A stretch of DNA of 26,744 bases from a virus. Numbering within the stretch: position 1 is the first letter of the stretch; each line of letters opens with the position of its first letter. Of this stretch, positions 1 to 26,744 are shown in pieces. The DNA lies in the IMG/VR virus record IMGVR_UViG_3300035218_000072, positions 1 through 26,744 of that record; one strand, 5' to 3'. The notes beneath the pieces were generated by a model. It was not told where the DNA came from and made no database searches. It saw nothing but the letters and a program-made list of their open reading frames with translations. The position numbers and the translations under genes are program-made.

Positions 1-1
1 A

Positions 2-649
2 GTCCAGGCTGACCAGGTCAGTGCGAAGGCTCGCCAGTACTCAAAGTTCGCCAAGGCAATGAGCCGGGTGTTCGACAAGTACTTCTTTGACGGTACTGGT
101 ACCGCCAAGGACTTCAAGGGAATCAACGCCCTGATCGACGACGGCCTCGGGCAGAGCCAGTCAGCCGGCACCAACGGTGCCGCCCTGACGTTGGACATGC
201 TCGACCAGTCATTCGATGCGCTGCGTTCGCAGTCGGCACCGGATGCGTTGCTGATGAACCGGCAGATGCGACGGAAGATCAACGGGCTTGCCCGTTCGAC
301 CTATTCGGGTATCAGCCTCATCGACGTCGGCACCGACGTGTTTGGCCGCCAGGTCAACACTTACAACGGTGTTCCGATCCGAATCGTCGGCGATGACAAG
401 GACGGCAACCCCATCCTTTCACAGGTCCAGGTCCAGGGAAACACTTCCATCAACACTTCGATCTACGCCATCGCATTCGGCACGGACGAGAACGTGTATG
501 GGATCCTTGGCCTTGGCGGGTCATTCGACGTGAAGGACTTTGGCGAGACCGAGGCTGCCCCCGGGCACCTGGGCCGAGTCGAGGTCTACCCAGGCGTCGT
601 TGTCTCCAACAGCTTCTCAGTCGCCCGACTCGTCGGCGCACAGGAATAG
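2..649 (+). CDS. Major capsid protein, 3' part (5' end outside window)
   Basis: The reading frame is open from the first bases of the window, so the gene starts upstream; the ATG at 59 is internal. The visible 215 residues have the character of the C-terminal half of a phage major head protein: a stretch similar to MNRQMRRKINGLARS, then YNGVPIRIV, an acidic loop (DDKDG), a strand SIYAIAFG and a final segment with GHLGRVEVYPGVVV before the end. Such a Y-N-G-V-P-I strand is common in HK97-fold capsid proteins. The protein would form the icosahedral shell. The next gene begins 9 nt after the stop with a good ribosome-binding site (AGGAGA). The family call rests on sequence character and position, not on a search. 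Confidence 0.75.
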   Translation, partial: VQADQVSAKARQYSKFAKAMSRVFDKYFFDGTGTAKDFKGINALIDDGLGQSQSAGTNGAALTLDMLDQSFDALRSQSAPDALLMNRQMRRKINGLARSTYSGISLIDVGTDVFGRQVNTYNGVPIRIVGDDKDGNPILSQVQVQGNTSINTSIYAIAFGTDENVYGILGLGGSFDVKDFGETEAAPGHLGRVEVYPGVVVSNSFSVARLVGAQE

Positions 650-658
650 GAGACAGAC

Positions 659-1075
659 ATGGCACAGGCAACACGAACCACAGGTCCCGGGACACTTATC
701 CGGGACGCTCTAGCACCTGTACTCAAGGCAACCGGCGACGTCTCTGCAGACGAAACCGGTTCCTGGGTCCAGGTCGACCGCCCCTGCGATGTCCAGGTGA
801 TCATGGAACTCGGAACGATCGCTGCTGGTGTTACCGGCTTCGACGTCGAGATTCAGGGCGCCGACGACAGCTCGGGCACCAACACCGTGTCTTACGGTCG
901 ATTCGCCACCCTCACGGGTGCCGACGACAACGAGACCCGGGTCCTTCACGCCAGCGTGTACAAGCCGTACATGCGAGCGGACATGGATCACTCCGGCTCC
1001 GGTGCTTGCGGCGTCACCATCAAGGTGCGTCAGCCTCACGACCGGAAGACGGACGGAACAACCGCAGGCGACTAG
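659..1075 (+). CDS. Hypothetical virion protein next to the capsid gene
   Basis: A protein of 138 residues whose gene follows the capsid gene, with AGGAGA 5 nt before its ATG. It is beta-rich and has no Cys cluster or membrane segment; the middle (residues 40-110) reads as alternating short strands (CDVQVIMELG, TGFDVEIQGA, TRVLHASVYK, YMRADMDHS). The C-terminus is hydrophilic. The position directly behind the capsid gene and the size would suit a head-decoration or head-completion protein, but I recognise no family and this is inference only. Confidence 0.6.
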   Translation: MAQATRTTGPGTLIRDALAPVLKATGDVSADETGSWVQVDRPCDVQVIMELGTIAAGVTGFDVEIQGADDSSGTNTVSYGRFATLTGADDNETRVLHASVYKPYMRADMDHSGSGACGVTIKVRQPHDRKTDGTTAGD

Positions 1076-1091
1076 CGGTCCTCCCGGCTAG

Positions 1092-1124
1092 CGACGGTCG
1101 GGCCTTCGGGCCCGGCCGCCGTCG
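1092..1124 (+). other. Stable UUCG hairpin between two late genes
   Basis: The intergenic space 1076-1142 holds an inverted repeat: CGACGG (1092-1097) with CCGTCG (1119-1124) outside, and CGGGCC (1099-1104) with GGCCCG (1109-1114) inside, closed by a TTCG tetraloop. No T-run follows, so it is not a classic intrinsic terminator. It may be an RNA-stability or processing hairpin that sets the level of the following gene, whose Shine-Dalgarno sequence GGAAAGG is at 1131-1137. Confidence 0.55.
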
Positions 1125-1142
1125 GCCCGTGGAAAGGCATAA

Positions 1143-1637
1143 ATGTCTAACGACAGCATGGACTCGAAGACGTGGCAGGTACTGGCCTCGGTCGAGAAGT
1201 GGCATTCCGCTTCCACCCATGCCGCTGGGCTCCCACCCGACGAGGTGGTCGAGGTCCCAGACAATCTCCTCGTGAACGAGGGCATCCTCGTGCTGCTGAA
1301 TCTGCTGACCGGAACCGGGGCGGAGACAGTGTTCGGCACCGGCAGTTACATCGGTGTCGGTGACGGCACCACTGCGGCTGCCGTAGGCGACATCGACCTC
1401 GCCGGGTCAAACAAGGACTATCAGGCGATGGAGGCAGGATACCCGACGGTCGTCGCTCAGACGGTGACGTGGCGGGCCATTTGGGGTTCCACCGAAGGCA
1501 ACTTCGCATGGCAGGAGTGGACGGTCGCCAACGGCAACTCAGGCAGCTCCAAGAACCTCAACAGGAAGGTCGCCTCATTGGGGACGAAGGGCTCCGGGTC
1601 TTCCTGGACCCTCACTGTGACAATCACGGTATCCTGA
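1143..1637 (+). CDS. Hypothetical virion structural protein
   Basis: A protein of 164 residues with the ATG 5 nt after GGAAAGG. The central section YIGVGDGTTAAAVGDIDLAG, followed by MEAGYP and an aromatic, beta-rich C-terminus (TVTWRAIWG, FAWQEWTV, SWTLTVTITVS), is a pattern I associate with small tail or fibre-associated proteins of many tailed phages. It is followed 1 nt later by a fibre gene. The family is unnamed to me; the structural role is inferred from position and from the beta-rich composition. Confidence 0.6.
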   Translation: MSNDSMDSKTWQVLASVEKWHSASTHAAGLPPDEVVEVPDNLLVNEGILVLLNLLTGTGAETVFGTGSYIGVGDGTTAAAVGDIDLAGSNKDYQAMEAGYPTVVAQTVTWRAIWGSTEGNFAWQEWTVANGNSGSSKNLNRKVASLGTKGSGSSWTLTVTITVS

Positions 1638-1638
1638 C

Positions 1639-2610
1639 ATGGCGTCCAGCTACCCAGGGGCGCTCGACACCGCCACTCAGCAGCCGTCGCCTTCGGCGAC
1701 GACGGAGATGGACGACGCCGGGTACGAGCACCACACCGTCCACCAGAACGCTTCCGAGGCGCTTATCGCCCTGGAAACGAAGCTGGGTGTCGGAGCTACA
1801 ACCGCCGCTACCGCTTCAACTAACCATGTTCTGGTAAAGCAGGCGGACGGCGACACCGAGTGGGCGGCTGCCCCGACGTCGACACCGACCGCTATCACGG
1901 TCGCTGACACGACCGACACAACCTGTTCGGTAGCTCTGTTCGAGGACGCCACCGGCGATCTCGCTCCGAAGACCGACGGTGGGGCTACCTACAATGCCGG
2001 CACCGGGGTCCTGACGGCCACCGGGTTTGCTGGTCCTCTGACCGGCAACGTGACTGGTAACGCTTCTGGGACGTCGGCCAGCACCACAGGTAATGCTGCT
2101 ACGGCGACTGCCCTGGCAACAGCCCGGGACATTGGTGGGGTGTCGTTCGACGGCACTGCGGCCATCACCCTCCCAGGTGTCAACTCGGCAGGGAACCAGA
2201 ACACTTCAGGCACGGCAGCCACCGTTACCGGTGCCGCCCAGACAGCGATCACTTCGGTCGGCACGCTTACCTCTCTGACCGTTTCGGGCGGCTTGGTGGC
2301 CCCTCTCCAAATCAACGCCCAGACCGGCACGACCTACACCTTTGTTATCGGTGACGCTGGGAAGTTTATTACTTCATCGAACAGTTCGGCGCAGACGTTC
2401 ACGGTGCCGCCGAACTCGTCGGTGCCTTTCGTGGTGGGCACGCAGCTCCTCATTCAGAATCTAGGAACCGCCGACTGCACCCTGGCGGAAGGGTCTGGTG
2501 TGACGATCCAGTCGAAAGACTCGAAGAAAAAGGTGGACGGTCAATGGGCTGCCGCCACGATGGTCAAAAGTGCCACTGACACCTGGTCCCTGTTTGGCGC
2601 CTTGGCCTAA
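1639..2610 (+). CDS. Tail fibre protein
   Basis: A protein of 323 residues. The N-terminus (YPGALDTATQ, EMDDAGYEHHTVHQNASEALIALETKLG) resembles the start of many marine-phage fibre proteins. Residues 130-220 are low-complexity Gly/Ala/Thr/Ser repeats of the LTGNVTGNASGTSAST type, typical of thin trimeric fibre shafts. The C-terminal 100 residues (TYTFVIGDAGKFITSS, FTVPPNSSVPFVVGTQLLIQNLG) look like a small beta head domain found at the end of fibres. The start follows the previous stop by 1 nt and the stop overlaps the next ATG by one base, so it belongs to a coupled fibre block. Likely host-surface contact protein. Confidence 0.7.
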   Translation: MASSYPGALDTATQQPSPSATTEMDDAGYEHHTVHQNASEALIALETKLGVGATTAATASTNHVLVKQADGDTEWAAAPTSTPTAITVADTTDTTCSVALFEDATGDLAPKTDGGATYNAGTGVLTATGFAGPLTGNVTGNASGTSASTTGNAATATALATARDIGGVSFDGTAAITLPGVNSAGNQNTSGTAATVTGAAQTAITSVGTLTSLTVSGGLVAPLQINAQTGTTYTFVIGDAGKFITSSNSSAQTFTVPPNSSVPFVVGTQLLIQNLGTADCTLAEGSGVTIQSKDSKKKVDGQWAAATMVKSATDTWSLFGALA

Positions 2611-3989
2611 TGGTCCGTCCGTACTTCCACGGGGCCGTTGCTTCTAGTGCGGGCGGTGGCCCGACGGTACCTCTGAACTTAGGTGTGTCGTTGCCCGGTG
2701 TGGCGTCCTCGCAACTCAAACTGACTTGGTCTTCACCCGCCGACCACGCTGGCGGTATCACCGGTTATCAGATAATCAAGGACGGGTCGGTTCTCGTCGC
2801 AGACACGGGTTCGCAGGCCGTGACCTACACGGCGACAGGGCTAACGACCTCGCAGTCGTACAGTTTTCAGGTTGCCGGGATCAGCGCCAGCGGCATGGGG
2901 CCACCGACCGCCGCTGTAGCCAAGTCCACGGTTGCGGCTGCATCCATCTCGTACTCCGGTACCGCCACTTTGTATTACGCCGGCACCCAGAACGGCTACA
3001 TCCTGTACCAGTTTCGTGGAGGCGGATCGTTCTACGTTTCATCCAACCCGGACAGTGCGCCGATAAGCGTTTGGGCTGTGGGCGGCGGTGGCGGTTCGTA
3101 CAACGCTTGGGCCGCCGGGGGCGGGGGCGGTGGTGGCGCCGTGTATTGGGCCAAGGAGATCACGAACTTCCCCGTTGGTTCAGGCCACACGATGAATATC
3201 TCTCTTGGCGCTGGCGGCTCGGGAACCTACACGGTCGGCACGGCGACGACCGTTACCAATCTTTATTGGAACGGTAGTTCTTGGGGCACAGTCACAGCAG
3301 GGCCGGGGCGTTTCTCCAACTACGGGAGCGCATCTGGAGGAGGCGCTGGTTCGGGCGGCTATGGCGGGGCGGGAAGTGCTAACAACCTCGCCGGGACTGT
3401 TGGTACCACCGGTACGGGTAGTCAGGTAGGTGGCGATGGCGGTACCGGCGAGGCGGTCGGCAACTGGTCGACAGGTGGCGCCGGCGGCGGTGGCGGTGGC
3501 GGTGGCGGAGTGGCTTACAACGCTACGCCCCCCGGTAAGGGCGGCAACGGTGCCAATGCCTTCACCTTCGGCAGCGGCACTTACGGTTATGGCGGCGCCG
3601 GCGGGGCGTCGTATGCGTTCACGGCTGATGAGGGGTTCGGGAACGTCAACAGCGGTCAGGGCGCTTACGCCGGCGGGTTCTTGATGCTCGAGGGGATCGG
3701 CGGCGGTGGGGGTGGCAACGCCTTCGGCATCACGTCGACGGGCTCCTGCAACCGGGGTCAGGGCGGTTACGGATCGCACGGTGGTGCAGACAGCGTGATG
3801 GTCGGCTACAGGCAGGGTTACGGCGGGTTCTGTTCTCCGAGCGGGTATGTGCCTTGGCAGCCCGCCAACTCGGACCGGGTCTACCACGGGCAGATGTACA
3901 CCGGCGGTGGGGGATCTCCGTCCGCTCAGGGGTACGTCCTCTATGGCAACGGTGGCTCCGGGTCCGTCTACATCAGGTTGCACACCTAA
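2610..3989 (+). CDS. Fn3 plus glycine-rich adhesin-like tail protein
   Basis: A protein of 459 residues. Residues about 20-112 form a fibronectin type III domain (LKLTWSSPADHAGGITGYQIIKDG, then TYTATGLTTSQSYSFQVAGIS). After a beta-rich section (residues 115-150) the rest is strongly glycine-rich, with many GGGGG and GGxGG runs broken by short aromatic or polar segments (YNAWAAGG, GSYGSHGG type). This resembles glycine-rich distal adhesins of phages, such as the T2/S16 gp38 family, in which glycine runs form stacked polyproline-II-like helices and the loops between them bind the receptor. No sequence identity to gp38 is claimed. It is coupled to the fibre gene before it and the gene after it by TAATG overlaps. 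Confidence 0.6.
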   Translation: MVRPYFHGAVASSAGGGPTVPLNLGVSLPGVASSQLKLTWSSPADHAGGITGYQIIKDGSVLVADTGSQAVTYTATGLTTSQSYSFQVAGISASGMGPPTAAVAKSTVAAASISYSGTATLYYAGTQNGYILYQFRGGGSFYVSSNPDSAPISVWAVGGGGGSYNAWAAGGGGGGGAVYWAKEITNFPVGSGHTMNISLGAGGSGTYTVGTATTVTNLYWNGSSWGTVTAGPGRFSNYGSASGGGAGSGGYGGAGSANNLAGTVGTTGTGSQVGGDGGTGEAVGNWSTGGAGGGGGGGGGVAYNATPPGKGGNGANAFTFGSGTYGYGGAGGASYAFTADEGFGNVNSGQGAYAGGFLMLEGIGGGGGGNAFGITSTGSCNRGQGGYGSHGGADSVMVGYRQGYGGFCSPSGYVPWQPANSDRVYHGQMYTGGGGSPSAQGYVLYGNGGSGSVYIRLHT

Positions 3990-4528
3990 TGGCCCACTTC
4001 GCTGAACTGGACGAAAACAATCATGTCCTCCGGGTGCTGATCGTCGCTAACGAAGACTGCCTAGACGGTGACGGTGAGGAATCAGAAGCCGTAGGGGCAG
4101 CGTTTCTGGAAACCATTGAGCCTGGTTCGGGACCGTGGAAGCAGACTTCCTACAACAACACCTTCCGTCACATCTTCGCTGGTCCGGGCTTCATTTATGA
4201 GGAGGAGCGGAATGTTTTCTACTGCCTCTTTCCGCCCCCCTCTAATCCGTCGTATGTGCTCAACGACGACACGCTGCATTGGGAACCACCCGTACCCCGC
4301 CCCGGCATGGCATGGCGGTGGGATGAGGAAGCGGTTGCTTGGACTGGGAAACCGGACGCCCCGTGGGAGGGTTCCGTCTGGGACGACGACCATGGATGGT
4401 CGATGCCAGAAGGGTGGGTTTCCCATCCGAATGTGCCGTATCCCGGTGTTGAGGATGAAGCACCGTTCTACTACTGGGACGCAGAAACGGCCTCTTGGAT
4501 TGAGGTGCCTGACGCCGGGCTCGGCTAG
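3989..4528 (+). CDS. Hypothetical phage protein of the MAHFAELD type
   Basis: A protein of 179 residues that starts at the ATG overlapping the previous stop (TAATG); the frame is open further upstream but that part lies inside the adhesin gene. The N-terminus MAHFAELDENNHVLRVLIV, then NEDC and a section with WKQTSYN and a Gly/Tyr stretch, matches a protein type common in marine and freshwater phages, where it lies among tail-fibre genes. The C-terminal half is rich in Trp and Pro (HWEPPVPRPG, AWRWDEEAVAWTG, YYWDAETASWIEV) with two WxW-like repeats. The function is unknown; fibre assembly or fibre attachment is possible. Confidence 0.65.
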   Translation: MAHFAELDENNHVLRVLIVANEDCLDGDGEESEAVGAAFLETIEPGSGPWKQTSYNNTFRHIFAGPGFIYEEERNVFYCLFPPPSNPSYVLNDDTLHWEPPVPRPGMAWRWDEEAVAWTGKPDAPWEGSVWDDDHGWSMPEGWVSHPNVPYPGVEDEAPFYYWDAETASWIEVPDAGLG

Positions 4529-5338
4529 ATGGGCGTCCTCGTACACGAAACCTTCGACGGCGACGACTGGCAGTCAGCCTGGTCGGGTAAAGCCCACAAC
4601 GCCTCCGGCGTACAGGGCTTACGGATCATGTTTCGCAAAGGTTCCCATTACGGCACTTCGCTGTACCGGGAAGTCCTCCCGTGTCGCCATGTGCGGTGTT
4701 CCTACATGTTGCGTGTGCTACCCGGTTGGGATTCCCACAGTACGGGGAAGACGCTGGGGTTTGCCGATCTGCGGTACAAGAACGCCAGAGGCCAATCCTA
4801 CGGGCATGGCAACAGGCGGCCCGCCCCTGACGGTTTCTCGTTCCGCACTTGGTTTGGCAAGACCAAGGATGGCTTTATGCCTATCGGCATGTACGTCTAC
4901 CATTTGGGTCAGAAGCCTAAGTGGGGCGATTCGATCAAGGTCGGTCAGGTCCAGGTAGGCGGCGACCCGGTCCTCTTCGAGTGCGAAGCTGACTTCGACG
5001 AAGGCTTTATCCGTGCCCGGGTGGATGGCGGCGACTGGGTTCGCCACAACCTGGTTGTTACGGACAAGACCGCTGTCACATGGGCGTGGCTTGACGCCTA
5101 TTACGGCGGGCCGGCTCTGGCCCCTGAGAACATGGGGTGGGAGGTGTCCGACTACAGGTTGGAGAACCTTGGCACTGATGTTGCTGATCCGGCAATCGAC
5201 TGGGACGCCATCGCCAGGATGATCGCTGAGAAGGAGGAGGCCGACAAGGAGACCGCCGAGGCTGAACAGTTGGCGCCGTCGATAGCAGACGAGCTGCACG
5301 CTCTGGCTGACCGGGTTGCCGGCCTCGAGGCCGTCTAA
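4529..5338 (+). CDS. Jelly-roll protein resembling polysaccharide lyase family 14
   Basis: A protein of 269 residues that begins directly after the previous stop. Residues 1-215 read as a concanavalin-like beta sandwich: CSYMLRVLPGWDSHSTGKTL, DGFSFRTWFG, PIGMYVYHLGQ, then ECEADFDEGFIRARVDGGDWV. The order of an elongated strand with GK-L, a DGFS-R strand, a Y-Y strand and a final RVDG strand is like that of PL14 alginate/glucuronan lyases and related glycan-binding domains. Residues 230-265 are an acidic helix with coiled-coil character (EKEEADKETAEAEQLAPSIA). As part of the fibre block it could be a capsule-degrading or glycan-binding tail protein. Catalytic activity cannot be judged from the sequence alone. 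Confidence 0.5.
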   Translation: MGVLVHETFDGDDWQSAWSGKAHNASGVQGLRIMFRKGSHYGTSLYREVLPCRHVRCSYMLRVLPGWDSHSTGKTLGFADLRYKNARGQSYGHGNRRPAPDGFSFRTWFGKTKDGFMPIGMYVYHLGQKPKWGDSIKVGQVQVGGDPVLFECEADFDEGFIRARVDGGDWVRHNLVVTDKTAVTWAWLDAYYGGPALAPENMGWEVSDYRLENLGTDVADPAIDWDAIARMIAEKEEADKETAEAEQLAPSIADELHALADRVAGLEAV

Positions 5339-6144
5339 TGACCGCCTATTCGACGGCAGTCGCTTACCTGCACCGCACCAGGTACAGCGGGGTGGTGCCG
5401 CCCCCGTCACGGACGTACACCTCTCCGTCGGCTTACCGGAACGCCATGCCGTACACAGGTCTCGACTTCGTGTTCGGGGCCGATTCAGGCACAGTGACCG
5501 ATGCCGCCGTTCTGTCAGCAACGATCGCTCTAGTTGATGCAGGCTCTGGGGTCGATGCCCATGGCATCGGTGTCGTGGCTTTGGCCGGCGAGGCCATGGT
5601 GGCCGTAGAGGGCATGGCAAGCATCGCCCAACTGGTCGCTGACGTGTTCGGCGTCGTGACCGAAACGGCGGCCCAGGGGACTGCCCTGTACTCCTCGGAC
5701 ACGGCCCGTGGTGCCGATGGGGGCGCCAACTACCTACAAGACGGCGTGTACACCAGCTCGTCGTGGTACACGCCGCCCGGTGAGTGGGCCAACATCAGCC
5801 AGACCCTGTCGGACGTAGCGGTCATGGTCGACGGCACACCGGTCCTGACCGCCACGCTGAACGTGTCGGACCTGGTCTCAGCCCTGGAAGCTGCCGGGAT
5901 CGCCGTCACGTCCACTGACGTGGGTGCCGGCACTGACAGCAACCCCGGGATCGCTTTGGCTGCCGACGACACCGCCGCCGGCCTCGACGATGACATCGGT
6001 GGTGACAGGTTCACGGTGGTCGCCGACGTGGCGACCGTTTACATCGCCGTTATGGGCCCATACGGGTCTTTGGCCCGCAAACTGGACTTCCTGGCTGTTG
6101 ACCGGTACCGGGCGAAGCCCTACCGGGGCCGGCGGATGAGGTAA
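5338..6144 (+). CDS. Hypothetical virion protein
   Basis: A protein of 268 residues with an ATG overlapping the previous stop by one base. An Ala/Val/Gly-rich segment (residues 50-110, rich in VALAGEAMVAVEG-like strands) is followed by a section with a Trp/Pro patch (SSWYTPPGEWANI) and a basic C-terminal tail (RYRAKPYRGRRMR). I recognise no family. Its position between fibre genes and the neck-like gene argues for a structural role. Confidence 0.5.
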   Translation: MTAYSTAVAYLHRTRYSGVVPPPSRTYTSPSAYRNAMPYTGLDFVFGADSGTVTDAAVLSATIALVDAGSGVDAHGIGVVALAGEAMVAVEGMASIAQLVADVFGVVTETAAQGTALYSSDTARGADGGANYLQDGVYTSSSWYTPPGEWANISQTLSDVAVMVDGTPVLTATLNVSDLVSALEAAGIAVTSTDVGAGTDSNPGIALAADDTAAGLDDDIGGDRFTVVADVATVYIAVMGPYGSLARKLDFLAVDRYRAKPYRGRRMR

Positions 6145-6167
6145 CAGGTCTAGGGTGGGGTGGTGAG

Positions 6168-7079
6168 ATGGCAACTACGACGACGGTAACCCTCGGCGGG
6201 CTGATTGAAGACACTCTGGCTGCGTTGCACCAGACTGCTGAACGCCCTCACCAGGTGACTGTTGGTGCAGATGCGCTCGCTGACGCCTCAGACAACCAAC
6301 TAACCGTTTCGGACGGTGCCCGGTTGCAGACCACTGATGTGGTCGAGTTCGGCGACGAGCTGTGTTTAGTCACAGCTAAGAGCGACGCTTCTACGCCGGT
6401 CTTTACAGTTGCCCGGGGTTACGCCGGGACAACAGCAACGGCCGGTCATTCGACTGGCACCGTGACGCTAATCAACCCGCCCTGGCCCCGCTCTCTGATA
6501 GGCGACTACATCCAGCGTTCGTTCAAGTCGCTGATGAACTCGTCGTTGCCGTCCACGACGTCGGAAGTGATGAACCGGGCGACAGACAAGCAGTACATCG
6601 TCATGCCTACTACGACGATGCGGGTCCTGTCGGTGCGGCACATCATCGCTCAGACGGGCCGCATCATGGACGTAGGCGGCTGGCAGTTCGAGCAGGACAT
6701 GCCCACCAGCATGATCTCGAGCGGCAAGGCGCTCCGGGTACCGACGTCGATCGACAACCTGGATGACCTGATCGTCATGTACCAGCAGCAGTACCTGTGG
6801 TCCGGTGCGGGCGAGGCGGCGTCGATCACAGTCCCGGTCGGTTCAGAAGACATCCCGGTCTTGTGGGCTGCCGCCTACGCAGTTACACGGCGTGAGGTGG
6901 CCCGCACCGACGTCGACAAGATCGAGGAGTGGAACCAGGACCAGGCGATCCGCCAGGGGGTGAACCTCCGTTGGGCGAGAGAGCTCTGGGGCGAGGTGTA
7001 CCGCCGGGTCGATGAAGCCAAGACCATGCAACACATCCCAAAGCATCGACCGTTTAGAAAGACGGCGCACCTCCTATGA
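6168..7079 (+). CDS. Virion structural protein, possibly neck/adaptor
   Basis: A protein of 303 residues preceded by a G-rich leader (GGGTGGTGAG). Residues 20-105 form a small beta domain (LTVSDGARLQTTDVVEFGDELCLV, VARGYAGTTA), a pattern that also appears in the gene that follows. Residues 110-300 are helical with many Arg and Trp (YIQRSFKSLMN, AYAVTRREVARTDVD, LRWARELWGEVYRRVDEA), like phage proteins that bind the portal or tail ring. The stop overlaps the next start (ATGA). The adaptor role is inference from helix content and position. Confidence 0.45.
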   Translation: MATTTTVTLGGLIEDTLAALHQTAERPHQVTVGADALADASDNQLTVSDGARLQTTDVVEFGDELCLVTAKSDASTPVFTVARGYAGTTATAGHSTGTVTLINPPWPRSLIGDYIQRSFKSLMNSSLPSTTSEVMNRATDKQYIVMPTTTMRVLSVRHIIAQTGRIMDVGGWQFEQDMPTSMISSGKALRVPTSIDNLDDLIVMYQQQYLWSGAGEAASITVPVGSEDIPVLWAAAYAVTRREVARTDVDKIEEWNQDQAIRQGVNLRWARELWGEVYRRVDEAKTMQHIPKHRPFRKTAHLL

Positions 7080-8122
7080 GTAGAGAGTTCACAAACTTCG
7101 TTGATGGCACCCTGAGTGCCTCCCACGCCGCAGCGGTTACGACCATGACGGTGAACCTGTCGACCAACAGCACGGTACCTACCGGTCTGTCGGCGTCGAA
7201 CTACATGATCCTTGCCATCGACCCTGAGGGGTCGACGGCGGCCCCTGAGGTCGTCAAGGCGACCGCTATCTCCGGCTCGTCGAACCCGTATTCGTTTACC
7301 ATTGTCCGGGCCCAGGAGTCGACGACGGCGCCGACAACGTGGGCGTCGGGCACGAAGGTCGTGGCGTCGTTGACGGCAGCGGCCCTGGACGAGATCGTCC
7401 AGTCGTCGTCCGGCAACAACCTGTACATCGACGCTCCGTCCGGGTCCGGCCAGTCGGATGGTTATGTTCCTGACGCCCGGTCGATGAACTTCGGAGACTC
7501 CGAGGACTTCAAGATCCAGCACTCGGGCACCAACACCTACCTCTCGCAGGCGGTTCCCAGCACCGGGCAGTTGTACCTCCGTCACATCAACGGCGGCCAC
7601 GTCTACATCCAGTCGGGCAACGGCGGGAAGGTGTACCTCCAGACTGGGGCGACGAACAACACGTCGTCCCAAGTGACCGCCCTCTACTGCGACTCGAACA
7701 ACGTCACCGTGAACGGCAACCTGTCGAAGTCGACGGGGACGTTCGACATCGAACACCCAACGATCGACGGGTGGCGGCTCCGCCATTCGTTCGTGGAATC
7801 CCCCCAGGCCGAGCTGATCTACCGTGGCACCGTTACGTTGGACGACGCCGGTAAGGCGTCCGTCAACCTGGACACTGCTGCCGGCCTCACAGAGGGCACC
7901 TGGGCGGCCCTGTGCCGCAATGAGTGGGCCCAGGTCGCAGGCCAGGGTGCAGCGGTGACATGGTCTGTGGCGGCTTCGACACTGCAGGTCGACGGGCCGG
8001 CCGGAACGGTCTGTTCCTGGATTGTGATGGCCGAACGTAGCGACGCCGCCATGCTGGCTGCCCCCATCACCGGCCCCGACGGGCGTGTGATCGTCGAGTA
8101 CGAGGACCCTGGTGAAGACTGA
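7076..8122 (+). CDS. Tail fibre-like protein
   Basis: A protein of 348 residues. The N-terminal 105 residues repeat the small beta domain seen in the gene before it (SASNYMILAIDPEG, FTIVRAQESTTAPTTWASG). The middle is a repeat-rich shaft (GQLYLRHINGGHVYIQ, KVYLQTGATNN). Residues 220-270 hold the sequence type FDIEHPTIDGWRLRHSFVES followed by an AELIYRGTVTLDDAG strand; such a F-I-x-H-P ... L-x-H-S-F-V-E-S-P element recurs in many fibre-like proteins of phages and bacteria. Coupled by ATGA and TGATG overlaps on both sides. Confidence 0.65.
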   Translation: MSREFTNFVDGTLSASHAAAVTTMTVNLSTNSTVPTGLSASNYMILAIDPEGSTAAPEVVKATAISGSSNPYSFTIVRAQESTTAPTTWASGTKVVASLTAAALDEIVQSSSGNNLYIDAPSGSGQSDGYVPDARSMNFGDSEDFKIQHSGTNTYLSQAVPSTGQLYLRHINGGHVYIQSGNGGKVYLQTGATNNTSSQVTALYCDSNNVTVNGNLSKSTGTFDIEHPTIDGWRLRHSFVESPQAELIYRGTVTLDDAGKASVNLDTAAGLTEGTWAALCRNEWAQVAGQGAAVTWSVAASTLQVDGPAGTVCSWIVMAERSDAAMLAAPITGPDGRVIVEYEDPGED

Positions 8123-8799
8123 TGTCCGTCGTCCTTGGCGGCGCCGCAGTAGCCACAACCCCTATCGGGGGTTGGGGTGCACCACTGCACACCCCGCCAG
8201 TTGTGTCGAACGTGGCCGGGTCCACGACAGCCAACGCCGGGGGCGTGTCTACCGTCTCGTGGGCGTACTCACAGGCTGACGGAGACCCCCAAGCCTTCTA
8301 CCGGGTTCAGGCCCAGAACTCTGGCGCCACGGTCACCTACCACGACACGGGCTGGCTGGCCGGCGCTACCACGTCGTATGGGTTCGACATCGACGACGCT
8401 GGCGTGCCGACGAACTCTGCGACGATCCTGTGGTCGGTGTCAGTGCAGTCGACGGTGGGACCGTCGTACACCGATACGGCGACCGGCACGGCCACCTACA
8501 GTTGGGGCAACCCACAATGCACGGTCGCCACCGTCGAGGGCCTGGCAGTGACCGGGTCGCAGGTAACGGTCGGGCAGGTTGAGGACCTGACCGTCGTCTG
8601 GAGCCTCTCTGATGGATCGAACACCCAGACGGCGTACCGGATCCAGCTCCGGCTCGCCGAAGCGACGTTCCTGCTGGTCGATTCAGGCTGGGTGACAAGC
8701 ACCGGGACAACGTATGACCTCCCATTCGTGTTGACGAACGGGTCCTCCTACAACCTCCTGGTGCAACTCAAGAACAACTACGGCGTGAGGTCGAGCTAA
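8122..8799 (+). CDS. Minor tail protein with two Fn3-like domains
   Basis: A protein of 225 residues. Two repeated beta-sandwich units are visible: residues about 27-125 (TVSWAYSQADGDPQAFYRVQ ... DTGWLAGATTSYGFDI) and about 135-225 (LTVVWSLSDGSNTQTAYRIQ ... DSGWVTSTGTTYDLPF). In each unit a W-S strand is followed by Q-x-x-Y-R-I/V-Q and then D-S/T-G-W, a pattern frequent in minor tail proteins of actinobacterial phages. The likely role is in the tail tip or its host contacts. The start overlaps the previous stop by one base and the stop overlaps the next start. Confidence 0.65.
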   Translation: MSVVLGGAAVATTPIGGWGAPLHTPPVVSNVAGSTTANAGGVSTVSWAYSQADGDPQAFYRVQAQNSGATVTYHDTGWLAGATTSYGFDIDDAGVPTNSATILWSVSVQSTVGPSYTDTATGTATYSWGNPQCTVATVEGLAVTGSQVTVGQVEDLTVVWSLSDGSNTQTAYRIQLRLAEATFLLVDSGWVTSTGTTYDLPFVLTNGSSYNLLVQLKNNYGVRSS

Positions 8800-10697
8800 T
8801 GGGCGCCCCAGACGTAGTCACCGTCGACGTCGATCTCCCAGATGTCTACGATTACCCGGACCTGACTTCCGTTGGCCGCCTTTACCAGGTCGGTATCAAC
8901 GGTGTGGGTTACATGCTCGCCGACAAACCAGACGAGCCGGCATGGTCTCGGCAGACGGTCCCGTTGGACCCTCAGAGGTTGGCGACGTCGGACACGCCGT
9001 TCACCGAAGCGATCGAACGGTATTCGTTCTCGACAAACGCTGACTTCTCCGGCGGGTCCGGGCAACGGTACCTGCACCGGCCCAAGTCCGATGCGACGGC
9101 CTACTACTCGTCCGAAGGGGTCGACCCGTTCACCACCCCCGGTCAGATCACGCTGCTCCCTGGGACGACCCAGGAGGTGTCCTCGGCCTATGCAGGACTA
9201 AAGACGGTCGCTGTCGGCAACCGCCTGTTCGTTCTGGACTCAGCGAACACCGTCTCCTACTACGACACCCCAGGCGGGTCAGGAACGTCCGTTACGATCA
9301 CCGGTGCGGGAACGGTCAGCGACCTGGCAACGGACGGCATCAACTGGTACGCCGCCGACGGGGCGAACATCTACCGAGGGAATACCGGCTCCAGTTCGTG
9401 GTCGACTATCGACGGGCAGTCCGTTATGTTCGCCGGCGGGCGGATCTGCACGACGGTGGCGTCGGCATCCACGGCCCCGAACCGGTTCACGACCCTGAAC
9501 GACTCCGGCGCCGAGGAGAAAGCCAACGGGCACATCACCCTGCCGGTCGGGACCACACTCGTGCTCGGCGGTGAGACGAGCGGCCACATTTACTTCGGCG
9601 CTCGAGCCGGGTCGACGGGCAGCATCTACGCATGGAAACTGGGCCTGGACACGGGCAGCAACTTCCACGCCCCGTTCGAGGCGTTGGAGCTGCCAGCTGG
9701 CCTCGTCCCGACGGCGGTGACCGCCGCTGGCGGCATGGTCTGGGTTCGAGCACACCGCCCGGAAGGCACCAACAAGGGCCAGGCGGTGATCCTGCGGTGC
9801 ATCCCCACCCAGGACGGTTCCCTGATCGCTTCGACCCTGACTGAGATCGTCCCAACGGGGGGCTCCGTCGACCATTCGGTCGGGGCGTTCGCCACCCACG
9901 GGGACCTGGTGTTCTTCGGTTGGAAGACGATGGCGAACAGCCATGCCGGCATAGGAGCGGTGGACCTGTCCGGCGGCGGTTGGGCGAAATGGTTGGAGGC
10001 CGGAACGGACGGTGACGTGGCTTCCATCGACGTATGGCAGGGCTACCCGGTGTTTACAGTAGTCGGCCAGGGTGTGTACCGATCCAACCCCACGACGTCG
10101 GTCGCTGCCGGTCATATCGTCACCTCCATTGGCGACGGCGGTTCGGTGCTCGACAAGCTGTGGGATGACGTTGTCCTCGTCGGGCAGGCCCTCCCTGGTG
10201 GCGCCTCGATCAGTGTCGACTACTCCCTCGACGACTACGGGTCATGGACGAACCTCGGGTCGGTGTCGACAGCCGGTACGTCCACGAGAACATTGGCATT
10301 CAACAAGGAAGCGAAGGCGTCGGCATTGAAGGTGTCGTTGGCCCGGACGGGAACGAACCCGCCGGTGCTGTCGCTGGTGCAGGCCCGGTACCACCCGTTG
10401 GGTCTGCGGGACACCCTGGTCCGCTTGGTGGTCGACTGCGGCGATCAGTTGAAGGGCCTGAACGGGGCGCCTCTCACATCGAATGGGCCTGGGAACGGGG
10501 CCCGTCGGGCCCGCCACCTGGAGTCGCTGGTACAGCGGCGCATCAAGTACCAGGACATCGACTGGCACATCCTGAGCGGGTCCGAGGTTTACGAGGTCGA
10601 ATCGTGTGACGTCTCTTCGACACTTATCTACGACCGGGCCACGTCCGGCCAGGCGATCCGGTTGCTGGCGCAGATGACGATTCGTAAGGTCGGCTAG
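8799..10697 (+). CDS. Minor tail protein, beta-propeller-like
   Basis: A protein of 632 residues, the largest in the window. Repeated units with the character of propeller blades run from residue about 120 to 450 (LKTVAVGNRLFVLD, VSDLATDGINWYAADGANIYRG, GGMVWVRAH, GDLVFFGWKTMAN, WQGYPVFTVVGQGVYRS). The C-terminal 150 residues (SALKVSLARTGTNPP, VQARYHPLG, LESLVQRRIKYQDIDW, SGQAIRLLAQMTIRKVG) resemble the end domain of large minor tail proteins in actinobacterial phages. It is coupled to the Fn3 protein by a TAATG overlap and is the last gene before the lysis genes. A tail-hub or tip role is inferred. Confidence 0.6.
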   Translation: MGAPDVVTVDVDLPDVYDYPDLTSVGRLYQVGINGVGYMLADKPDEPAWSRQTVPLDPQRLATSDTPFTEAIERYSFSTNADFSGGSGQRYLHRPKSDATAYYSSEGVDPFTTPGQITLLPGTTQEVSSAYAGLKTVAVGNRLFVLDSANTVSYYDTPGGSGTSVTITGAGTVSDLATDGINWYAADGANIYRGNTGSSSWSTIDGQSVMFAGGRICTTVASASTAPNRFTTLNDSGAEEKANGHITLPVGTTLVLGGETSGHIYFGARAGSTGSIYAWKLGLDTGSNFHAPFEALELPAGLVPTAVTAAGGMVWVRAHRPEGTNKGQAVILRCIPTQDGSLIASTLTEIVPTGGSVDHSVGAFATHGDLVFFGWKTMANSHAGIGAVDLSGGGWAKWLEAGTDGDVASIDVWQGYPVFTVVGQGVYRSNPTTSVAAGHIVTSIGDGGSVLDKLWDDVVLVGQALPGGASISVDYSLDDYGSWTNLGSVSTAGTSTRTLAFNKEAKASALKVSLARTGTNPPVLSLVQARYHPLGLRDTLVRLVVDCGDQLKGLNGAPLTSNGPGNGARRARHLESLVQRRIKYQDIDWHILSGSEVYEVESCDVSSTLIYDRATSGQAIRLLAQMTIRKVG

Positions 10698-10750
10698 TCG
10701 ACATGGCACGGGTGGTTTATGAAGAGGAGACCCCCTAACAAGGACTCTGT

Positions 10751-10957
10751 ATGACTATTCATGTGAAGGCTCAGGAGATCAACTGGATCTCAGTGGCCGA
10801 GAAGGCGATCTCCACGGGGGTCCAGTCTGGACTGGCCCTGCTGGTGGTCGGTGACATGTCATCGGTGAAGCTCGCCCTGGCCTCCGGCCTGGCCGCTGGG
10901 CTCGCCGTGATGAAGAACGCCGTCAAGGAATGGCGTGGACTGGTGGAGAAGGCGTAG
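10751..10957 (+). CDS. Holin-like membrane protein (r1t-like)
   Basis: A protein of 68 residues with AAGGA 6 nt before its ATG. It has an amphipathic N-terminus (EINWISVAEKAISTGVQSGL), a first hydrophobic stretch (residues 24-34), a short turn containing GDMSS and a second hydrophobic stretch (residues 40-54) ending in KNAVKEWRG. This arrangement, with a LASGLAAGLAVMKN section, fits the r1t-type holins of Gram-positive phages, which form lesions in the cell membrane so that the endolysin can reach the wall. It follows the last tail gene, as holins often do, but the endolysin gene is 9 kb away on the other strand. Confidence 0.65.
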   Translation: MTIHVKAQEINWISVAEKAISTGVQSGLALLVVGDMSSVKLALASGLAAGLAVMKNAVKEWRGLVEKA

Positions 10958-10961
10958 GACC

Positions 10962-11420
10962 GTGGATGACGATGTAGTCGACCAGCTGAAAAAGGTCCAG
11001 GTTTCCAAACTCACCCTGGGCCTTATCGGGTCAATCGTCTTCGTCAGTGCTGTAGTGACTTGGAACGCTGCCCAACTCGCCAGCCGCATAGACAATCTGG
11101 AAAACTCCGTAGCGACCATCGAGATCGTAGACACCAGCAACCTCGTCACTACCGCCGAGCTGCTGGCAGCTATCCAGGCCATCCCCGAAGCGGACCTGTC
11201 TGATCTATCCGATGATCTTGAAGACCTACAGGATTCAGTTGCCAGCCTGCTGCTTGACGCTGACAAGGAGCCTGAATGGGTTGAAGATATTGAAGAGATT
11301 CAGCAGCGCCTAGAGGAAATGGGTTGGGAACTAGGTGACCTGTGGTGGCGTACCGATATGAATGAGCAGGCTTGTCGCAGCAAACAGTGGTGCGATGACT
11401 GGTATGACGAGAACTGGTGA
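10962..11420 (+). CDS. Membrane-anchored acidic coiled-coil protein
   Basis: A protein of 152 residues. I chose the GTG at 10962 because GGAGAAGG lies about 10 nt before it; the frame is open back to a GTG at 10935 inside the holin gene. A single membrane segment (LTLGLIGSIVFVSAVVTW, residues about 15-33) is followed by helices with heptad character (LASRIDNLENSVATIE) and a very acidic C-terminal half (DLSDLSDDLEDLQD, EWVEDIEEIQQRLEEMGWE). It is next to the holin-like gene and could be a second lysis component or a holin regulator. I know of no named family. Confidence 0.6.
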   Translation: MDDDVVDQLKKVQVSKLTLGLIGSIVFVSAVVTWNAAQLASRIDNLENSVATIEIVDTSNLVTTAELLAAIQAIPEADLSDLSDDLEDLQDSVASLLLDADKEPEWVEDIEEIQQRLEEMGWELGDLWWRTDMNEQACRSKQWCDDWYDENW

Positions 11421-11593
11421 GCAACGTGACCAGGCTCCTGGCGGGGATCACAGCTCTGCTTGTTGCCGTGGGTACGTTAGTTGGCACTATCAGCATGACG
11501 ATAGGCGAGAGGGACACGCCGGCAGGCGTGACTATCGTCTTGAATAGCCCTGAGGCATACGCAGATTTTATTACCAACCATCCAGCGGATTGA
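11417..11593 (+). CDS. Small single-span membrane protein
   Basis: A 58-residue protein read from the GTG that overlaps the previous stop (GTGA). The N-terminal part is a membrane segment (LLAGITALLVAVGTLVGTIS, residues 7-26). After a charged step (GERDTPAG) comes a short polar C-terminus ending in FITNHPAD. The GTGA coupling, the same as used elsewhere in this genome, and the location in the lysis block support it as a real gene. It may be a holin partner. The function is unproven. Confidence 0.55.
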   Translation: MSNVTRLLAGITALLVAVGTLVGTISMTIGERDTPAGVTIVLNSPEAYADFITNHPAD

Positions 11594-11609
11594 CTGAGAG
11601 GCAACGGTA

Positions 11610-11831
11610 GTGAAGTACTGCCCGACATGCGAGAAGGACACAGAGGGCGGCATCTGGTGCTCCGTGTGCTCCAAGTCCTACGACCCTGAGGAAACCCGGC
11701 GAGTGCTCGGGACCATGAAGTTCAAGAACTTCACCGGGTCGGCGTCGACCTCACCGAAGGTCGAGGAGTTCTGGCAGACGGGCGACCCGGCCGTGTTCGC
11801 CAAGCCCGGGGCACCCGACTTCCGGGGCTAG
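11610..11831 (+). CDS. Small zinc-ribbon protein
   Basis: A protein of 73 residues with a GTG start, preceded by GAGAGG. Two CxxC knuckles (CPTC at residues 4-7, CSVC at 17-20) form a typical short zinc ribbon; the rest is polar and has no recognisable domain. It closes the plus-strand gene block. Its last four bases overlap the end of the convergent integrase gene. Confidence 0.55.
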   Translation: MKYCPTCEKDTEGGIWCSVCSKSYDPEETRRVLGTMKFKNFTGSASTSPKVEEFWQTGDPAVFAKPGAPDFRG

Positions 11832-12805
11832 TAGTCCAGGTTCACGGATTCCATGGCCCTTGCAGCTTTGTCCGGCCGGTCCTGTAGGTACACCACAGTC
11901 ATCGCTTCTGACTCGTGACGCATGCAGTCTCTGATCGTGGCAAGGTCGACACCCTTGTCCTCCAGCACGCCGGCGAACGTGCGGCGCATGTCGTGAGCGG
12001 TGAACTTGATCCCGGTGACCTCGGAGTACTTGAGGCAGACCCTGGCGATCATGTCGCCGGAGATGCCGGGCTGGTCGAACTTGGCGCAGATGTCACGATC
12101 GAGTATGGAGCCCTGGGCGAACGTGGCCTTGTTGGCAATCTTGACGAGAACGCTCTCGTCCACATCCGGCTTGCGGCCCAGCGTCGCAGTCGCTGTTGAG
12201 TGCCAGTCGATCAAGGCCAAGCGGGCCGACGAGATCACCTTCACTGTGGCCCGCTTCCGACCCTTCCCGATGAGGGTTAGCTCTCCCTCTTCCAGATCGA
12301 ACTGACCCCAGGTTAGCTTCGAGAGTTCGTCTCGTCGTAGCCCACAGCCGAAGCCCAGGCGGAGGATCAACTCGTCCCGCCGGCCGACGAGGCCCTCTGG
12401 GTCGACGGCGTCCAGGACGGTGCTCACCTCTTTCTCGGTCAGCCAGTGGTGCTCGGTGACCTTGACGTTGCCGGGGCGGACGACCCGGTTCAGGTGCCGG
12501 GTCGGGTCCTCCTCGAGGAGGCCAGCGAACTCGCACCATGAGAAGAATGCTGTCATGTGGTACTTGCGGGCCCGGACGGTCTTGTCTGCCGGGGGCAGTC
12601 CCTTACGCCGGCCGGTGAGGCAGGGCGTGTAGCAGAGGTCCTTGAGGGCCTCCACCGTCCACTCTCTGAGTGGGCGATCCCCGAGGCGCCGGAGCCCGTC
12701 CCGCACCCCTCGGACGGAGGCCGGGGTGTGCAGGTTGTTCTCGGGCGAGGCGAGGAACTTCTCGACCGCCACGGTGGTGGATGTAACTGTCAACTGGGTG
12801 CTCAT
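11828..12805 (-). CDS. int: Tyrosine-family integrase
   Basis: A site-specific recombinase of 325 residues from the ATG at 12805; the longer open frame upstream (to 12994) runs into the neighbouring gene and is not used. An N-terminal SAM-like core-binding domain (residues about 10-110) precedes the catalytic domain. The full set of catalytic residues can be placed: R157 in GLRRDEL, K181 in GKGRK, H271 and R274 in HDMRRTF, H297 in RHESEA and the nucleophile Y306 in VVYLQ. It would integrate the phage DNA into the host chromosome and, with a directionality factor not identified here, excise it. The gene is convergent with the late block and overlaps the zinc-ribbon gene by 4 nt with no terminator between. 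A leaderless-type promoter candidate lies just upstream. Confidence 0.95.
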   Translation of the reverse strand: MSTQLTVTSTTVAVEKFLASPENNLHTPASVRGVRDGLRRLGDRPLREWTVEALKDLCYTPCLTGRRKGLPPADKTVRARKYHMTAFFSWCEFAGLLEEDPTRHLNRVVRPGNVKVTEHHWLTEKEVSTVLDAVDPEGLVGRRDELILRLGFGCGLRRDELSKLTWGQFDLEEGELTLIGKGRKRATVKVISSARLALIDWHSTATATLGRKPDVDESVLVKIANKATFAQGSILDRDICAKFDQPGISGDMIARVCLKYSEVTGIKFTAHDMRRTFAGVLEDKGVDLATIRDCMRHESEAMTVVYLQDRPDKAARAMESVNLDY

Positions 12806-12839
12806 GGTGTGAGCGTACCACATGTCAGTGACTGTCAAC
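12786..12839. repeat. Direct repeat ACTGTCAAC flanking the integrase start
   Basis: ACTGTCAAC occurs at 12786-12794, inside the first codons of int, and again at 12831-12839, covering the candidate -35 box, 45 nt apart. Such a spaced pair around a promoter could be a repressor operator or an arm-type integrase site. Two copies of a 9-mer are thin evidence. Confidence 0.35.
12812..12838 (-). promoter_or_regulatory. Candidate integrase promoter (leaderless type)
   Basis: On the minus strand TTGACA (12833-12838) is followed after 15 nt by TACGCT (12812-12817), a TAnnnT -10 box. The integrase ATG begins only 6 nt further on and no Shine-Dalgarno sequence is visible, so the transcript could start at or close to the ATG. 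The spacer is shorter than the usual 17 nt, which lowers confidence. Confidence 0.45.
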
Positions 12840-12843
12840 CAAC

Positions 12844-13137
12844 CTACTCTTCGCCGTACCACTCGTCGAGGTCGACGTCGATGTCGTCGAACTCGGAGGG
12901 CAGGCCGTAGGCGGGGTCCAGGGCGGCGTGCCGCATCATGGGCATCGGTCGGCCATTGAGGATCGAGATGACCAGCTGCGGCCCGCACAGACACTTGGCG
13001 TCCGGGTCACAGGTATGGACGAACGGTTCGTCGGGGACCTGGTGGACCGACGTGATCTGGCCGCCTTCGTCGACTGTCATAAAGGAGTGGTAGCCGAGGG
13101 ACTTGGGGAGCCCCCGGTGGGCGAACCCTTCGCTCAC
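12844..13137 (-). CDS. Hypothetical protein
   Basis: A protein of 97 residues with a GTG start that overlaps the stop of the preceding gene (GTGA). It carries a short Cys cluster (HTCDPDAKCLCG) in the middle, followed by a hydrophobic strand, a Met-rich patch (PMPMMRH) and an acidic C-terminus (FDDIDVDLDEWYGEE). The cluster could hold a metal. I recognise no family. It lies just upstream of int in the same direction, so an excisionase-like role is conceivable but not supported by any motif. Confidence 0.6.
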   Translation of the reverse strand: MSEGFAHRGLPKSLGYHSFMTVDEGGQITSVHQVPDEPFVHTCDPDAKCLCGPQLVISILNGRPMPMMRHAALDPAYGLPSEFDDIDVDLDEWYGEE

Positions 13138-13397
13138 AGGACCGTGTACAGGTCGGTGCGCCGGCCATCGTTACGGCACCGGCCTCGGAACAGGGCATCA
13201 ACCTCGACGGTCGTCAGGACGTCGTGCGAAGGTTCGAGGAGGCCGGCGACGATCTTGCGATGGTAAGCCTGGTCGTGGCGGAAGCCTTCAAGGTTGAGAG
13301 CATTGAAGTGGTACGAGCACCAGCCATCCCTGTACTGGCGCTGGGCACACCGGCCCCATTCGCTCAGGAACTCACAGGACGTCTCGGAGCTTGTCAC
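13134..13397 (-). CDS. Small Cys/His (zinc-binding) protein
   Basis: A protein of 87 residues. I use the GTG at 13397 because GGAG lies about 8 nt before it; an ATG at 13424 in the same frame is an alternative. Either start overlaps the end of the sigma-like gene. The N-terminal part holds C8, C17, C27 and H30 in the pattern C-x8-C-x9-C-x2-H (GWCSYH), common in small phage zinc proteins and in the zinc knuckles of HNH-type nucleases. The remainder has no HNH motif. Likely a small DNA- or protein-binding factor. Confidence 0.55.
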   Translation of the reverse strand: MTSSETSCEFLSEWGRCAQRQYRDGWCSYHFNALNLEGFRHDQAYHRKIVAGLLEPSHDVLTTVEVDALFRGRCRNDGRRTDLYTVL

Positions 13398-13626
13398 GGG
13401 CTCGTCTCCATATCTTGTGGACATACGAACGACTGATGCCGAGGGTCTCGGCACATTCGACCTTCGTCATCCCACCCCAGACGAGACACTCGACTACCGC
13501 ACGGTCCATTTCGGGGAGAGCTTCGACGGCGTCGAGGATGCGGTCCCGTTCGGGGTCAGGGAGAGCGTCGCTTTCGGCCGCCCGCCGGGCCAGGTGCGCT
13601 GGGTCTACAGGTATTTCACGAGCCAC
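13372..13626 (-). CDS. Standalone sigma-70 region 4-like protein
   Basis: A protein of 84 residues from the GTG at 13626; the open frame extends upstream but into the kinase gene. Residues 28-82 match sigma region 4: DRILDAVEALPEMDRAVVE, then GMTKVECAETLGISRSYVHK (helix-turn-helix) and RRARDKLRDVL. No region 2 is present, so it probably acts as a transcriptional regulator that binds DNA or the RNA-polymerase beta flap rather than as a full sigma factor. Small region-4 proteins of this kind are frequent in actinobacterial phages. It lies in the middle of the replication/integration operon. Confidence 0.75.
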   Translation of the reverse strand: MAREIPVDPAHLARRAAESDALPDPERDRILDAVEALPEMDRAVVECLVWGGMTKVECAETLGISRSYVHKIWRRARDKLRDVL

Positions 13627-14257
13627 TGAGCAGCGCCCGAACGGTGGCCTCGAACTCTGCGAGGGAACCGTTGTTCTCGATGACGTGGTCCCAATCGGAC
13701 CATTCATCGAGGGCGCATTCAGTGGGGTGATTCATCTTCGGGACACCAGGTCGGTCGATCCGAACAAGGAGGCCGCCGAGGGCTTTGATGGCCTGGGCTT
13801 CGTTGGGGAAACGCAGGTCGGTGATGGCACAGTTGAGGCCACGATCTAGGTGGTAACAGACGTTCGTTATGGTGGAGGCCATCCACACGTCGGCACCGAG
13901 TTCGACCCGGCAAGCCTGTCCGAGGTCCTGGAGCAGGGTCCTGATCTCCGGGTACTGGACCTTGGCCTCTTCCCAGTCGAGGCGCTCGAACACCTTGTTG
14001 AGGTGTTCGCCGGCATCACGGATGAACGGGTCGATCCGTTTGGCGATGTTCCTGATCGAGTCGGCGAACGAGTAGCGGTGGAAGCCGGCTGCGTGTGCTG
14101 CGGTGTCCTTGCCGACCTGGGCCCGGTGTCCGAACCCGATCAGTGTCCCGGCAGGTACAACGCTGGGTACATGGTCAGGCGTACACCACCCGCACTCCGT
14201 CTTACCATCGCTGGATGGTGATGTGCCCTGACAATGCGGACAGTCGGGGTTCATCAT
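13616..14257 (-). CDS. Deoxynucleoside monophosphate kinase-like protein with N-terminal zinc ribbon
   Basis: A protein of 213 residues starting at ATGATGA, where the second codon boundary is the stop of the upstream gene. Residues 6-25 form a CxxC-x12-CxxC zinc ribbon (CPHC, CGWC). A P-loop follows (GFGHRAQVGKDT, K50), then FHRYSFAD, a LLQDLGQACR helix and the segment ITDLRFPNEA, as in phage dNMP kinases, which convert dNMPs to dNDPs to supply DNA precursors. Most such kinases lack the ribbon, so this is a domain fusion. AGGTGAGGAC provides the ribosome-binding site. Confidence 0.75.
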   Translation of the reverse strand: MMNPDCPHCQGTSPSSDGKTECGWCTPDHVPSVVPAGTLIGFGHRAQVGKDTAAHAAGFHRYSFADSIRNIAKRIDPFIRDAGEHLNKVFERLDWEEAKVQYPEIRTLLQDLGQACRVELGADVWMASTITNVCYHLDRGLNCAITDLRFPNEAQAIKALGGLLVRIDRPGVPKMNHPTECALDEWSDWDHVIENNGSLAEFEATVRALLSGS

Positions 14258-14805
14258 GTCCTCACCTGGGGGACCTCGCCGCCCTGACAGGGCGACCGTT
14301 TCCATGCCTGTTCCACGAGGAGGGCGTGAGCGATCGTCGGGATGTCGGCCTCGTCGGACAGCCGGCGGAACTTCTGCAGGTCGATGATCCATTTGCCTTT
14401 CGTGGACCGGTCGACTCGGACACGTTCGACACCGACCAGCTCCCACACGGGGGCGAGGAACAGGCGTGGCTGGCGTTCGTCTTTGGGGAGGTGGTGGTCG
14501 TGGGCGTTGTCTCTAATGAGGTAGAAGACAGCCGGGTACCAGCGCAGGGCCTTGCGTACCGTGAGTTCATCGAGAACGAACAGGTCTCTTTCATCAACCC
14601 CAGGATACAGGTGCCACCTGTCTGTCAGTGGTTGATTCTTCTCCTTGACTTCCACCATGTACCCCGGCACCCAGATGTCCAGGTCGTCCTTGGCGTCGAA
14701 CCGGGTGTGGTTGGGTACACCGAGGCGGGCTGAGACATATTCCTCGTATTCCCGTGCGTTGGCGAAGTCGTGGGACCGTTGGGCCGCCGTCCGGGTGTAC
14801 GTCAC
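14254..14805 (-). CDS. PD-(D/E)XK-type nuclease-like protein
   Basis: A protein of 183 residues with a GTG start coupled to the preceding stop (GTGA). Residues 36-54 carry the core of a restriction-endonuclease fold: D41/D43 in DDLDIW, then a strand leading to E52-V-K54 (MVEVKEK). The rest is a mix of helices and strands (AVFYLIRDNAHDHH, LFLAPVWELVG). Its position next to a resolvase-like gene suggests DNA processing during replication or recombination. The exact family is unknown. Confidence 0.6.
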   Translation of the reverse strand: MTYTRTAAQRSHDFANAREYEEYVSARLGVPNHTRFDAKDDLDIWVPGYMVEVKEKNQPLTDRWHLYPGVDERDLFVLDELTVRKALRWYPAVFYLIRDNAHDHHLPKDERQPRLFLAPVWELVGVERVRVDRSTKGKWIIDLQKFRRLSDEADIPTIAHALLVEQAWKRSPCQGGEVPQVRT

Positions 14806-15134
14806 TGCTTGGCCCAGCTCTGGAGGAGCTCCTGGCCGAACTCCCAGTCGACGACCATGAGGGTCCCTGGAGACTCTGTTGCCCTACGGTCGCCGGAGGC
14901 AACGACGAGCGCCCACTTGTCGTCACCCCCGGCCGCTGCCCGTAGCAGCCGAACCCACTTTGGGATCTCCCACCGCATCCGATGCTTTGCCTCGATCGGG
15001 AGCGGTATTCCGTGGAAGTCGTTGGAGGGGTTACCGGCTTTCGCCCGGTCCGCATCCGGCCAGATGTTTCGTAGGCCGGCAAGGACCTCGTTCTCAAACT
15101 TGGTCCCCTTGGCTCGGGCTTTACTCACCCCCAT
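14802..15134 (-). CDS. Holliday-junction-resolvase-like PD-(D/E)XK nuclease
   Basis: A protein of 110 residues. KGTKFENEV (residues 9-17) begins the first helix; the catalytic core is D39 in NDFHGI and E48-A-K50 in IEAKHR, followed by the helix PKWVRLLRAAAGG. This order is typical of small phage resolvases that cut branched DNA before packaging. The ATG at 15134 has no Shine-Dalgarno sequence; a second start, GTG at 15128, lies 6 nt after TATTCT, so the message may be leaderless from there. The stop overlaps the next GTG. Confidence 0.7.
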   Translation of the reverse strand: MGVSKARAKGTKFENEVLAGLRNIWPDADRAKAGNPSNDFHGIPLPIEAKHRMRWEIPKWVRLLRAAAGGDDKWALVVASGDRRATESPGTLMVVDWEFGQELLQSWAKQ

Positions 15135-15140
15135 AGAATA
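15135..15140 (-). promoter_or_regulatory. Candidate -10 box TATTCT before the resolvase gene
   Basis: On the minus strand TATTCT ends directly before the ATG at 15134 and 6 nt before an in-frame GTG at 15128. This matches the arrangement in front of int (TAnnnT, 6 nt, start codon). No good -35 box is seen at the usual distance. The 46-nt gap after the primase gene is the largest within this part of the operon, which makes an internal promoter plausible. Confidence 0.3.
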
Positions 15141-15180
15141 CTGGACAGGGTGGGTGCGAACCGAGGCAATGAAATGTCAA

Positions 15181-16131
15181 TCAGAGACCGTACCCGCCGT
15201 GGGAAATGCCCCACCGGATAACAGGTTCGAGCCATGTGTCGGCATCGTCGATTGCTTCTGCCACACGACCACCCGGTGGAACGAGGCTGCCGGTCCGGTG
15301 TGCGCCGATGGCTTCGGTGAGGCGCAGGGTTGCTTCCCGGCCGGCCTTGTCATCATCCAGGCACAAGATCGTGACGGGGTGGTCGTCGAATATCGACGTC
15401 CATTCGTCCCGCCAGGTGCCGGCCCCACCGGGGAGGGCGTAGGCCCGGACAGATCCGCCGAGGCCACGACTGTTGACCCACTTCTGGACGCACCACAGGT
15501 CGGACTCTCCTTCGACGAGGAGAGCGACCCCGGATTGGCGCACAGCTTCGACCCGGTACAGAAACGACGTGAACCTGGAACCCTTGACGGCGTGCTTGGC
15601 GCCCGAGTAGGTGTCCCGAACCTTGATGCCCCGGACGACGTCCTGGCGGTCCCGGTGCGGGATCCACAGTGCATGCTCGGTGACCTTGACCCCGAAACCA
15701 ATCAGGTCGTCGAGGTCCAGGAACGGCCACTTGCCGGCCACGAAGCCAGCGGTCCTGGCGTAGGCGGAATCGGAGCCGACACGTTCGCTGTCGAAACGGT
15801 CGGTGAGGTCTTCAAGCTTTGGCCTGGACACCCCGTACTTGGACCTGCTTGCGACAGTGGACTGGCCGCCGAGCAGTGACAGGGCCTCACCGAATGTGCA
15901 CCCGGTTACTGCCTCAACGAACTTGATCTGGTCGCCGCCCTGACCGGTGCTGTAGTCAAACCAGTGGTCGTGGTAGATGTGCAGCGACGGCGTGTTGTCC
16001 GCCGGGTTCGAGATCGACTGGATCTTGTGCTGGCGGTTCGGGGGTTCCATCCCCAGGAGTTCAAGGACCTGTTCCATGCTGACCGATTCTTTGATGTGGT
16101 CCCGGAGCCGGTTATCAAACTTGGGCTTCAC
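15181..16131 (-). CDS. DNA primase-like protein (degenerate zinc domain plus Toprim)
   Basis: A protein of 316 residues. The GTG at 16131 overlaps the preceding stop (GTGA), the coupling used throughout this operon; an ATG at 16155 would add eight residues. Residues 36-72 align with the CHC2 zinc domain of DnaG-type primases (NPADNTPSLHIY ... GGDQIKFV), but the Cys ligands are replaced, so zinc is probably not bound. A Toprim domain follows: E208 in LLVEGESD and D259/D261 in CLDDDKAGRE. It would make RNA primers for phage DNA synthesis. A DnaB-like helicase gene follows the same operon order upstream. Confidence 0.75.
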   Translation of the reverse strand: MKPKFDNRLRDHIKESVSMEQVLELLGMEPPNRQHKIQSISNPADNTPSLHIYHDHWFDYSTGQGGDQIKFVEAVTGCTFGEALSLLGGQSTVASRSKYGVSRPKLEDLTDRFDSERVGSDSAYARTAGFVAGKWPFLDLDDLIGFGVKVTEHALWIPHRDRQDVVRGIKVRDTYSGAKHAVKGSRFTSFLYRVEAVRQSGVALLVEGESDLWCVQKWVNSRGLGGSVRAYALPGGAGTWRDEWTSIFDDHPVTILCLDDDKAGREATLRLTEAIGAHRTGSLVPPGGRVAEAIDDADTWLEPVIRWGISHGGYGL

Positions 16132-16382
16132 CCCCGGAGCCCGTCTGGTTGCCATGCCTTTAGGTGCACGACCGGCCAGCAGAAGTCCGGGCCGTCGTAC
16201 TCTTCCCAAAGGGCCTCGAACTCTTTTGCGTCTTCCATGGCTGTGCCTTCGTGGTGGGAGCACACCCACTTGCCGCAGAAACCACGCTCGATTCCCTCGG
16301 CCAGCCACTCCTCGGCGGTGCGCCCGTCGTCGTCCTGGGAGGGCGGCTCGAAAGTCGAGACGACTGACAGGTCGGCGGTCAT
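16128..16382 (-). CDS. Hypothetical protein
   Basis: A protein of 84 residues whose ATG overlaps the preceding stop (ATGA). It is acidic and Trp-rich, with a GFCGKWVCSHHEGT segment containing two Cys and two His, a later Cys in DFCWPVVHLKAW and a conserved-looking C-terminus. A small metal site is possible. It sits between primase and a small protein of unknown role. No family recognised. Confidence 0.55.
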   Translation of the reverse strand: MTADLSVVSTFEPPSQDDDGRTAEEWLAEGIERGFCGKWVCSHHEGTAMEDAKEFEALWEEYDGPDFCWPVVHLKAWQPDGLRG

Positions 16383-16705
16383 CGTCGCTCCCAGTCGCCG
16401 GAGGCGAGGGCCCGGGAAGCCGCACCGACGATCTTGAAGTAGTGGGACTCCCTCGACCACGGCAGGCCATCCTTGTCGATGTAACCGAGGAAGTACCCGG
16501 CTGCTGACACGCAGACTTGAAGCTTGGCACCGGGGTACGGGAGCTTCCCCCCTAGGTGAACAGTTTCCTTCGGCATCGCCATTAGTTTCTCTCTCTCTTT
16601 GTCGGCTTTCCACTCTGCCCGCAACCGGGCAGCGTCGTTCTCTCGGTGCGCCATGAGGGCCGTCCTTGTCAGACCCTCTAGCTGGCCGGCCGGTGTCAGT
16701 CCCAT
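16379..16705 (-). CDS. Hypothetical protein
   Basis: A protein of 108 residues from the ATG at 16705, which overlaps the preceding TAA by one base. An N-terminal helix rich in Arg/Lys/Glu (ENDAARLRAEWKADKEREKLM) is followed by a small beta domain (LQVCVSAAGYFLGYIDKDG) and a final helix. No known family. The coupling on both sides shows it is part of the replication operon. Confidence 0.55.
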   Translation of the reverse strand: MGLTPAGQLEGLTRTALMAHRENDAARLRAEWKADKEREKLMAMPKETVHLGGKLPYPGAKLQVCVSAAGYFLGYIDKDGLPWSRESHYFKIVGAASRALASGDWERR

Positions 16706-16890
16706 TACTGCCCCCTCGATTGTGTGCGGATTTTGTGAAGCGATCGGAGGACGTCCGGGGCGAACCGGTCGACCACCTCTCGTCTCTGGCGGGCGAAGTC
16801 GGTCTCGAGCCGGCGAAGCATGTACCACCGGTAGTTCAGGAGGGCCAGCAGGGTGACGTTGACGAGTAGCAGGGCGAGGTGGTAGAGCAA
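16705..16890 (-). CDS. Small membrane protein with TTG start
   Basis: A protein of 61 residues starting at TTG (16890), with a strong Shine-Dalgarno sequence AGGAG 5 nt before it; no ATG or GTG fits better. Residues 3-19 form one membrane span (YHLALLLVNVTLLALLN), followed by a basic cytoplasmic tail (RRLETDFARQRREVVDRFA). It lies between the helicase gene and the small genes before the primase. The role is unknown; a membrane anchor for replication proteins is one possibility. Confidence 0.5.
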   Translation of the reverse strand: MLYHLALLLVNVTLLALLNYRWYMLRRLETDFARQRREVVDRFAPDVLRSLHKIRTQSRGQ

Positions 16891-16898
16891 TGCGTCTC

Positions 16899-17750
16899 CT
16901 AGAGGTTCAGAATCGGTTCGCTGATGCGACCGGTGTCCGGGTTCCAGACGTGGCGGACCCCGTCAGGGTGGATGCCGCCCCCGGTGCGGGTCTTGAGGAA
17001 CTGGAACCGGATGTCCTTCTCCATCCGTTCCCGGATGTCCTGGGTCACGTTCGGGCTGAGGGACGGCTTGTACATTCCGAGGACGTAGTCGGCGGATTCC
17101 TCGCCACCGAACTTGCCGTCGGTCAGGTCTAGTTGTTTATGGCCGGCGTTGGCTTCGCCCCTCTTGACCTGGTGGAGGACAACTAGGGCTACGTCGTGTT
17201 CCCGGGCGAAGTTCTTCAATGCTCTCGCCATCGACTGGACCGAATCCATTTGGTTCTCTCCCCAGGTGCTGATGAGTTCAAGGTAGTCGATGAGGACAAG
17301 CCGTGGGCGTTGCCCGACCCGGGTCTCGTAGTCGTCAAGAACCTTCGTCATGTCACCCAGGCCGAGGTCGGGTTCATCCTCGATATGCAGCAGGGGCAGC
17401 CCGCTGGCTGCGGCCTCGACCGCTGACGACGCACCGTGTGTACGCATGCCTGTCTCGATGACCGTGGTGGCTGTGTCGGAGTAGACCGAGGCCAGACGCT
17501 CCAGAATGTACCGGCCATGCATCTCCAAGGAAAAGAACACGGTCGGTATCTGGGGCTGGTTGACGGCCACGTTGACGAGGAACCAGGTCTTACCTACCCC
17601 TGTCCGGGCAAGCATGATCATCACCTGGCCGGGGGCCATTCCACCTTGGGTCCGGTCATCGAAGAAGCTGTAGCCGATGGGCACCCGGACGATGTCCGAG
17701 GACGCCCACCGGTACAGCTCCGCCTTGACCTCTGGGAGGTCTCGAAGCAC
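16899..17750 (-). CDS. DnaB-like replicative helicase (RecA core only)
   Basis: A protein of 283 residues with a GTG start 6 nt after the preceding stop. The RecA-like ATPase core is complete: Walker A ARTGVGKT (residues 48-55), FFSLEM at 72-77, Walker B LVLIDYLEL with D155, and LVVLHQVKRGE as the next conserved strand, followed by DGKFGGEESADYVLGMYK. Full-length DnaB proteins are about 450 residues; the N-terminal primase-binding domain is missing here, as in several phage helicases. With the primase it would form the replication fork machinery. Confidence 0.8.
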   Translation of the reverse strand: MLRDLPEVKAELYRWASSDIVRVPIGYSFFDDRTQGGMAPGQVMIMLARTGVGKTWFLVNVAVNQPQIPTVFFSLEMHGRYILERLASVYSDTATTVIETGMRTHGASSAVEAAASGLPLLHIEDEPDLGLGDMTKVLDDYETRVGQRPRLVLIDYLELISTWGENQMDSVQSMARALKNFAREHDVALVVLHQVKRGEANAGHKQLDLTDGKFGGEESADYVLGMYKPSLSPNVTQDIRERMEKDIRFQFLKTRTGGGIHPDGVRHVWNPDTGRISEPILNL

Positions 17751-17756
17751 TAGGGC

Positions 17757-18338
17757 CTACGGAACGATGGTGCCGTCGGCGACAAGGGCGGCGTACTGGT
17801 CCTGCATGCCAAGCTTCGTGAACGCCCACCCGGGGGCGCACTTGCTGGCGTTGCGGCTGTCGACGAGGAAGATGCCGACCTTGTAGTTCCCGGACTTGAT
17901 GTGCTCGTGGGTGATGTCCGGGGCGTTGCCACCCTTGGCGGTGCACTTGTCTGTGTCCCACACCTTCCAGTCGGTCGGGTTGTGGTACAGGGCGTCCTCC
18001 AACTTCTCCACCATCGTGGACTTGTCGTGGATCGGCCTCGGGAGGCCCGGCTGATGCACAGCGTCACCGGCGACAGGTACGACCGGTGGCACAGGCGTTG
18101 GCAGAACCCCCGACGGTGCTGTGAACGCCGCATTGACTAGCGCCGTAGCGTCGACGGTGGCTACGGCCTGGGGAGCCCTGACTGTGGGGTCGTCGAGGCC
18201 GGCCGTGTCCAGGATGGTGCAGAACACCGACATGGTGACCGCTGCAAACGTGCCGTTGGTGACGACGTCCGGCCCCTGACCGTGGAGGATGTTGCCGGCG
18301 ATCTTGCCGGCAACCTGAGCGATGATCTCTGTATTCAT
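17757..18338 (-). CDS. Hypothetical protein with Cys/His cluster
   Basis: A protein of 193 residues. Residues 1-75 are hydrophobic/Ala-rich helices, residues 78-102 a Pro-rich linker, and residues 110-193 a compact domain with C132, H144, H146 and C167 (DKCTAKGGNAPDITHEHI, SKCAPGWAFTKLG), which could bind a metal. The position between the exonuclease and the helicase suggests a replication or DNA-binding role, for example single-strand binding. That is inference only. Confidence 0.5.
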   Translation of the reverse strand: MNTEIIAQVAGKIAGNILHGQGPDVVTNGTFAAVTMSVFCTILDTAGLDDPTVRAPQAVATVDATALVNAAFTAPSGVLPTPVPPVVPVAGDAVHQPGLPRPIHDKSTMVEKLEDALYHNPTDWKVWDTDKCTAKGGNAPDITHEHIKSGNYKVGIFLVDSRNASKCAPGWAFTKLGMQDQYAALVADGTIVP

Positions 18339-18363
18339 TTTGGTGTCTTTCTTTTAGCGGTTG

Positions 18364-19254
18364 TTAGTTGCGGAGTGCAGCCCCAAAGGGGCACCTGTTC
18401 CAGTGGTCGCAGTAGGCGGCACTGCACAGGAAGCTGGTCGGGTTGGGCAGGTACGGCCCCCCGGCGTCGATGAGTTGGGCCACCTGCTCGGCATGGAGCA
18501 TCGTGGCGTCGAGTTGGGCCTCGGTGCGGACCTCCTGCCGGCGGAAGAAAACCTCAGCCTCAGGCTTGTCGGCCTTCACCTCGGCGGCGTTCATCAGCGT
18601 GACGTCATAGCAGAACCCCCGGGGGGTGTCCGGGTGGATGAGACCCGGCATGTCGTCGAGGGCCCTGAGGTAGAACGACGCCTGCGGCGTCATCGGAGCA
18701 GAGTACTTGTCCGGCTTCGGCTTCGACAGGCTGTGCTTGTGGTCGACAGCCCACACGAACCCGGTCGGGTCCTGAATGATCAGGTCGATGGTGCCGTGCC
18801 GGATCCATGTCGGCTGCTCAGGCCACTCCAAGTCGAAGCGCACCTCGACAGCGAGGACCTTGAACTCGGCAGGCCAATAGCATTTGGCGGCGTGGTAATG
18901 CCTTATTGTGCCAGCCATCATCTCCAGGGCCTCGGCCTTGTTCAGGATCCGTTCGTCGGATCGGGCCTTCTTCGGCTGGTAGATCCAGTTGAAGTTCTCA
19001 CCCGACCGATCCAGTTCCGCCTCGAGAGCGGTGGCGGTCGCTCGGACAAGGGGCTCGACATCAGCAACGACGGGGCCCCCTTCTTTGCGGGCCCGGTAGT
19101 ACTTCTCGTGGGCGAAGTGCAGGGCAGTGCCCATCGCCCTCACGATGCCGCTGGAGTAGGGGAGTAGCGGGTCGAGGTCGTACATGATGCGCCGCTGGCA
19201 TATCTGGGCACTGTTGATCGTCGACTGGCGCATCTTCTTCACGGTCGTGGTCAT
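18364..19254 (-). CDS. Cas4/RecB-like exonuclease with iron-sulphur Cys set
   Basis: A protein of 296 residues, ATG overlapping the preceding stop (ATGA). The PD-(D/E)XK core reads H46 in GTALHFAHEKYY, D157 in GTIDLII, D171-x-K173 in AVDHKHS and Q191 in PMTPQASFYLRAL. C19 near the N-terminus and C277, C282 and C288 near the C-terminus give the four-Cys arrangement of AddB/Cas4-type iron-sulphur nucleases. The usual E-x-K is D-x-K here. Such phage proteins act in recombination as 5'-3' exonucleases. The gene follows the HTH gene of the same operon. Confidence 0.75.
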   Translation of the reverse strand: MTTTVKKMRQSTINSAQICQRRIMYDLDPLLPYSSGIVRAMGTALHFAHEKYYRARKEGGPVVADVEPLVRATATALEAELDRSGENFNWIYQPKKARSDERILNKAEALEMMAGTIRHYHAAKCYWPAEFKVLAVEVRFDLEWPEQPTWIRHGTIDLIIQDPTGFVWAVDHKHSLSKPKPDKYSAPMTPQASFYLRALDDMPGLIHPDTPRGFCYDVTLMNAAEVKADKPEAEVFFRRQEVRTEAQLDATMLHAEQVAQLIDAGGPYLPNPTSFLCSAAYCDHWNRCPFGAALRN

Positions 19255-19853
19255 CGGTTCTTCCTCACTATGTAGTTGACCTGATGGATGGTCGCTCCGG
19301 TCTGGGTGGCGATCGCCACCAGCGGCTCACCGATACGCCAACGGCGCAGGACCTCTTCTTTCTTCCGGGCTGATAGTTCTGACGCCCGGCCGGGCTGGAC
19401 GTTCGGCGTGAGACCCCGACTGGCGAGAACCTTGTAGATCCACGTCCGGGTGAACGGGGTCGACGCATGAAGCTGTTTGACACTCAGGCCCTGGGCGTGC
19501 CCATGGAGGATCTGCCATGTCGACGGGCTGATTCGGGCAACGCTCTCGGCGACGAGGGGCTCGTCCATGTCGAGGATCAGGGCGATCTCAAACGGCATCC
19601 AGCCGAGCAGGAACAGTTCTCTGGCTTGACCTTTATCGGGCAAGTCCAGGAAGTCGCCGAGCCGTAGACCGTGTCGAGCCAACTCGTTCTGATCGAGTTC
19701 GGAGACCGTGTCCCCGTGGATGAGGCAGTCCTCCAGGGCTTCCCTGACACGGTGCCAGTCCGAGGTGAGGAATGCCGAGACGAGACCAACCCCCGACGAG
19801 GGGTGCCACCGCCTCGGCCAGATCGCCTGCGTGACTGCTTCGGGGTGCTGCAT
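19251..19853 (-). CDS. Multi-HTH DNA-binding protein
   Basis: A protein of 200 residues with GGAGAA about 8 nt before the ATG. Three helix-turn-helix-like segments can be seen: MPFEIALILDMDEPLVAESV (residues about 86-105), GLSVKQLHASTPFTRTWIYK (120-140) and a C-terminal one, VAIATQTGATIHQVNYIVRK. It is the first gene of the minus-strand replication unit and lies directly behind a palindromic site, so it may regulate this unit. Its exact family is not recognised. Confidence 0.6.
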   Translation of the reverse strand: MQHPEAVTQAIWPRRWHPSSGVGLVSAFLTSDWHRVREALEDCLIHGDTVSELDQNELARHGLRLGDFLDLPDKGQARELFLLGWMPFEIALILDMDEPLVAESVARISPSTWQILHGHAQGLSVKQLHASTPFTRTWIYKVLASRGLTPNVQPGRASELSARKKEEVLRRWRIGEPLVAIATQTGATIHQVNYIVRKNR

Positions 19854-19870
19854 GGGGTTCTTCTCCGAGT

Positions 19871-19909
19871 GGTTGTCTGGTCAGAGTATGCAGCATACCT
19901 GTGACAACC
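19871..19909. promoter_or_regulatory. Nested palindromic operator candidate
   Basis: Upstream of the HTH gene, GTATGC-A-GCATAC (19886-19898) is a perfect palindrome around one base. It sits inside a wider inverted repeat, GGTTGTC (19871-19877) and GACAACC (19903-19909). On the minus strand TACTCT lies within the site and could be a -10 box, with no clear -35. A dimeric regulator, perhaps the HTH protein or a phage repressor, could bind here. Confidence 0.55.
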
Positions 19910-19940
19910 ACATCGGATGGTGGACACTCGCAGACAACGG

Positions 19941-19958
19941 GGGTGGACAGTTCCACCC
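19941..19958 (-). terminator. Hairpin after the endolysin gene
   Basis: GGGTGGA (19941-19947) and TCCACCC (19952-19958) form a perfect 7 bp stem with a 4 nt loop, about 20 nt after the endolysin stop codon on the minus strand. There is no T-run, so termination is uncertain; it may only protect the 3' end of the mRNA. Confidence 0.35.
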
Positions 19959-19978
19959 GTCGGGGACCCGTCAGGTCG

Positions 19979-20698
19979 TTACAGGCCCTCGGTCCACAGC
20001 ACCCAGGCCCACGTCTGCTCGGTGACCGCACCGGTGGGCCGGCCCAGCCACGGGGTGATGAAAGCTTGCACGTCGAGGAGCCGCTGCTCCGTCATGGGAC
20101 CAAACTTCCCATCGGCGGTGACATTCAGGGCCCGCTGTAAGCGGACCACGTCCGGGCCGACAGCACCACGCTTGAGGACTGCCGGCAGTGCAACGCCGAG
20201 GGTCGCCGGGTCGGGTCCAGGTTCCAGAGCCCCGTCAGCGAGCAGAGCCCGGAGCGGATCGCCGGGACACGACGTTGCCTTCACCTGCGAGTGCGGGACG
20301 ATGTCGAGGGAGCCGGGCCACTGCCGGCGAGCCAGAGCGACAGCCCGGCGGATGCCGTCGACCATCGGTTCCGGGATCGGTTGGCCGGGCCCGACGAGGC
20401 CACAGATGGCGACGTAACGGCGGTTCAAGATGCGACCACCCTGCGCCCCGGACTCGATCTCGAGGCCACGGCAGGACCACACCTCACCGTCCTGATCGAC
20501 AGCGAGGTTGTAGGCAATGTCCCACCAGCCTTGCCTGTCGATGTGCCCGGTCTGAATGGATCGGAGCAGGGCATCGGTCGGTCGGGTCGGGTCGATGAGG
20601 AACCCGGCGTAGTGGATACAGACGCCTTTGACGTGGGCCGCTACGAGGCGGCGGGTCTTCACCGGTGGGCGTGCTTGCCAGTCTGATCGCTTGTGCAT
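19979..20698 (-). CDS. Endolysin: amidase (PGRP-like) plus peptidoglycan-binding domain
   Basis: A protein of 239 residues from the ATG at 20698, with a strong Shine-Dalgarno sequence GGGAGGAAGG. The catalytic domain (residues about 20-160) is an Amidase_2/PGRP type N-acetylmuramoyl-L-alanine amidase: H29 in GVCIHYAG, Y63 in DIAYNLAVD, H136 in VPHSQV and C144 in TSCPGDPL are the expected zinc and active-site residues. Residues 177-235 form a PG_binding_1 module (KRGAVGPDVVRLQRALN, DGKFGPMTEQ). It cuts the bond between glycan and peptide at lysis. No signal peptide is seen, so it depends on the holin. The gene stands alone between a terminator and a hairpin, opposite in strand to the late block. 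Confidence 0.88.
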   Translation of the reverse strand: MHKRSDWQARPPVKTRRLVAAHVKGVCIHYAGFLIDPTRPTDALLRSIQTGHIDRQGWWDIAYNLAVDQDGEVWSCRGLEIESGAQGGRILNRRYVAICGLVGPGQPIPEPMVDGIRRAVALARRQWPGSLDIVPHSQVKATSCPGDPLRALLADGALEPGPDPATLGVALPAVLKRGAVGPDVVRLQRALNVTADGKFGPMTEQRLLDVQAFITPWLGRPTGAVTEQTWAWVLWTEGL

Positions 20699-20725
20699 CA
20701 CACCTTCCTCCCGCCCGGTGTCGCC

Positions 20726-20783
20726 AAAACAGAAAGAGCCCCGAGCCCCACCGAGAGGAGAGTAACGGTGGGACCCGGGGCTC
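20726..20783 (-). terminator. Intrinsic terminator of the small-gene operon
   Basis: GAGCCCCG/CGGGGCTC (20736-20743 with 20776-20783) and CCCACCG/CGGTGGG (20747-20753 with 20766-20772) form a two-part stem separated by a 3x3 internal loop, with a 12-nt apical loop. On the minus strand the stem is followed by a U-rich run, UUUCUGUUUU (20726-20735). It lies after the last small gene and before the endolysin gene. The apical loop reads CUCUCCUC in the RNA, complementary to the shared ribosome-binding site GAGGAGAG. Confidence 0.75.
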
Positions 20784-20812
20784 AGGTCTGTGGACACGGT
20801 GACCAGTCTAGG

Positions 20813-21025
20813 TTACCCGACTGGTGCACGGACGACAGCGTCGGCTCCGGCGATGAACGCCTCGACCTCACCTGTCGACATGTAAAGCTGCTGGATGGAT
20901 GACACCAGGATCAGCCAGCGGCGCCGAGTGGGCTCCGATGGCGAGTGCTCCTGGTGGTAGTCCTGAATCGCTCCGAGCCGTTTCAGGCTCGCCAACGACT
21001 CGGTGATTCGTGATTGTCTGGACAC
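20813..21025 (-). CDS. Hypothetical small protein
   Basis: A protein of 70 residues from the GTG at 21025, preceded by GGGAGGAGA. N-terminal helix with ITESLASLKRLGAIQDY, a central Trp/Ile strand (RRRWLILVSSIQQLY) and an Ala/Gly-rich C-terminal helix (EVEAFIAGADAVV). The start of the longer open frame (to 21394) has no support. It is the last gene before the operon terminator. Function unknown. Confidence 0.55.
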   Translation of the reverse strand: MSRQSRITESLASLKRLGAIQDYHQEHSPSEPTRRRWLILVSSIQQLYMSTGEVEAFIAGADAVVRAPVG

Positions 21026-21036
21026 AGTTCTCCTCC

Positions 21037-21216
21037 CTATTCGTCGACTCGTGGCTGTGAGAGTTGGGCAACCAGCCGGTCGGCTGCAGCCTTGTCCCTC
21101 TCCCAGCAGACGAGTCGTCCGACGTTGTCGACAATCCTGTAGAGGACTGTCTTGGCGCCACCACCCAGATGGGTGATGACCGGTTGTGCTTCGTGGGTCA
21201 CCTGTGTGGTCGTCAT
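21037..21216 (-). CDS. Hypothetical small protein
   Basis: A protein of 59 residues; its ATG overlaps the stop of the membrane-protein gene before it (ATGA). It shows a strand-helix pattern (AKTVLYRIVDNVGRLVCWE, then KAAADRLVAQL). Small and without known motif. Translational coupling to the membrane protein suggests they are made together. Confidence 0.55.
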   Translation of the reverse strand: MTTTQVTHEAQPVITHLGGGAKTVLYRIVDNVGRLVCWERDKAAADRLVAQLSQPRVDE

Positions 21217-21350
21217 GTGCACACGACCGTCGGCTGGCTGCAGATGTACTCCAACTCCATGCCGCCGGCGTACCCGTAGGCAGAGACCGCCAGCAAGGAC
21301 AAGAGCAGTCCACGCCAGTGCAAGGTGACCCACAGAATGGGTCTGTACAT
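21213..21350 (-). CDS. Very small membrane protein
   Basis: A protein of 45 residues from the ATG at 21350, with GAGGAG 8 nt upstream. One hydrophobic stretch (WRGLLLSLLAVSAYGYAG, residues 12-29) is preceded by a short basic N-terminus and followed by a polar end with two Cys. It could be a single-span membrane peptide. The leader carries the tRNA-like element X1 and a hairpin. Confidence 0.5.
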   Translation of the reverse strand: MYRPILWVTLHWRGLLLSLLAVSAYGYAGGMELEYICSQPTVVCT

Positions 21351-21376
21351 AATGTTGCTCCTCGTGGGTATTGCTG

Positions 21377-21394
21377 TTGACACGGTTGTGTCAA
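21377..21394 (-). other. Leader hairpin of the 45-residue gene
   Basis: TTGACAC (21377-21383) and GTGTCAA (21388-21394) form a perfect 7 bp stem with a 4 nt loop, between element X1 and the ribosome-binding site. Its position equals that of the CCCACC hairpins in the two neighbouring leaders, although the sequence is different. Confidence 0.6.
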
Positions 21395-21441
21395 TCGTCC
21401 CAGCCCGTGGCTCGCACACGGGTGCCTGCTGGTCTGGGGTG
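21393..21441 (-). ncRNA. tRNA-like minihelix element X1
   Basis: A 49-nt element identical to the one at 22264-22312. In the RNA, CCCAG (21434-21438) pairs with CUGGG (21399-21403) and CCCGUG (21417-21422) with CACGGG (21404-21409) around the 7-nt loop UGCGAGC. Both stems stack into an 11 bp helix like the acceptor plus T-arm of a tRNA. The loop resembles a T-loop (UUCRANN), with one change at position 55. An A and CGAU follow the acceptor strand, exactly as in the nearby tRNA-like RNA. D and anticodon arms are replaced by 11 nt. It could be cut by RNase P. Confidence 0.6.
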
Positions 21442-21445
21442 TTGC

Positions 21446-21640
21446 TCAGGCGTTGCTCGTTTCTGTCAAACAGATGCGGACCAGGACATCCGAGCGTCCG
21501 GGTGCCTGATCAACATTCGTGACAGTGAGGACAGTCCCCCCCACTCCTTCCTGCCTGTCGGCCAGGAAGCCGTGGAGGTCGGCACCGTCAAGCAGCACCT
21601 CATACGTCCGTGTTACCGGGCTCTTCATGTAAACCTTCAT
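21446..21640 (-). CDS. Hypothetical small protein
   Basis: A protein of 64 residues from the ATG at 21640 with the shared leader GAGGAGAGCAAC. It is a small beta-rich protein (TRTYEVLLDGADLHGFLAD, GTVLTVTNVD, DVLVRICLTE). The longer open frame upstream runs through the tRNA-like RNA and is not coding. Function unknown. Element X1 begins 5 nt after the stop codon. Confidence 0.6.
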   Translation of the reverse strand: MKVYMKSPVTRTYEVLLDGADLHGFLADRQEGVGGTVLTVTNVDQAPGRSDVLVRICLTETSNA

Positions 21641-21665
21641 GTTGCTCTCCTCGTTGTATTGCTGT

Positions 21666-21683
21666 CCCCACCGGATGGTGGGG
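21666..21683 (-). other. Leader hairpin of the 64-residue gene
   Basis: CCCCACC (21666-21672) and GGTGGGG (21677-21683) form a 7 bp stem, loop GGAT on the plus strand, directly after the tRNA-like RNA and before the conserved run ACAGCAAUAC and the ribosome-binding site. The 50-nt stretch 21638-21687 is repeated at 22219-22268 with two changes. Confidence 0.65.
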
Positions 21684-21687
21684 ATCG

Positions 21688-21766
21688 TGGAGCAGCCGGG
21701 AATCGAACCCGGGTCCCAGAGCGTCCGCATGCGGCGATAACTCTGGTCGATACCATTTCCTGCCCC
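21688..21766 (-). ncRNA. tRNA-like RNA in an intergenic leader
   Basis: A 79-nt RNA with a canonical upper half: acceptor strands GGGGCAG (21760-21766) and CUGCUCC (21689-21695) pair over 7 bp (one G-U) and end in a single A at 21688, followed by CGAU; the T-arm is a 5 bp stem with loop UUCGAUU (21696-21712). The lower half is unusual. There is no standard 5+7+5 anticodon arm; instead CCAGAG/CUCUGG (21741-21746 with 21716-21721) encloses a second hairpin, CCGCAUGCGG (21725-21734), and the D-arm is poor. No CCA is encoded. It may be a degenerate tRNA, an RNase P/tRNase processing signal, or an attachment-site remnant. Confidence 0.6.
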
Positions 21767-21813
21767 GTGTGGCCGGTCCGCCATAGGGATATGGGCGACG
21801 AACCGGCCAGAAC

Positions 21814-22221
21814 TCAGCCCTCCTCGAGGGCCTCGATGACCGCCCCCGCCAACCGGCAGCCGATCAGGTAGATGGCCGCCGTAGCGTTCTTGGTCATGTC
21901 ATCCTCAGGCCCGCCCAACTCGGTCAGGTCCTCGGTCCATGCGTACAGGTCGTGGAACGTGTCCCACTGTGCATGCGTGTACACAGGAATGCATGCATCG
22001 GCCGCCATGTGGGTGTGGTCTTCGCCGTCTGGGTCGGATTCGATCCGCTCCAGAACGTCGGTGACGACCCCGGTCAGGTAGTCCGCTCCGGCGCTCGGAA
22101 CCGTCGGGCCACGATCCGTCGCCGGATCAGGTCGATCGAACGCCGTCCTGAGGGACGTCCCAGCCTCGTTGGCGCAGCGATGCGCCAGCCATGTGGACGG
22201 GTGATCTTCTGTGATGTTCAT
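21814..22221 (-). CDS. Hypothetical protein
   Basis: A protein of 135 residues from the ATG at 22221 after GAGGAGAGCAAC. The N-terminal half is polar, the C-terminal half helical and acidic (VLERIESDPDGEDHTHMAADAC, FHDLYAWTEDLTELGG, AIYLIGCRLAGAVIEALEEG). No known motif. The tRNA-like RNA lies about 50 nt after its stop. Confidence 0.6.
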   Translation of the reverse strand: MNITEDHPSTWLAHRCANEAGTSLRTAFDRPDPATDRGPTVPSAGADYLTGVVTDVLERIESDPDGEDHTHMAADACIPVYTHAQWDTFHDLYAWTEDLTELGGPEDDMTKNATAAIYLIGCRLAGAVIEALEEG

Positions 22222-22247
22222 GTTGCTCTCCTCGTTGTATTGCTGTC

Positions 22248-22263
22248 CCCACCTGATGGTGGG
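22248..22263 (-). other. Leader hairpin of the 135-residue gene
   Basis: CCCACC (22248-22253) and GGTGGG (22258-22263) form a 6 bp stem with a 4-nt loop between element X2 and the ribosome-binding site. It is the near-identical counterpart of the hairpin at 21666-21683. Confidence 0.65.
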
Positions 22264-22312
22264 AATCGTCCCAGCCCGTGGCTCGCACACGGGTGCCTGC
22301 TGGTCTGGGGTG
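22264..22312 (-). ncRNA. tRNA-like minihelix element X2
   Basis: Exact 49-nt copy of element X1, 871 bp away, in the same place relative to the genes: just after a stop codon and before a hairpin and the shared ribosome-binding site. Acceptor-like CCCAG/CUGGG pairs lie at 22305-22309 and 22270-22274; the T-arm-like stem is at 22288-22293 with 22275-22280 around the loop at 22281-22287. Confidence 0.6.
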
Positions 22313-22316
22313 GGGG

Positions 22317-22835
22317 TCAGGCGTAGTGCTGACCTCCAATGGTCTGGCGGTAGCCGACCAACCGCTCTTCGGTGGCGTATGCCTCGAAGTCCGGGTTGTT
22401 CCGGTGGGGGTGCTCCTCGATCCACTTGTTCGCATCATCGTTCGCTTCCGAGGCGCACACGTCCCAGTACGGGCCGTCCGGGATCTCGAAGACAGCCACC
22501 AGATCGCTGCGGGTCCAACTCCAGCCGCCCTCCTCAGGTCCGCCGCCCCCATGGGAGGTGACGTACACGGAGACGACTTTGGCCTGGGCGTAGAGGAACT
22601 GGTGGGGCTCCACCGGTTCGGCGAATGCCCACTTGCAGTACTCGCCGACGTGGACGTGGTCAGGATTGGAGACCACCTCGATCACCGGGCCCCACTTACC
22701 GTCCTCCTGTAGTGGCAGGATCTGCTCAGGTAGCACCGGCAGGTAACGGTCCGGGCTGTCGGCCCTGAACCAGCGGCCTGCCCGGACCACGATCTCGATG
22801 AGGTCGTGGTTGGTCTTGATGTTTTCGTTGATCAT
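22317..22835 (-). CDS. Hypothetical protein
   Basis: A protein of 172 residues from the ATG at 22835 after GAGGAGAGAACA. Beta-rich N-terminus (DLIEIVVRAGRWFRAD, PVLPEQILPLQEDGKWGPV), a Trp/Gly section (HGGGGPEEGGWSWTR) and a C-terminal polar part. No membrane segment and no known domain. The stop is 5 nt before element X2, and ribozyme J lies in its leader. Confidence 0.6.
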   Translation of the reverse strand: MINENIKTNHDLIEIVVRAGRWFRADSPDRYLPVLPEQILPLQEDGKWGPVIEVVSNPDHVHVGEYCKWAFAEPVEPHQFLYAQAKVVSVYVTSHGGGGPEEGGWSWTRSDLVAVFEIPDGPYWDVCASEANDDANKWIEEHPHRNNPDFEAYATEERLVGYRQTIGGQHYA

Positions 22836-22858
22836 TGTTCTCTCCTCGTTGTTGGTTG

Positions 22859-22918
22859 TGCCCAGTCTCATCAGGACGGGTAGGGCAGTTCCCGTCGACC
22901 CCCGGAGGGGGTTTCGAC
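22859..22918 (-). ncRNA. Hammerhead ribozyme J (type II)
   Basis: In the RNA: stem II GUC/GAC (22916-22918 with 22865-22867), GAA (22913-22915), stem III A-CCCCC/GGGGG-U with a 3-nt loop (22898-22912), C17 at 22897, stem I GACGGG/CCCGUC type (22875-22880 with 22891-22896), CUGAUGA (22868-22874). Pseudoknot UGCCC in loop I (22883-22887) with GGGCA (22859-22863). The UGA stop of the upstream gene directly abuts stem II. Confidence 0.92.
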
Positions 22919-23305
22919 TCATCGCAGGAAGGCAGGCACCTCATCGGGTGCCAGACCTTCGGGGAAGTCGGCAGTGGTGATCCCCATCAGCCGATCGGTA
23001 ACTTCTTCGGCAACGTGCTCCCGGTGGATCCTCGGGCTCTTGTAGTGGATGCCCGCATGACGGGCAAACACGTCCTGCACCGTGAACAGGAGTGCAAACC
23101 GGGTCCCGTGGTTCGGGAGCCCGATCAACTCCAAGGCGTAGGTGTAGGCGGTCAGAGCCGAGGCGAATGACGCCTTGGCCTTGCCGGCTACCAGCCGCTG
23201 GGCCACTTCGGTCCCCTCGTAGAAGGAGATCAGGTTGAGGGCCAGCCGGTACACGACCTCACGGTCGAGCACCAGTTCGGTGATGGGTTCTGGGATTACT
23301 GACAT
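22919..23305 (-). CDS. Hypothetical helical protein
   Basis: A protein of 128 residues from the ATG at 23305, after GAGGAGAGAC. Mostly helical (EVVYRLALNLISFYEGTEVA, KASFASALTAYTYALELIG, FALLFTVQDVFARHAG) with a short acidic tail. No family recognised. Flanked by ribozymes I (leader) and J (directly after the stop). Confidence 0.6.
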   Translation of the reverse strand: MSVIPEPITELVLDREVVYRLALNLISFYEGTEVAQRLVAGKAKASFASALTAYTYALELIGLPNHGTRFALLFTVQDVFARHAGIHYKSPRIHREHVAEEVTDRLMGITTADFPEGLAPDEVPAFLR

Positions 23306-23326
23306 GTGTCTCTCCTCGTTGGTTGT

Positions 23327-23389
23327 TGACCTGTCTCATCAGGACGGGGTGGTCAGATCCCGTCGACACCCCCGGAGGGGTGTTTCGAC
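23327..23389 (-). ncRNA. Hammerhead ribozyme I (type II)
   Basis: Stem II GUC/GAC (23387-23389 with 23333-23335); GAA at 23384-23386; stem III of 7 bp, ACACCCC/GGGGUGU, with a UCCG tetraloop (23366-23383); C17 at 23365; stem I of 6 bp (23343-23348 with 23359-23364); CUGAUGA 23336-23342. Pseudoknot UGACC (23351-23355) with GGUCA (23327-23331). The upstream stop UAG shares its G with stem II. Confidence 0.93.
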
Positions 23390-23805
23390 TAGCCGTAGAT
23401 GGCCTCGCCGAGGACGCCTGCCTGCACGATGATGTCGGCAGTACTGGCGTCCAGCATGTCCTCGAAGTCACCGAACATGGTGAACCCGGAGGCCACCACA
23501 GTTGCCAGTGCGAAGGAAAGCTTCGCATGCTCTGACCGGGGGTGAATCCGGTGCTCTTCCCGGTACAGGTCTGTCTCGCCGGCGAGCACTTTCATGCCCT
23601 CCGTGATCACGTCACGGTCGACCCGGTGCCAGTCGTTCTCGGCCAGAGCGACCTCCTGGTCGTTGGCGTCGAGGCTGCCCAAGTCGATGACGTTGGCGTA
23701 CCAGTCCTCGATGGAATGCTTGTACTCGACGACCTGCGCCCAGTACTGGATCCCACCTTCGATGGCGGTCACGAACACGTCGTGTCGAATATCTGTCTCG
23801 CTCAT
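23389..23805 (-). CDS. Hypothetical phage protein
   Basis: A protein of 138 residues from the ATG at 23805 after GAGGAGAGAACA. The section AIEGGIQYWAQVVEYKHS followed by DWYANVIDL and a helical C-terminus resembles a small protein type that I associate with actinobacterial phages, function unknown. The C-terminal 50 residues alternate Ala/Val/Gly and acidic residues. Flanked by ribozymes H and I. Confidence 0.6.
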   Translation of the reverse strand: MSETDIRHDVFVTAIEGGIQYWAQVVEYKHSIEDWYANVIDLGSLDANDQEVALAENDWHRVDRDVITEGMKVLAGETDLYREEHRIHPRSEHAKLSFALATVVASGFTMFGDFEDMLDASTADIIVQAGVLGEAIYG

Positions 23806-23827
23806 TGTTCTCTCCTCGTTGGTTGGT

Positions 23828-23890
23828 TGGCTTGTCTCATCAGTGGGTGGGTAGCCATCCCATCCCAGACCCCCCGAAGGGGGTTTCGAC
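23828..23890 (-). ncRNA. Hammerhead ribozyme H (type II)
   Basis: Stem II GUC/GAC (23888-23890 with 23834-23836); GAA 23885-23887; stem III ACCCCC/GGGGGU with a UUCG loop (23869-23884); C17 at 23868; stem I of 8 bp with one bulged base (23844-23851 with 23859-23867); CUGAUGA 23837-23843. Pseudoknot UGGCU (23853-23857) with AGCCA (23828-23832). The upstream UGA stop is 6 nt before stem II. Confidence 0.93.
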
Positions 23891-23896
23891 TAGCGG

Positions 23897-24382
23897 TCAG
23901 AAACGCTCGTCAGGGTCACAACGCTCGACCCTGACCAACTCGTCAATGGCAGCCCGGACCGTGTCCTCGTGGATCGTCCGGCAGCCCATAACCGGGCTGT
24001 AGAACGACGGCACTAGGTAGACCCAGTAGCCCTCGTCGCCACCGGCCGGGTCGCTGGTCGAACCGACCCGAGGGTCGGCCTGAACCTGCGCCCACGTCCG
24101 GGGCTTCTTGGTCGGCACCTGAATGGTGGCGCAGCCTTCGCAGACTCGCCACTCAACCTGATAGCCGAGGTGGTCGAGGGTGACCTCGACGATGTCCTCG
24201 TCGAACGGGATCGGCTCGTCGCACCGGTCACAGTCGAAGACTGAACCGAGGCACTCGATGCACTGGTACCCGATGTGCTCACCGTCACCGTCGACCCACA
24301 GCCGATTGACGAACCGGCCGAAACCGAACGCCGTCGACTGGCCGCACTCGACGCACGGATCCATAACTGTTGTCTCGTTCAT
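23897..24382 (-). CDS. Four-CxxC zinc-ribbon protein
   Basis: A protein of 161 residues from the ATG at 24382 after GAGGAGAGCAA. Four CxxC pairs at residues 10/13, 41/44, 51/54 and 81/84 (CVEC, CIEC, CDRC, CEGC) would form two zinc ribbons. The C-terminal half (TWAQVQADPRVG, YWVYLVPSFYSPVMG, IHEDTVRAAIDELVR) has no known domain. Possibly a nucleic-acid- or protein-binding early factor. Flanked by ribozymes G and H. Confidence 0.65.
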   Translation of the reverse strand: MNETTVMDPCVECGQSTAFGFGRFVNRLWVDGDGEHIGYQCIECLGSVFDCDRCDEPIPFDEDIVEVTLDHLGYQVEWRVCEGCATIQVPTKKPRTWAQVQADPRVGSTSDPAGGDEGYWVYLVPSFYSPVMGCRTIHEDTVRAAIDELVRVERCDPDERF

Positions 24383-24399
24383 ATTGCTCTCCTCGTTTG

Positions 24400-24462
24400 G
24401 ACCTGCCTCATCAGGTCCCGGACGGTCAGTCCCGGGACGACCCCCCGGAGGGGGTTTCGGCA
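24400..24462 (-). ncRNA. Hammerhead ribozyme G (type II)
   Basis: Stem II UGCC/GGCA (24459-24462 with 24404-24407), different from but compensating for the GUC/GAC of other copies; GAA 24456-24458; stem III ACCCCC/GGGGGU with a UCCG loop (24440-24455); C17 at 24439; stem I of 9 bp with one bulge (24415-24423 with 24429-24438); CUGAUGA 24408-24414. Pseudoknot GACC (24424-24427) with GGUC (24400-24403). Confidence 0.93.
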
Positions 24463-24463
24463 T

Positions 24464-24760
24464 TCAGAATCCAAACTCCTGCTTGGCCTGAGCCATCAGT
24501 GCTGCGGCCTCCAACTCGGCCTCGTCGACAGCGGTCAGGATGTTGTCTGCATCCCACACTTCGCCGACCTGACAGCCGTCAAAGTCTCCGACCTTCGCAC
24601 CTTCGGCGTTGCCGTCGAAGTCGACTAGGAAGTCGACCCACGACTGGGTGACGTAAGCCACCAGCCAGAGCGTGTTGTTCTCGTCCAGCCCGTAGGTGTT
24701 GCCACCGGCGAAGGAGTCGTAATGCTTCGGCTTGATCTTCCAGTTCGGTTCGGTCTTCAT
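24464..24760 (-). CDS. Hypothetical small protein
   Basis: A protein of 98 residues from the ATG at 24760 after GAGGAGAGAACG. The N-terminal half is beta-rich (GLDENNTLWLVAYVTQSWVD), then a Gly/Asp section, then an acidic Ala-rich helix (TAVDEAELEAAALMAQAKQEF). No family recognised. Flanked by ribozymes F and G; the stop lies 1 nt from stem II of G. Confidence 0.6.
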   Translation of the reverse strand: MKTEPNWKIKPKHYDSFAGGNTYGLDENNTLWLVAYVTQSWVDFLVDFDGNAEGAKVGDFDGCQVGEVWDADNILTAVDEAELEAAALMAQAKQEFGF

Positions 24761-24777
24761 CGTTCTCTCCTCGTTAG

Positions 24778-24840
24778 GGCCTGCCTCATCAGGGCGGGGA
24801 CGGCCAGTCCCCCACCGACCCCCCGGAGGGGGTTTCGGCA
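24778..24840 (-). ncRNA. Hammerhead ribozyme F (type II)
   Basis: Stem II UGCC/GGCA (24837-24840 with 24782-24785); GAA 24834-24836; stem III ACCCCC/GGGGGU with a UCCG loop (24818-24833); C17 at 24817; stem I of 9 bp with one bulge (24793-24801 with 24807-24816); CUGAUGA 24786-24792. Pseudoknot GGCC (24802-24805) with GGCC (24778-24781). Confidence 0.92.
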
Positions 24841-24841
24841 T

Positions 24842-25054
24842 TCAGTCCAAGCCATTCAGGCTCGAGTGCCAGTAGTCGCCGGGGAGGCGCTTCAGCCACA
24901 CGGCCAACTGCGCCAAGGCGGCGTCGTAATCGAGATCGCCTAACCAGTCCTCGTGGTGGGCCCCTTGCATGTCGAAGGGCAGCATCTCGGCGGCCTTGTA
25001 GATCAACCATGCGGCGAGGTTCGCTTTCTGGTCGGACGTCAATGTCTTGTTCAT
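24842..25054 (-). CDS. Hypothetical small helical protein
   Basis: A protein of 70 residues from the ATG at 25054 after GAGGAGAGAACG. Helical, rich in Leu, Ala and Trp (NLAAWLIYKAAEMLPFD, DAALAQLAVWLKRLPGDYW). No known family. Flanked by ribozymes E and F. Confidence 0.6.
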   Translation of the reverse strand: MNKTLTSDQKANLAAWLIYKAAEMLPFDMQGAHHEDWLGDLDYDAALAQLAVWLKRLPGDYWHSSLNGLD

Positions 25055-25074
25055 CGTTCTCTCCTCGTGGTTTG

Positions 25075-25135
25075 TGGCTTGTCTCATCAGCGGGGTAGGA
25101 GCCACCTACACCCGGACCCCCGAAGGGGTTTCGAC
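25075..25135 (-). ncRNA. Hammerhead ribozyme E (type II)
   Basis: Stem II GUC/GAC (25133-25135 with 25081-25083), which could extend through GGC/GCC with two bulged A; GAA 25130-25132; stem III ACCCC/GGGGU with a UUCG loop (25116-25129); C17 at 25115; stem I of 9 bp with one bulge (25091-25099 with 25105-25114); CUGAUGA 25084-25090. Pseudoknot UGGCU (25100-25104) with AGCCA (25075-25079). Confidence 0.93.
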
Positions 25136-25138
25136 GCC

Positions 25139-25414
25139 TCAGGACTGCACCTGGACCCTCGCCGCACGCCGCAGAACGACGGGCAACAGGACCAGCACAG
25201 CCAGACATCCAGCAGCCACCTCGACGGCCGGCCCGACCCCTTGCGAGAGGCCAGCCAGACCATCCGAAATGGCGTTCCCGACCAGTGCCCCAATCGCTGC
25301 GCCGGCCGCCTTCGAGCGGTACCGGCGAGGGATCGGGATGTACTGATCGAAGTCCAACCCCGCCAGCAGGCAGAGCAGGAGCACACCGTTGTCGATGATT
25401 CCGAACATGAACAT
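25139..25414 (-). CDS. Small multi-span membrane protein
   Basis: A protein of 91 residues from the ATG at 25414 after GAGGAGAGAC; a second ATG two codons later (25408) would give wider spacing. Three hydrophobic stretches: residues 4-20 (FGIIDNGVLLLCLLAG), 36-52 (AAGAAIGALVGNAISDG) and 60-80 (GPAVEVAAGCLAVLVLLPVV), ending in a basic tail. A glycine-zipper-like middle span (GxxxG) is visible. Role unknown; membrane association early in infection is a reasonable inference. Confidence 0.6.
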   Translation of the reverse strand: MFMFGIIDNGVLLLCLLAGLDFDQYIPIPRRYRSKAAGAAIGALVGNAISDGLAGLSQGVGPAVEVAAGCLAVLVLLPVVLRRAARVQVQS

Positions 25415-25425
25415 GTCTCTCCTCG

Positions 25426-25487
25426 TGGGTTGTCTCATCAGTGCCCGGGAACCCATCCCGGACAGACCCCCGTCAGGGGGTTTCGAC
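25426..25487 (-). ncRNA. Hammerhead ribozyme D (type II)
   Basis: Stem II GUC/GAC (25485-25487 with 25432-25434); GAA 25482-25484; stem III ACCCCC/GGGGGU with a UGAC loop (25466-25481); C17 at 25465; stem I of 9 bp (25442-25450 with 25456-25464); CUGAUGA 25435-25441. Pseudoknot UGGGU (25451-25455) with ACCCA (25426-25430), which directly abuts the CGAGGAG of the ribosome-binding site. The UAG stop shares its G with stem II. Confidence 0.93.
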
Positions 25488-25882
25488 TAGCCGAACGTGC
25501 CGGCCTCGTGGCGCTCTTGAGCCCACTCGGCGAACTCTTCGACCTGCTGGTTGGGCGACCCGTACTCCCAGTGGGAATGGCCGTTCTCACACGACCAGCC
25601 CTTGGACCCGTTCTCAGCCACCGTGTAGGTGACCTTCGCCCCACAGTCGACCTCCGTGTAGAGGTCCCCCGGGGAGTCCGGGTAGCCGCCCATCCACTCG
25701 CCAGTCTCAGGGTCGTACATCGCCGGGTCGGACACGTCACCGAAGTCGGTGGGCGCCAGAACCAGCCATGTGCAGCCCTCGTCTTTGGCGGCGGCGGCAG
25801 CGTCTGCTGCCATCTCTGCTTCGACCTCCAGCCGGTGCTGCTTGCAGCACAACGGCCAGCGGTCAATGTCGCAGTTGCTCAT
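25487..25882 (-). CDS. Hypothetical Cys-rich protein
   Basis: A protein of 131 residues from the ATG at 25882 after GAGGAGAGAAC. The N-terminus carries a Cys/His set (CDIDRWPLCCKQH), followed by an Ala-rich helix (EAEMAADAAAAAKDEG), a beta section (TWLVLAPTDFGDVS) and a C-terminal part with further Cys and His (GWSCENGHSHWEYG). Possibly metal-binding; no family recognised. Flanked by ribozymes C and D. Confidence 0.6.
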   Translation of the reverse strand: MSNCDIDRWPLCCKQHRLEVEAEMAADAAAAAKDEGCTWLVLAPTDFGDVSDPAMYDPETGEWMGGYPDSPGDLYTEVDCGAKVTYTVAENGSKGWSCENGHSHWEYGSPNQQVEEFAEWAQERHEAGTFG

Positions 25883-25900
25883 GGTTCTCTCCTCGTTGGT

Positions 25901-25959
25901 TGGACTGTCTCATCAGGCCCGGGAGTCCATTCCCGGACGACCCCCGAAGGGGTTTCGAC
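25901..25959 (-). ncRNA. Hammerhead ribozyme C (type II)
   Basis: Stem II GUC/GAC (25957-25959 with 25907-25909); GAA 25954-25956; stem III ACCCC/GGGGU with a UUCG loop (25940-25953); C17 at 25939; stem I of 8 bp (25917-25924 with 25931-25938); CUGAUGA 25910-25916. Pseudoknot UGGAC (25925-25929) with GUCCA (25901-25905). The UGA stop of the upstream gene directly abuts stem II. Confidence 0.94.
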
Positions 25960-26187
25960 TCAGGCCGCTTGCACGGCGCCCTCTTGGGCAGCACCCGTCG
26001 AATCGACGATGCAATCGACCGCACCGAAGTAGCCCTTGACGTCCTCAGTGATCGCCGCCTTCCACGACTGGCCGAACTCCGGGATGATCCCGTAGACCTT
26101 CGACCACAACTCGACGTCGACCTCGACCGTGAAGGCCGGGATCCTGACCTTGATGGTCGGACCGGTTGGCTTGAAGTACTCGCTCAT
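25960..26187 (-). CDS. Hypothetical small protein
   Basis: A protein of 75 residues from the ATG at 26187 after GAGGAGAGCAAC. Beta-rich N-terminus (TIKVRIPAFTVEVDVELWS), then helical with an Ala-rich end. No known family. Ribozyme B lies in its leader and ribozyme C begins at its stop codon. Confidence 0.6.
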   Translation of the reverse strand: MSEYFKPTGPTIKVRIPAFTVEVDVELWSKVYGIIPEFGQSWKAAITEDVKGYFGAVDCIVDSTGAAQEGAVQAA

Positions 26188-26206
26188 GTTGCTCTCCTCG
26201 TTGGTT

Positions 26207-26270
26207 TGAGATGTCTCATCAGGCCGTGGGCTCTCACCCCACAGCGACACCCCCGAAGGGGTGTTTCGAC
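26207..26270 (-). ncRNA. Hammerhead ribozyme B (type II)
   Basis: Stem II GUC/GAC (26268-26270 with 26213-26215); GAA 26265-26267; stem III of 7 bp, ACACCCC/GGGGUGU, with a UUCG loop (26247-26264); C17 at 26246; stem I of 8 bp (26223-26230 with 26238-26245); CUGAUGA 26216-26222. Pseudoknot UGAGA (26232-26236) with UCUCA (26207-26211). The UAG stop of the upstream gene shares its G with stem II. Confidence 0.94.
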
Positions 26271-26557
26271 TAGCGGCTGGAAGCGACCCACCGCTGGGCT
26301 GCTTCGTCACGTTCCCGCTCGTACCGCTCGTTGTTGACGGCCTCGACCTTGCACTCCTTGAGGGTGCGCTCGTACTCGCCACCCGGCGTGTACTGGTCAC
26401 CATCAGCAGTGTCGATCTGCCACGCCCAGTAGAAGTTCTGCCCGTAGAACCAGTTGGATCCGGGGAAGTACTTGCTGACCGTGAGCACGGTGCCGTTCTC
26501 GAGAGTGGCCGTGTACTGGCTCCACTGGTCGGTCTTCGTCCATGTGATCTCGTTCAT
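26270..26557 (-). CDS. Hypothetical small protein
   Basis: A protein of 95 residues from the ATG at 26557 after GAGGAG and a 6-nt spacer. Aromatic-rich middle (WSQYTATLENG, YFPGSNWFYGQNFYWAWQID), then a charged C-terminal helix with many Glu and Arg. No family recognised. It is the first complete gene of the ribozyme-separated run within the window, and its ribosome-binding site is part of the type III ribozyme A. Confidence 0.6.
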   Translation of the reverse strand: MNEITWTKTDQWSQYTATLENGTVLTVSKYFPGSNWFYGQNFYWAWQIDTADGDQYTPGGEYERTLKECKVEAVNNERYERERDEAAQRWVASSR

Positions 26558-26563
26558 GTTGCT

Positions 26564-26623
26564 CTCCTCGTTTCGACCTTGACTGAGGTCTCATCAGGGC
26601 CGCTACCAGCGACCGACGAGGAG
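26564..26623 (-). ncRNA. Hammerhead ribozyme A (type III, overlaps ribosome-binding site)
   Basis: Here stem III is open-ended and stems I and II are closed. CUCCUCGU (26616-26623) pairs over 8 bp with ACGAGGAG (26564-26571); C17 is at 26615; stem I GGUCGCU/AGCGGCC with a 3-nt loop (26598-26614); CUGAUGA 26591-26597; stem II GACC/GGUC with an 8-nt loop (26575-26590); GAA 26572-26574. The 3' strand of stem III contains GAGGAG, the ribosome-binding site of the gene that starts at 26557. Confidence 0.92.
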
Positions 26624-26659
26624 GAGATGTGCCAGCCATGCCCCGGGGCTCCACCTCGT
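26616..26659 (-). promoter_or_regulatory. Alternative pairing partner upstream of ribozyme A
   Basis: ACGAGGUGGAG (26649-26659) can pair with CUCCUCCUCGU (26616-26626) with 10 of 11 bases matched, leaving a 22-nt loop. This would compete with stem III of ribozyme A and could take up the anti-ribosome-binding-site strand after cleavage. Confidence 0.5.
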
Positions 26660-26744
26660 TAGAAGCGGCCGGCCCGGGAGGGCCTAGTCGACAGGTGCAA
26701 GCACCCCTGCCGAAACTCACCATGTGGTCTGGTGCTGACCTGCC
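26660..26744 (-). other. Leader region at the window end
   Basis: No gene can be assigned with confidence. One minus-strand frame is open from the window edge to a UAA at 26659-26661 (about 27 residues, Arg-rich) and could be the end of an upstream gene, as its stop abuts the alternative stem. GGCCC-UCCC-GGGCC and GGUGC-UU-GCACC hairpins are possible here. No clear promoter is visible, so the operon promoter probably lies outside the window. Confidence 0.3.

Follow-up and report, generated by a model that had tools for sequence, protein, structure and literature searches.

The role of hammerhead ribozymes in phages has been open since their discovery there, and the locus described here raises the question of what such ribozymes do in an operon where one of them precedes each gene in a run of ten. 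The DNA analysed, hereafter the window, is a 26.7-kb metagenomic phage fragment (26,744 nucleotides) whose minus strand carries ten consecutive genes of 70-172 residues (g1-g10, 22317..26557): g1 (26557-26270), g2 (26187-25960), g3 (25882-25487), g4 (25414-25139), g5 (25054-24842), g6 (24760-24464), g7 (24382-23897), g8 (23805-23389), g9 (23305-22919), and g10 (22835-22317). Each has a GAGGAG Shine-Dalgarno (SD) sequence ahead of it. No Pfam match was obtained for the operon genes tested, and their PHROGs matches were of unknown function only. One hammerhead lay ahead of each gene on the minus (coding) strand, the first of type III and the other nine of type II. A sequence-only reading of the same DNA had described this arrangement, and its ten sites were recovered at the same positions and strand by motif counts, shuffles, Rfam and an independent structure script. 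An independent stem-finding script reproduced all ten C17 coordinates exactly (nine in type II copies, and 26615 in the type III copy), and a search for cores and stems bore out the assignment to types. The reading had also placed a hammerhead in every intergenic space, which held for these ten spaces; the next three gaps downstream contained tRNA-like elements instead.

The motif CTGATGA occurred 15 times in the window as compared to 3.25 times expected, with ten of the occurrences within the array, and the nine matches to the full type II motif all fell on the minus strand, with none in any of 100 shuffles; a chance origin of the motifs was ruled out on these grounds. All nine type II copies presented the CUGANGA and GAAA core and three stems, of which stem II was open and stems I and III were closed, and the U-H cleavage site following stem III was UC in 9/9. 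Rfam model RF02276 matched eight of them. Six exceeded the gathering score, namely hammerheads 2 (26205..26271, C17 at 26246; 44.6 bits), 3 (25899..25960, C17 at 25939; 49.2 bits), 4 (25424..25488, C17 at 25465; 50.8 bits), 6 (24775..24840, C17 at 24817; 41.9 bits), 7 (24397..24462, C17 at 24439; 45.2 bits), and 9 (23325..23390, C17 at 23365; 44.8 bits); hammerheads 8 (23826..23891, C17 at 23868; 33.2 bits) and 10 (22850..22919, C17 at 22897; 28.4 bits) remained somewhat under it. The expectation that the Rfam models would hit all ten sites was thus borne out for these eight, the two remaining copies giving weak matches, below gathering and in small-region scans only: hammerhead 5 (25072..25136, C17 at 25115; 22.9 bits with RF02276), with core, stems and pseudoknot intact, which we assign to type II from its core and stems, and hammerhead 1 (26564..26623, C17 at 26615; 22.1 bits with RF00008), whose assignment to type III is based on core, stems and conservation in relatives. 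As in the hammerhead clusters of prophages, multiple copies flank genes of the window and share their coding strand.

The anatomy of the type II copies is illustrated by the one with C17 at 25465. Its 5' part begins in the UAG stop codon, whose G opens stem II (GUC), and continues with GAAA, the stem III hairpin CCCCCUGACGGGGGU and C17; the cleavage site is followed by the stem I hairpin UGUCCGGGAUGGGUUCCCGGGCA, CUGAUGA, GAC, AACCCA, CGAGGAG, and the start codon. Since the stop codon touches stem II, a terminating ribosome could obstruct folding of the hammerhead. The AACCCA tail pairs with the loop of stem I (UGGGUU), and a pseudoknot of this kind between loop I and the 3' tail, with at least four Watson-Crick pairs, was present in 9/9 type II copies of the window, across which it covaries, and the pseudoknot was found in 21/21 copies of relatives. 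Shuffled partners paired as well in 0 of 2000 trials for the window set and likewise for the set of relatives, counts that are not probabilities because the relatives are non-independent samples. When the pseudoknot was left out of the folding, stem II was often missed and copy 10 adopted an alternative fold. In a related type II hammerhead the pseudoknot is required for fast cleavage (Perreault et al. 2011, PMC3088659). An SD sequence and a start codon followed within 68 nt in 139 of 147 type II copies from the window and other arrays. The loop I pseudoknot, as well as the overlap of leader and SD and the tRNA-like elements considered below, was absent from the sequence-only reading.

Hammerhead 1 differs in layout, since its stem III is open and stems I and II are closed around the core. 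Its stem III is formed by CUCCUCGU and ACGAGGAG, the second strand being the SD of gene 1. The same type III leader opened the array in 5/5 phages in which the sequence reaches the array start (the window, L135, L136, L142, and L168), with stems I and II altered with compensation in the relatives. About 170 nt upstream of the leader were conserved between L135 and L136, and long minus-strand open frames lie upstream of the array in L135; on account of both, the array probably starts in a divergent promoter region. Separating cistrons needs no ribozyme ahead of the first gene, which suggests that a processed 5' end or the freeing of the gene 1 SD matters. The occlusion of the first SD in stem III of the leader, along with the pseudoknot strand that closely precedes the SD in type II copies (at a few nucleotides in the copy at 25465), would also agree with a translation switch in which hammerhead folding and the pseudoknot beside the SD regulate expression and cistron separation is secondary. 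We regard this as unlikely: the SD is masked by the leader only and stays free beside each of the nine type II hammerheads, neither a ligand-binding domain nor a conserved alternative fold came to light, and regulation of this kind is compatible with processing and not exclusive of it.

For comparison, 33 viral loci were retrieved using the DnaB-type helicase (16899-17750) and g6, and L168, a contig binned as Acidimicrobiaceae with a helicase 69% identical, was added. Four to seven type II copies each were found in L135/L138, L136, L142, L167, and L168. An intact core was present ahead of the orthologues of g3, g4, and g6-g10, barring an exchange at g10 that is described below, and the hammerheads of the relatives were retained with differing stems. 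Motif finders demand intact cores, so that decayed copies would be visible only at the orthologous junctions inspected in relatives, and at these no decayed core at conserved spacing was found. Loss of the core with the spacing kept, the pattern that the first reading had named as speaking against it, was thus not encountered; the orthologous junctions held either an intact core or a tRNA-like element. The recurrence in relatives of a complete core with compensated stems makes it extremely improbable that the hairpins are mere terminators or generic mRNA stabilisers with an incidental hammerhead core, even though stem III is a G+C-rich hairpin immediately past the stop codon. As for intrinsic terminators, no terminator-like site and no U-tracts occurred at any hammerhead, and the region held one such site as compared to 3.2 in shuffles.

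Gene order varied among the relatives, g4 lying ahead of g3 in L136 and an extra gene-plus-hammerhead unit being inserted between g7 and g8 in L135, so that gene and adjoining ribozyme appear to act together as one cassette. These breakpoints of gene order fall at hammerheads, and stem I variants are independent of the downstream gene, as would be expected, together with the inserted unit, if the repeats were retained for cassette exchange and cleavage were unimportant. Such recombination punctuation seems very unlikely to us, because stems and pseudoknots vary among copies yet remain paired, a pairing that homology alone does not need, and because every copy of an array is on the coding strand and is placed tightly between stop codon and SD.

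The three gaps downstream of the hammerheads, also on the minus strand, contained a tRNA-like minihelix with a downstream hairpin (22246..22309, minihelix 22309-22270) preceding the gene at 22221-21814, a tmRNA-type tRNA-like domain (21685..21766; 58 bits) preceding the gene at 21640-21446, and a second minihelix with its hairpin (21377..21438, minihelix 21438-21399) preceding a 45-aa gene (21350-21213). The window thus carries both devices, hammerheads and two minihelices, with the tmRNA-type domain between the latter. The layout of the minihelix is a 5-bp acceptor, the linker AAUGGUU, a 6-bp T-stem, the T-loop UUCGAUU, ACGA, a hairpin (for example UUGACAC-AACC-GUGUCAA), and GAGGAGG. It occupied many gaps of the same operon in L151, L153, and L161, where no hammerhead of the kinds searched was found (by motif search in all three, and also by Rfam). 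The AT-rich marine-type relatives gave no hammerheads, and minihelices were recognised in them by reading the gaps by eye. A minihelix finder gave 38 matches on the coding strands of the window and relatives (one of them visibly spurious, in L146, and 32 unique after allowing for overlapping loci of the same contig) vs. two on the opposite strands and one in shuffled sequence. In an alignment of 23 minihelices, 98.4% of pair cells were paired vs. 68% in shuffles, both sides had changed at 10 of the 11 pairs, and double-change cells amounted to 71 vs. 17; acceptor and T-stem therefore covary around a T-loop, also in the two window copies. T-loop and linker covaried as well (UUC with GG, UGC with AG), which is in keeping with a tRNA elbow formed by the two. 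A scan of the L151 operon with Rfam gave no match at E ≤ 1. As the minihelices are shaped like tRNA and encode no CCA, they are probably cut by RNase Z and/or RNase P of the host.

The element at 21766-21685, which was also present in L136, L142, L164, and L165, matches the tRNA-like domain of tmRNA (RF00023) and retains G3-U70, the T-loop, and the discriminator A. In contrast to tmRNA, it lacks a tag-coding region and lies between two phage genes; a true tmRNA was rejected at this site, where a short stem-loop of 13 nt stands in for 306 positions of the model, the tag region among them.

Hammerheads and tRNA-like elements exchanged places at orthologous junctions. The g10 orthologue was located behind a hammerhead in the window, L136, and L168, and behind a tRNA-like fold with an added D-arm (fold z-score -5.0) in L135/L138/L139, which share close sequences. 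A hammerhead core tag at g10 in these three loci proved to be false; it was triggered by CTGAGGA where the upstream gene ends, and what the gap contains is the tRNA-like fold. Conversely, the orthologue of the gene at 22221-21814 was located behind the minihelix in the window, L135, L136, and L139, and behind a hammerhead in L142. Since two chemically unrelated devices occupy one orthologous junction, these sequences argue that the selected feature is the shared outcome, that is, a cut between cistrons leaving hairpins on both sides. The swaps favour a cut at this place that yields mRNAs with hairpin ends, rather than end chemistry or recombination by itself. A reading built on end chemistry is that the 5'-OH and 2',3'-cyclic phosphate ends are joined by RtcB or by reverse cleavage into circular mRNAs; a flanking pair of hammerheads yields exactly these ends by established chemistry, and the strategy is known from circular RNA elements elsewhere. 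This appears even less probable than recombination punctuation, as the tRNA-like elements at the same junctions, if cut by RNase Z or RNase P, would give a different end chemistry, and spliced or circular products were sought by Perreault et al. and none were found (PMC3088659).

All these factors taken together make it likely that the ten hammerheads, with tRNA-like minihelices downstream, split the transcript of an accessory operon into hairpin-ended single-gene mRNAs. Each hammerhead would cut itself after C17 during transcription, releasing cistrons that begin with a 5'-OH and the stem I hairpin and terminate, a few nucleotides past the stop codon, in the GAAA-stem III hairpin and a 2',3'-cyclic phosphate. 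The type III copy would make the same cut for gene 1 and may in doing so expose an SD otherwise paired in stem III. Downstream and in the relatives, minihelix and hairpin would fill the same role, probably through cutting by RNase Z and/or RNase P of the host. Either device would yield a short mRNA with a hairpin at each end, so that every accessory gene would form a separate cassette whose stability and translation are its own. From the motifs, their position, covariation, conservation and swaps we infer cleavage in the cell, the enzymes for the minihelices and a benefit to the phage. That two unrelated, interchangeable devices punctuate nearly every accessory gene into an independent hairpin-ended mRNA, with host tRNA-processing enzymes cutting the minihelices, is a wider proposal to which we give an even chance.

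Arrays of this type were not restricted to the window and its relatives. Intergenic DNA of the window matched Streptomyces phages of the Arquatrovirinae, six of which contained 8-12 RF02276 copies each (Rfam) in accessory operons; by motif, Paedore contained 13 type II hammerheads. In Paedore, Omar, and Salutena a hammerhead was present in 29 of 35 gaps of at least 60 nt vs. 0 of 44 shorter gaps. The features listed in the Arquatrovirinae records include no mention of hammerheads, which are apparently unannotated. These arrays resemble that of the window in having 8-13 copies in accessory-operon gaps and differ from it in that neither an SD-masking type III leader nor minihelices occurred in the stretches examined and that the loop-tail pairing signal was weak. 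A strict pattern scan of IMG/VR gave at least 120 stretches; among the 120 listed, 17 had three or more hammerheads with a looser structure finder, each set on a single strand. The minihelix pattern, which is strict, gave seven IMG/VR stretches only, and one stray minihelix match occurred among the hammerhead-bearing stretches listed, which does not point to a general co-occurrence of both devices.

The ribozymes are of a known family and processing has been proposed before, both being anticipated by Perreault et al. 2011 (PMC3088659), who described type II hammerheads with the pseudoknot, in prophage clusters around single genes or short blocks of genes, and already suggested processing into short single-gene mRNAs. 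Tandem prophage hammerheads self-cleaved in vitro and a triple one did so in E. coli (PMC3088659). A 2017 review (PMC6155905) restated the phage association and called the role open. Cutting into single-gene mRNAs with stem I at the 5' end and stem III at the 3' end, as the sequence-only reading had it, thus stays the best explanation without being a novel one, and its remark that it knew of no such operon finds no support, given those clusters (PMC3088659) and the Streptomyces phage arrays of 8-13 copies. The window agrees with the prophage clusters (PMC3088659, RF02276) in core, type II order, loop I/3'-tail pseudoknot, position, and proposed processing, and differs in its ten uninterrupted copies, one per gene, as compared to small clusters, in the type III leader over the first SD, and in the exchange with tRNA-like elements. 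Judging from sequence comparison, the ten-fold array without interruption, the leader that masks the SD, and the swapping of hammerheads for tRNA-like elements appear to be new, and none of them was found in the open-access literature, which gave nothing relevant on hammerhead arrays of Streptomyces phages or tRNA-like punctuation in phages either.

The full array, the SD-masking leader, and the swaps point to one function, the conversion of polycistronic RNA into hairpin-capped single-gene messages, and this idea is testable because cultured and sequenced Streptomyces phages bear similar arrays. In mitochondria, structured RNAs between genes are processed to release single mRNAs, an arrangement known as tRNA punctuation. 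The window differs from it in using ribozymes and acceptor/T-arm minihelices, probably cut by enzymes, in place of full tRNAs. If true, the arrangement proposed here would be the viral counterpart of tRNA punctuation in mitochondria, using a fold outside any Rfam family, and the minihelix would add a new class to the structured RNAs of phages and serve as a compact signal for processing.

A tRNA-like domain of the tmRNA type was present on the minus strand of the window (21685-21766), flanked by two genes of the operon; it displayed G3-U70 and the discriminator A, and the tag region was absent. This tag-less domain was common to the window and four phage relatives (L136, L142, L164, and L165), and could act as a processing signal or as a decoy for tmRNA partners.

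Upstream of the gene for a 45-aa membrane protein, a long G+C-rich hairpin, preceded by a GGGGGAAUGGGGG-like stretch, replaced the minihelix (a tRNA-like fold) in the relatives L139 (2990-3050) and L142 (2740-2800), this gap being perhaps an additional kind of junction. In the relative L151, a gap upstream of a minihelix contained, at 2600-2790, two structured stretches related to each other, beginning with UCAGUUAAACGAGGGUGAA and UCAGUUAAAUCGAGGGAUGAA, respectively, for which no match was obtained in Rfam. Type I hammerheads in pairs and one type III hammerhead, likewise close to genes, appeared in other IMG/VR contigs (L032, L048, and L078).

In the related contig L168, binned as Acidimicrobiaceae and encoding a helicase 69% identical to that of the window, ACGA and a hairpin came after a T-arm in the stretch 2740-2850, which probably forms another such tRNA-like domain. 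Its presence there suggests Acidimicrobiia as possible hosts, although the contig may be misbinned.
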